Under the pieces are notes generated by a model. That model made no database searches, was not told the origin of the DNA, and saw only the letters and a program-made list of their open reading frames with translations. Position numbers and translations under genes: made by a program. This document shows positions 1-64,000 of a stretch of 64,000 bases of DNA, piece after piece; within the stretch, counting starts at the first letter, position 1, and each line of letters opens with the position of its first letter. The DNA comes from Apricaphanius iberus (taxonomy: Eukaryota > Chordata > Actinopteri > Cyprinodontiformes > Aphaniidae), in contig JAPXFQ010001509.1 in NCBI GenBank assembly GCA_028564705.1, positions 555,784 through 619,783 of the forward strand. The letters run 5' to 3'.

Positions 1-1142
1 TTTCAATCACCTTTGTCAAATTAAATAAATCTACTAATCCGATTTCATCATAGCAGATGTTATCCCTACTTACCCTTAGATGCACACATGAGTTTTGCAT
101 GTAAATCTGGGTAGCCAGAAGAAGCAATCATAGAACATGCTTTGGAAAACAACACTGAATGGAGCAAGAAGCCCTTTAGAATAAAGATCTTGAACCAACA
201 GTATTATCAGTAAGACTGCATTATAACTTTTAAATCGTAGTCTTTCAGTATTGGGAGTTTATCTGAATAATTAACTCACACAAATCATTACGTTTTGAAA
301 TTACAAGAAGTCCTGTGACATTGGGGGGTAAATTACTGACAGCAGCATAAATAGTCTACAAATTGCCAAGGCCTGTAAAAATGATTTCAACCATGTAATG
401 TACTTTTTTTTGGATGAGCAATTATGGAGCTTTTGTTTGTCATTTGATGTGCTAAATCACACATAGTGTTAAACTCTGCACCTTGTATTCACACTTAAAA
501 AGACACTCTGCTCATATCGTGAACAGACTGGTTCATGATGGAGGCTGACAGTCTGAATGTAACAGTCTGTCACTGTGGTGCCTCTGGTAATCACAGCTGT
601 TGCAGAGGAAAGTTTGGAAAAGCACCAAGTGAAAAATGGGCTGAGATCTTTGACTCCGTCACCACCTGACCAAGCTGCTCTAATGACCGTTTGACGACCA
701 TTTATTTATGAGATCACTTCAACATGTACCTCTCAGTCCAAAGGGATTTAATGCTTCATATTTCCACACATATTCTCAACCATTTTTATGCTCTTATTTG
801 CCAGTTCTATTTATGTTCTCACTCCCACCTGATCACAGATACAGGATACGGGCCCCTGGCCTCATTCTTCAGTTTGATAGACTGAGTCAGAATTTCATTA
901 ACATCTTAATTAGACTATAAAAGCTCTCCAGATAAACCCAGAAGCCAGCAGCTATACTGTGCCCTGTATGTTATAGGGAGAGTTTTAGGTTTCTGAAATG
1001 AGGTAATGTTCTAAGGTTATTAGCAATTCTTACTTTTTCTAACTTTCCAGCTGTGGATAAGCCTATTAGAATATCTACGGAGTATTAACCTGAATTAACT
1101 CCTCTATCAGTGACTAACTTGCTAGTCAAAGGGATAAGATTG

Positions 1143-1320
1143 GGGTGTTGTGTGGCGTAGTGGTTAGAGCGGGCGCCCCATGTGCAAAGGCTTCAGTCCC
1201 CAATGCGGCTGTCCCTTGTTCAAGTCCTATCCCGGTGACCTTTGCCACATGTTCTCCCCCTTCAAACTCTGTCCTCTGTCAGTAAAGGCCACTCTGGCCC
1301 TAAAAAACCTTTAAAAAAAA
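1143..1320 (+). repeat. tRNA-derived SINE
   Basis: The left end has a Pol III A-box-like sequence (TGGCGTAGTGG) and about 55 bases later a B-box-like sequence (gttcaagtcct). It then has a short unrelated body and ends in an A-rich tail (about 1301-1320). The head resembles a SINE family common in percomorph fish. It lies antisense within SLC45A2 intron 4. I see no clear target-site duplication. Confidence 0.7.
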
Positions 1321-4300
1321 GGGATGGATGAAGATCGACATGGACTTAAAGAGCGATCCATCCACAATTCAATTTTTTTGCTGATGAACTGCATACTTTT
1401 TGGGGATTTTGGGAAAAAGCCTAAACTTTTTGACAAAATAAATGAGTGTCTAATGGTGCTTTCTACAAGAGTAGTCATCATTTTTGGCAGTTTAGTGCAT
1501 TTTATTTAAAATATAAAATTTCTGCCAAAAACCATGACAGTGTCACCCTCCTGGTTAAAAGTCAGTACTACACTTGAATTTGAATTAGCCATCACTATTG
1601 GCTAAGGGGTGATATGTGATGTTAGCCGATGAGTGAGATGTCACCTTCACTGTCGCTTTGGGCTACAAAAGCAAGTGAGTCTCGGCCACATAGCGAGTTG
1701 GAATAGCAAGCAAGTTTTGAGGCCATTAAACAGGTCAGGGATTTTTTCCCCATACTATTTAGTTAGAATCTTAAACATAGCTTTATATTTAACCCTGCTT
1801 TCTAATGGACGCGTACAGTAAGTAATGCATAATGTCTGCGAGTCTCAGAAGTGTTATGTTGCTGTAATCTCTTTTTTTACGAGCTTCGCTTCCTGAAAAG
1901 TGTCCATCTTAGCATTCTTGATTGGAACAGGTAGAAAAGCAGACACGGAAGCAGTTTTAAGCATCCAGAAAATTTCGAAAGAAACGACACATGCAGATTT
2001 CCAATTGCTTTACAATGAAAAAAAGAAAACAACTAAACAAGGAGAACATCACTACCTATGACACGAGGGTTAAAGCCAGTTGGTCTGTTGCTCTAATTTG
2101 TTGATTTTTATCATGGGCGACTTTAATCCTTGAAGTGAATAATTATTAAATTTATATGGTAACAGTGATACATTTAACAATGGCAGGATGAAAAGGAGAA
2201 GGTATGGACAAAAACATCTCCAGTTTTGAAAGTGGATGGTAAGTTTATGATACTTATTAACATAGAATTACTTTTCCCCCCTCTAAGTTATGCAAACACT
2301 TCCTGGTTTTTAAATATTTTCCCTCAATCCACTAGGCACGCTTCCTTTTGCTGCATTTTTTAAATAGGAAATGTGGGTGAAACAAGACTCCGCTATTTAA
2401 AGCAAATCCAATTTGAAATCCGTCATAGCAGCCAATGCAGTTTTATGAACCTTTAAACTGCTGTCATGTTTGGATTGGGTGTGTTTTAAGATGGAAGCTG
2501 GGGAGTATTTACACAGGAAATGGACATAGCAGGCAGTTTCACACAAAATGACATTCGTGAGTCACACATACTGATTATAGAGCATGTAAAGGATTTCCAG
2601 CAAAGAATACAATGAAAAGTATTGCAGTGTAAAAATCAATAATGACAACTGTAGATTCAGCTGGACACCTCACGCTCCATTAGTAGATGGACTCCTGGAA
2701 TGGAAGAAGCCCTAGGAGACCATTATGAAACAAGATATTGGGATGTGCTGTGAATCCTTATGATGAGGACATAGAGGGGATGAGTCAGTGTCTGACATTT
2801 TTTTTGATGTGGTGACCCATGCTAAAACTGCACGCTGTTATCCACCCTCAGTGTAGCTATTCTCCCCCCTCTTTTCTCACTGCTTACCAGAGTTCTTCAG
2901 GATTCCTTGTCAGAGATTTTTCCGATGTCTATAAAACTAACCAGCCCCTTACACCTCATGAGAACCTGACCCAAATGTTTGTTAACAACGGCTGAAGGAC
3001 ATCACATCTGCTACTGTGGTCAGCTGCATGCACATAACCCAGCTACCAGGGGATGTATAAGGGATAGCAGAGGGCATGGTTGTAACAAACGCAAGGTACG
3101 CGAGGGACATGTCCCGCGCATTTCCTATGTCGATCTGTCCTCCACACTTTTTTTCTATCAATTACAGCTTTTTAGTCCATTAATATGTGGTAACCTATTT
3201 TTCTGAGCTGTTGTAGGAACCAGATCTGATTGGGTTACCAGATCGGCTCGGGGGGGGCTGCGCTTGCCGAAAACGTCACACTACGGCAACTTAATTCAGA
3301 CAAACTACCTTGCAAGTACTATATGGTTAAATTCAAAAGAGATATAAATGTTATTAACGTCTCCTGTGGGGGCATTAAGAAACAATTAAATTTTTCAGGA
3401 ACTGCTCTTTCACAAATGGGCTTTGGAGGGAGTTTGGCAGGTTGTTATTTGCCATATTTTTTGCCATATTTTCCTACGATGTAAAAATGTTTTATTCTGT
3501 TACTTTTTTTAGAGAACCCCAAAAAGATGACACGTTCAACTATACATTAAATATCCGGCTATCAAGAAAAAGGCTGTCAAAAGAATTCATATATGTACAT
3601 TTTGCATGTACGGTATTTATATAACACCCCTGCCTGTTTGTATTGAATTCCTCTTCAACTTCCTCTTCTGAATAAACTTCATTTGTTCGTGTTTTGTATA
3701 CTTATTTTTTGTTAAAGGTTGAATATGGAACATTTTTCTTAAAAGTAATACTTCAACGGGGAGTTTAGAGGTGTGCAGAATGAAAGTGCACCCTTTCCTT
3801 TGAACCTTGTTGTTCTACCCACACTCATTAAAAAAGATAACTTTTTCTGACCACTGCACTGTGTTTGTGTTTACGTGTTCCAGCCAACAGCGTCGCGGTA
3901 TTGTAGGTAGCAACAAGGCATTTACAGGAGAAAAATTTAGCTGTGGTGTCTAAGCCCAATAGATTTCATCATCTTTTTTAGAATAGGAGGGACCTTATAA
4001 AACCTAGAACCAGAGTTAGGTAAAGCCTACAACAGATGGACACAAATGAAAAACTTTCACAGGATAAAAACGTGTGCAGAAAGAGTGACGTTTTTCACGG
4101 AGAAAGGTAAGATACTAATGGCTAAAGTTTGCTGTCGGTAAAACAGCTTTGCGATACTTATGTATATGACGTTGTTCCTAGATATGAGAGCATCAACCTC
4201 CACATCGAGTAAATGAAAGAAAAAGATTCAGTTTCCTCAAGCACTCCCCAGTATAGCAGGCTCGCTTTCACTGCTGTGGTGATTGTCTTTTATAAAGACT

Positions 4301-6309
4301 TTTCTAGCTAGCTTTCTGTATTGACACAGGTCTCTGATCATACTACTCAGTCAAATATGCACGTTGTGAAATCTGTCAGATGTTTATGTAAATTCTAAAG
4401 TATAAATTATGACTTTTATAGAGGACATCACCAAGAGGAGTGGAGGATATCACTCAGGTACAGATATAAGATGCAGAGAGGACAGGTACAAAAACTTACT
4501 GTTGTCTTTGACCCATATGTTGTTATAATTATTTTTCATTTAGTGTTTTAAACCTATTAGTACAAAATAGTCCTTACCCTGTAAGATTTGTTGCTGGACA
4601 TGATGCTGGCAGGTTATGGTGTTAACAGTGGCAAAAGAACTGGCATCCAGACGGTTCAAAATTAGATTTCATTATTGCAACTACAACCTCAACACACTAG
4701 ATGTTGCTTTGGTGCCCATGTTCCTTATTCAACCTTTAAATAAAGTTATTCAAAGAAAATGCACAATACATTCTATTGTCCAGCCAATCATGTACGCTAA
4801 TGTCAGCATCCAGCCAGTCATGTAATACCTCATCATAAGTAAGTGCAGGCCCCCCAAGCTGATCTGGTACCTACACCGTCTTTATGTGTACAGGCATCAG
4901 TGTAAAGCTTGCTGCAGAGCAGAGCAGCATGTTCAGCAATTCACCAGCCAGAGCCAGCATAAAGGCAAAAAACTCTACAGTTTTTTTTCCAAAGAAGATT
5001 TAAGATAAGTTATGCTGTTGCATACCAGTAATAACAGCTAAATGAAACCTAGTTAATACATGCCAATACATCATGTTAAGATGGCCAACAGTACTCTTAC
5101 CTGTTACATCCCTTGATAGTTAGTTCTTGCTCGGAATAAACCCAATTGTTTTCCAAATATTTGACAGAAATCTTTATTTTCACAATAAACAGGGGAGGGT
5201 CAGGGAGGATATGCCCAGGTATAAAGAGAGTATATGTGGCTTAGAACATATGTGACATAACAGGTACTAAAAGGTTAATTTCCACAGTCATTTCATTGCT
5301 ACTCATCTGAATTCTATTTCAAAATTTTACTTTCTAAATTTGTATTTATCTATAATGCCACAGGCAATATTGACCAGAGTCAGGGATGAGAAATAGGACC
5401 AGAGGCCAGCAGCAGGGAAGATGTTGGAGGATCTTCAGAGGTTAGATGAAATTAGAACTTGCTGACAATGAGAGCTCAATTGCTGGGAAAAAATCAGAGA
5501 GACACCAGGACAGGGGTTTCACAGATATTTCAGAATGATTGTCTATATTTCAATAGGAAACCCACCAGGATTAGCCACCCTGAACCTTCTTTTGTTAGAA
5601 CCTTTAGTCATCTCCTCATCCTCATCCCTCCATCGCTTCACATCAGATATTTTACAGAAAGTAAATCCAGCAAAGCAGATTATAGTGTTTGTTCAGTAAT
5701 CTGATTGATGTCATGGTGAGTTTGATTACTCGTAAAAACAAAAAAACAAAAAATGGATTGTGAGGAACTGATCAGTCATCATTATATGTTTTTTGTTGTG
5801 ATTTACTGAAGCAAGTTCATGAACACAAAAATTCATTCTTGATCCTGTTGTTAAATCTTTCCAACTCCCAACAGTCACTTGAGATTGACATTTGAGCTAA
5901 ATTATGTTTTTCTGCTAAGCAGGTAGCACCTTGTCACTATACATTTTATTAATAGTTATAGAGAACCACTTCTGATATTTCTTAGACCTGAGGCAGAGGA
6001 ATGAGTAAGAGTGATTACTAATTTGTTACCACTGAGGTGTGGTTTAATGTGAGAAGGTGCTAAATCATTCAATCGACCTCTGAAAAATGTAACCCCCCCA
6101 GTGGAGATGAAGGTTATCCCACAGGCCAAAGGGATGTATAGAGAAGTATGGTGAGAACTTTGTCTGGTGCTATATGAACATTCTAGAATAATACATGCTG
6201 TGTTCTCCTCGGAAATATTTTGTTTGTGTGAAAACTTAAAGTTAATTTAAAATTATTTTAATTTGAATCTCCAAGGTATATCAATAATTGTTGGCCTAAC
6301 TGTGTATAC

Positions 6310-6956
6310 CAGGGGTGTCCAAGGTGCAGCCCAAGGGCCATTTACCACCCCTGGACTGATTTTGCATGGCCCTTGACCACCATTTCAAACGGGCTCTTTC
6401 TGCAATTTGCACCACAACACAAATAAAGATGCAGAGGAAGACTTTCTTTCATAACGACATAATTTTTGTTGACAAAGTAAAAGGATTAGAAAATGATCTA
6501 TTGTTCAAAATGAATTATTCGTCTTTTCTTAGTCATATTTTTTTATGTCTTTATTATTGCATAAAAAAGTAATGCAAAACCAGACAAAGAGACAACCAAA
6601 CATAGCTAAAAATAACAAATATTCAAAGAAAGACTGATCCAAACCAGGTTAATTTTTGCTGAGAATAAAAAACTGATTTTTTAGCCCCTCTGAAATATTT
6701 GAATACTATTTGAAAATTATTTTTTTAAAGACAAACCTTAAAAGCCCTGTGTTTTGAATCTAAAATCCTTTAAAAATCCCTTTTCTACAAAATTAATACG
6801 TTATTTTTCATTTAAAAATGAACTGTTTAATTTATTGTTAAGCAGGTAAATAAAAAATATTCATTTACGTAATAAAAAAAAAAGTACTTTTGTGGCCCAT
6901 GGGCAATTTCGACTTGATGATTTTGGCCCTAGTAGCAAAAAGTTTGGACATCTCTG
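6310..6956. mobile_element. Short non-autonomous hAT element with 8-bp target duplication
   Basis: The left end reads CAGGGGTGTCCAA and the right end, read inward on the other strand, CAGAGATGTCCAA: 13-bp inverted repeats with two mismatches. The flanks 6302-6309 and 6957-6964 are both gtgtatac, a perfect 8-bp target-site duplication as made by hAT transposases. The 647-bp body has no transposase coding and its interior is AT-rich. The end sequence belongs to a very common fish class that starts with a 'ggggtgtccaa' block followed by ggccc-rich sequence. Confidence 0.88.
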
Positions 6957-7230
6957 GTGTATACTTAGTAAAGGAAAATATTGATCATCATGGATAAAGC
7001 TTTTTCGGTCAAATATTTTAGAAAAGAGCTTTGCTATTGAAAATAATCAAATATTTCAAATGTTTCTTGTGTTAAATAAATCTGAATTGTGCATGAATGT
7101 AACATTTATTGTATTTCACCTAAAAAAGTTTACAACCACTATTTCACTTGAAGTTTGATTTGTTTCTACAAAATAGCTGTTATATATCAAATTTCAGAGA
7201 GCACCTATGTAGACTTAAGTTATTCATTAC

Positions 7231-7374
7231 CTGTCCCATGAAATCAGTAAAGAAGAGCATGTTGCAGAGAAAAGCTGCCCATCCCAACAGGTGACTGATA
7301 CACAGGTAACGGTAGTGGTTTGGCATGTTGAGAATGGCTTTCATCAGGGACCTGATTGTCATCTTCTTCTGCTC
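7231..7374 (-). CDS. SLC45A2: SLC45A2 (MATP) coding exon 4
   Basis: This 144-bp exon is bounded on the minus strand by an acceptor (tttctgcag) and a donor (CAG|gtaatg) and begins and ends in phase 0. It encodes 48 residues running from [10 protein letters not shown] to FFTDFMGQ. The stretch [20 protein letters not shown] is nearly identical to the vertebrate SLC45A2 helix after the large central loop, and the FTDFMGQ end is characteristic of the SLC45/GPH sugar transporter group. It joins in frame to exon 3 at 8501. SLC45A2 is a proton-coupled sugar transporter of melanosomes that keeps the lumen permissive for tyrosinase; its loss gives albinism in human and fish. Exons 5 to 7 are expected beyond the left edge. 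Identification is firm. Confidence 0.95.
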
Positions 7375-8500
7375 CTGCAGAAACACAGATCGAAGATCAA
7401 TACTAACCTCTTCGAAGACTTGCTCTCTGACTCATTGTCTTTTTGGCAAAGTTTTAAAAGATTGGAAAGATAAGAAAGCTTTTACAAAATGTGAGGAAAT
7501 ACTTTTTTATTATTAGAATCAAGGCCAGCAGAAAAAAATACACAAAAGTATTATGTTTCGTTCATATTTGCAGGAAAAATAATTCCTTTTAGTTCACTGT
7601 CTTGTATCATATACAGTTGCAAAAACAGAAAATATATAAAGACACGCATTGTATAGAGAAGGTGAGTCTGCTAAATAAAAGACTCTACTGATATGAATAA
7701 ATTACCGTATGATTATGTGTGCAAAACCAAAACTGTTTTATCTTCAACAGAATACTACATGTTTCCAATACAAATAAAGAAGCTGAATAAGATAATTGGG
7801 GGAAATAAATAATAGTTTTTCATTTTTCACCTACTCTTCTTGTTTTAAAAGTATAAATTAATAATACATGGCCAAAAAAAAAAGCTTTAAATTGTGTAAA
7901 CATTATTTCAGCAATACATTTTCTCAGTTTAAAATCCTAACTCTGACAACTGGGTTTTGCACAAACCTTTAAAGATCATTTGATTTTACTGCATTCTATT
8001 CCAGCAGAACGCAGAGCAGACTAAAGAGTATGAATATAAAACAAATAAAACTTGTTAGTGACTTTAATAAATGATGATTAATTTGAGAAGGTATTGGGTT
8101 TGAATCCCAGCCTGGGGTCTTTCTGCATTGTCAGCATGTTATTCCTGTGCATGTGTGGGTTCCCTCTGGGTACTCCAGCTTCCTGCGACTGTTAGATTAA
8201 ATTATTTTTTTCTAAATTGCTCTTAGCTATGAGTGTTTGTACGTCCATGGTTGTCCTGTGTGTCTCTGTGTTGCCCTGCAATGGACTAGTGACCTGTTCA
8301 AGGTGCCAGATGATTGCTGGGGACACGCATCAGTACTCCCCTCGAAATAGATGATGGATGGATTAACTTTAGGAGATTCAGGAGTTTTCTCAACACAACG
8401 GACTATGCAAAGGTTAAAATTGTGTTCAATTTGTGTTTCAAGTTGTGTAAAAGTTAGACTCATAATAATGAGACTTAGCTGGAACACACAGGTCACATAC
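7375..8500 (-). other. SLC45A2: SLC45A2 intron 3
   Basis: This is a 1126-bp intron with a GT donor at 8499-8500 and an AG acceptor at 7375-7376 on the minus strand. It contains one truncated repeat (8090-8365) placed only about 135 bp downstream of exon 3. The rest is AT-rich and shows nothing further. Confidence 0.85.
8090..8365 (+). repeat. Truncated tRNA-headed fish repeat
   Basis: It starts inside the B box (gggtttgaatccc) and continues through the body shared by a very abundant fish repeat: cctggggtctttctgca, the tactccagcttcctgc block, the gttgccctgcaatggact block and a terminal gatggatggatta. The A-box half is missing. Related pieces occur at 11305-11400, 22308-22482 and 33902-34013. 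Confidence 0.7.
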
Positions 8501-8925
8501 CTTGTTTGGTTGCTTGGCACTGGATGTCACTGCGTTAGCCTCTCCGAGAGCTGAGAAAGATCTTGGCCTTTCACCCAAAGCTGAGTAGGATCTTGGCCTT
8601 TCACCCAAAGCTGAGTAGGATCTTGGCCTTGTGTCTAAAACAGGTAGTGGCGCAGCAGGAGAGCTGGGCTCCTTACCGAGTGCTCCATAACCATTGCTAT
8701 GCGAGCCCAGTAAGTGGAGAGCACTGGGAGATGAGGAGTCAGAGACTGAGGGGTCCTTGTACAGAGGTTTCTCTGGGATGCTAAACAGGTGCACGGTGAG
8801 GAAGAAGCCCCAGGTGAGTGCAGAGAAGAAGTAGATGACTTGGTACTCTGAGCCCAACAGGCGACCTAGGACAGAGTGGCCCCAGTCCATTGCTCCCACC
8901 AGGTACCCACAAGCTCCCCCCAGTC
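8501..8925 (-). CDS. SLC45A2: SLC45A2 (MATP) coding exon 3
   Basis: This 425-bp exon has a minus-strand acceptor (tatgttcag) and donor (AACAAG|gtatgt). It enters in phase 1 and leaves in phase 0, matching its neighbours. It encodes about 142 residues: [15 protein letters not shown] with the end of one membrane helix, then [23 protein letters not shown] (next helix), then the long cytoplasmic loop between the two halves of the 12-helix carrier. The loop carries three consecutive ten-residue units of the type [10 protein letters not shown], produced by a 30-bp tandem repeat that stays in frame. The membrane parts match the SLC45A2 family closely; the loop is poorly conserved in the family and could tolerate the expansion. 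Confidence 0.95.
8541..8630. repeat. In-frame 30-bp minisatellite inside SLC45A2 exon 3
   Basis: Three 30-bp units sit end to end (8541-8570, 8571-8600, 8601-8630). The second and third are identical and the first is diverged. Read on the minus strand they give [20 protein letters not shown] and [10 protein letters not shown]. The identity of two units suggests a recent duplication. Confidence 0.9.
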
Positions 8926-10419
8926 CTGAACATACAGAGGAAGGAAATGGAAAACTTAAGAAAGGGGAAGAAAGGCAACAAAAAAAAGCAACAAAAAAAA
9001 AAGCAGATTGATTATTCATTATGCTGATAATATTCAGCATAACAGCAACTATTGGTACTAAACAGAAATGTGTGGCCTTATTATGGCAAAATCAGATGGT
9101 TAAGTGCATCATTGGCCAGAAAGAAAAACATATTTTATCTGTTTTATTCTGTTGCCTTCAAGTTGGTCTTAACTCATGCCTCTCTCAAAACTGTATAATT
9201 TTTCTGAATATTTTCTCCAGTCTGAAGGTCTTTGAAGCTCCTCTATTTGTTTGCATTGTAAAAATGTATTACCTGGAAGACTTGGTACACCACATTGCAT
9301 GAAGACTGGTTTTAACTGTTGCTTGCACTTTAAGACTAATATGTGTACTATATGTGCTTTTATGTTTCTCTCTCTGTCTTCTTAGACTTTACATAGATCA
9401 AGTGGGTATAAACAAATGACCATTTAAAGGTTAAATAAAGTCCTGGATGCTCTTATGAAGTACCTGTGGTTCTACCCTGGCAGGGCCAGGCCCCATAGCC
9501 GTGGTTCCCTCTTTTTCTTTGTCAGCCTTGATCTGTTGCAGATCGGTGGGCTGCCTCTGTAATCCTGCAAGTACCATATTCCTGTTTCAAGGATCAAAAT
9601 TTGCAAGTCTAAGTATAGAGTGATACAGTGGTAAAGTAAAAATGCAAATAGCATAATATGCTATTAGTATATGAAATGCAAATGAGACATTTAGCATATA
9701 ACAAATGAACCATAAATTTAATGTTCAGGCAATAAATGGGACCCCTCAGGAATCTGAGCCTTACTCCGTTTTAGTTATTTTGCAGTTAACATACAGACTA
9801 CGGAGAATGCACCAAAAACACACCCAACACCTTTTGTGTCTTTTCTTAAATTTTACATCAGTCTCTAATCCAACACATTCTTTATTAACTCATCATGCTG
9901 TCTTCTTTATAGAAACAAAGTAACATACATTTCTCAATAAGCTACTCTTATGAGTATTTCAGAACAAAGTACCTGACTATTTATGATAGCAAGGGTTTAA
10001 CATGAAGCTTTCATTACCATAATTACATGTTATGCTCTGAAGACAGCACCTGTGTTGTTTTCTTTCTGTATGCTGGTTTACTGAAATTAAATTTGCACAA
10101 TGTTTACTGAAATACAGCTAGAAAAATAGACTCTGCACCCCTACATTTAGAGTTGATTACATAACAAATTTATGATCGGCTGTGTGAATTAAGATACTGG
10201 TTTGTAACTCCTTTAATTTGACTCCAGTCGGTCAGATTATGATGAGACCATCTTTCTACTTGTAAGTAATGCTATACTTGCTCCTGTTTGACTGAATGTT
10301 TGATCTCCATTCAACATCAGGATCTTACTAAATGTTCTGAATTCATTATTATGAGCTTTAAGGTTTTCACTCTCAGTCAGACTTATGAGTGTTTTTCCCC
10401 TGAAGCACCACACCAGAGA

Positions 10420-10529
<110 letters not shown>

Positions 10530-11304
10530 CAGAGAGCCCAGAAGCAATTCTATAAATACATATCAAAAAGTAATTATATTGAAGAGGAAAAGTAATAGAA
10601 AATGTTTGCAGGAAGACTGACTGATACATGAAGGTCCTTGAGAAAAGAGAACAGAAATAAGCTGAACAATATTCTTGAGAAGTTCTTCAATTAGCTAAAG
10701 TATATTTTTTTATTTCTTATACAAAGCTTCTCTCATACCATAAGTGCGCTCTCAAAATATCATAGATTTTGAAAAACAATTTTGTCGTTCCAAGAATCAG
10801 TCCTGTTTTGGCCAATTTAAAAGAATATAATAAAAAATGGTGAATGAAGTGAGAAATAATATAGAAATAATGGGTCTGTGTCCAGGAAACTTTACTTGGT
10901 GAACAATCTTTAAAAAATGCAAAGAATAATATATATATTTTTTTATGATTTATGGTTTTTGAACATTTTTAGCTGTCTGAGTGACTGATTTTTTGTAGAT
11001 TTAGCTTTTTTTTTACCTGGAGTTTGCATGTTCTCCTTCTCCATATGTAGCTTCCCTCTGGAGGGAAATTCACATACAGGAAGATGTTTTTTAAAGTTCA
11101 ATGCTGAGAATGATGTTAAGAAAAACTTATTGTTTATGGTTCTTCTCTAAAGCCACAGTGCAAATCTAAACTCAGATCCTGCAAGAGAACAATAAGTTTT
11201 CTCACAATATTACATTTAGATCTGTATTTGGACTCAATTGTGAATTATTTTTTTATTTTCCTAGGTTAAGTTTACTTTGAGATGTATTTGATTTTTTTTC
11301 CAGA

Positions 11305-11400
11305 TTCACAGCAATGTTGCCTTGCAGCAAGAAGGTCCTGGGTTAAAATCCCGGCCTGGGGTCTTTCTACACGGAGTTTGCATTTTTCTCAAGGCTTGTA
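11305..11400 (+). repeat. Fragment of tRNA-headed fish repeat
   Basis: The stretch runs from a damaged A-box side (gcaatgttgccttgcagc) through a B-box-like gggttaaaatccc to ggggtctttctacacgg. This is the same family as the element at 8090-8365. It is truncated after about 100 bp. Confidence 0.65.
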
Positions 11401-12153
11401 GTGGTTTATCAGGAGCACCTGGATAATTCCAGTGGGCCAATCTGAGATTTGGACACTAGGCAACCATTAATAATCATTATAATAATACGATTAAAAAGAA
11501 CAATTTGTGCGATAACTTTAAACAGTAAATTGTAAAAGGATTGCTTTTGTTGCAGTTACCTATCCTGTGGAAACAGATTTCTGGGTGATCCATTGAGATG
11601 TAATATACGGGAGGTTTGTTGACGCCCAGCTTCTGCTGGAAAATCAGATATCTGCTTTGATTTATGTAATTGCTTGGAATTTATCCATAAAGCTAATTAA
11701 AAAGAGCTTTCGAATTCAACACAAAAGCACCACCCTAATATAAGCGAGTCCACGATTCTCAGAAATAAGCCAAAAACCCCCCAAAAAAACATAGACCCTC
11801 GAAAATTCCTGCCCCTTTTTCTTCATACTTAGATTCCATCAGTGGCACGGTGGGGTCTCGAGAGTCATGTGCCTGGCCTGTGTTTCTCTCAGCCCAGACC
11901 CATGACTGTAGCACATGACAGGCTCAGGGCCAGATTAATGTCTGACTCGCATGCTCACACCAGCCGATTCTTGCTGGCAGCTGGTCGCTCTGCTGACGCT
12001 CACACCAAACACATCATCTTACCCTTTGGCAGTTAAAGGAATGCTATTTACTTCATCTTGTTTTATTTTTCACAGTATTTTTAGGCATTCTTAAGGAAGT
12101 ACTTTGATGTGGTGATGCTTTAGTATTTGGAGTGAAAACAGAATCATATGCGT

Positions 12154-12158
<5 letters not shown>

Positions 12159-12202
<44 letters not shown>
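12159..12202. repeat. (CT)n microsatellite
   Basis: About 22 uninterrupted CT units are followed by a ctgtctgt decay tail. Confidence 0.95.
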
Positions 12203-12206
<4 letters not shown>

Positions 12207-12401
12207 GTATTCTGGTTATGAATTCTGCCATTCAGGGTGTGTAATCAATGCTGCATATTTATTTCTTATTTTAACCAAATACACTGCTTTTAAATAATTG
12301 TACTTAAAAGCTAGTATTTTTTGGATCAGGCTAATTTATTATGTTACTTTAAAAAAATCTAAATAGTTTTGTTGGATTATGGTGGAGGCACTATAATATG
12401 G

Positions 12402-13126
12402 CAGTGGTGTCCAAAGTGGGGCCCATGGGCTGAAGTTGGCCTCCCTACTGGTTCAGTTTAGCCCACCCGGAGATGCCCTGGGTCTTACATATAAATCTAC
12501 AAATTTCAGACTGTCAGATAAATGTGTATCATGATTATTTTTTCCAATACTGTTTGTGAAAAAAGGGGCCCATTGAGTATACCGTATATTGGGCTGCATA
12601 TAGTCCTAATGCGTGGTGCTTGCATGTTGCATTTAAAATATAACAAATTAGGTGTAACATTTTATTAAACTAACTACAATTGGCATGTAAAGTATATCCG
12701 TTATAGGACCACAAATAGTCATATATGGTTAATTTACAAAATGTCCCATGAGCCTTTTCTTTGTCGCACTGGACTGGATTAAACTACCTTCAAGTTTCCA
12801 GATTACCACGCATGCTGCTAGTTTAAGCAGCAATTATCAACATGGAGTGTCATCGTCAGTAGAACATAGATAAAAGACATTTTCAAAAATGCTGTGAGGA
12901 GGAAAATTATTTTATCACTGACAATACTAAATAAGTGAAATACTGAAGTTTAGATGTGTGGCCTATATTTGATTTGTCATTTTGTTTAATGTTATTTACA
13001 CAGAGAAGAAGGTTAAACAACTGTATAATACTTAGAAGTAGTTTACTCTACTTTACAATTGGTATTGATATTTGAGTAAAATATTATATTTGGCCCTCTG
13101 AGGGGAAAACGTTTGGGCAACCCCAA
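12402..13126. mobile_element. Short hAT-like non-autonomous element
   Basis: The left end reads CAGTGGTGTCCAAAGTGGGG followed by cccatgggc. The right end, on the other strand, reads CTTGGGGTTGCCCAAAC preceded by a ggccctctgagg block. These ends resemble those of the element at 6310-6956. The flanking 8-mers (taatatgg and aaatataa) match only partly, so the exact borders are uncertain. It has no coding capacity. Confidence 0.6.
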
Positions 13127-15886
13127 GAAATATAATTTTTTAATCCCTTCTGGACCACTGACTTTCAAACCTGATGGGGTTTCTGCAGTTTACCAACTGA
13201 TCACTACAGAATTTTCCACACACAAAGAAAAGGTTATGAGTTTAATTTCAGATTTTGCCCCTAAACTTGCTGCAGACTGTAATGAAATAAGGGCAAATTA
13301 AATGTCACTGGACTCCATCTTTCTGTCAGAAATGGAAGACCATATCATAATAATTTTATTAAAATGTGAGGTTGCACTTTAAAGGGCTAAGACAGCCAAA
13401 TGACAGGCATATTTCTCGTGATAAATTTAAAATGTCGTTTTCCTTTTCAAATACGTACACAAGTAGCCTAACGTGGAATTTGAAAACTTCCAGGATATGA
13501 AAGTGAGGAACACAACTGCTCCACTTACCTCAGATTCTTTATGGTCACTGGGACTAAATGTCTTCAAAGAACAAGCAAAACACCTGGAAGTAAATGGAAA
13601 TCTGCAGGGAACCAACAGACGCCTGTCTGGCGTTACCTCACTTCATTCGCCATGTTTCTGAGAAGATTTGCTGCGAGAGCGTAGCTGTATCTGTCTCGCA
13701 TGATGTGCCACTTTCTCTACCTGACAGCACAAAGTGAGAAACTATTCATTCTGGCCCATCATGTTCACGACGCGAGAGAGATGTGCGGATACAGATTCAC
13801 AAAGAATCCAACTACACATGCATCACTGTGTTTGTGTTGGGGACTCAATATTAAAAGTTTCAAAAAGCTTTCCAAACAACCTTGAATACATCTTCCGCAA
13901 TATAAGGTTGTGAACCTACAAGTGGTTTGTTTTCCCAAACACCCAAACTACTCCTTGTGAAATGAACAGAAAAAGAGACCATGAGTCTCACCATGTAATT
14001 TCAGCAATGTATGTCACTGATTTCTTACAATGGCATTCGAAATATCACTCAAGTTCAGAATACTGTTAAAAAAGAGAGTGGACTTATTCAGACTCTGAGG
14101 GGCCCAAAAATGCACATTTAGTCAAAGAATTGTACTGGTTTGTGTTCTGCTGAATCTGTTGAGTTGCTTCTCGACTGATTGTGTTGACCTCTTTGTTTCC
14201 TTTAACAATTCAAGTTCCTTATGGTTGTGATCTGTTGTCCTCACAGTTGTTTCCATTATTAAACCAAATAACTTGTTTCCTATTCAGTAATCAGTCACCT
14301 ATTTCAGTCTTTTCCTGTTTGCCACTTCTTTCTTACAGGTATCTGCTTTCAGGGCTTTTCTACAAAGAAAGCAATAATGGAATTTTGGTGCTGGTGCAAG
14401 AGCCAGTGCCTAAGTCTAGTTTATAACTCTCCAACAGCAACTTTGCTGTTGTTGAACTGACCAATCACAGGCATATGCTCTCCGTTGACAGAGAGTTACA
14501 AAATCGGGCTCTAGTCCGTCCTTGTGTAGGTGACGGAGACCCCTTGCGTCAATCCGTTTTGATGTAGAATGACAAGAAAACAGTATATGCTTCAGTCAGA
14601 TCTCTGTTGGTTACTTCGAAGAAGCAATTGCTTTTCTGCTAACTCAGGGCTGCGCCATAATGTCACCTAAAGCGTTGCAACATATCTGTATAGCCCACAT
14701 AGGGAGACCGAAACAGGAAGCGCACAGAACTGAGTTTGACTTTTGGCAATACTTACTGCTATATTTGTATTGTTTACAGAACTATTTTGTATGGGACTAT
14801 TTTATAAAGCTTATGACTGATAACTCTTGGCTAACTACTTTTAGACCACACAGGTCTGCTTGGTTCAAACCTGTATGAAATGTGTAGGGCTATACTTAGA
14901 ATTATGAATAATGAATGAAATCAGCTTAATCACTTCTTTGGATTTAAATACTCCCGTTCAAGTAAATCTCAGAAAAACTAAAAAGAGGCTTAAATGTGAA
15001 AACTGACATTTAATTTACAAAAACGGAGTATGTGTGTTGTTAAAACAAATTAGTTTAATTTCAGTTCTTAAAGAGCAACTGGACTTCTCTCTTATTACAT
15101 TGAGTAGTTTCAAAACTATTTTGACATGCTGCTCAACAACAACGTAGGCAAACACAAATCAAGGTATCTAAGATACTCTTTACAGATGCTTATAGTTTGA
15201 GAATGGATTAAGCATAGATGAATTTAGGTGACTTCCACTGGTACCACCCTGAGATGGCTTCAGGACATTACTACAGATGTCAAGATCTAAAAGATGACTG
15301 GGTCAGTGACAACAATAATCGTCTCTACCGACTTTAAACAAAAAGTTAAAATCCTTTGACCTCCCACCAGTTAGAGTAGTAACAACCTCTTAGCTCAAAC
15401 TTGAATAATCCTCCAGAACAAATGTCTAATTGACCGAACTATAGGGAATTTAGTCATTTATCAAAAAGTTTACTTTATCAAATGTCCATTTAATGACCTT
15501 AGCTATTTGTAGCTGCCTGTGAAATCAGCAAGACAGCTCAGTCACAGCTTGATGTTCCATTGCTGTGTTGACATGTTAGCTCCATTTATTTAAAAAAAAC
15601 CTTGTAAATATTCATTAGTCACTGCTGTTCCGCCTACTCATTCACAACAGAAATCCCAAGCAAGGTTTCCTGCATCGCTGTCAAAATGCTCATACTGTGG
15701 CCACCCGAGTTGAATGAGTAACTCAGGACATCTCACAGAACAAGAACAAGGAGATGAATCAATAACGGTATATATACAGTTTAAATAGCAAATCAAACCC
15801 AAATTGGTGTTATTTGCTCTTTAAATCCCCAAAGGCATGAGTGACAAAGTAAGACAAGCACATGCATGTGTGGACATAAACCTTAC

Positions 15887-16063
15887 CTGTGAACAGAGCA
15901 TGGTAATGCAGACCTCTCTCCTTGTCTGAATGAGAGCACACATCAAACAGGTAAGCCTTGATGGGTCCATCGATAAAATCTGCAGCAAAGTCAAAGAGCA
16001 CAACCCCAAACATCACCACGACAATGGCCCAGATGCTCTTCAGTGACCTGTCACTGACCAGTG
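15887..16063 (-). CDS. SLC45A2: SLC45A2 (MATP) coding exon 2
   Basis: This 177-bp exon has a minus-strand acceptor (gtcttgcag) and donor (ACAG|gtaagg) and is phase 1 at both ends, so it fits exactly between exons 1 and 3. It encodes 59 residues beginning [14 protein letters not shown]. The block [20 protein letters not shown] followed by [17 protein letters not shown] is a hallmark of SLC45A2: a membrane helix with the acidic AADFIDGP motif and the following cytosolic turn. In the SLC45/GPH family the acidic residues here are thought to take part in proton coupling. No frame damage is seen. Confidence 0.96.
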
Positions 16064-19000
16064 CTGCAAGACATAAGGAGACAGTTAATCACTGTTAACA
16101 AACTTTAGCACAACTATATCATTACTCTGATTACAAATTATGACTACTTTAAATTCAAGTGCAATCATATCAAAACTGATATTTTTACACAATTTAAAAG
16201 ATGTGTCCTTAGTTTCCAAATACAAGAGATTGATAATGGAGCTCTGAGAATGAAAGGATGGATAATATATATAACTATGGTGCTATTTGTGATGACAATA
16301 AAATGACAATGACAGGCATTAAAATGTTTATTACAATGGGAGGTGGGGGTGTAATCTGCCTGTGTGCAGTTTGAGCCTTTGAGACATGAAAAGTCAGACT
16401 GGTCAATTATCTTGATGATGTAAAGTCATTGCTGGCTCTGAAAATTTTATTGTAAGGAACTTAAACGGAAACTATTTTATTTGGTATCAATTATTCCTCA
16501 TTTCATTTACTGGCTTTAAACTAAATAAATGAGACTGCCATTAATTGTTCTTGTCGTTGTTTTTTGGTTGACCATGTATTGTTTTAAAGTGTTATGTAAC
16601 TAGATGAAATAGAATAGAATAATCCTTTTATGGAATAATGCATTTTCTTGAGGATTTATTAATTGCTAATAAGTGTATAGACTCAAAATAATATTCTCAA
16701 TCAAACATTTTTGGAGGTTTGCAAGAATCTTCAGTAATTATTGTCATATGATCTTCACTTCTGGGGTAGGCATCCATACTATTAAACTGTAATTTCTTTA
16801 AACTCCAAATATCAACGTTTAAAGACACACTCCAGATTATTGCGGATATTTGCCCCCTCTCGCCCTCTAACGGGATTGAGGCTTAACACAACTGTCATAA
16901 AACCAAATCTTTACGAAACCCATCTGTAGAGGCCAGTGTACTGATAATATCAAGAGTAAAAGCAGCAGGCATTGGCAACCTTGCATATATATTGCATATC
17001 AGTTGTAAAGACAAATGAAGAAGTCTATGTTTAAAAGCAAAAAACCCTTCATAGTTGACTAGTTGCTGATTAAAAACATGATGAAAAAAGTTAAGCTACA
17101 TGTGCCCACTGCTAATCCCATAACTACACAGCTGTGACAGCTAACCAATTCAAACAAAATCTCAGTCACACTTTCATCTAAGTTTACTTCATGCTATCCA
17201 AAGATCCAACAACGAATTGCATGTTCACTCCTACATCTCTCTTGGCTGGAGTTTGATATGAATGCAGCTTTTCGCATAAAACATAACAAATTGATCTTTT
17301 TAGTTTGGAAACAATACAGCATTGCAATAATTATTATAATCCAGGTATAAATAAATGTGTGACCATTGTTACTGTTTGCTGAGTGTTTAAGCAAAGAGTA
17401 TGTTAAACAATAAACCTGGTTTGCACATCTTAAACTCTAGAAATGTTTTTCCTTTGGTAAAACTTTAAGGTAAACTGTATTAAAAAATGAAAGACAAGAA
17501 CAATTTATTTGTAAGGCTTGCAAGGCAATATCAATTAAATAAATGTTAGTCTGTGATCATGCTAACTTTAGCATCTTCTATTGGCATAAAGTAAAGATTT
17601 CAACAGTTATTGTTTCGTTTGTTTGTTTCTTTGTTTTGTTTTAACAAGCCTGGACTGCATTTGACTACCTCCAGTTGAAAGTACCTGTTCAGATCAAATC
17701 TAATTTGCATACTTCTACAATGAAAAGGGATTATTTAAAACATGGTTTAATATTTCTGGGACCTTTATTCTGTTTGTGAAAACACAACAAAATTCTTAAT
17801 GCTTCTTTGCTATTCGGACAATCATAACATTCCCAGTGTAAGAACTCATAAAACTTGGAATTAATTATTCTGCACAGAACAGATTCTTTAAAATACAGTT
17901 TGTGAAACAAAAAATGGTGAGTCCAAATTTGTTGGCCAAAAACGTCCAAGAAACCTAGCTACAACTGTATCTCTCATTTGCATGAAACAACACATTTGCC
18001 CTAAAGACACAACAGTAGACCCATAAATCAAATCAACCTTTATTTATAAAGCGCTTTTCATACCAAAAAATGCAGCTCAAAGTGCTTTACATATTAAAAT
18101 GACCCCACATAACCTACATTCCCATCCCTTCCCCACAATTGTAAAATCAAAATGAAAATTATTCACCCTTCCCAAACCTCATTTTCCAAACACACACAGA
18201 CACACACTGGCAAACATCCACAAACAAACACATGTACACACAGACGCCTTCCCAAAACGCGTAAGACCATAGGTAGAGCTCAGATGGGTCAGCTGACTAA
18301 CGACACGCCATCAGGGGAGCTATCTGCCTTGCCAGATCCTTCATAGGGTCACATGAATAATTTATTAAAGTTCAGTGTTAAGATAGCGTCTAGAGTAAAA
18401 GAAATAACAGCAAATTCTTTGTGTTTAATTAAATACATAATTTTTTGTTGTTAATTTTTAATTATACTGTTAAAGGGGATTTGGTCTTTTTCACTATCTG
18501 AATCAGGTCTTACACTGAGGAGACAGAAGATGTGCACTACTTTTGAGAAGAATGTTGAGTAAGAAAACATCCATGTTTCAAGGGTTTAAATATGAAATGT
18601 AGTTACAAAACTGAAACCTTCCTAATTAAAAAAAAACTTTTAAGAGCTAAGTTGATTTACTTGTCTTTGTTTTTCCCTCCCCATTAACTTTCCTTATGCC
18701 CCATAATTTCCCTCTATACCTAGGTCTGACCCCTTGGAGAAAAGGAGATGTTAAAAAAAGGAGCAGAAAAGTGGGGCTTAAAGATTGCTTTATGTGGGTA
18801 CAATGAAAAGAAGAAAAAAAAAACAGCACAACTGATTGAAGTTTGGACCTTGAATGAAAACAATAGAATACTCTAAATGTCTGAAAGTTAATCATTCACA
18901 GTATTATTTCTTTGTCTTTTTAGAAAAACTGAATTATTTCTTTTTTTATCAAACAATTAAGTAGAGTTGGTTAAATCCTGAAAAGAAAGAATTATAAAAC

Positions 19001-20621
19001 AAGAAAAAAAGACTTTTTTGGAACAAAGTGAAATGCTTTTTTCATTCAAAACAAATTCATGAATAAAAAAATAAAAAAGATACTGACAACTACTTAAGCC
19101 AGAGAAAAACACAGAATTAATTAACTTATCAAAACAATATCAGAAGTAAATGTTCATACAGGGACTGAGGAAAGAACTAGACATACTATTCATTCTGTAT
19201 CTACAAGCATTTTTACTTTTATTTAATTGCATTTGTGTATAATTCAAAAATATTTGTGTTTGGAGATATTTTTAAAACACATGTATCAGACATTTATAGT
19301 TTTGTTTTACTAATGGTTGAGAATCATTGTATGTGATTGCCATGTCCACATCTATGTGTTGCATCATTTCCTATTACAAAATCTGAATAAAAAGAGCTTA
19401 GGCTTAAAATCAATTAAGACTTTAGCATTGTAAATATTTTTATCACCATCATGTTTTAACAATAAATAAAAGCAAACTGATGCTTTATGTGGGCATGGGA
19501 AGGTTTGCTTATATGTAATGAAAAAAGGAAGGGTGCAAATGGCAAAAGATGAATTTTGGAGTAAAAAGAGATAAACTGACCCTGAGTCTTTTTGAACCAC
19601 TAAAATTATTTCACTCTGTGTCTGAACAATGTTTCAGCTTTACAGTTAAGTCCTCCCTCATAGTGTTGAAGGAAGGAAGTAGAGATGCGACACTCTGAAA
19701 CATAAGTAACATTCTCAGAAAAGCATTTTGTGTATATGGTCTTTAAAGACAATCCCTATAAAGAAAAAAATAAGATCACCAATTCTGTGTGGAGATCTTC
19801 TCGTGATCCTGCCTGGAGCCTTGCTGATTCCCATAAAAATCTTTTAGGTTTTACCCCTTCATGCTGGATAATCTTGCCTCTGTCATGGCTGACAAGACAT
19901 CTGTTCCATGGACACCAGATGAGCCCCAAACTTCAAGTACAATTTTAAAACTCAAATATCTTGGGGTCTTTTGTTTAAATAGTTTATGGGTTTAATCCCC
20001 AAAAACCTGCAAGGCAGCAAAAACTTTTTTTGTGTGTGCAAAAGTCTAATAATGGAGAAATAGACTATATAAAATATGAATTATAATAAGATGTGTAAAA
20101 ATAATCAAACTGTTATTGTGAAGGCTGTTAAGCGTCATCCATGTAGAAAAGCAAAAAGTCAAATATTCAAAGTTTAGATTAAATCAGCTTTGATCCATTA
20201 GTATTTGATATTTAGTTTATTACTTATTTTCTATGAAAGGAAATTACCATCAGCACCATTATGAAGAACTTTTAATCAGGTGTTTCAAAATCACATTAGC
20301 ATTGGTGTCTTTTTTCATCTTTAGAAGTCAGATTTTCCACATTTCATGTTAGAAAAACTACAAGAATGTCCACCCATGTGGTGATTCTAAAATGGAAAAA
20401 TGGAAGTAGCTGAGCAGCCCTGAGTTAATCATTCAATATGGTTGTTGCACTTTTTGAAAGTAAAAGTTTCAGATATTTACTCTTCATCAACACTTCTTAA
20501 AACATGAGTAAGAAAATGATAATGACCAGCCTCTTCTAGGAATATTTTACCACTTAAAATAGGGATCCCAAGCTTAGACCTTTGAAAAAAATCAAATGCA
20601 GCAAATATCACCATCTCTTAC
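16064..20621 (-). other. SLC45A2: SLC45A2 intron 1
   Basis: This is a 4.6-kb intron with GT donor (CAG|gtaaga at 20621) and AG acceptor. Apart from a short dispersed repeat at 18020-18103 and several A- or T-rich runs I see no recognisable element or conserved block. Confidence 0.8.
18020..18103. repeat. Short dispersed fish repeat fragment
   Basis: The core (tttatttataaagcgctttt and, later, caaagtgctttacat) matches by eye the start of a very common fish interspersed repeat. The start of the repeat at 26897 is of similar type. Only about 85 bp remains. Confidence 0.45.
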
Positions 20622-21093
20622 CTGAAATGAAAGCATCTCCATTGAGGAACAGGCTTATCCCAATCAGCATCATGATGCCAAGGACCAGGATGTAAGGCCT
20701 CCGCCTACCCCAAGGTGAACGACAGTAGTCACTAGCCGAACCGATAACAGGCTGCAATAGGAAACCTAGGATGGGGCTGATCAACCACACAAGGCTGTAC
20801 AGACTGCGAGGAAGGCCCACGCTGAGCAGTACCGGTGTTACAAAGGCTGCCTCGACAGCGTAGCAGAACTCCCGACCAAACATCACGAGGCTGTGCAGGA
20901 TGAGGCGACCCCGAGAACGTCTGGGGGGCTCCACGACTCCGAACACAGCACTCTCCCCGCTGTTCATGTAATCCTCTTTGGAGTCAGGGTAGTCTGTGGT
21001 GTATTGTTGTAAAGATGTGGAAACGTGTTTGCCTGGTTCCGACAGCATACACGGTTGGGGCTTTGCAGACTGGTCCTCTGATAACATAGTCAT
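20622..21093 (-). CDS. SLC45A2: SLC45A2 (MATP) coding exon 1 with start codon
   Basis: This gives 472 coding bases on the minus strand, ending at donor CAG|gtaaga in phase 1. The start is the ATG at 21093. An in-frame stop lies six codons upstream of it, and a second Met is codon 3. The first 55 or so residues form a hydrophilic cytosolic tail. They are followed by [20 protein letters not shown] (helix 1), [18 protein letters not shown] (helix 2), the [14 protein letters not shown] loop with the conserved D and RRRP of the sugar-transporter superfamily, and [20 protein letters not shown] (helix 3). The [15 protein letters not shown] stretch is characteristic of SLC45A2. The four exons in the window give 406 codons; the full protein in other fish is roughly 550-580 residues. 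Confidence 0.96.
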
Positions 21094-21441
21094 AGTGGAG
21101 AGTAGTTACACGGAAATAGGAAGAGAAATGAAGAACAAATGGTATGGCTGTTTAAGAAGATCAAGGAGGGAGTTTGGTTTCCTCTCTGTCAGTAAAGTCA
21201 ATGAAGAAGAAACAGTAAAAATTCAGATCCGTGCTGCAGTGTTTGGCTAATCTTCCTTTCTATTGCATAGCTGAGCAATAAGTCCAAGATCCAGTCAGCA
21301 TGACTTAACAAGTGGAAGGCTGTTCTGTGGACTGAGTTCATACAAGCGGGTCTCAGGGTAGGAGGAGAGAATGAATTGGGTGTTCTTAAGGCAATACAGC
21401 AGCACCCCCCTCCCCCAAGTTTTAATAGTAGTAAATACACC

Positions 21442-21453
21442 AGTCATGTGAGT
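21442..21453 (+). promoter_or_regulatory. M-box-like MITF site upstream of SLC45A2
   Basis: The sequence agtcatgtgagt contains TCATGTGA and matches the tyrosinase M-box (AGTCATGTGCT) except at the next-to-last position. It is about 350 bp upstream of the SLC45A2 start codon. MITF is known to activate melanosomal genes, including SLC45A2, through CATGTG E-boxes, so a role here is plausible. A single 11-bp match is weak evidence without expression or conservation data. Confidence 0.5.
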
Positions 21454-22307
21454 GTGTGTCTTAGTGTGTACTACCTCAATTTGGTCTGACAAGCCAAGAA
21501 ACCACCAATATGTTATGGACAAACTTAACTTGGGTTGCTGTTTTTGTTTTCTTTTATAGAACTGGGTGAACACTTTTAAACATGAAGACCAAAGCCCACA
21601 AAAGTAGCCAAACCAAAGTTGTAAAAACATAATGGTCTCAAATCCCCTAAAACCATCATATCATTTGTATGCTTTATTGTCTTATTAATCAGAATGCAGG
21701 CATTGGAGGGACTAGTCATGGAGCTTGGGGTAAAGCAGCACAGTCCCTCACCCTCTTGTTACTACACACTGCCATTCAGCTGGTATGCATCATGCAGTAT
21801 TGATTGAATTCGCTCATATGAAACCCATCCTGATCTATTTTGAAGTAGCTCTGATTACAGAAATTAATCAGGGTGCTGAAATTAAAGTAATCCAGAAATG
21901 TCTTATTTAAAAGCCAGGTCACCGACAATTTTCATCCTGTTCTTTACCATTAACCTGTCAGGTGCTCTACATGAAAATTTGCCTCTTACGGCTACATTTG
22001 GCAGCCCGAAAGACCTGTGTTCTGTATTTTCTGTTATCTCTTGGCTAAACTAAAGAAAGTGACCAAAACAAGTATAGATACAGTAAAGAGAGTTTTAAAA
22101 TAACAGCTGACAAGCTTATCAAGTCTGTTAAGACAGTGATGGCCTGACCTATTACCTAGCTAATATCGGTTTGTAAACTTGTCATGTGATGTGTAGCACA
22201 GAAAACAGAAAATGGTAAAAAAAATAGATATTTCTATATTTTTATATGAGTCTATGCATCTAAATAAATAAACAAGAAACAACGTTTTTGTAAACATTAT
22301 TGCTATA

Positions 22308-22482
22308 TACCTATCTCCAGCGGTCATCGGGTGAGAGGCAGGGTACACTCTGGTCAGTCCATTGTCACCATAGAGACACATACAGTAAGACAAACAACCA
22401 GAAAGACCCCAGGCTGGGAGTCAAATCTATGACCTCGTTGCTGCAAGTCAGCAGTGTTAACAACTGTGCCACTGTGCTGTAA
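22308..22482 (-). repeat. tRNA-headed fish repeat, minus orientation
   Basis: On the minus strand it begins cagcacagtggcacagttgt (A-box region), has a degraded B box (gatttgactccc), the ctggggtctttctgg block and ends with the gtaccctgcctctcacccga tail. It is the same family as at 8090, with its middle deleted. Confidence 0.7.
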
Positions 22483-25400
22483 TGTGAAAAAATGTATGGT
22501 ATTTCCTAAGTTGTAGAAATAATCATAGTTTTTTGTCTTTAAGGAATAGAATTTAGATAACATTTTTTTTTAAGATTTCTGTGTCAGTTCCATAAGTCCA
22601 TCAAACTGGTGTTTTTTCTACAGGTTTTCATACAATTAAAAAATTCATTATGACCCACAATGCCAACATTATTGCCGACAACACCTGAAAAGGCCTGTTA
22701 ATGTTCTGCTTAAAAATAAGAAATAAAAGTTACTTTTGTTAACGAAATCAGATAAAACTATGAACAATCGACTTTTAAAAGAAATTACTCATTGGAGTTT
22801 GAAATGACTAGTTTTCGAACTTTTAGTAAGGGATAGCTGCGCAGCGGTTCTCAGCAAACTGTTGTACGTAAAAATAAACTAGATCAACACTCCCTTTCTA
22901 ACTTTTCCCTAGTTATAAATGAGCATCCATGAAGAAGATGAAACTTAATTCCCACCATACCTCTAAAACCAACCAGTACGGCTCAGTAACATTGTCTGAA
23001 AGTGAGGACCAGGCCAAATATTCTCACTTAGTATTAAATGGTCCTCACTTTATGGTGAAAAACTTGCAACGGTTAAAAATGGTCCTCAGTCTGAATCCTG
23101 GACAGCAACACACGCATATAAACAAAACATGTTCACACTTAGAACAAGCTCTGCTAAGACCTTGTATAGAACACAGCATTTTTTTCCTTGAAAAGGTTGC
23201 TTGCCCTATTACTTGAAATTATTTCTTTTCATTTCATGTAATCTAATAATTTATTTGTGTTGAATTTCTCCAACGAGCAACGACTAAATAAAAATACCTA
23301 GACTGCAGTTCAGGATGTTTACCCCTGCACTGATGCAAAAATCCTTTACTCCTAGGAATGAAAAAAAAAAGTTTACAACAGAGGCAGCTGCAGAGGAGAG
23401 ATTCTTGCCCTGTCAGAGTTAATCAGCCGCTTAGGCAGCGGCTGATTAGAAAAGGTTGGAGCTGCCTTTAAAGCTGAATGATGCAACAGCAAATTAGGAG
23501 TTTTTTTTTTTATACAGCTGAGACTGAGCTAGATTCTTTTTCGTCCAATAGTTACTGAGAGGTTGCTGAAGCACACATAGTTTATTTAGCAGTTTAATAA
23601 TTGAATACTCAAGGAAGAACACAGCCAATTTGGTTATGGTTAATTTTTTATATAAAGCATAAAATAAAACTTAAGATACAGAAGCTAAAAACATTGATAA
23701 AGCCATTTCATATAAAAAATTTAAAAAATCCCCGGCTTCACACTTTGTTGCACAGTGAATTTTCAACATGGATTTTAAACAAGTGAGAAAAAAAAATATT
23801 TGCAAATTATCTCAAAAGCATCAGTTGTTAAATGTTATCAGTACATGAACATTGTTAAATCAAAGCTAGTACATTTAAACTTTTTAATAATAATAGCTCA
23901 TTTGTGCAATTGTCATTCACATTAGGTCCTTTCATAAGCCTTATTTTGCAAGCCGAAACTTATTATGCAAATGAGATTGCAGATAAAATAAATTAAAACA
24001 TTATCTCTTAATTGCTTTCATCAACTTAATGTATAGACTTAACAATTAAATTCCTTTTTACAAGGTCAACAGAAAAACATACTGAGAACAAACAGGTCAA
24101 AACGCAGCACAAAGTTGCAACAAATTAAATAAAATGTCTAATGAAAGACGCTGGAACATGTAAACAATTAGAGGACTTTATGTTTTATTAATTCTCCTGT
24201 TCAAAGCCCTAAATGACATGTACGCCAAGTTATCCCCAAGATGTTGCTGTTTGCCTCCAAGCGAAAAATCTGGATGCGTGTTCACAACGTGGCATTAAGG
24301 AGTAAAAGATCCAATAATAAAGGAGCTTTCCTGTTCCTGCGGGAGATCTTAAGCTAGCCCTGAATCTGCGGCTAGACAGAAGTAAATTAAAGTCGGTAGA
24401 GACCGCTCTAAGTCTTTAATGACAGTGTTGTCAAGGTGGGAGGCTAAAGGTGACAGTGAAATGAGACCAACAATTTTATTGGTATTACATTTTTCAGAAA
24501 AGTTATTAAGGGTTGAGATGCCAGAGACAGATAGTATTTTGCCAGTAAGTTGATTTGAGGTGCATATAAGAACCCTGTCTGATTGATGTGGTAATAATAA
24601 GTTCTTTTATTTATTATATATAGCAGATAAAGTATATGGTAAATCAGACTTACTGGTGGGATGGTATGGTACAGTGCGGTACAGAATGAGTTTATTTAAA
24701 CAGGGACAAGCAAAACAACACATTGACCAAACGAAGTCACCACAGATTTCTGGGGCCAGGTACCTGCAGTCTCTGGGCAGGTCGATGATGACTTACTGAG
24801 TTTAGATAAAACAATTTTAAATGAATTAATACATCTTTGTATTTAGGGTGTTCCTCACCTGTCCCTAATGGCCACACCCACACATAAGAAGCCTGAACCA
24901 AGTAGAGGGCCACAGGCTCTCGGATTCACCCAACCCGAACCAGCGCTCCAAGAGTGGAAAAACACAAAACTTCAGGACAACAGCCCCAAGGACCAACCCT
25001 GGACCGCAAGCACATTTATAATGCAAAATGCATTTAAAAAATATAAAATTCTTTGTCCAAAAAAAATACAACACAAAAATGCCCACAACATAAATAAAGA
25101 TGAAGATATTTCATTTAGAAAGAAAACTAAATATTATGAAAATAAAGTTAAAAATGTTCTGCTTTCCTGGTTACTTATACATTTAATATCGCACAAAAAG
25201 AAAACTGCAAATATTTGAATTGAAAATGTTTAAAATTCAACATGTTTCTCTTATGTTGAAATGAAAAAAGAACAAACTAAACGTTCAATATCTAGTGTGA
25301 AGATAAACACTTAATATCAGTATCCTTGCATACCTGGTACAAAGTACATAGGCACAGCTTGAAGACATAATCAAAACATAACTGCAAAATAGTCAAATTC

Positions 25401-26896
25401 GCTAAATGTATATCATTTCTACGTTATACCTTTCATTTTGCCCAGTATGATCAGTGTACACGTACTTGCAGTTATGCAGTACTTTGTGTTAAATCAGATA
25501 AAATTTAAATTAAATATCTTGAGGTTACCGATCGTAGAATGACAAAACATGTTAGAGAGGTTTGAGTACTTTTGGAAGGCGTAAGATTTTCAATCAATCC
25601 ACATAATTGCATTCATTGTCCATTATTAGAATATAGCAACAACTATTGTATATTAAATGTAAAAAATGTTGTGCAAGCCCAGGTCAGAGAATTTGAAAAT
25701 TATGTTAAATAATTGTCTTAAACAGCAGAGCTCAAATTGCCGCTTGGCTTATAAAGCAGTTGGTTCTCTTTGACTTTCATCTCTGGGTGGCAATTAAAAG
25801 GTATTGAACTTCCCTGTGTCAAACCACTCATTTCTAAATAATTCATCACAACAGAAGGCAAAACTCAAATAATGCTTCTTAAATTAATTATAGCGTAAAA
25901 GACAAAAAGGGCTCTACAACTCTGAAAGCTCCGAGGTAATTACATAATTTCTACAAATACTTATGTAGTGAGAAGCAGTAGGGATTTAAAAATAAAGCTG
26001 CAACAAGAAAATTGGGGAAGCAATACATTTCCTCATCTTGATCTGATCCCAAATCCCAAGTCAATATAGCTGATGAAAGTAGTGAATATATTTGCTGTGT
26101 AACTAGTTCTATTCAACTCAAACAAAACACATGATATGAACACAAACGTGCAAAATAACTAAACTGTCTTCTTCAACATTTCTGGGGGAAAGTGCAAAAG
26201 CCCTTCAACCTTTCTTGTGAATGAATCACAAAGGTTCTTCTGTGGTGGCTGGCTCTTAAAGCTAATCAAGTGATGCATATGATCCCTGAGGGAGGGGATA
26301 GAGATCTGGAGAGGGAGAGGAGGGAACATCACTTGAAGAAAAAACCTAACAAAAGCAGGCTAGAAAAACCTTTGTATGAAAGATAACAAAAGCACAAGAC
26401 ATCACCTGCTTTCCCTGACATGCACATGCACTCCCATCAAATGTCAGGGCATACTGATAGCCCCAACAAGCTCATTCATGTGCTTTCAGCTGGGAGTACC
26501 AAATGTGCAATCCCCCTGTCAAACAGATATCCAGTGAAACACCTATAGATATTGATCTACAGTATATGATCACTAATGAGGGCTTTTAATACAGGATAAT
26601 CATGGGAGACTTCTAGATTGACAGTTGTCTAACAGACAGTCATCGGTTCACAGAGTGAATGGGAAATTGAGGGGAACAAAGACAAGTGGCATAAAAACTG
26701 TACAAATAGCAGGGATTTTCGCACCCTTCAAATGATTATGATGCAAAACCAATTCAAGAAGTTGGGACAAAGTGCATAAACAGAACCGTATTCAGAACAT
26801 TAGGGCAGTTTTTAATGAAAGTGAGGCTGTGTGACATTGATTACTAATAGAATTTATGGTAGGCTGTGGATGGGCTTACATCACTTTAAGCAAGAC

Positions 26897-27300
26897 GATT
26901 TTATCTGTGTAGCACACTTTCAACACAAGGTAATTCAAGGTGCTTTGCATGATTCAGTGTTAGAGAAACAAACATAGCATTTGATTAATAACAGCAGTTT
27001 AGGAAAAGCATAAGTATGAAAAAATATATTAGAACATTACTCAAAGGCAGCTCTAAACAGAAGGGTTTTTATATTTGAGTTTAAAGAACCTAACTATTTA
27101 GCAGCTTTGTAGTCATCTGGAAGTTTGTTCCAGATTTGTGGTGTATAGAAACTTAAAGCTGCTTCTCCATGTTTGGTTCAAATTCTAGGGATGTTTAATA
27201 AACTAGAGTTGGAGGATCTGAGTGGTCTGCTGGGTTGGTAAGGTGACAAGTCTTCAACTTTAAACTGTGGAAACCCAAGAGGTGCACAATGGAATTTTTT
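26897..27300 (+). repeat. Dispersed fish repeat, unclassified
   Basis: It begins with a tttatctgtgtagcacactt-type start and continues with agaagggtttttatatttga and gaagtttgttccagatttgt blocks that recur in fish genomes, as I recall them. The right border is unclear and could extend to about 27500. It has no coding potential. Confidence 0.45.
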
Positions 27301-27987
27301 TTTCTTGATTTTTCCAAAGCTTCAATCTTCATAAACAGATAAATTGATATCCGTATAATTGATTAATTTTACCAACCTAAGATGAAAGTAGTTTTGAAGC
27401 ATTGAATCTGGAAAATCATGGTCGCAGAGTATGTAGATGAAGGGGGACAGAATCCAAATTGCTTGAGGACCAATGTAAAATTTCTGCTGTCACTGAGGAT
27501 TTTGGAACTCAACTCCTCTACTGGCGTTGCTCTAGGGTGAGTAATTTATTTCAAATTTTTATAAAGTCAAGATGAGTGAGCACTTCATTCTTATTATGGA
27601 GATGCTGATATATTTTTTTCAGAGGAACTTAACTTCTCAAACTGACAAAGATACCTTTCATAGTAACAACGGATTCATTGTGTTTGAATGAACAAAAAAC
27701 TCTGCAGCTGAAGGCCATTATAAATTGTACGTTTAGTTACATAACCAACCTTGGCATGCTTAACTCCTGATTAATGTCATGGTTTGGTTCAAGAGTAACT
27801 TAACATAATGAGTCTAACGATTGTAACCCAAGTCTTGAAAACATTTGCTGTGTCTCTGCAGTTTTACTCTTTATTAGCTCCAAGCGATTATTATTTAATT
27901 TGACATAATGTTTGAAAAAAACTATAATAAATTGGTTTGAGTTTCACTGTTTGACTTTAATTAATTAAACCTAATAAAAATATGTAA

Positions 27988-28097
27988 GGGATAATACCCG
28001 ACGAGGTGTTCATTATCAGAAAATAATGGACGGATAATTGTTGCTTCCGCGAAGTCCATTATTTTCTGATAATGAACAACTCGTCGGGCATTATCCC
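27988..28097. mobile_element. Fold-back element: 43-bp arms around a 24-base loop
   Basis: Arm 1 (27988-28030) and arm 2 (28055-28097) are reverse complements with two mismatches over 43 bp; both begin with gggataatrcccgacgag-type ends. The 24-base loop lies between them. The region continues to about 28485, where gaccatggta (28474-28483) mirrors taccatggtc (28103-28112), so this may be one end of a roughly 500-bp composite non-autonomous element. Confidence 0.85.
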
Positions 28098-28102
28098 GCT
28101 TA

Positions 28103-28483
28103 TACCATGGTCACTTACGAAAGAAAGACATATTTAATCAATCACACTATTTAATATCTCCCGTATACAGGCGTTGCCAAGCAACGTGGCCAGAGCGAGC
28201 CTTCCGCAGCGTTTATCAGTGAGGGGAAGTGAGATGATGGCTTTACCTTACGTTACGTGATACAAAATATCATTTCAGAAGGCCAGTACACTACTTACTG
28301 ATTGTGTGTGTTTCCAGAGGATGATGCAAATAACGTTGAGACTCCGTTGTCATTTGAGCCAGCGCAATAATTTAGAACTGTCATCGGGCAATTTGACGGG
28401 ACGCCTTTCCTAGGTGTACATTATAACTTTTTAATGTACACCCTCCAGCCAATCAGAATCGAGTGTTAACCCAGACCATGGTA
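28103..28483. mobile_element. Probable short inverted-end element next to the fold-back
   Basis: The outer 10-mers taccatggtc and gaccatggta are inverted. The interior includes tgtacaccctccagccaatc near the right end, a block seen in many fish repeats. The two ends are short and contain a palindrome (ccatgg), so the borders are tentative. Confidence 0.4.
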
Positions 28484-28818
28484 TGATCTAAGGGTGCTTT
28501 CACACCTACATCATTTGGTCCACTTAAAACGGACTGGAGTCCGGAACACCTGCAAGTACGGTTCGTTTGGGCTGGTGTGAAAGCGGACCAGTTTAATTTG
28601 GTCTGGACTATAGTACCTTCTGGAGGTGGTCTCGGTGCAGTTCCATGTGGACTCCAGTGTGGTTCGCTGCTGGTGTGAATGCTGACCGGCCTCGAGTCAG
28701 ACCTGCTCTGTTACGTAGCAGCCTTTTTGGTCCAACGAAGCTTCCGTAGCAAGCTGCGCGGTGTGTTTAGGGAAGCGCAAATTTTCATCTGCACAAGTTT
28801 ATTTTGGAGCCAACCTTG

Positions 28819-28962
28819 GAGAATAATCGGGGACAAACTTGGTCGAAAGAAGAGGTACAGTGCCTCATAGAAATATGGGCAGATGAGCACATTATTGCTC
28901 AACTGTCGAGCACCCACACAAACGCAGAAATTTTCGCAATTTTCAGTAAACAGATGAGATAA
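28819..28962 (+). pseudogene. Myb/SANT-like DNA-binding domain remnant
   Basis: One frame reads ENNRGQTWSKEEVQCLIEIW and continues to a stop after FSKQMR, 47 codons in all. The RGQTWSKEEV...LIEIWADE pattern, with its spaced tryptophans, matches the Myb/SANT-like domain that fish Harbinger elements and related domesticated genes carry. No start codon is in frame nearby, and the frame stops where the family normally continues, so it is decayed. It supports assigning the surrounding element to PIF/Harbinger. Confidence 0.65.
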
Positions 28963-29742
28963 CGCAAACAGGAGAGTTCATCGTTAAGAAATAAACAAAG
29001 TCTGTTCTTCCGGGATTTTTCCCTCTTCATATGTTGTGCCAATCAGCTTTCACCTACGTCACCCAGAACACGGTATTTTGTAAACAGCGCCGCCACATGA
29101 GTGGGGGGGGGATATATAACATCCACAGTGGCTGGTTTGTTCGCAAAAACTCTGGCGTGAATGAGAACCGAGCAAGTTGAGAATTGCAACATTGTAACAA
29201 TTTTGGGGCCCAACTGAACCACTTTACCGCATCAACGTCAATATCACTATAAAGTGCCCTTTGTTGTCCCCATCACAATCACGGATATATTTTGGCCATT
29301 TTGTGTAATAATACTATTCTGGTTGGATACAAGTAATGTTTAAGTACTTTAATACACTTTTGTATAATAATAACTGGAATCAGGTTGGTTTTCCTTTTTT
29401 TATTCAACTTTCTTCTAATGCATCACTGCCCTTCACTTGCGTCCCTCATGCTGGACAGCAGACATCAACCAAGGCTGTTAATGATAAAATAACACATAAT
29501 CAAACAAATTTGCACTTTCCCTTGTTGTTGCTATTAGATAATAGCAAATAAAAAAGGTTTTTGCCATTTTATTTGTTTTTTTACAAAAATATCTTCAGTT
29601 TCATATGCGTCCCTGAACTTAATGTCCACCCTGTCATTATGGGTCACTTGGCCCTTTAATTACTAATATGATGCAATCAGTGACATCATCACCAGAATGT
29701 TGACCCATTTGAACTGAGGTCAGACCAACACCACCAAGAAGA

Positions 29743-30173
29743 GTAAGTACTTCCTCTTATTTTTCATGTTTATCATCATTATATGTTCATTGTTTAATGT
29801 GGTCACACATAACATGTTCACCCTGTCGGCGTAAAAACCTGAAAAGTAACTATTTTTCCCCAAAAGTTTAGGTATATTTTTTCAAAAAATTGCAATGTCA
29901 TCTTCAAGTTAGCTGGTTATGCTAGCTAGTGTCTCACCATGTGGTTGATATAAGCAGATTAGCTAAAATTGTCCACCCTGTCATTGTCCACCCTGTCATC
30001 AAGGCTGTTATGACAGGGTGGACATCACCCTGACAGGGTGGACATCAACCGTTGAGATGGGTAACATAAGACTACGTTTTACACTTAATGCCTATTTAAA
30101 AAACAATAAAACTGATTGTGAAAAGACATTTTACTGTATTTAATGTGTGTTAATAAAATACATTTATTTTCAG
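29743..30173 (+). other. Probable intron in the 5' leader of the element gene
   Basis: A good donor (AAGA|GTAAGT-like at 29743) and a T-rich acceptor (ttattttcag at 30164-30173) bracket 431 bases just upstream of the ATG at 30178. The four-copy motif cluster lies inside it. It is supported only by splice-site sequence. Confidence 0.4.
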
Positions 30174-30177
30174 AAGT

Positions 30178-30477
30178 ATGGTACTTAATGGAGCTGACAT
30201 AGCAAGGCGTTACAGAGAGCGCCGAGATGCAGATCCAGAAAGAAGACAGCAGTATCTTGAGGGAGAGAGAGCCAGGTGGCAAAGAGACAGACAGACTGGA
30301 AAGAAGAAGAGTGTCAATGAAATAAGTGAGCGTGAGAGGAGAGAAAAGAGAAAGAGATGGAGGGAGGCTAAAAGACAAGCCAGAGCAAAGGCCAGGAGGA
30401 ATGCTTTGCCTATGTCAGATACATCCGAAATTCTGCTCTCTGAGCTGCTGCCCCTCCCTCTCCTAGAGAATGACTAG
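30178..30477 (+). CDS. N-terminal remnant of a fish transposon-associated basic protein
   Basis: The open frame has 99 codons and starts with the ATG four bases after a likely splice acceptor. The product is extremely rich in Arg, Lys and Glu (GADIARRYRERRDADPERRQ and later RREKRKRWREAKRQARAKAR), predicting a highly charged helix able to bind nucleic acid. I recall the same N-terminal pattern in long hypothetical proteins present in many copies in fish genomes; in those copies it is followed by several hundred more residues. Here it stops after LLPLPLLEND. The remaining C-terminal part is recognisable about 200 bp downstream, so the copy looks internally deleted. Function is unknown. Confidence 0.5.
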   Translation: MVLNGADIARRYRERRDADPERRQQYLEGERARWQRDRQTGKKKSVNEISERERREKRKRWREAKRQARAKARRNALPMSDTSEILLSELLPLPLLEND

Positions 30478-30651
30478 TATCCCACTAGTGACATCACTAG
30501 TTGAAAACAAGGGAGTCCCAGATGTGTCTGCACCGCTCCTGCAGGCAGAGCGGCTTACCTCTGCTACAGTTCCAAACATCCCTGAACACTACAGCTTAGC
30601 AATATACTTCATTCCACAGCATGTTTTATCATTTAACTTGTTTTACTGTTT

Positions 30652-31194
30652 ATGACCTTGCATCGTTGTATCCTGCAGGGACCTGCACTTGCTGCAATAA
30701 AAGGCACCACTAAGATCCACCAAGCCATCAGTGTGGTCCCTGGAAAGATGAAATACAGGGACATCTCATGTCTGTGCAAAAGGGAGGAGGGGATTCTGGA
30801 CTGCCACTGCTTTCAACTCCAAGAGGTTACATTGGCAGGTTCTCCTATCTCATCTACATCATCTACTCCAACTGCCATGCACAAGCAGAAGAATAATACA
30901 ACTATGAGACCAGAGGTTATTGAGTTGAGTCTTGTTGGGGAATGGTGTGTTGTCAATTATGACAATGAGGGTTACCCAGGTGTAATTTTGGATGTGGAGG
31001 GGGATAGTGTGGAGGTCAAATGTATGCACCGCAATGGTATTAACAAATTTTACTGGCCAAGTCCTCGTCAGGACATTAGCTGGTACAATGATGCGCAAAT
31101 CATTTGCTTAATGCCAGCACCTCAAGCCCTTAATAGGCGCTCCCTGTCTGTTGATCCATCTGTGTGGAAGTATGTGCAAGCTCAATTTGAGTGA
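30652..31194 (+). CDS. C-terminal remnant of the same transposon-associated protein
   Basis: The open frame has 180 codons. The meaningful part probably begins at 30679, after a splice-acceptor-like tatcctgcag. Residues from about 30 onward (KIHQAISVVPGKMKYRDISC) lead into a CxC...CxC arrangement (CLCKREEGILDCHC) that could bind zinc. After a Ser/Thr-rich linker comes VGEWCVVNYDNEGYPGVILD and a following KCMHRNG-NKFYWP stretch. That pattern of alternating hydrophobic strands with the GxW...Y.G-type turns suggests a small beta-barrel like Tudor or SH3 folds (inference). It ends WKYVQAQFE. I recall this arrangement at the C-terminus of multicopy fish hypothetical proteins with a catalytic-looking middle; that middle is missing here. 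Confidence 0.5.
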   Translation: MTLHRCILQGPALAAIKGTTKIHQAISVVPGKMKYRDISCLCKREEGILDCHCFQLQEVTLAGSPISSTSSTPTAMHKQKNNTTMRPEVIELSLVGEWCVVNYDNEGYPGVILDVEGDSVEVKCMHRNGINKFYWPSPRQDISWYNDAQIICLMPAPQALNRRSLSVDPSVWKYVQAQFE

Positions 31195-31552
31195 TCTGAT
31201 TTAAAATGCATGAGAATAGAGAGCAGATTTTGAAAGACAATCTAGGTTCTGTCAACAAAACTGTTGTATTGTTTCTGTTGATGATAATCACCATCGCATA
31301 TATTATAATAGTATTAGTATAAGTATTAACTGAAATGTTGTAATGTTAATACATTGTTTGAGCAGTTCATCTTCCCAGAGCATGTTCTTAAAGACAGGGA
31401 TATAGAATCAAAGCCAGGGATATGGAATTTTAGACAAAAGGGCACAGTATACATCTGTTCTTTTATGACTGTTTAAGTGTGTTATAATTGGCCCTTTTGT
31501 ATGCCTTCCTTCAGTTGTCCTCCCTGTCATGTTACCGTCCACCCTGTCATAT

Positions 31553-31803
31553 GTCATGTTGGGTGGGGGGTGAGGTGAGGTAATGATGTGGGACTGAGGT
31601 GAGGGGGGATGGGGTGGGGTCTGGAGGTGTGGGGGGTGGGGGTGTCTTTGGGGGGTGAGAGTGCGTGGGGGTGGTGGGGTGTCGGGGGGGTGGTCGCGGT
31701 TAAGGGGAGGTGGGGGGGTGTGGGGGGGGGGGTGGGGTGTGTGGTGGTGGGGGTGTTAGGAGGGGGGGAGGGGTTGAAGGGTGGTGTGGGGTGGGGGGTT
31801 CCA
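31553..31803 (+). repeat. G-rich GT/GGG minisatellite
   Basis: About 250 bp are almost pure G and T with scattered A on the plus strand, made of irregular gtggggggt and ggtgtgggg units. It has many G3-G8 runs and so high potential to form G-quadruplexes. The open frame across it is compositional and is not a gene. Confidence 0.9.
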
Positions 31804-33901
31804 CCCTATCGTATGCATTTTAACAAAAAATAAATAAATGTCTTTAAACAAATGACAATGTTTAGCATTTGTTTTTTTTAGGAACATTTAAGAATAAATT
31901 GGTTTTGGATCAATTCGGGTCAGATATGTTTCCTATCTTATGTTTTTACTTTAAATGGTATGTAACTCGGGCAGAGCTCTGATAACAAAACATAGTTTTT
32001 TGTTATTTCTAAAGTTTTTGAATTTTTTTTCCCATTTTTTAAAGATATAAATAAGAGAAGGGACAAAAATATTTTGCAAAGGTGTATTTTTTAGAATGAT
32101 AAGACTGTCAGAAATATTTGCTTTCTGTATCCATTTGTCCCTGACAGGGTGGACATATTTTGTAAGTTGGTTCAAATGTTATTGCTTATAATTATTTTAT
32201 TACAGGTCCAGGAGCTGGGCCAACCAGCAATTGTTTAAGTTTAAAGTCTTCTTAAAAGAATAAACATGTGGTTAAACGAAAAACTTGAACAATGTCTTTA
32301 AGAAATTTTCATCTGTCAAAGGCACTTTATGGTGATATTGTGAAAGCACCCTAAATTAATGTTTGAACAAGACTTCTAATGCCTGAATAAAGAAGAGAAA
32401 CATTTGATATTATTAAAAGAAAAAGAAAAAACATTTATAGACATTGTCTGGCTGTGACAAGGTACTATATCAAGCACTATTTAACACACATATAACCTTT
32501 TTTGTTTCACTAAACACGCAGTTACTGTTCAACAAAACAGAACAGGAATATTCTCAAATCTTTCATGTTCCTGCTGCATATTCAAAATAATTCCCTCTGC
32601 TACATTTATGATAAAAAATGGTTATTTGTTCAGTCAGGGATCAACACCAGAGTGCAAGCCCACATAAAATGTAAGAAAGTGTCCTTTTGAAAAAATTAAT
32701 GTAAAACAGAATTAAGGAGTTGGCTTCAATAGTGCTTTAGTCCAGATGGCCCCAAAACAAAACACTTCACACTAATTTTAAACTTGGAGCTTGAACTTCA
32801 AGGGTGAACAGCTATTCTGCCTTTTAGCAAGCAAATCTTAGCACTTTTTTCAGCTGAAGTGCAAATATGGTACCATATATATATATATACACATTCTATA
32901 CCACTAAGACGGGGCTTTTATTTTCTGAATGGTCCCATCAGAGGCTAAAGAAAAATCAATCAATCTTTGCATACTGAAGAATCTGCTGAAGTTCATTGCA
33001 TATTTCAGTCTATTACAGCAAGCTCACCACATGCCTTTATGATGTGCTGAGTCCCACATTCTGGAAATATGATGTCTTGATTCCTCACATATCTCATATG
33101 CTGGGCACTGGTGATGCGACACGGTCTATAAGAATACATTTCAGGGAGAGAATGGTTTAGAAAAGCAAATATCAGTAGCACTGTATAACAAACCCTTAGA
33201 CTCTGTGATACTCAGGAGTAGAGAATAAAATGTATCCTTCCTTAACAGGTGACAAATACTTTGCGAGGAATGGACCATATTAGCGACTGCTGCATGCAGG
33301 GGTTGCCTAGTGACATGAGGAAAAGCCATTATCATGGCTGGAATACCCACATAACCCAAAATGTTGGTTGCTAATTAGCTCAGGCAGACAACAGGTTGCT
33401 CCCTTCACTACAAACCGACTCCCATTTCTGTACAGTCACTAACTTTCGAAAAGCTAACATGAAACCTCTTTCGGGTTCAATGATTTGTCTAATCACAAAA
33501 TAAATATTTAAATATTGTTTGTTGCGTATGAGTTATAGGATAGGGTTCTTCTTCCTTTGTATTTCAATGTTTCACCCCCAAGAACTGACTGGGGGCAACA
33601 GGTTTACAGTCAAATAAGTCAATAAAGCTCAAAGTATCAGCTCGCTCCTGCTGTGCTGACCCATAACATCACTGAAAACATTCCTTGTGGTTCGTTTTAC
33701 ATCAAAGGCATCATTCAAGTGTTGACGTGTAGACCTGTGACCACCTGATGTTTTCCCAGACAGCCTCTAGCCACAGAAAATACCAAATTATTAACAACAG
33801 GATTGACAGTGTTGTTTAATGTTTCAAGTTTTTTTTTTCAAACCAACAGCATCTAAGTTATGTTGGGGGGGGGGTACAGCAGCAGAAGGTGATATATATA
33901 T

Positions 33902-34010
33902 ATCCATCCATTTTCTTAACCGCTTAATCCTTAATGGGTTGCGGGGGTGCTGGTGCCTATCTCCAGCTGTCAACGGGCAAGAGGCGGGGTACACCCTGGA
34001 CAGGTCGCCA

Positions 34011-34013
<3 letters not shown>
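33902..34013 (-). repeat. 3' end of the common tRNA-headed fish repeat
   Basis: The strand shown carries atccatccattttcttaacc and gaggcggggtacaccctgga, the reverse complement of that repeat's tail. It is flanked on both sides by AT repeats, which often grow from the tails of such elements. Confidence 0.7.

Positions 34014-34067
<54 letters not shown>
34012..34067. repeat. (AT)n microsatellite
   Basis: About 28 AT units abut the SINE tail at its right side; a shorter run lies at its left side (33891-33901). Confidence 0.95.
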
Positions 34068-34072
<5 letters not shown>

Positions 34073-34913
34073 AGTACTTAAACAGAGGTATGCTTTATTG
34101 CAAGTGTTTTTAATTTGAAAACAAAAATCCACTTTAACTTGAGTTTTATTTATACACTAAATCCTTACTTTTCTCATTGGGCAAGCAGGTCACTTGCCAT
34201 ACTTTCTTCAAATAAGATTTTAACTCGCATTGGTGGTGATAAAAACAAAAACCTTACAGATGTGTAAGGCTTTTTTGTCACCTTAGAATAGGTTGATATC
34301 TAAGACAAACACGTCAATTACAGAGAATTGTAGCCTACAGAAGAATGGCTGCCATTATATTGAACAGAGTATGCCATTAATTTGAATAACTTGCTTCTTA
34401 TAAAGACTCTCCTGAACTTGCTACGTCTTACTCATTGAATGCCCGGCTGCTTCAAATTTGACTGAATGATACCTAAACTGAAGGCATGAGAAAAGCGTTT
34501 TATTCATTGTAATGTCTTAGCACATCGCTTTCTGTAACAAATCTGTCACTCCTACCTCACCGCTACTTTCCCTGTATATCTGAAAGAGACAAACAATATG
34601 AACACAATGTATTCTTATATATTTCTAAAGCATAAAGAAAATGTTTGGAAATTCAGGATTGAAAAAAAAAGTTATAAACTAAGGATTTTCTCATGCTAAA
34701 GCCAATCAACTAGAAAAAAAATATTAAAGAGCAAAACTATTATTTAAGCTCACTGAGCAGACAAAAACTAACCAGGAAGTAATCTGAGCCAAATAATAAT
34801 GATACAAAAAAAATCAAGGACAAGCTTTGATTACATTTTGAGGAATGGAAGCATTAAAAATGTCAAAATGAGTACTCACCTTCCTCTCCATATATTTCTA
34901 AAACTGTTATATA

Positions 34914-36508
<1,595 letters not shown>

Positions 36509-38705
36509 TACCATCTCATGGGTGTTGTGTGGCAAACTGTGGTCCATTTACATTCCAAACCTGATTACTCAGCTGCTAACAAGCAAGCAAATTAAAAGCT
36601 AAGAAAATTTGCAAACTAGTTTATTAATATTTTATCCCAGCATTACGTCATTTCGCTTATTAACGCTTATGCTTTTAAATGCATTTACACACAATTTTAA
36701 TCATTCTTGCAATGATATTGCTCTGATCTCGCTACATCTTACTTGCTTTATTTAAAAATACTTCAACTTTGACAGAGTCCTACCCTAAACTGAAGGCAGG
36801 TGAGAAGCGTTTTATTTGCCGTCTTAGCACATTTCTTTCTCTTATTTTTTTCCATTCATATAATCTTGCGGGATATAATTTTTCAGAAGCACAAGCACAC
36901 AAAAAACAAGCAAAAACAAAAAGCTAAACAATTACAGAGATAGTGAAATTACACAACAGCCATTATTTGACATCTGCTGGGTCCCTGCTGTCTACTTCTA
37001 TCTATTCTAGAAGAATTATTAGCACTTTTTCCCCTACTTTTTCAGTAAAAATAGTCAGATAACTCATTTATGGTACGTGCAATCTCATAGTTTAACAGCT
37101 GATAGGTACAATTTTCATGCTGAGTTACAAGTTTGCAACATTTTACAAAATTCTCTATTCTCACGTAATATGATGAGAAGGCCTCGCAAAGTGGTGCATT
37201 AGCAAACAGGTATAGCACATAGTGGCACTCACCTCCCAAAAGCAATTTAAGAGAAAAGCTACCATGTCGTATTTAAGTTCCACAAATGTGACCCCTAAGA
37301 AAACACCTTGAGCACTCGAGCTGATCAATAACCACTGTTGAAGCAGGAAAAACAAGTCAGCGAGAGGCAGAGAGAGGCCTAATGCATGGAACAGAATTAT
37401 ATAATTCACATTCGTGAGAGGAGATTAAAGTATCAACATGATACCAGGATATACGTTTTGTAGATTTATAAGGTCAACTGACTGATATGATGGCTTACTC
37501 AGATGCCTTCACTTAAAAGATGTTTTTTTTTTTTTACAGGAATTGTTGCGTGATATTTTAGGTGCACAAAATGAATCTTTAAATCTATTGCTATTTTAAT
37601 TAATTATATTTGCACTAAAAGGGTTCTAAAAAAAAGGTTTTTAGCACTAGAGGTGCTGGTTTCACTGGTGCTTTACAGGAAATAGGGAGAGAAAGGGGAA
37701 GTAATGCACAAACCATCCCAAATTTGGGTGTCAAATCTGGGATAACAGTGTCCAGGACCATGGTCTCTCTGCATATTACAAGTCTGCTTTATTGCCACGC
37801 CATGCATGGCCCAGAGTACTGAATAGGTTCAAGTAGCATTGCAGTCATATTTAGATTCAACATGCAGAGATAGACTGAGTTGTTAGCTGAAGAATTATCA
37901 TAGAACTAATCCCAAGATTATCCAGGATTTAGGTTTTATTCTTTCTTTTCTTTTTGAACTATGTTGGAACCTATTGCATGACTTCTTGCCAACACTATTG
38001 CTCAAAATGTTCCCATATGTTCAGCTTCTTGAACTGCTGGTTTCTGTTTTGGAGCATGAGATCCATGAAAAGATTCGTGAAACTACTGGGCAAGTACCAC
38101 AGCCTGATCAAAGATGAAACCTGTGCACAGTATGAGGCTAAGCCGTAAGATGGGGCAATCAATTGATCTCTGAATCAGATCAGAAAGAGCCGATCAAGGA
38201 TAGCTTTAAAACCCCTCACAAAAAATGATCCTTAAATACAGTCTCATTCTTCCATCTTTTTTTCCTTATTGCCCCAAAGAAAATATCTAATAAAAGGAGG
38301 TTCCTGTAAAGTGTTTCTTTATCTCACTTAGTTGAGCAAATTGATATTTGGCTGCACTGACACGAGTTCACACAACTAAACCCAACATTTTAATACATTC
38401 CTGAAATGCTAAGTTTAATTTTCCATTGTAAAACACCAGGCATGCTAGCAACACCAGTTGTCACATGCCATTACTTTTTATTGCAGGGAATAACTTTTAC
38501 AGTTCAACTTAAAAGCAGTGATAGGAACATGAAATAAAATAATTTGTCATAGCAGGACATTCATAGATGTTTTGTAATTCGTCACCAAAATAAAAAACAG
38601 CTTAAGATTCGATTATTTGTGGGAGAGCTTTTTATTTCAACTGCATTGTTCTCCATTGTATGGTTTTAAATCTCTGGTCGAATAATAAACACATAGCAGA
38701 TTTTT

Positions 38706-38738
38706 TGTACCGTATTTTGTACCGTATTTTGTACCGTA
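38706..38738. repeat. Three 12-bp units resembling the neighbouring element's end
   Basis: The unit gtaccgtatttt is repeated nearly three times. It matches the terminal sequence (accgtattttcc) of the element that begins a few bases to the right. Confidence 0.8.
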
Positions 38739-38742
38739 GACA

Positions 38743-39495
38743 ACTGTATTTTCCGGACTACAAAGCACACCTGATTATAAGCTGCAACAGCCAATTTTTG
38801 GGAAAAAACACAAATGTGTACATAAACCAGCTACACCTGATTAAAAGACGCAGCTGTTTTAACATTTAGTTATATGTGAGGGTTTGTGCAGTGGGGATTG
38901 TTGGGAAATTGATTGGTGTTTGGGGAAGCTTCGATTTTATTAACATTTCAACACGGTGGAATCACCTCGGCCGTCCTCTCTCTTTGTGTCTTCAACCAAT
39001 CTTCAAGAAAGACTTCAAGTTCGGGCCATCTACTTTTGTTACCTTTGAAAACTTTTTTTCACCTTATTGAATTGAGTTTTTCATGCTGGCGTCACCAACG
39101 TCTTACCATCGATTCATTGCTGTCAAGTGTACATAAAGCAGCTGGCACTATTTCATTCTTTAAAAGCCAGATCAACGACCTTTGACTTAGAAGCGGCATC
39201 ACATCTATATCTTCATTTATTTTCCATAATGAGGATTTTTGCATGAAAAATTGTTTTTACAAACTTTCCCGCTCTCATAATGTCTGTCTGTTCCACGCTT
39301 GCTTTCATTGTTCGCGCAAACTACCACTCTCTCTTCCAGTTTAGTGAAGGACATAGCCTGTACAATCCATACATCAAGGAAGCCCTCTAGTGGTCGTTAG
39401 ATGTAAAAATCCGTAAACAAACCGCACTGGATTATAGGCCACATGGTTCAAAACATGAGAATAAAGTAGCGGCTTATAGTCCAGGAAAATACGGT
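38743..39495. mobile_element. Short element with ACCGTATTTTCC ends
   Basis: The left end actgtattttccggacta and the right end, read inward, accgtattttcctggacta, are inverted repeats of about 19 bp. The sequence inside each end (ccggactacaaagc and gcggcttatagtcc) is the well-known 'ccggactataagccgc' interspersed family of vertebrates. Its transposase class is not evident here. Target duplication is not clear. Confidence 0.7.
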
Positions 39496-40252
39496 AGTTC
39501 TATGAGAATTGACAGTGGTCAATCATGATAAACACAGTGGTGCATACAAAACACAGTGATGAAGACAATTAATATAAAAAAATCTAATTGAACTAAATTA
39601 AATCACCATCAATTCAACAAAATAAAACTTATCAATTTGACTTCATGAAAGAGATTAATCTTTCTCATTACAGCATAATCCATTGTAACAACGGTCATAC
39701 TTTTAGTGGATCAGCATCTGTTGTATCTAAATGAGTTTCAAGAGGACAACAAATCTTCAGCAGATCTGATACTGATCTGATACCTCATTCTGCATAATGC
39801 AGAATTAAGAAGAGGACATTACATATTAGGATGACAAACCTAGAAGATGAGAGAAACTCAGAGGAAAAAGAAAAGAAAAACAACTTTCTATTTATTTTTG
39901 TTGTTGCTGCTTTGTGGTCTTTCAGGCAGAGCTCACAAATCTCTTTGGGCATGTTTTGACCCTGAGCTGAGTAATACACCACCCATCAGGGTGGTATTTT
40001 TTCAATAGCAGCTGTGCATTCTAACAGACTTTCAAACTAAATCATTCAGAAGGCAAGAGAGACAGTCAAAAGTGGTAGTATAGTAGAAAAAAAGTATTGA
40101 TAATCAATTGTAAAACCAAAAACAGTCCATGTAGCTTGTGGATAATATTGCATGGCCCTTAACACCATCAAGTCAAGAAGACGGACCTGTGTGACAAGAG
40201 TGTGTTTACATCGGGTTAATCTGGAAGCTAAAGTAGAATTTTAACATTTTTT

Positions 40253-40258
40253 TTTATT
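40253..40258 (-). terminator. Candidate AMACR polyadenylation signal
   Basis: AATAAA on the minus strand lies 110 bp after the AMACR stop codon. It sits in an A-rich run, so the match may be fortuitous; other AATAAA motifs occur farther downstream. Confidence 0.35.
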
Positions 40259-40368
40259 TTTCCATAAAATTTTAAAGTTCTAAACAGAAATTCAATTTTT
40301 ACTTTTCCAAAATTCTAACTGAAGAAAATGTGTTTTTCTTCTCCTCAAAGACATACTGATTTCCTCTT

Positions 40369-40778
40369 CTATAGCTTTGCCTTGGCAGCATTACACTGCA
40401 CAACACCATCCGACAACATCTCGTCTATCTTCGACGAAGTGTAGCCGTACTCCAGCAGGACCTCGACTGTATGTTCACCAACTGCTGGGTCGGAAGCGAG
40501 ACAGGGCTCAGCGGGAGTCCGAGACAGAACAGGGGCTGGCCGGGGAAACTCTTCCCTGCTGGAGTCCTTCATGAAAGAGCCTCTCTCTCGGTTGTGAGGG
40601 TGAGCGCTCACCTGGTCGAAAGACAACACTGGTGTAACGCAGGCATCAGTCCCATCGAAAATCTTTGACCAGTCTGCCTGGGTCTTTGAGACGAAACGCT
40701 CTGTGAAGATCTGCTTGAGCTCCGGCCAATCGCTGAAGCTCATCTGAGGAGGCAACTCTCCAGCATTTAATTCTAAGC
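40369..40778 (-). CDS. AMACR: AMACR coding exon 5 (last), alpha-methylacyl-CoA racemase
   Basis: This 410-bp terminal exon on the minus strand follows acceptor ttttccacag and enters in phase 1, fitting exon 4. It encodes 135 residues and a stop. Matches to vertebrate AMACR include QMSFSDWPELKQIFTERFVS, KIFDGTDACVTPVLSFDQV, HPHNRERGSF and the proline-rich RPAPVLSRTPAEP. The protein ends NAAKAKL: the AKL tripeptide is a peroxisomal targeting signal type 1, as in the human enzyme (ASL). AMACR interconverts the R and S forms of 2-methyl-branched acyl-CoAs so that pristanoyl-CoA and bile-acid intermediates can enter beta-oxidation, in peroxisomes and mitochondria. No frame damage is present. Confidence 0.95.
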
Positions 40779-41439
40779 CTGTGGAAAACAAAAAAATAAA
40801 AAAAGTTCCATGAGGAAATAAACAAGAATCAAACAGCAAACAGACTTCAGATCAGTTTGCATTTTTTACGAGAAACCTTTCAGGTTTACTCTTTAATTTA
40901 TTCTGTAATAACTTTTATTAAAATGTAGGTAAAAGGCATATATTATATCCAAATATACCTCCAGATCCATATTTCACAGATTTTTCACACTTTTCAACTC
41001 GTTTCTAGATTTACACAGTTTCTTTACATTCTTGACTTTAGTAAGAAACAACCCCCCCTTAGACAAAAAGGAAAACGTTTTAGTTGAAAACAGAGGACAG
41101 ATTTCATTGTGTGCATCTCTCCAACCATCTCATTTGTCCATCCCCAGCACACACAGGAAAGGTTTCTGTGCATTACCACAGAGATACACAGGATGTCACC
41201 ATGCACACTGACTCATACCTAATGGCAATTTAGGGACACCAACAGCTTCCTTCGACATGACTGTGGGAGGAAACTCAGCTCGAGAACTCAGTATCAAAAT
41301 TTTGTTGTATAAAATGTTAAAGTCAATTTGTGTTATGAAAATGTGATTGGTTCTTGCTACTGAACAGCTTCAAACAACCTTTTAGTTTGGTGTTTCATTC
41401 CCACTACCTTCTGTATTCCTAAGAGTCCAGTTTAGACTC

Positions 41440-41640
41440 ATGCCCCTTTTTCACTAGGGCCAGTACAGTACGGATAGATACAGAAAGGCTCTGGTGTGTT
41501 TCCATTACCTGTGTCCGGTCTGAGCTGACCCCTTTTTTTTTTTGGACTACCTCTGCCTTGGTTCTAAGTGTGCCAAAACGACTGAACACGCCCAAATATG
41601 GACTGATTGGTCCAGTAATGTGATAACTCTCTCACTCCTA
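41440..41640 (+). mobile_element. MITE-like fragment (cccctttttcactagg type)
   Basis: It starts with cccctttttcactagggcca and contains a tccattacctg block and a ggtctgagctgac block, like a fish non-autonomous element whose ends read 'cctttccactac'. The right border was not found. Confidence 0.45.
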
Positions 41641-41689
41641 CCTAGCTGTGGTAGCTGCCGATTGGCCTAGAGTTGTTTGTTTGATATGA

Positions 41690-42292
41690 AGTCTCACAAA
41701 TATATAAGGCCGTCTGGCTGGGGACCTGGGCTGGTGAGCTATTCTTCCATCTGTTCCTCTCTTGGTGGGCGGTCGGCCCTGCGCTGGTCCGTTTGCTGCC
41801 CCTGTGCTTTGGGGAGCTCTGGACCTATACGTCTCCGACCTCCTTCATGTCTGCATCAATTCCTGTAGGACGGATTGACGGCTCATTACACCAGCTATCA
41901 ATCACTTGCATGGGAAACCTTATTTACACCTGCGTGCTCGCACACACACACTTTTCTGCTGTTCAACAGAGGTAAAGGACTGGGATGTTGTCTTGTCTTC
42001 TTTGTTTAGCTCCCTATATTGTATTGTCAGTTCACACTTCTACCGGTCCAGTTTCTCCTCTTCATCATCTTTCTTTCTTCCTTCTTATCTCAATTTTGTG
42101 TCCATAACTTCAAGAAATTAAACTCATAGTAATCACTGAAAAAGATTTTTCATACATATATAATCAAGTGGAGTATTAGAGCAAAGCTGCAATGCTCTGC
42201 TTGGGAAAGTAAATCTGTTGGGCTTGTACTTGGTACTCAGACACCAATTCTGAGTAGCAAACTGCCAGACAGGACACGTAAAAAAAAATAAA
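41690..42292 (+). repeat. Unclassified GC-rich repeat family, copy A
   Basis: It shares long matches with two other places in the window. Its left half (about 41735-41960, with ctccttcatgtctg, caattcctgtaggacggatt and gctatcaatcacttgcatgg) matches 58074-58320 on the other strand. Its right half (about 42055-42292, with gcttgggaaagtaaatctgt and gggcttgtacttggtactca) matches 57118-57352 on the same strand. No transposase or reverse transcriptase is visible. The family is not named from this sequence. Confidence 0.75.
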
Positions 42293-43259
42293 ATAGAAGT
42301 CTCAGAATATAATAACAGTAACAGCAGGAAGATCTGAAATGTTCTCCATAAAATTGGCAATATTCAAAGTCTTAGAGGTTTTATTTTTCTTCGCTTTAAG
42401 TAGCTCCAGATAAATAAAAAAAAACGGAGTGCTTTATAAACAGTTTTATAGCGTTTAGGGAGGGTTGTGGATTTGTTAAAGCTGAAGCCGAAAGGTGACG
42501 GGGAGAATCTACACTGATATCAGCTACAGCTTCGTCTGCAGCAGGGGAAAAAATGGCCTGATATGGGCTGCAGCTTCGTCATCTAGGACATCAGAAAACT
42601 GTGAGTTATGGCTGATTTTTGTCAGGTCACCAAGAGGAATGGAGCTGCGATCAGGGCCTTCCAAACGCAGGCTTTTGTCGGGTTGTGGTAGCTGGCGAAG
42701 TTGGTGTGTTACTGCATGGAGAAGCCTGCGGCAAGCCCGTGGTGTCAGGGAGAGAGAAGCCAGTGTAGCAGCAAAGAAGCAGCAGGTCTCTGCAGTGATC
42801 AAAGAGCTGGAATTGGCTTCAAGGCGGCAGATTCTGACTGGATGATTGCTGGTTAGATCAGTACTGGCGAGAGGAATGTGCGTGCAATCGTTCATTTTAG
42901 ACGGAAAATATTTTGCATTTACATAGCACAGGTAAGATCAGACAGCAGCGGCCTCAAGCAGTATATCAACATTCTGGACTCAGTGGGGTTATTATCTGCT
43001 CCACCTGAGTAGGACCTGGGCGGGCAGCAACAATCATATGTGCTCCATGTTAGAGTCTAAAAGTATCCAATAACACCATAAAAAGTCACTATATTTGCCG
43101 CTAGTGGGATTTTTTTGAAAAACAGTCGCTAGATGAGCCTAAGCACGCTACACAGTTGCTGAGATAGCAGCGCCGTTTCCTCCTGGATGAAAACGTCACA
43201 TGACTAAAGGCTATGCTAATTTCTTAAAGGGGCAGGAGCACCGCTAAACTAAAACACAT

Positions 43260-43357
43260 CTTAAATTTTTTTTAAATACAGAATTTACCGACAAGGGAAA
43301 ATGACGTCGGTATCAGTATTTCAGTGTAAATAAATTTTCTGTATACCGCCCAGCCCT
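43260..43357. mobile_element. hAT-type end fragment
   Basis: It ends in gtataccgcccagcccta. The complement, tagggctgggcggtat, is a frequent hAT terminal sequence in fish. The matching left end was not found. Confidence 0.45.
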
Positions 43358-43506
43358 ATGGCAGACTAAATACTGTTTTGCCCCACTGTATATTTTTAAC
43401 CAAAGCTTTTAGAAAGGACCCAAAATTCACAATAATTTTAGATTGTGCGCTTATCAGGTAGATATCATTTAACTTAATAGGCTGATTTGCACAAAATGGT
43501 CACAAA

Positions 43507-45765
43507 ATGGTTGCAGCATTATTTTATCAGACTTATTTCTGTAGAAGAGGAAAACAATATAACCCCTGTCAGCAATGGCTCCCAGCAAAGAGAAGTCTAC
43601 AGAAATGTGAGAAATGGCATACTCAAACTAATCACTGCAAACCGGCAAAGTCCTTGGGTAACTTTTACCAATATGTAACGTGTCCCACTCGACATACGAA
43701 GTGCCTGGATCTTTGCTTTGGATCCGTAAAAGGGGCTTACAAGTCCTTTAGCAGAGCTCCACTCGGTATGTCTGACCATAACATGGTTTATTTGGTTCCG
43801 TCCTACAAATCCGTCCTGAAGAGGAACAAACCTGAGAGAAGAATGGTTCCGGTTTGGTCGGAGGAATCAATTCAGCGTCTCCAGGACTGTTTTTATTTCA
43901 CAGATTGGGAGGTGTTTACCAATGCCTGTGAAGATATTGATGAACTTACTGTTGTTGTCTCATCATATATTTCTTTTTGTGAGGCTTCCATCATTCCACA
44001 GAAAGGGAATTTTCTTTATCATAACAACAAGCCGTGGGTGACAAAAAGTATTAAAGTTGTGATTAACCAAAGGAATATTTGCTACATTCAGGGGGACACT
44101 GCTAGATGCAAAGAGCTTCAAAAACAGCTAAGGAAGGAGCTGAAACTTGCTAAATGCAGGTACAAGGAAAAGGTTGAGAACATGCTTAAGGCAGGCAGCT
44201 CTCGTCCTGCATGGGAGGGGGTTAAATCCATGATGGGGATGCGACCCAAGAAGACCCATGTCTCCCTTAATAGAATGTCTGATTTAGTGCTCTCAAACGA
44301 ACTGAACATATTTTATAATCGTTTTAATAACCATAATTTTAGTGAAGAATTGTCCGTTTTTAAAAATGTTTCTTCACAGAATACTGTTGTTGATAGGAGC
44401 AAAGTGTGTAAACTTTTCTGTGGAGTCAATGAAAGAAAAAGCCCTGGTCCGGATGGCATTGGAGGGCGTGTTCTCAAGAACTGTGCTGACCAGTTGGCAG
44501 ACATTTTTACTTTCATCTTTTCAATGTCCCTCCAGTTTCACAAGGTCCCCGCACTCTGGAAGGATTCCATTATTGTTCCAATTCCCAAGTTTGCTTCCCC
44601 TAAACTATTAAATGATTTTAGACCCGTGGCATTAACCTCCCTAGTTATGAAATCCTTTGAGAGAATTGTCAAGGAAATACTACTGACCTTTGTTAAAGAA
44701 AACCTGGACCCACTACAGTTTGCTTACAGGTCAGGCAGAGGTGTTGATGATGCTTTAGCCACTCTCTTAAATCTAGTTTTGAATCATCTTGAGGGAGCCA
44801 AGTCTTTTGCCCATCTCTTATTCATTGACTTTTCATCTGTTTTTAACAGCATCCAGCCACATATTTTAGCAGGAAGATTAAGGGACTTCCACAACGTAGA
44901 CCCTGGTCTAATAGCCTGGCTAATGGACTTTTTAACAGAAAGACCACAACGCGTGAGGGTCAACAGTGTTCTGTCAGACACCCTTGTCTCCTCCACGGGA
45001 TCACCTCAGGGCTGCGTCCTTTCCCCCTTGCTGTTTGTTCTGTACACGAACGAATGCCGTAGTCAGCATGCGGGACGTCACATTTTAAAATTCGCAGACG
45101 ATTCCGTAATTGTGTCCTTGCTGACCAGTAACGACCCCGACCATGGCCCTGTAGTGAGGGAATTTACTGACTGGTGTTCCTCATCCTTTATGAGTATCAA
45201 TGTGGCCAAAACAAAAGAAATGTTAATAGATTTTAGGAAAGTTGTCCCAGGCACACCTTCTCTGGTCATCGAGGATCAAGTTGTCGGAAGGGTCCAAAAT
45301 TATAAATACTTGGGAACAAATGTTGACGACAAACTGACTTTTAATGACCATGTTGATACTATTTGCAGCAAGGCTCATCAACGGATGTACTTCTTAAGGA
45401 AATTGAGGAATTTTAATGTCGACAGCACTTTTATGAAGATGTTTTATTCTTGTTTTATTGAGTCTATTCTTACCTTTTCTTTTATCTGTTGGTATGGTTC
45501 TCTTTCCCTTAAGAACAAGAACAGATTGCAGGGCATAGTGAAAGTGTGCAGCAAAATTGCAGGCATTAGTCTTAATGACCTGTCTGACCTTTACAGGTAC
45601 AGAACCACAAGTAAGGCCCGCTCACTCCTCACCGACTTAAGCCATCCCCTGGTTGGTGAGTTTGTACTGCTCCCGTCGGGCCGCAGGTATATCATGCCAA
45701 GGTGTAGGACAAACAGATTCAAGAAATCTTTTATCCCTGATGCCATAGCTTTTCTTAACAAGTGA
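43507..45765 (+). CDS. LINE reverse transcriptase open frame, 752 codons
   Basis: The frame is open for 752 codons. The first 50 or so residues derive from upstream host sequence. Then come the endonuclease tail (LDLCFGSVKGAYKSFSRAPL), the linker and the reverse transcriptase: SPGPDGIGGRVLK (about residue 315), DFRPVALTSLVMKSFERIVK, the catalytic Asp in LLFIDFSSVFNSI, the GSPQGCVLSPLLF motif, the active-site FADDSVIV and the downstream NVAKTKEMLIDFRK. All RT motifs look intact. This is the L2/Rex1 part of the jockey/CR1 group. Without the N-terminal endonuclease it should not retrotranspose alone. The lack of any stop over 2.1 kb points to a recent insertion. The first Met is not the native start. 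Confidence 0.88.
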   Translation: MVAALFYQTYFCRRGKQYNPCQQWLPAKRSLQKCEKWHTQTNHCKPAKSLGNFYQYVTCPTRHTKCLDLCFGSVKGAYKSFSRAPLGMSDHNMVYLVPSYKSVLKRNKPERRMVPVWSEESIQRLQDCFYFTDWEVFTNACEDIDELTVVVSSYISFCEASIIPQKGNFLYHNNKPWVTKSIKVVINQRNICYIQGDTARCKELQKQLRKELKLAKCRYKEKVENMLKAGSSRPAWEGVKSMMGMRPKKTHVSLNRMSDLVLSNELNIFYNRFNNHNFSEELSVFKNVSSQNTVVDRSKVCKLFCGVNERKSPGPDGIGGRVLKNCADQLADIFTFIFSMSLQFHKVPALWKDSIIVPIPKFASPKLLNDFRPVALTSLVMKSFERIVKEILLTFVKENLDPLQFAYRSGRGVDDALATLLNLVLNHLEGAKSFAHLLFIDFSSVFNSIQPHILAGRLRDFHNVDPGLIAWLMDFLTERPQRVRVNSVLSDTLVSSTGSPQGCVLSPLLFVLYTNECRSQHAGRHILKFADDSVIVSLLTSNDPDHGPVVREFTDWCSSSFMSINVAKTKEMLIDFRKVVPGTPSLVIEDQVVGRVQNYKYLGTNVDDKLTFNDHVDTICSKAHQRMYFLRKLRNFNVDSTFMKMFYSCFIESILTFSFICWYGSLSLKNKNRLQGIVKVCSKIAGISLNDLSDLYRYRTTSKARSLLTDLSHPLVGEFVLLPSGRRYIMPRCRTNRFKKSFIPDAIAFLNK

Positions 45766-45930
45766 CTTTTTATCCGGTCTTTTGTACTTCATGTTTGTTG
45801 TTGTTTTTAATATTGTTTTGTCTTTGTGTTTTTGTGTTGTTAATGATATCGACTGTGGACTGTGTCTGTTACTGCTGGCTGCAGAACAATTTGCCCCTCG
45901 GGGACAATAAAGACTCCTTGATCCTTAAAA
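43655..45930 (+). mobile_element. 5'-truncated L2/Rex1-like non-LTR retrotransposon
   Basis: Homology begins at the end of the endonuclease domain (CPTR..KCLDLCFG, APLGMSDH) and runs through the reverse transcriptase to a 3' untranslated tail ending ggggacaataaagactcctt with short ccttgatcctt-like repeats. The 5' end of the element, including most of the endonuclease, is missing, as is usual after incomplete reverse transcription. It sits antisense to AMACR in intron 4. Confidence 0.88.
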
Positions 45931-47425
45931 GAACAGGTTTTCAAACATTGATAACATTTTTAGGTGATGCGTTCAAGATCAGTAAAAAGGTATCAGAACA
46001 TCCAAGAATGTGTATTAAGTGTCAGTACCACTTTCTCCTGTTTGTTAGATAATCATATTTAGTGCTTTCTCCTTATTACTGGCAGCAGGTGGGAATAAAA
46101 GCATCTCCAAACACTGTAAGAAAGCAATTTATGGGCAGGTGCCTGGCGACAAGAAAGGAAGCAACTTCTTTCCAAGTGAACGTCAAGGAAAACTGAAACT
46201 CAGCAGAAAGTAAAAGCTTGGATAGAATTAAGATTGATGTTTATATATTAAATAGCTCCAAGTAAAAAAAAGAAGTGATTTCAAAGCACTTTTCAAGACA
46301 CACAGGTCTAAATAATTATGTTACTTAGTATCCAAGTCGATCCAATATTCATCCAAGCCAATCAGATTATATAGTTAGAATCAGATTCAATTAGAAACAT
46401 TACAATTTGATTCCAACTATAATGCAAAACAAAAAAATATTTTTATTGAATAGAATCAGGTGGTGAACTTCTGGTTCTTCATTCTAAGGAAGGGAAGCCG
46501 ATAATGAAGTTAGTGATTTTCCTGGAAGCTTTCATCCTAAGAAAGCATCCTGATACAGTCCATGTTTGAAGGTTACTTCTCATCTGAGTGGCTTCCCTCA
46601 CAGATCTCAAAAATCACAGATTTATACAAAGAGTTATATTAATATGGGGGATGTACCAATATGAAACGGCGGGCTTGGGATCTACTGGCTTTGGTTATTA
46701 ATATTACCGTTATGGCTGATAACCCATATTTATCTATACTATTTATAGTTCCCTACCATTTAGAAACCATGAAAAATGATTTCAGAGCTGACATTATTTC
46801 TCTGCTTCTAGTTAAAACACCCCACAAACCTGCACCGCATCATTATCACTGTAACATTCCCAAAAAAATATAATATAGTCAACCCCCTTTCCTCCCCTTC
46901 CTGAAACACATACACAACATTAATAAAATGGAAATAAACTTTGTTTGGTAATATTTGTCAAATTTCACTTAACATATCTGCCCAGGCAAAAACTGTATAT
47001 TAGAAATTTTCTAAACAAAGTCCTTCATTAGCAACTTTTTACAACAATTTGATGTGTATTTCCTAACGTGCTGGAGATCCCAAACTTAAAATTAAACAAA
47101 AGCCCTAAAAAATAATGACTTAGAAATGTTAAACCTGAGGTCCAAGGAACTCTGAGTTTTATCAGTCTACTCAAGACCTATGTTGTATTCCCAAGAGATC
47201 AAGACCAAAACTTGATATTCAGCATAGCAGTTAGAATGTTTTGTAATTGTTGTAGAAACACTGAAAATATATACATTTTTCCCATATAAAGATGTATAGT
47301 TTCAGTTTATTATTCAAGGGAAACGACCATCTACAACTTTAAATCCACTGAACAGAACATTTCCATCACTGCCAAAACCTTTGTCTTAACTATAGAATAA
47401 ACTTAATTGTGATATTAGTACAAAC

Positions 47426-47612
47426 CCTTAAGCAGCTGGTCATAAAACTCTGGTTCTATGGCGCCTACAGCCATATATTTTCCATCCAGAGTCTTGTAAG
47501 TGTCGTAGAAGGGAGCTCCACTGTCCAACATATTTTCTCCTCTGGGACGACTCCAGAGACCAAGACTACGAGACTTCCACAAAAATGAACCTGTAAATGC
47601 AGCTCCTTCCAC
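47426..47612 (-). CDS. AMACR: AMACR coding exon 4
   Basis: This 187-bp exon on the minus strand has acceptor gtcctcag and leaves in phase 1, joining exon 5. It encodes [40 protein letters not shown] and [20 protein letters not shown]. These are signature stretches of AMACR and of the wider family III CoA transferase fold; the Glu in GAIEPEF is, as I recall, among the catalytic residues of the bacterial homologue. The donor is best placed as AAGG|gtttgtac, which has a non-consensus T at +3. Upstream exons (start codon and CoA-binding part) were looked for to base 64000 and not found. Confidence 0.94.
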
Positions 47613-47785
47613 CTGAGGACAAAAACAAAGAACAACATGAAGCAATAAATGTGGGAACTTTACTGGGTTATCTGTATTTTTGTTTAACTGAGAAATGCGT
47701 AAAGATCTGCAGGAAGTGATGATAAAATTTTTAGCACTACCAATGGTTTAATTCACATTCTTCACAATCTCTGGTCTTGCGAAAG

Positions 47786-47834
47786 AAATGAAACCCCCAC
47801 AGTATGAGGCTGCCACCACCATGCTTCAGAGTGG
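47786..47834. repeat. Tc1-like remnant
   Basis: The run gaaacccccacagtatgagg followed by ctgccaccaccatgcttcag corresponds to the conserved middle of Tc1-like transposase genes. Only about 50 bp remain. Confidence 0.55.
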
Positions 47835-49568
47835 GGATAGATTCAATAATCAAACTCAGTGTATTTTGAGAATGTATTTGATATAAACACAGAGTACTAT
47901 ACATTTGTCAATTGCAACATAAATTATGTATTTTTGAGAAATGTGGGTATTTACAGGGTATATGTCTTCTAGCTTTGTGAATCTAAAGGGGCATATTTTT
48001 GAAATGCTACATTTAAAAACAACTGAAGCTCAACAGGACTGTATAGAGAGGATCAATGGGATGCAATTTTTCAGTGAAAAATTCCAAGATGTCTGGAAAT
48101 GGGATATTTTTATGTAGTTATTTTAAGAAGTTCTTTTAAAAAATAGGAATAATTGACAAGAAACAGATAATACAAAGAATCTGTTCATAAACAAAAATCT
48201 ATGATGTCCTTTTAAAACTAAACTTAAAAATTTTATCTGGTTGATTTCTTTTCCAAATAAAATTCTCAAAAAGATTGCCATTATCTTTGTAAAACCCAAT
48301 TTTTCTTCAGTCACTACTTTTAATCTTTAGTTAAGTCACTAAAAGAATGAACAAGTTACAAGATCAAATCTTTGCTTATTCTCTGCTGCAAAAAATTTAC
48401 CTGGTTCTTAACTTTGACTGGGCCTTTCCAAAATGTATAAAAATAAATCTAGGTATTATTGAATAGACGCTGTAACTAATCTGAAATAAAAAAAAATAAA
48501 AAACTTTTTCAATAGATATAAAAATAAACTGTTTAGAAAAGTGGTAACAACTTGTGGCAATCTCCAAGGTGAAAGAGTCAATTGCTTGCAGAATAAAAAT
48601 GAGCTGCTTAGTAAAAGCTTATGCTGCCTTTGCAGGATAAATGACAACTCCTTGATTAAACAGTGATGGCTGACAACTCTGATAAATCTACCAGCTTTGA
48701 CTTTCATCCATTACATTTCACAAATGTTAAGTGAAAACAGCAGCAGCAAAAGACAAGATATCCATCGCTACTATTATTGCTGATGGTAATTAATTGCCCC
48801 AGTCTGACCTGATGACAAAGTGTCCTTCATCGGAAAAGTTGCAGCTCTAATTGAAAATAAGGGGGATACCCAAAAAAGACATGTCTTTACTTTTGAAATG
48901 GGTTTTCTTAAATTTTTGAAACTAATGTGAACCAAACCAGTTTTTGCCTTGTGTAAAAAATAAAAGGAAAGAAATATCTATTGTAAGATGACCGAAACAT
49001 GAGGGAAAAAAAATTGGAAACTACTCTCAACTCGAGAATTGAATGTGTTATCTGACCATGTTGTTGCTTCATGAAAAGAAAAAGCACAGAGGAGAAGAAG
49101 GCTGCTTTGACACTGGTCGGGCTTTTAAAGCATTCGCAATTATTCTATACTACAAAAGACTCAAACATGAAATACTGGCTCTGTGCAAAAACAAGGACAA
49201 TACTTGGAATATGGATTCTTCGTTTAATATCTTCATCATGAAAAATGTATTCGTGATAAGAGACTGCAAACATAGTTGTGTGAGCATGTGAAAAAAGTAA
49301 TAAACTTGAGGATTCTATTTGCATCTTCATTGCATCCAACAGCTACCTCCACACCCTCTATTCAAATCTGTTTGTTATGGCCAGAACAGGTGTGAAAGCA
49401 TAAATTATAACTAGAGATGAAATAATGAATGCCTCTTTCCTTTTTTTTAAACTGCCTTCATGACCTACTGCATTGAATTTAATTTAATACCCCATTCCTT
49501 GTTGATCGAAATACTAAAATGTCATTTCTAAAGATGACTAGTGTTTCTGATTCTGACCGCAGACTCTA

Positions 49569-51147
<1,579 letters not shown>

Positions 51148-51916
51148 TATAAAGGTTTTCACATCAAAATCTCCAGCAATAGGCCATTTATGCAAATGTG
51201 CAAAAGTAAGAAGCTACACAACCAAAATTTTTGTGACATTTAAAATTGATTCTGGGCAACAAACCAGAAGAATCCTGGAGTTCTAACCACCTGGTAAACA
51301 TTCCTCTTGCCTCCGCTTACTGGGTTTAATTTGGGGCATTTAGTTTTCAGTCACTCAATGCCTTTGTCTTCCAGGTAAAATGGGTATTTTTCCTTGTTGA
51401 GAATGCCAAATTTGTTCCGTACCGATGCGTTTTTCTATAACCTTTTTAGGTTGGCACTGTTGAATTCAAACAACTGAAGGAAAGACAGCTAAACAACAAG
51501 AGGAACCTTCGCACAAAATAAATGGGCTTGTATGTCCCAGACTGACATGCTCCCTTTTGCTGCTGAAACATTGATTATAACTCTTGCTTACTGTGACTCA
51601 TTGTAAATAACTGTGAAATTAAAAAAGGATATCAACGACTACAGCTTTTTACTAAACTTTTATTAATACTGGAGTTTGACAAGCTTGTAGATTTTTCTCT
51701 CTCTAAATAAGACTCATGAATGTTTCTTGTATTTGTCTTAGTAGTGAAGCTTAATAATAATTAGGCAATGGCGCTTAGATTATTCTGATATTAATTGTTA
51801 GTGATATTAAATGGGCAGTTACCAAGTCAGTCCATATAAAGCACTAAACAGCTTGTGCTATACAACATTAGGGATTTATGCTGCTTGACCATGTTAAGAT
51901 AAATTGTCAAATTATA

Positions 51917-51941
51917 TATATGTGTGTGTGTGTGTGTGTGC
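51917..51941. repeat. (AT)/(GT) microsatellite
   Basis: A short atatatat run changes into about nine gt units. Confidence 0.85.
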
Positions 51942-52837
51942 ATAAATTACAGCTACTCATTTGAGTCAAAATCATTTACAAAGGACTGATTCATATTTGC
52001 CAAAACTGTCAAACATCTAGCAGCGGCACTGCAATAAAAAAGACACCACCTCTTTGCAGCCACTCACCTGACAGAAAAAAAATAAATAGCTGCTGGTGGA
52101 AGATTCAAGCCCTGCTGCCATGGCAAGTACATAAAAAGACCACAACAAAAGCATGTGCAACCCTCTATAGCTGCCATGGCAAACACAAAATAATTGTCGT
52201 ATGTGTGCCTACCCCTTTAAAAGATGCTCAGTGAAAACATGTTTATACATTGTTTATTTTGTTTAAAAAAATGGTTGAGAATCGATCTGTAAACTGGGTG
52301 AGGTTTGTTTGTGTTTCTTTTGGTGACCAATAACTAATAGCAGGAGAAAGGACAACACTGCATTTATTAAGTAGCCAACCTATCAAAATGAATAAGATTT
52401 CACAACTAAAACTTATCTGCAGATGGCCCAGTTACCTCGTGAAAATAACTAATAATAGTGCAAATAGTTTGGATGTCTTGTTTCTTTGTTTTTTTAATTC
52501 CTACAAAAAGATGTAAACCGTATTACCCTGGTATTTTGCTCATGTTTACTCTAATAATAAATATAAAAAACATCATATCTTTCACAAACAAGATTTGAAC
52601 ATAGATGTAACCATCTTACAATATACCTTATATTTTAACAGGAAGACATTAAGTATTCACAGCGCGGCATGAACTGACTAGTAAATACATTAATGCAAGG
52701 CGATGCAAACCCTATTGCTAGAGAATGCAAACACTTTCCCAGCGAACATATGTATTGCAAGAGCCCAAAAACACTTTGCGAGGGAGAGCAATATTTGTTG
52801 CATTTTTGCGAACGTAAAAATTCCCCTATGTCCTCTA

Positions 52838-52930
52838 GGGGTGTGTTTCTCAATCTGGGGGTCCGCATAGCCCTATTGGTCTGTGGTGGAATGGCAAGGG
52901 GTCCTTGATAAAAAATATAAATATTTAAAA
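52838..52930 (+). mobile_element. hAT-like end fragment
   Basis: The run aggggtgtgtttctcaatct followed by gggggtccgc resembles the left end of hAT-type short elements whose ends read 'caggggttcttaatctgggg'. No right end was found. Confidence 0.45.
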
Positions 52931-53054
52931 AAAGATCCTCTAATCTTTACAGAAATTGATTCTTTTACTCAGATGTGACCAAGACCTTTCTCTACCTAAA
53001 CTAGAGAAGGTAACATGACCTTCTTTTTATCATTCACAGAACTAGTTCATAGTA

Positions 53055-53345
53055 CAGGTGCTGGTCATATATTTAGAATATCATGAAAAAAGATAATTTA
53101 TTTAAGTAATTGCATTAAAAAAGTGAAACTTGTATATTACTTCAATTCATTATATACAGACTGATATATTTTAAATATTTTTTTCTTTTAACTTTCATGA
53201 TTATAACTGACGACTAATGAAAGTCCCAAATTCAGGATCTCAGAAAATTTGGATGTTGTGAAAATGTTCAACACTCTAAACACCTCCAGCCACACGCTAA
53301 TCAGCTAATAATTAACCAGCTCTGAGACACAAAGACCAAACAGAG
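53055..53345 (+). mobile_element. Left-end fragment of a third Tc1-like family
   Basis: It starts after TA with caggtgctggtcatatattt and continues with agaatatcatgaaaaaa, gtgaaacttgtatattact and a tcccaaattcaggatctcag block. This is the terminal region of a widespread vertebrate Tc1-like family. The transposase is absent; a SINE composite follows at 53404. Confidence 0.7.
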
Positions 53346-53403
53346 AAACCAGAGAAACTTCAAATGTAGAAAGAAATCATTACAGCAGGTTGGAAAAGAC
53401 AGA

Positions 53404-53880
53404 AAAGAAGGTGATCGGGTGCGCGGTGGTGCAGCTGGTAGCGCAGCTCACCTCACAGCTCGAAGGTCCTGGATTCGAATCCTGCCAGGGACGCTGTGGG
53501 TGCCGAGGGTGTGTTTGTTCCTCCATATCATCAGCACCCACACCCTGGGTGGGGTTGGCAAAAAGGCCTTTCTGTGTGGAGTTTGCACATTCCCTTGAAT
53601 AGCTAATGTGAGCTAATCCCACAAAAAAATGCACCACTTCTGGGCTGTACATTGCCCCCTCTTGGCTGACCAGGGCGCCTGAGGGATTGGGGAGGATCTG
53701 GCTGGATTAACCTGATCCTTCCACATGCTATGTCCAGCTGCAGAATCCCCACCCTCAGGTGAAAAGAAGGGTTCATCCCTCCTCAAAGCATGAAGGAGGC
53801 TTGAGCCCAGTGTAGGGCCCCCCTGGGGTTGGCAGAGGGAGAGCAATGCCCAGGACTGTACTTAGGGAAACTGGGTGATA
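53404..53880 (+). repeat. tRNA-derived SINE with a second repeat module
   Basis: It has an A-box region (gcgcggtggtgcagctggta) and a near-perfect B box (ggattcgaatcc) at 53472-53483, then a ggcctttctgtgtggagttt block. From about 53630 it continues with a second module (gggaggatctggctggatta, caggtgaaaagaagggttca) that in other fish occurs as a separate repeat. It is not a functional tRNA gene, since no acceptor stem can be drawn. Confidence 0.75.
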
Positions 53881-55017
53881 AATAATGGGGGGAAATACTG
53901 TGGGGAAAAAAACTTTCTAAGAAAAGGAGGTGATAACGTAGCGATAAGCATATAAATATTTTCTTTTAACTGTTGTGTTAGTTAACACTAGCCAATCCCA
54001 GTTAGGGAAACTACAGTAGTAGTAGATGAGCGGAGCAGAGGGAGGGACAGTGGAGAAAAAATGAGAAATCCCCGCTCGCCTGCTGACACACTGACGTGAT
54101 ACACCGACGCATCGATGTGGACTAAGTGTGCAAGCAGCGGAGTTTTAATTTTAAAGCATCAACTTTCGTCCTGCCTGGACATGCTGGCCGGTGGCTTTTT
54201 TTCTGAAAATCTCAAAACCTTGTTGTTCTTAAGGTGGACAGTAGCTGTTCCAGTAAAAATCCTAGTAGCAAATATCTACATCCATGACCTCATCCCCTAT
54301 CTTTACAGACGGCCGTTGGGTAAAGTTTCTATCACGGCTCTGCTAAATATCACAACATTATTTTTTGCTTGAAACAAATTAAGTGTTGAGTGTTACATGT
54401 CAAATTTCAGATTCTGTAAAAAAGCCATGAGAGGCAATGACCTGTATTTCGAAAAGCGTAAGTGCAATCTTAAAGCTAAAAATGGAACAGACAGGGTCAC
54501 CTTTATTTTTTTTTAGTAACTGCAATTTAAAAAAAGGGACTAAGGGCAAAAGCTTCAGCATTATTAGTTTGGCATGGCAAATCAGTCTTTGCCAAGTGTC
54601 TCCATATGTGTTGGTGGATTTCTAAATCTCCTTCCTTCAAACAGCCTTTAGTTCACTGAGATTCTGGGACTGATTTGTATGCACAGTTCTTTTGAGGTCT
54701 GCTCACTGATTTATGATTATCTCTGAGTGAGGGGACTCCAATGGATGAGGAAAAAGCCTTCAGCTTTATGTCTGTCGGGAGACAGTCTGTTGTGGATTTA
54801 TCTTTTCTTTTTTTTTTATGAGGAAGAAGTTCAGAAAATTTATAAAGTTTCTGTTCAGAGTTTGCGGGCAAAAACTAAATAAATTTTCTTTTTACTAGAA
54901 AAGTATGTACGTATTGAAAACTCAAAACCTAGAACTCATTTGTTGGGGAGGAGCTCAGTTAGAAAATCAAATCCACAAGAAGCGAATGACTGTTGACTGT
55001 TTTATGACAGTGGTTCT

Positions 55018-55227
55018 CATCCTGATTCTCAGGGCCCACCATCCTGCACACATTAATGAAATTAGGACATTACCGTCTTAAAATGTTCAGTCCTACCTGG
55101 TAACTGCCACTTCATATGAGTCAGGTGTGAGACAGGAGACATTGCATATCTTTAAAGTCTGTGGACTTACTCTGTGACCACATTAGTGGCCATCTGTTAA
55201 CCAGTGATATAAAGGAGCTGAACTGTT
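55018..55227 (+). repeat. Repeat fragment ending near poly-A
   Basis: The run gtggttctcatcctgattct followed by cagggcccaccatcctgcac is like a common vertebrate interspersed repeat start ('cagtggttctcaacctggtt'). Borders are uncertain. Confidence 0.4.
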
Positions 55228-55249
55228 AAAAAAAAAAAAAAAAAAAAAA
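55228..55249 (+). repeat. Poly-A run of 22
   Basis: It is a homopolymer run. It could be the tail of a retroposed sequence to its left, but none was identified. Confidence 0.85.
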
Positions 55250-57117
55250 GAGGCTGTGCTGTGAACAGCTCTCCAGCCAGTAGAGGTTATAGTAAAAACA
55301 ATAATACAATAACACAAACTATTCAATGCATTGATCACAAAGTGACAACCCTATTTTTAATACTACCACTCATAGAGGAATGAAATTAGCTTCACTACAA
55401 AATAGTAAGTGCACCTCCTGTTTTCCAACTACAGAAGAAAATATCTAAGTGACATAAAGCAAATTGAATGCCACCCGTGTATGCTTCTGCTGTTTTTAAT
55501 TTATCCAAATACTTTATTTATGAAACCTAACCCAAAACATAAACAATAGCTACTAGAAGATCCACCTCTAAACATTAAAACGACAAGTGTACATAACTGC
55601 AGCTATAGCTATATTAGTTAGCTCATTTTTGAGGCAAAAGTTAGGGATGTTTTCATCCTGATCTCAATGTAATCAGAACATTCTCCTAATGACTAGGCAT
55701 TTCTAAATGAATGGTATTGGAGCTGCTGACTAACCAACAAATTTTTCCTGCTGAGCTATCTGCTTTGGTTTCACATTAGCCAACCAGTAACACAGACAAC
55801 TTTAAATTATTGGTGAAATATAGGAATGTATTTTGTAATTCCTAATACAATTTTCAAATTGGTGGTACAAGCCTTAATCCAATAAATCCAGTTAAATCTT
55901 GATTGATTGATGCATTCAGCTGATGAAAGAAAGCAAAACAAAAAACAAAACAAAAAAACAAAACAAAAAAAACAAGCCTTAAAACACCAAAATGACACAA
56001 AGGCTTTGACAATGTTTTTGGAAAAACTAAGAATCCAACATTCTTTTCTTTTATAAATAAAATTAAATGGTTAATAGACATACAAACATGGATTTTAAAA
56101 GAATCTGGGTTCTGTGCAAAATAAAACAATTCAGGTTTGTCCAGTTGATACAGATTGTTGTGCTCGTTTTCGTCGCACGAAAGCTTCCATGTATCTCGTC
56201 TCTCCATATACCTTGAGTTGTTTTTTTTTATGTGAATCTAGCATTATGTATTCCTTAAACAATAAAACAGTTTTTATTTTTAATGTCAATAGTATAGATC
56301 AACAGATGCAGGATTTCTATTACCAATGCCGATATGTCGAGATCATAATAATCACTTATAATAATAATTACAAAATCATAAGCTAATGGCTAATATGTGC
56401 TGCCATTTTTTTAGGCCGAACTGTCACACTCATAACATTGGATCCACAACATTTCTAAACGTAATCACTTTTTAAACATTGCCGGTGTCTCCTGCAGTGT
56501 TTTCTGAAAATTCCTAAGAATCATTTGTGTCATGTATTCATTTAGATATATCCAAAATGTTTATTTATCTGACATAAGTGGTATTTTGCTGACATAAAAG
56601 ATATTAACAGAAAAAAAAAAATAGTGTACATTATTTGATCCCTTTCTCTTATTTTGGGAAGGACCGTTTTTAGAGAAACCCATGGTTAATTAATATGTAA
56701 AAGTTCTTATTACAGCTAACATGAAAACTTGTGAGGATGGGTTCCTTGCACTGTTCAAACTTAGGCTTTTGTGCAAATCGTAACCTGTGCTATTTGGTAC
56801 AACTCTTTTGATATCTCTTGCAAGGCAATGAAAAAATATAGATATTATGCAACATAACCCTGGAAAGAAAAGGTGTGATTATTAACCTAGATGGGAAAAA
56901 GTTAAAAAGATAATCATACAGAGCCATAAGAATTGGTTAAAGAGACAGGCTGCAAAGGCTTTTCACAATAAAAACAACTTTACTTTCACTTGAACACTTC
57001 CCACACTCATTGAAAAGACTTAAACCATTTTGGGTTCAACTTGATACTTCAAGGACTGCCTGGGAAAAAATAAATAATATAATGAATCAAAATAATAAGC
57101 CTCCACATGACATTCCG

Positions 57118-57352
57118 GTTTCTTTTCTTCACCCTCTTCCTTTCTTCCTTCTTGTCTCAGTTTCGTGTCCATGACTTCAGGAAATTGAACCCTCAGTAAT
57201 CACTAATAAAGATTTTTTCATACATATACATCAAGTGGAGTATTACAGCGAAGCTGTAATACTCTGCTTGGGAAAGTAAATCTGTTGGGCTTGTACTTGG
57301 TACTCAGACACCAATTCTGAGTGGCAAACTGCTAGACAGGACACGTAAAAAA
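57118..57352 (+). repeat. Unclassified GC-rich repeat family, copy B1 (right half only)
   Basis: It is closely similar to 42055-42292 throughout, including tcttccttcttgtctcagtt, tcaagtggagtattacagcg and gcttgggaaagtaaatctgt. It ends with the same gacaggacacgtaaaaaa. Confidence 0.85.
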
Positions 57353-57369
57353 ACAAAAACCCGCACACC

Positions 57370-57450
57370 TAGGGCTGCACGATTATGTCCACAAAAAAAA
57401 TCACGATTATTAATCACGATCATTCATCCAGTCCTGTAAAATATCTATTT
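57370..57450 (+). mobile_element. hAT-type end fragment
   Basis: The run tagggctgcacgattatgtc and the following aatcacgattattaatcacg are the ends of a frequent fish hAT class ('cagggctgcacgattatg'). Confidence 0.6.
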
Positions 57451-57550
57451 TCATTGCACCAATTATAAACTTTTAAAAATTAAAATTTTTTTGTGAAAAA
57501 TAAAACTTTAGATTAGAATAGATGATTAATAATGCAAAAAAACTAACAAA

Positions 57551-57555
<5 letters not shown>

Positions 57556-57619
<64 letters not shown>

Positions 57620-57640
57620 AATACATGTATATATATATTT
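57556..57640. repeat. (AT)n microsatellite, interrupted
   Basis: AT units have a phase break near 57600 and a tatatataaatacatgt decay tail. Confidence 0.95.
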
Positions 57641-58073
57641 AAAAGTACAAGCTAAATACAGTATGTCATTGCAGAGTGCAATCTCAAAGTGCAATTTATG
57701 GGAAACAATTACAGCTTATACAGAAAAGGCCTTTGACATTCCTTGCATCCAAATCTAGATGGAGAAAAACACTGTTCACTTTGAGTTGGGCATGCTGGAA
57801 TAGAGGAAATGGATTTATTTTTGTTTGGTTTTTCTCCAAATCTATATGCCTATGCCATATAGTAAATATAGTAATATAGTAATATAGTAAATGCTCCAGT
57901 CCTCCGCCTCTGCCGGATGGCAGATCCAGTAATAAAAACTAAGAATTACACATTCACTACACACAAGCATGGATTAATGAACACAATACTAACGTTTCTG
58001 GTAAGCTCCTGGTAAAAGCTAACTAATGACGATAGATTCAGCTCAAGATATGTCCGTCTACACCAATGTCCAC

Positions 58074-59290
58074 ACACCTATGTGTGTGTGCGAGCATGCA
58101 GGTCTGAATAAGGTTTCCCCATGCAAGTGATTGATAGCTGGTGTAAGGAACCGTCAATCCATCCTACAGGAATTGACACAGACATGAAGGAGGCAGGAGA
58201 CGCATGCATCCAGATTCCCACAGAGCGCAGGAGCCGCAGGCGGACCAGCGCAGGGCCGATCACCCACCAAGAGAGGAACAGATGGAAGCCCCAGGAAAAC
58301 ACCAAGCAGACGCAACGCTGGGGCCCGAGAGATCGCAGGGACGAGCCCACGGGCTCCGCCGGCAACAGGCTACGCCACGGCGGGCCCGGAACAGTACCAG
58401 GAGGCCACGGGGATCAGGGGCACCCCGCTCCCCAGCAGGGCCCCGACCACGGAACCGCCGAGGGGGGTCCCCCGCCGCATGGCAGGAGGCGCCCGCAGCC
58501 GAACGACTGACAATTCACGCCGCCGCCACCCTGGACCAATACCCACCGCCAAAAACCAGCCCCCCCCCCCACACACCCACATGCCAGGGAGCCACAGTAA
58601 AAGCCACAGCGGATGTACGCCCTCCCCATGCAGAGCGCCAAGATCTGGGGCCCAGCCAATGCCGGACAGCCCCCCCAGATGACCCGACCAGGCAGTAGAA
58701 CTCATGGAACTGGCAGGAGCTTGGGGGCCGGGCACGGTCCCCACCGATCCACCGGACAGCACCAACCTACTTTACAACCCCGGCACCCCCATAAGAAGTG
58801 CCCCAGTCAATCCAAGGAGGATGTCGGCCCGAAACAGCGGCCGCCCGACACACCGGCCCTAGGGCATCGAGAGCCATCATCGACCAGCAGGCAAGAGCAT
58901 CCATCTCCGACGGGGAGTGACGGAGGGGAAGAAGATGCACCAGGCCAGAGGGCAGCCAAACACCCAACCTGACAAGTAGACATAGACAGACAGAGACACT
59001 CATACGTATGCTCCCTCTCATGCGCACACATTCTTACATATACAGGACACACGAAAAAGGACGCTGTACACTCATTCATACACCCCATACATACTCTATA
59101 CTCCCAGGCCCAGGGACAGATGCCCCGATAGAGCACCCTGCCCCTGCACCTGGGAGACGGACCCCTTGCCCACCAGGACGGGGACAAGCAGACCGCCAAG
59201 GCCCCCACCCCGGCAAGAGTAGCCCACCAGCCTAGGTCCCCGACCAGACGGCCTGATAATCTACCCGGGCTCCAACCCCTGATGGTCCAA
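58074..59290 (-). repeat. Unclassified GC-rich repeat family, copy B2 (left half, extended)
   Basis: On the minus strand the part 58320-58074 matches 41735-41960. Beyond it, the sequence to 59290 extends the family upstream with about 1 kb of strikingly C/A-rich (plus-strand) DNA of high GC content. Long frames rich in Pro, Arg, Gly and His are open on several phases at once, as expected from composition, and show no domain. It may be the 5' region of a retroelement or a captured GC-rich sequence; this cannot be decided here. Confidence 0.65.
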
Positions 59291-59328
59291 CGAACAGGGG
59301 TGTGGAAAGACCTCTGACCTCTCTCCAG

Positions 59329-62060
59329 TCAGTACAGCGGGAGGCGACGTTTCTCCAGGCTGAACCTCCTCATCAGTCCATCCTTCCACTCATACTTGAA
59401 CTTTTGCGTGAGGTCCTTTTCAAAAGTAAGCTGAAAAAGCTGGGCCTTGCGTTTATGGAGCATGCTGCCTCGGAGAACACGCACTTTTAGCTTGGAAAAA
59501 GTGTTTTCACATACTGCTGTTGATGCTCCTAAGGTTAGGACCAGCGTGTATCCTCTAACAACAGTCAGCATTGCTTGGAGTGCATAGTTGAATGTACTGA
59601 GGATTTTGGCTATTGTCCATTTTCCGTCTTCAGGGGGAACCGTTGTATCAGCCATTTTCTTCACCAGAAACTCACGAGCCACAGTATATTCCGATTCAGC
59701 TCCAACTAATTTCAGCAGCGGCGTTACAATTCAATACAGTTACCTTAGATGGGTCCAGGAAATTATCCTCTGTCTCTGGGTCAAAGAGGTCAGTGTGCCA
59801 ATGAGCTCGCTACTGCGCTCACCAAAACATGCATCCATCTCTCTTTGCACAGCATCAATAACACTGTAAAATAACCTATTGAACTCAGTCTTTTCCTCTA
59901 TTTAACTCTGTGGCTGTCCAACTGTTCCTTCAACTGCAAATTCACTGAGGTTTTTGTTAACTGTGCGTCTTCTCTTGCTTGGACAGGGGCCGGTCACCGG
60001 CACAGCCTCGATGTCAGTGGCTGGAGGATCGGAGAGATCCCACAGTGCAGAAAATTCATTTTCTGTGCGCAGTTTCTTCACACAGTCGGACGCGCTGTTC
60101 ACAAGTGTCACCGCAGTGAACAAGTCCATATCTTCAGCTTGCAGTAGTCTGCTCGGTTGCTCGAAAAGAGAAAACAGCTTCATAACAAGGTGCACAATGA
60201 AAAGAAAACTGCGCTGCGTAATTGCACGGAGCAGGCCAGTGGCCCCGACACGCACCTCCGCTCCGAGGCCTTGTGTTCTCTATCTCAGTCAGTACTGTGG
60301 ATACGTCATGAAAACTGTTCACCACAACTTTGACCGTTGCCAAGTGGCCTGTCCATCTCTGGTCCAAGAGACGTTTCAGGGTCTCGCCTTTGTACAACAT
60401 GGCGACGGTTGGCTTCCTGTTGAAGTTATACAGTATGTTGCATATTCCAAAAAAAATCCTGGACAGCTGCTTCATTGGACATGGCATGAACCACAACCAG
60501 ATGAAGTTGGTGATTAAAACAGTGGATGTATGGTATGTCACAATCCAGTTTATTTTGGAGCAATTTCTGCACACCACCATGCCTGCCAGACATGAGTGAT
60601 GCGCCATCATAAACCTGATTTGGAATTTTTTCAGTGCTTAGTCCGGTGTTGGTGAGCTCATCAATGATTACACTTGTCAGAGCCTCTGCATCACCTTTCT
60701 TGGATGTAGCCATGACCAAGAGGCGCTCACAAGCAGTATAATTTTCATCAACAAAACGCACAACTATGGATATATTTTCCTGGCCTATATTATCCCGTGC
60801 GCCATCCACTTTAATTGAATACCAGCTATCCCCGACTTATCTCATCTGTCACAAGTTTGCGCATCATTTCGATTATCTCATTCTGTATCTGTGGGCTGGT
60901 ATATCGTGCATTCTGTAGGATTGTTTTTGTAATCCTGGTCAGTAGAGCTGTGTTGAAATAATCGAAAAATCGTTTCTGAATCGATTCTTATAGAAATCAA
61001 ATCGAATCGATTCACAAGTTCAAAAACAGATTTTATTTTTTAGAATAGTTTGCCCTTTTTAAAGTTAAAATGGGAAGGAACAGTCCAGACAGCCATTTTA
61101 AGTTTTGTGTCTTTTGTGTCAGGGTTAATACAGTTTTCTATGGTGAACTGTTACTTACCCATTGTTAAGTCATTGAATTTCTGGCATATAATTAAGATAA
61201 CAGAAAAAAAATAAGCTTTTGATAGCACTGACCGATATCAATATTGAATTGGATCAGATTGAATCGAATCGATTCAAAATCTTGAGTATCGGAATCGAAT
61301 TTTGAAATTTGAATCGATACCCAGCCCTACTGGTCAGTTCTGGATCTTTGCGCATTGAGTACTCAAAAAGAGACGACCACCCCATGTCATCTAGCACACT
61401 GGCAAAACCAGCATTATCTCCTCGTAACGGCAGCTGATTCACCACTAAAAACTCCACTACGTCAATTATGGCTGACATGCAGTATCTGTTGCGAGCCAGT
61501 TGCTTTGGAATTAAGAGAAAGCTCTTGAATCTCTTTTCCTGTCTCTTTACATTTTTCCGAATCTCTCCACTTTGTTTCGCAGGCTAAATTTTCTTTTGAA
61601 GCTGCATGCTTATTTAATCCCTTGCCTGTTTCAGTTGCATGTTTCCAGTCATTAAATCCCTTACTGGAGAAGGTTGAGTCGGATGAATCAGATTTGAATT
61701 TTCTGCAGACATAACAAAATGCTTTAATGCTTTCTACCGAGTACTCAAGCCTGTCCCTGTTCAAATATCAGTATGAGGAAAATTATAGTTTTCTTGAGCC
61801 AAACATTTTCACAGGATATGTTTTCATGATAACCTGTTTGGGTTTGTCTGTGCCGAGGTCAGACACAAATTCGACTGGCGGTTGTGTAAGGGATGACCTG
61901 CTGCTGCTGGGGGTAGCCTCCACTGCATTGCTGCTGCCAGGGTTGGGCTCCGTAGAGGTGCTAGCTGCAGGCTCCTGCTCTGACTGTTGTCCTTCTACTC
62001 CACTGACAACAACAGGCGTCGGGTTGTCTGATTTTGCAGAAATGATAAAGGAGTTTGAAG
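59329..62060 (-). pseudogene. hAT transposase gene of the ZMYM/TTF-finger type, decayed
   Basis: Read on the minus strand the parts follow in order. They are a Ser/Pro-rich N-terminus (about 62040-61850, VVSGVEGQQSEQEPAAST), a TTF-type zinc-finger region (61764-61470; FCYVCRKFK, FNDWKHATETGKGLNKHAAS), LRGDNAGFASVLDDMG, and the catalytic core (60870-60426) with KVDGARDNIGQENISIVVRF, the YDGASLMSGRHGGV motif and the IHCFNHQLHLVV motif. The C-terminal dimerisation region follows (59590-59400; ENTFSKLKVRVLRG). This is the hAT subgroup related to zinc-finger MYM-type 1-like proteins. A frameshift near 60838, further stops, and an inserted element at 60943-61329 make it non-functional. The element ends were not located with confidence. 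Confidence 0.88.
60943..61329. mobile_element. 387-bp hAT MITE nested in the hAT transposase
   Basis: The ends are tagagctgtgt and, read inward from the right, tagggctgggt. Both flanks carry ctggtcag (60935-60942 and 61330-61337), a perfect 8-bp duplication. The interior has repeated gaatcgattc-type motifs near both ends (about 60980-61015 and 61258-61320). Removing the insert and one duplication rejoins the two parts of the interrupted transposase. Confidence 0.93.
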
Positions 62061-62297
62061 GTGGGTTTTTTAAACCACTTACGTATATCCATAATATCTA
62101 ATTAATCGAAAGCTAGAAAAAAACTCTCCCTCTCTCACACATAAAAATGTGCGGTAACTTTCACGGCATTGATTTAGGCTACATTCACATCACGTATGTC
62201 TGTACACATCAATGCATGATCATTCCTATCAAAGAAAAACAGTTGTTTCTTTAGATTTTTTTATATCTTAGTGATGAAGGATTTAACATTAGTAGTT

Positions 62298-62327
62298 ATA
62301 ATAATAATAATAACAATAATAATAATA
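62298..62327. repeat. (AAT)n microsatellite
   Basis: About ten AAT-type units have one interruption. Confidence 0.9.
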
Positions 62328-62363
62328 GCAAAAAAAAAGTTTTTAGAGATGTTGGCCTCTTGT

Positions 62364-62432
62364 TGGGGGAGGGGGGCACAAGCACTTAGGTGGGGGTGGG
62401 GGGGTGGGGGGGGGTGGGGGGGGCTGAGGGGG
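62364..62432 (+). repeat. G-rich tract
   Basis: Runs of 5-9 G separated by single T, A or C make this a strong G-quadruplex candidate. It is shorter than, and unrelated in unit to, the tract at 31553-31803. Confidence 0.85.
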
Positions 62433-64000
62433 CACTCAGTGCTTAACAATCATGTCTGTGAGTAGCACCACTGATCAGTGCTAAAGGGTACCCATATAGC
62501 ATCAGAGAATAACAAGAGGTTGACTTGGAAGAAGCATGCCTTTGCTGCCTTTCTCTTTGTGAAGTTATAAACTGCTTCAACGAAGCTCTTCTTATTTAAC
62601 AAAGCCGATTTTTGGACATCTGCTCATTTCCTATGAGCTACTATCAATCAGCATGACTTAACAACAGTTCCTGCCAATAGTAGATACCACAACACTGGTG
62701 CTAAGTGTGTTCCTGAAAAAGTGAAGTGGAGACACAGTCATACTGTGAAGTTTCACTAAAATTACCCTGAAGTTCTGATAGTAGAAACATAGCTATTATA
62801 ACAGAGGGTAAATTGAACACTTAAAGGTGCTTAAAAGCACTTTTTTTTATTTAATCGAGTGAATCGCATCTGTATAGTTACCATTAGGATTGGCCAGTTA
62901 TCTCATCGTTTAAAATAAATCCTAATTAGAATTAGTTCACCTCACATAAGATCATCAATGACTGCTGTGTTTACGTTTCAAATAAAAATGTCAGGTCACT
63001 ACCTACACGCATCATGTTTTGTTTGTTTCTTTATTACTGAATCACATAAAGTACCTGAATTAACTTGTTGTTCAAAGTGTGAAAGTGTGCTATAGAAATT
63101 AAATTCCCTTGTCTTACCTTACCTAAACATATACCCAGGTTTAAAAAAGTTATGGCTTTAAAAACACACAAAATGTTGCAATCATGAAGAGGAATTGCTA
63201 GAATTACAAGTTTTGCTGTTCACAGCAAATAATAGATCAGTATTGTCCTTGATCTGTTCTGTTACTGAACAATCCTCAACAGCTGGTTGGAAGAAGGTTC
63301 CTAGACCTTTTGGATGTTGGAAAATATTTATAACTGCAAAAAATCTAATTGATCAAGGTCAGAGCAACTAAAAGAGCACCATTTTTTAAAGCAGTCTAGT
63401 TTTTGAACTGCAGGTTGCAAAAAATGATATGCTTGCTGTGTCAAAATGGCTGCAGTACAAACATTATAGTTTCAGGATAAATTTGATTATATTGCCCCCT
63501 TTTGGATGAGTGTCACAAATTAACATCATTCCTGTTCGTATCCGAATTCAGCCAGTTGACTATACAGTATAAGCATTTTATTAGACTGTTGTTTTGATTT
63601 ATTTGCTGAGAAATCCAATTAATTGTGTTTAGCTAACTGAAAGGGATTATCAGTCAATAAAAACGACCCAAAAGCAATAAGCAACCAGGTTAATCTTCTT
63701 TCACAAAAGTATTATTTTCCACTTAAAATAGGAATGCACTAAAAAAAGCATTCACATCAGGTTTTTGAACTTGTCAGAACCTTGGTAAATCCCAGTCTCC
63801 CAAAGGTAAATGCACAGCCATGGTTTGAAGAAGCCCAAACAAATAATATTTTGTCTTAAACAAAGCAAACTGTTTTTTGGCTTTCGTGAAAGGAAAAGCC
63901 TCTGATGTCTCATTTACATGTGGACAGCTTGATTTCTGCAAGGACTCCTCTCCTACAAGATTTCAAGCTAAGGGTTTTTTTTTGCTCTGTTTATTTACCT

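What the first reader, a model, noticed from the sequence alone, without database searches (positions are those of the whole stretch)
29239..32340. Possible undescribed fish transposon family: nine-copy 13-bp motif plus a two-part gene remnant
All nine copies of GTCCACCCTGTCA (six direct, three inverted, counting two diverged ones) fall inside one 3.1-kb segment that also holds an intron-containing gene remnant and inverted ends. They do not occur in the surrounding Harbinger arms. Motif arrays near transposon ends usually bind the cognate transposase. The gene pieces look like the two ends of a larger protein whose middle has been deleted here. I cannot assign it to a named superfamily.
Basis: partly seen in the sequence, partly recalled or inferred. 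Interest (0 to 1): 0.8.

Follow-up and report, generated by a model that had tools for sequence, protein, structure and literature searches.

The report
Fish transposon with ten-site end arrays
The segment is a disabled copy of a cut-and-paste jumping gene that is scattered through this fish genome; its repeated 13-letter word is one of ten probable docking sites for the element's own enzyme, laid out in nearly the same pattern in distantly related element families.

Summary
The window's own genome, searchable only late, holds 13 further places with this family's exact 24-bp end or a 13-mer cluster. All 10 clusters of three or more 13-mers among the 100 listed places (125 exist) carry pieces of one transposase. 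True ends are GGGTCAATATCAC[T/C]ATAAAGTGCC with 4-bp target duplications (6 of 8 copies scored). The window copy lost GG, ACCC and its duplication; four copies share one internal deletion. Sister copies keep the missing middle, a DDD domain of RNase H-like fold that matches integrases best. Unexpected: related families in this genome carry different 12-13-mers at almost the same positions (six left, four right), although masked spacers between families A, B, D and E align no better than resampled DNA. This suggests transposase-binding sites held at fixed spacing, working like Mu or Tn7 ends; binding was not tested. Superfamily: probably Sola (DDD, 4-bp duplications), unproven because Repbase is not held, so whether the family is catalogued is open. 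Ten text searches of an open-access library, few aimed at the array, showed no report of it.

The parts
29237..29262 (+). Left terminal inverted repeat, clipped: starts GTCAATATCAC where intact copies start GGGTCAATATCAC
   Evidence: intact TIR pattern 19 exact genome-wide vs 0 for the reversed control
32316..32340 (-). Right terminal inverted repeat, clipped: lacks the final ACCC and the target duplication
29624..29636 (+). Array site 1 (left outer, exact)
   Evidence: about +390 in intact copies
29816..29828 (+). Array site 2 (2 mismatches)
   Evidence: about +582
29971..29983 (+). Array site 3 (exact)
   Evidence: about +737
29986..29998 (+). Array site 4 (exact)
   Evidence: about +752
30011..30023 (-). 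Array site 5 (exact, inverted)
   Evidence: about +780
30031..30043 (-). Array site 6 (exact, inverted)
   Evidence: about +800
30178..30423 (+). Exon with the transposase N-terminus (82 codons, charged helical region)
   Evidence: helices in the P0005 model
30424..30572 (.). Sequence at the internal-deletion junction, identical in L011, L012, L013 and the window, not matched at other places among the fetched loci
30679..31194 (+). Exon with the transposase C-terminus, ending in a beta-rich domain (a small SH3/KOW-type barrel is suspected); stop TGA at 31192-31194
   Evidence: strands 730-786 of the P0005 model
31517..31529 (+). Array site 7 (1 mismatch)
   Evidence: about -589
31537..31549 (+). 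Array site 8 (exact)
   Evidence: about -569
31558..31799 (.). G-rich block of about 242 bp, present only in the window copy among fetched copies that cover the place
31799..31811 (+). Array site 9 (3 mismatches), pushed apart from site 8 by the G-rich block
   Evidence: about -547 in intact copies
32142..32154 (-). Array site 10 (right outer, exact, inverted)
   Evidence: about -201
28492..32351 (.). Outer host element: PIF/Harbinger-like, ends GGGTGCTTTCACA, flanked by TAA (28489-28491 and 32352-32354), Myb/SANT-like remnant at 28816-28962

Best explanation
Segment 29237-32340 is a non-autonomous, internally deleted and end-clipped copy of a eukaryotic cut-and-paste DNA transposon, nested in a Harbinger-like element. 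The complete element encodes a roughly 800-890-aa DDD transposase (helical charged N-terminus, Cys/His cluster, RNase H-like catalytic core, beta-rich C-terminal domain) and inserts with 4-bp target duplications. SHOWN: the family, its ends, its duplications, co-occurrence with the transposase, shared deletion copies, and a near-constant layout of ten family-specific 12-13-bp sites (six at the left end, four at the right). INFERRED: the element's own transposase binds these sites. It loads on the outer sites and the inner clusters (left ++--, right +++), which brings the two ends together so that the catalytic core can cut at the GGG termini. The left inner cluster, ending about 135 bp before the start codon, could also let the enzyme regulate its own gene. 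Deleted copies keep both arrays and both ends, so an enzyme made by another copy could move them.
For: 13-mer clusters co-occur with the protein in 10 of 10 clusters among the 100 listed places. The TIR pattern has 19 exact genome matches against 0 for the reversed control. 4-bp duplications are exact in 6 of 8 family-A copies scored and in 14 of 18 copies over all families scored. Complementary deletions: L009 and L014 keep the catalytic part and the C-terminus, L010, L067 and L068 keep the middle, and the window, L011-L013 and L069 keep the C-terminus. The DDD residues and the Cys/His cluster are conserved. The model's core aligns best with integrases, with IstA and Mos1 close behind. Site positions agree between families A, B, D and E in 6-11 of 8-11 sites per ordered comparison (within 12 bp left, 30 bp right, same strand); 11 of 12 comparisons were reached by 0 of 20,000 random placements and one by 1. 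Gapped local alignment of the spacers, sites and ends masked, is not clearly better than resampled DNA in any of 12 end comparisons (10-94 of 100 resamples reach the observed score). The A motif has 10 copies in A and 0-1 in five other families.
Confidence: 0.82

Rival explanations
1. The sites serve only gene control: the transposase or a partner protein binds them to regulate the transposase promoter, and they play no part in pairing the ends.
For: The densest cluster ends about 135 bp before the start codon of the remnant gene (window 29971-30043 against ATG 30178).
Against: Four of the ten sites lie at the opposite end beyond the stop codon, and they keep their layout too.
Confidence: 0.15
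2. The sites are bound by a host DNA-binding protein (insulator, nucleosome-positioning or zinc-finger factor) that the elements exploit or that silences them.
For: Outer and inner sites at each end are about 337-352 bp apart, close to two nucleosome repeats (spacing; the nucleosome comparison is recalled).
Against: Families living in the same genome use different motifs, which a single host factor would not predict.
Confidence: 0.1
3. The window segment is only a chance cluster or minisatellite in old repeat debris, not an element with its own ends.
For: The window copy has no target duplication and carries a G-rich simple-sequence block.
Against: Copies about 99 percent identical at other loci with precise ends and duplications; 0 of 100 shuffles reached nine matches.
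Confidence: 0.01
4. The family belongs to a transposase superfamily that no catalogue holds, rather than to Sola.
For: No Pfam transposase family was matched by the two remnants or by 23 relatives scanned. Most family-A duplications (AGTA, AACC, TTTC, AGAC, ACCT; ATAT is the exception) are not the AT-rich AWWT type reported for Sola2 in one paper.
Against: DDD triad, 4-bp duplications, protein length and TIR length are all of the Sola kind. B, C and F duplications are AT-rich (ATAA, AAAT, ATTT, AAAA, ACAA). Sola is reported from three of four teleosts.
Confidence: 0.2

Closest known systems
Sola superfamily (Sola1/Sola2/Sola3), most likely Sola2-like
   Same: DDD transposase of about 800-900 aa, short TIRs, 4-bp target duplications, reported from fishes and molluscs (passages only: for Sola2; for bivalves and teleosts; the DDD label for Sola is recalled from Bao et al. 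2009, not held)
   Different: Sequence kinship to Sola transposases could not be tested. Most family-A duplications are not AT-rich. No ten-site array is described in the passages I saw.
CMC group (CACTA, Mirage, Chapaev)
   Same: CACTA elements are known for repeated subterminal transposase-binding motifs (recalled). The window ends look like CAC...GTG if the true terminus is missed.
   Different: True termini are GGG, not CAC/GTG (Chapaev hallmark in a passage).
Bacteriophage Mu and Tn7/TnsB ends
   Same: Works alike: several like sites per end, unequal left and right ends, orientation and spacing fixed, RNase H-fold transposase (Mu and Tn7 recalled; IstA and a V-K CAST structure are among the matches)
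   Different: Sites here lie about 200-800 bp inside the ends instead of near the termini. No sequence relatedness to MuA or TnsB was shown.
hAT elements (Ac/Ds, Hermes, Tol2) and P element
   Same: Subterminal repeats bound by the transposase, internally deleted derivatives moved in trans (starts of abstracts of PMC10368747 and PMC3260210 seen in listings; the rest recalled)
   Different: hAT duplications are 8 bp (recalled) and P 7-8 bp (a passage). Here they are 4 bp.
Dada
   Same: Transposon superfamily found in fishes, with introns and a DDE-type enzyme (first part of the text read)
   Different: Dada makes 6-7-bp duplications and targets small RNA genes. Duplications here are 4 bp; insertion into RNA genes was not examined.

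Membership tests
Sola | DDD catalytic triad | tested here: met
   D464, D545 and D587 of P0005: D in 94, 92 and 92 of 94 rows, the rest gaps, and D in 8 of 8 genome copies that cover all three, of 9 examined. Assignment of the third D rests on strand order in a model.
Sola | 4-bp target site duplication | tested here: met
   14 of 18 scored copies
Sola | Significant profile similarity to Sola transposases | not testable with these tools
   Repbase not held; the founding paper PMC2727372 is not held
Sola2 | AT-rich duplications of the AWWT kind | tested here: inconclusive
   Six distinct duplications in B, C, E and F (ATAA, AAAT, ATTT, ACAA, AAAA, CAAT), mostly AT-rich; family A mostly not
CMC/Chapaev | 5'-CAC ... 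GTG-3' termini | tested here: not met
   Intact copies end GGGTCAATATCAC...
PIF/Harbinger | 3-bp TWA duplication and Harbinger transposase | tested here: not met
   4-bp duplications; no Pfam transposase family among 10 relatives at E up to 1
Dada | 6-7-bp duplication | tested here: not met
Kolobok/piggyBac | TTAA target | tested here: not met
   None of the 14 exact duplications is TTAA
RNase H-like transposase/integrase fold | Core beta-sheet with acidic residues on strand 1 and after strand 4 | tested here: met

The most novel reading that the evidence does not exclude
A ten-site, unequal (6 left + 4 right), orientation-fixed array is a defining feature of a whole animal DDD-transposase lineage. 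The site sequence drifts between families together with the transposase, while the spacing, including a repeated interval of about 345 bp between outer and inner sites at both ends, is held over divergence down to about 28-46 percent protein identity. These would be animal elements whose ends are organised like those of Mu or Tn7, and they were not recognised as such before.
Probability: 0.45. Interest if true: 0.75.

Novelty: new variant of a known kind. Interest (0 to 1): 0.6.

Why it matters
Most of the named relatives listed are annotated only as uncharacterised or hypothetical proteins, or under wrong gene names, and 23 relatives scanned matched no Pfam transposase family. The genome holds several related families, some with open reading frames, each with its own site set at nearly the same places. 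That is a natural experiment on how a transposase and its binding sites change together while the geometry of the DNA-protein complex stays fixed. It gives direct, testable predictions about which residues read the sites and how the two ends are brought together. It also offers a sequence-only rule for finding other families: a short word repeated at about +390, +582, +737, +752, +780 and +800 from one end and about -590, -570, -547 and -200 from the other.

Tried and rejected
CMC/Chapaev assignment from the window copy alone (CAC...GTG with ATAT) was attractive at first and was dropped when intact copies showed GGG termini. Dada, Harbinger, Kolobok and piggyBac were dropped on duplication length or sequence. 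Viral contig scans with two alignments found no relative, and a double-13-mer pattern scan found 0. Two scans of prokaryote genomes found no confirmed relative. PDB sequence searches gave nothing convincing (best E 0.43 and 0.018). Rfam (gathering threshold) and tRNA scans of the window were empty. A text search for protein words and the 13-mer gave 0 papers. A text search for TIR words gave 83 papers; the 15 listed looked unrelated by title and abstract start, the other 68 were not listed and none was opened. A gapped global alignment of spacers with free end gaps was uninformative and was replaced by an in-register test and a local alignment test. An upstream extension of the second exon seen with P0032 proved to be a noise alignment. 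Families not listed in the structure comparison are not excluded by it. A genome search with the outer Harbinger arm, to show the empty site, was asked for and never answered; one with the left part of the element did not complete.
Full report
WHAT WAS CLAIMED AND WHAT IS THERE. The 13-mer GTCCACCCTGTCA occurs nine times with up to two mismatches, all between 29624 and 32154, six on + and three on -. Shuffled windows gave a mean of 1.11 and at most 4. A tenth, diverged site lies at 31799. Inverted ends 29239-29261 and 32318-32340 are 91% complementary. The segment sits inside a longer element with 13-bp inverted ends GGGTGCTTTCACA, flanking TAA and a Myb/SANT-like remnant (PF13837, E 0.0001, 23.1 bits, below its cut-off of 27). 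That is the look of a PIF/Harbinger-like element.

THE GENE. Neither remnant matches Pfam convincingly. Searching with the C-terminal piece found 14 proteins of 360-813 aa, 11 of them named fish records and three unnamed. One, from Cirrhinus molitorella, is 96% identical over half the query and also lacks the middle. Searching with the 813-aa relative P0005 gave 341 proteins, of which 120 were listed. A profile of 13 more distant members gave 770, of which 120 were listed. Hosts named in these lists are fishes, molluscs and a beetle, plus two records labelled as bacterial metagenome-assembled genomes. Some 90%-identity clusters hold many sequences (349 for P0149, 131 for P0157; how many genomes they come from is not shown), as expected of mobile repeats. 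tblastn places window 30178-30423 on residues 1-82 of P0047 and 30682-31191 on residues 560-722 of the 722-aa P0004. The pieces are therefore the two ends of one protein.

THE GENOME. The window lies on contig C904 of a 1.195-Gb genome. The exact 13-mer occurs 125 times (79 for the reversed control; about 36 expected by uniform chance). Of the 100 places listed, 61 fall in ten clusters of three or more within about 3 kb, and all ten clusters, the window included, carry family protein. Three pairs (C861, C1026, C1548) were also fetched; one of the three (L020 on C1548) carries an N-terminal remnant. Many of the 33 singletons may be chance: of four looked at (L001-L004), one has a TIR-like end nearby. 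The 24-bp TIR pattern has 19 exact matches and 0 control matches. Contigs with an exact TIR or a cluster, the window apart, number 13.

ENDS AND TARGET DUPLICATION. Intact copies run GGGTCAATATCAC[T/C]ATAAAGTGCC ... and are flanked by 4-bp duplications: L009 AGTA, L010 AACC, L012 TTTC, L017 AGAC, L067 ATAT (in an AT repeat, so weak) and L069 ACCT. L013 and L016 do not match, giving 6 of 8. No copy matched at any other length from 2 to 10 among the seven tested. Other families: B 2 of 2 (ATAA, AAAT), C 4 of 4 (ATTT, ACAA, AAAT, AAAA; two of these with one terminal base changed), E 1 of 1 (CAAT), F 1 of 1 (AAAT), G 0 of 1, L043 0 of 1. The total is 14 of 18. Not scored because an end is damaged, missing, unclear or was not looked for: window, L020, L011, L014, L015, L019, L022, L023, L068, L070, L028, L047, family D, the second F copy L050 and the remaining loci. 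The window copy has AC where intact copies have GG, and runs from GTGATATTG straight into the Harbinger end, so it lacks ACCC and a duplication. It was probably damaged after insertion (inference).

DELETED COPIES. L009 and L014 keep the Cys/His and catalytic part plus the C-terminus; L010 keeps the N-terminus and much of the middle; L067 and L068 keep the middle, L069 the C-terminus. Window, L011, L012 and L013 share one deletion and an identical junction sequence of about 149 bp, so the deleted form itself spread (inference). The window copy alone has a G-rich block of about 242 bp between sites 8 and 9 among fetched copies that cover the place.

OTHER FAMILIES. A genome search with P0005 gave 71 matches, a lower bound. 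Some families have several nearly identical copies with open frames (L021-L024, 99.5-99.9% identical over about 4.9 kb), a sign of recent movement. Protein identity of the family-A copy L009 to B, D and E is 46, 39 and 41%; of the other A copy L010, which covers a different part, 40, 28 and 31%; B-D 32%, B-E 36%, D-E 38%. B, C and G are closer to each other (54-59%), as are E, F and L042/L043 (51-59%), so these are about four lineages, not eight independent ones.

THE ARRAY. For 15 sequences (4 copies of A, 11 other loci) I took the most repeated 12-mer without regard to position (five shuffles each gave best counts of 2-4). Counts: A 9-10, B 8, D 9, L028 8, L043 7, E 6, F 5, L047 5, C 4, G 3, L040 3, L032 9. 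C, G and L040 are thus not or barely above shuffles by count. Positions from the GGG end, gene on +, at up to 2 mismatches: A 390+, 582+, 737+, 752+, 780-, 800- and -589+, -569+, -547+, -201-. B 393+, 583+, 737+, 752+, 774-, 793- and -581+, -563+, -543+, -204-. D (ends inferred) 382+, 575+, 730+, 746+, 769-, 790- and -560+, -540+, -520+, -218-, -183-. E 186+, 392+, 744+, 766-, 787- and -559+, -539+, -194-, with a 3-mismatch site at 586+. C 387+, 704+, 732- and -200-, plus two offset-register hits of its nearly palindromic motif. F 186+, 392+, 740+ and -536+, -513+, -197-. G right end only: -565+, -545+, -205-. L028 right end: -592+, -574+, -554+, -201-. L043, worked out by hand from its candidate ends: 182+, 559+, 713+, 734+ and -553+, -530+, -192-. 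L047 shows three + sites about 20 bp apart and a 2-mismatch - site 350 bp on, besides sites outside the layout. L040 gave no array, and L032 gave a tandem array of another kind. So 9 of 11 non-A loci show all or part of the layout and 2 of 11 do not.

IS IT MORE THAN DESCENT? The site words differ: A TGTCCACCCTGTCAT, B TCAACCCCGTTACA, D GTCAACTCCGTCAG, C TGTCAGGCCCTGTCACA, E TCCTGGGTAACA, G TTCATTCCTGTTAC. A's word scores 10 times in A and 0-1 times in each of five other families; B and D words are similar enough to cross-score, and letter-permuted words reach at most 2, 6, 2 and 3 copies in A, B, E and D. Random placement of the sites (uniform, random strand; tolerance 12 bp left, 30 bp right) reached the observed agreement in 0 of 20,000 trials for 11 of 12 ordered comparisons of A, B, D and E, and in 1 of 20,000 for E against A. 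With sites and ends masked, in-register spacer identity at offset 0 was 0.24-0.30 for 10 of 12 end comparisons, against a background mean of about 0.28; for A-B it was 0.37 left and 0.34 right. At the best offset within 30 bp, 5 of 12 exceeded every offset beyond 30 bp by 0.01-0.06. Gapped local alignment of the masked spacers was not clearly better than resampled sequence in any of 12 comparisons (10-94 of 100 resamples reached the observed score). Spacing has therefore largely outlasted spacer sequence, which indicates selection on spacing (inference). Outer and inner sites are about 337-352 bp apart at both ends in A, B, D and E.

MECHANISM. Different words for different families in one genome point to an element-encoded reader, most simply the transposase. 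Sites at both ends, in mirrored outer orientation with unequal inner clusters, point to assembly of a paired-end complex of the Mu/Tn7 type (that comparison is recalled). The left cluster ending about 135 bp before the start codon fits self-regulation as well. Binding, pairing and cutting are inferred; none was tested.

WHAT IT BELONGS TO. Passages of PMC3627910 give Sola2 an 888-aa transposase, TIRs of 12-21 bp and 4-bp AWWT or AT-rich duplications. Passages of PMC4746887 list Sola in three of four teleosts, absent in tetraodon, and passages of PMC10294476 list Sola1-3 in bivalves. That Sola transposases are DDD is recalled from Bao et al. 2009, whose text is not held. On these grounds Sola is the likeliest home, but the sequence test could not be run. 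CMC/Chapaev fails on termini, and Dada, Harbinger, Kolobok and piggyBac fail on duplication. The statement that I found no report of the array rests only on ten text searches of an open-access library, most of them aimed at superfamilies, and is weak.

Noticed in passing
window 31558-31799: A G-rich block of about 242 bp (strong G/C strand bias) lies inside the window copy at a point where the other fetched copies that cover it have continuous sequence; real insertion or assembly error is undecided.
   Followed up: partly
window 28492-32351: Outer PIF/Harbinger-like element with TAA duplication and a Myb/SANT-like remnant, into which the transposon is nested 11 bases from the right end.
   Followed up: partly
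window about 27989-28095: Long near-perfect inverted repeat (hairpin-like) centred near 28040, seen by eye; a similar stretch appears in the L047/L058 region printed. Not computed.
   Followed up: no
alignment A2 (13 long relatives): The consensus shows an extra segment between the catalytic core and the C-terminus that looks OTU-protease-like to me; 1 of 13 members reaches E 0.028 to Pfam OTU, and three mussel relatives (P0136, P0143, P0158) are labelled Vertnin.
   Followed up: no
proteins P0002, P0003, P0013: Fish records of this transposase family are named glucose-6-phosphate dehydrogenase, enolase or cyclin-dependent kinase 2 in public databases, apparently misannotations or fusions.
   Followed up: no
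proteins P0148, P0159: Relatives appear in metagenome-assembled genomes labelled Candidatus Thiodiazotropha and Sedimenticola, probably animal host contamination of symbiont assemblies.
   Followed up: no
L032 4409-4721: Nine tandem copies of GGTCCTGCCGAC at about 34-40-bp spacing (one gap of 56) beside a decayed relative, unlike the conserved array.
   Followed up: no
L021-L024: Four copies of family B, 99.5-99.9 percent identical over about 4.9 kb with open frames on four contigs, suggesting recent movement.
   Followed up: partly
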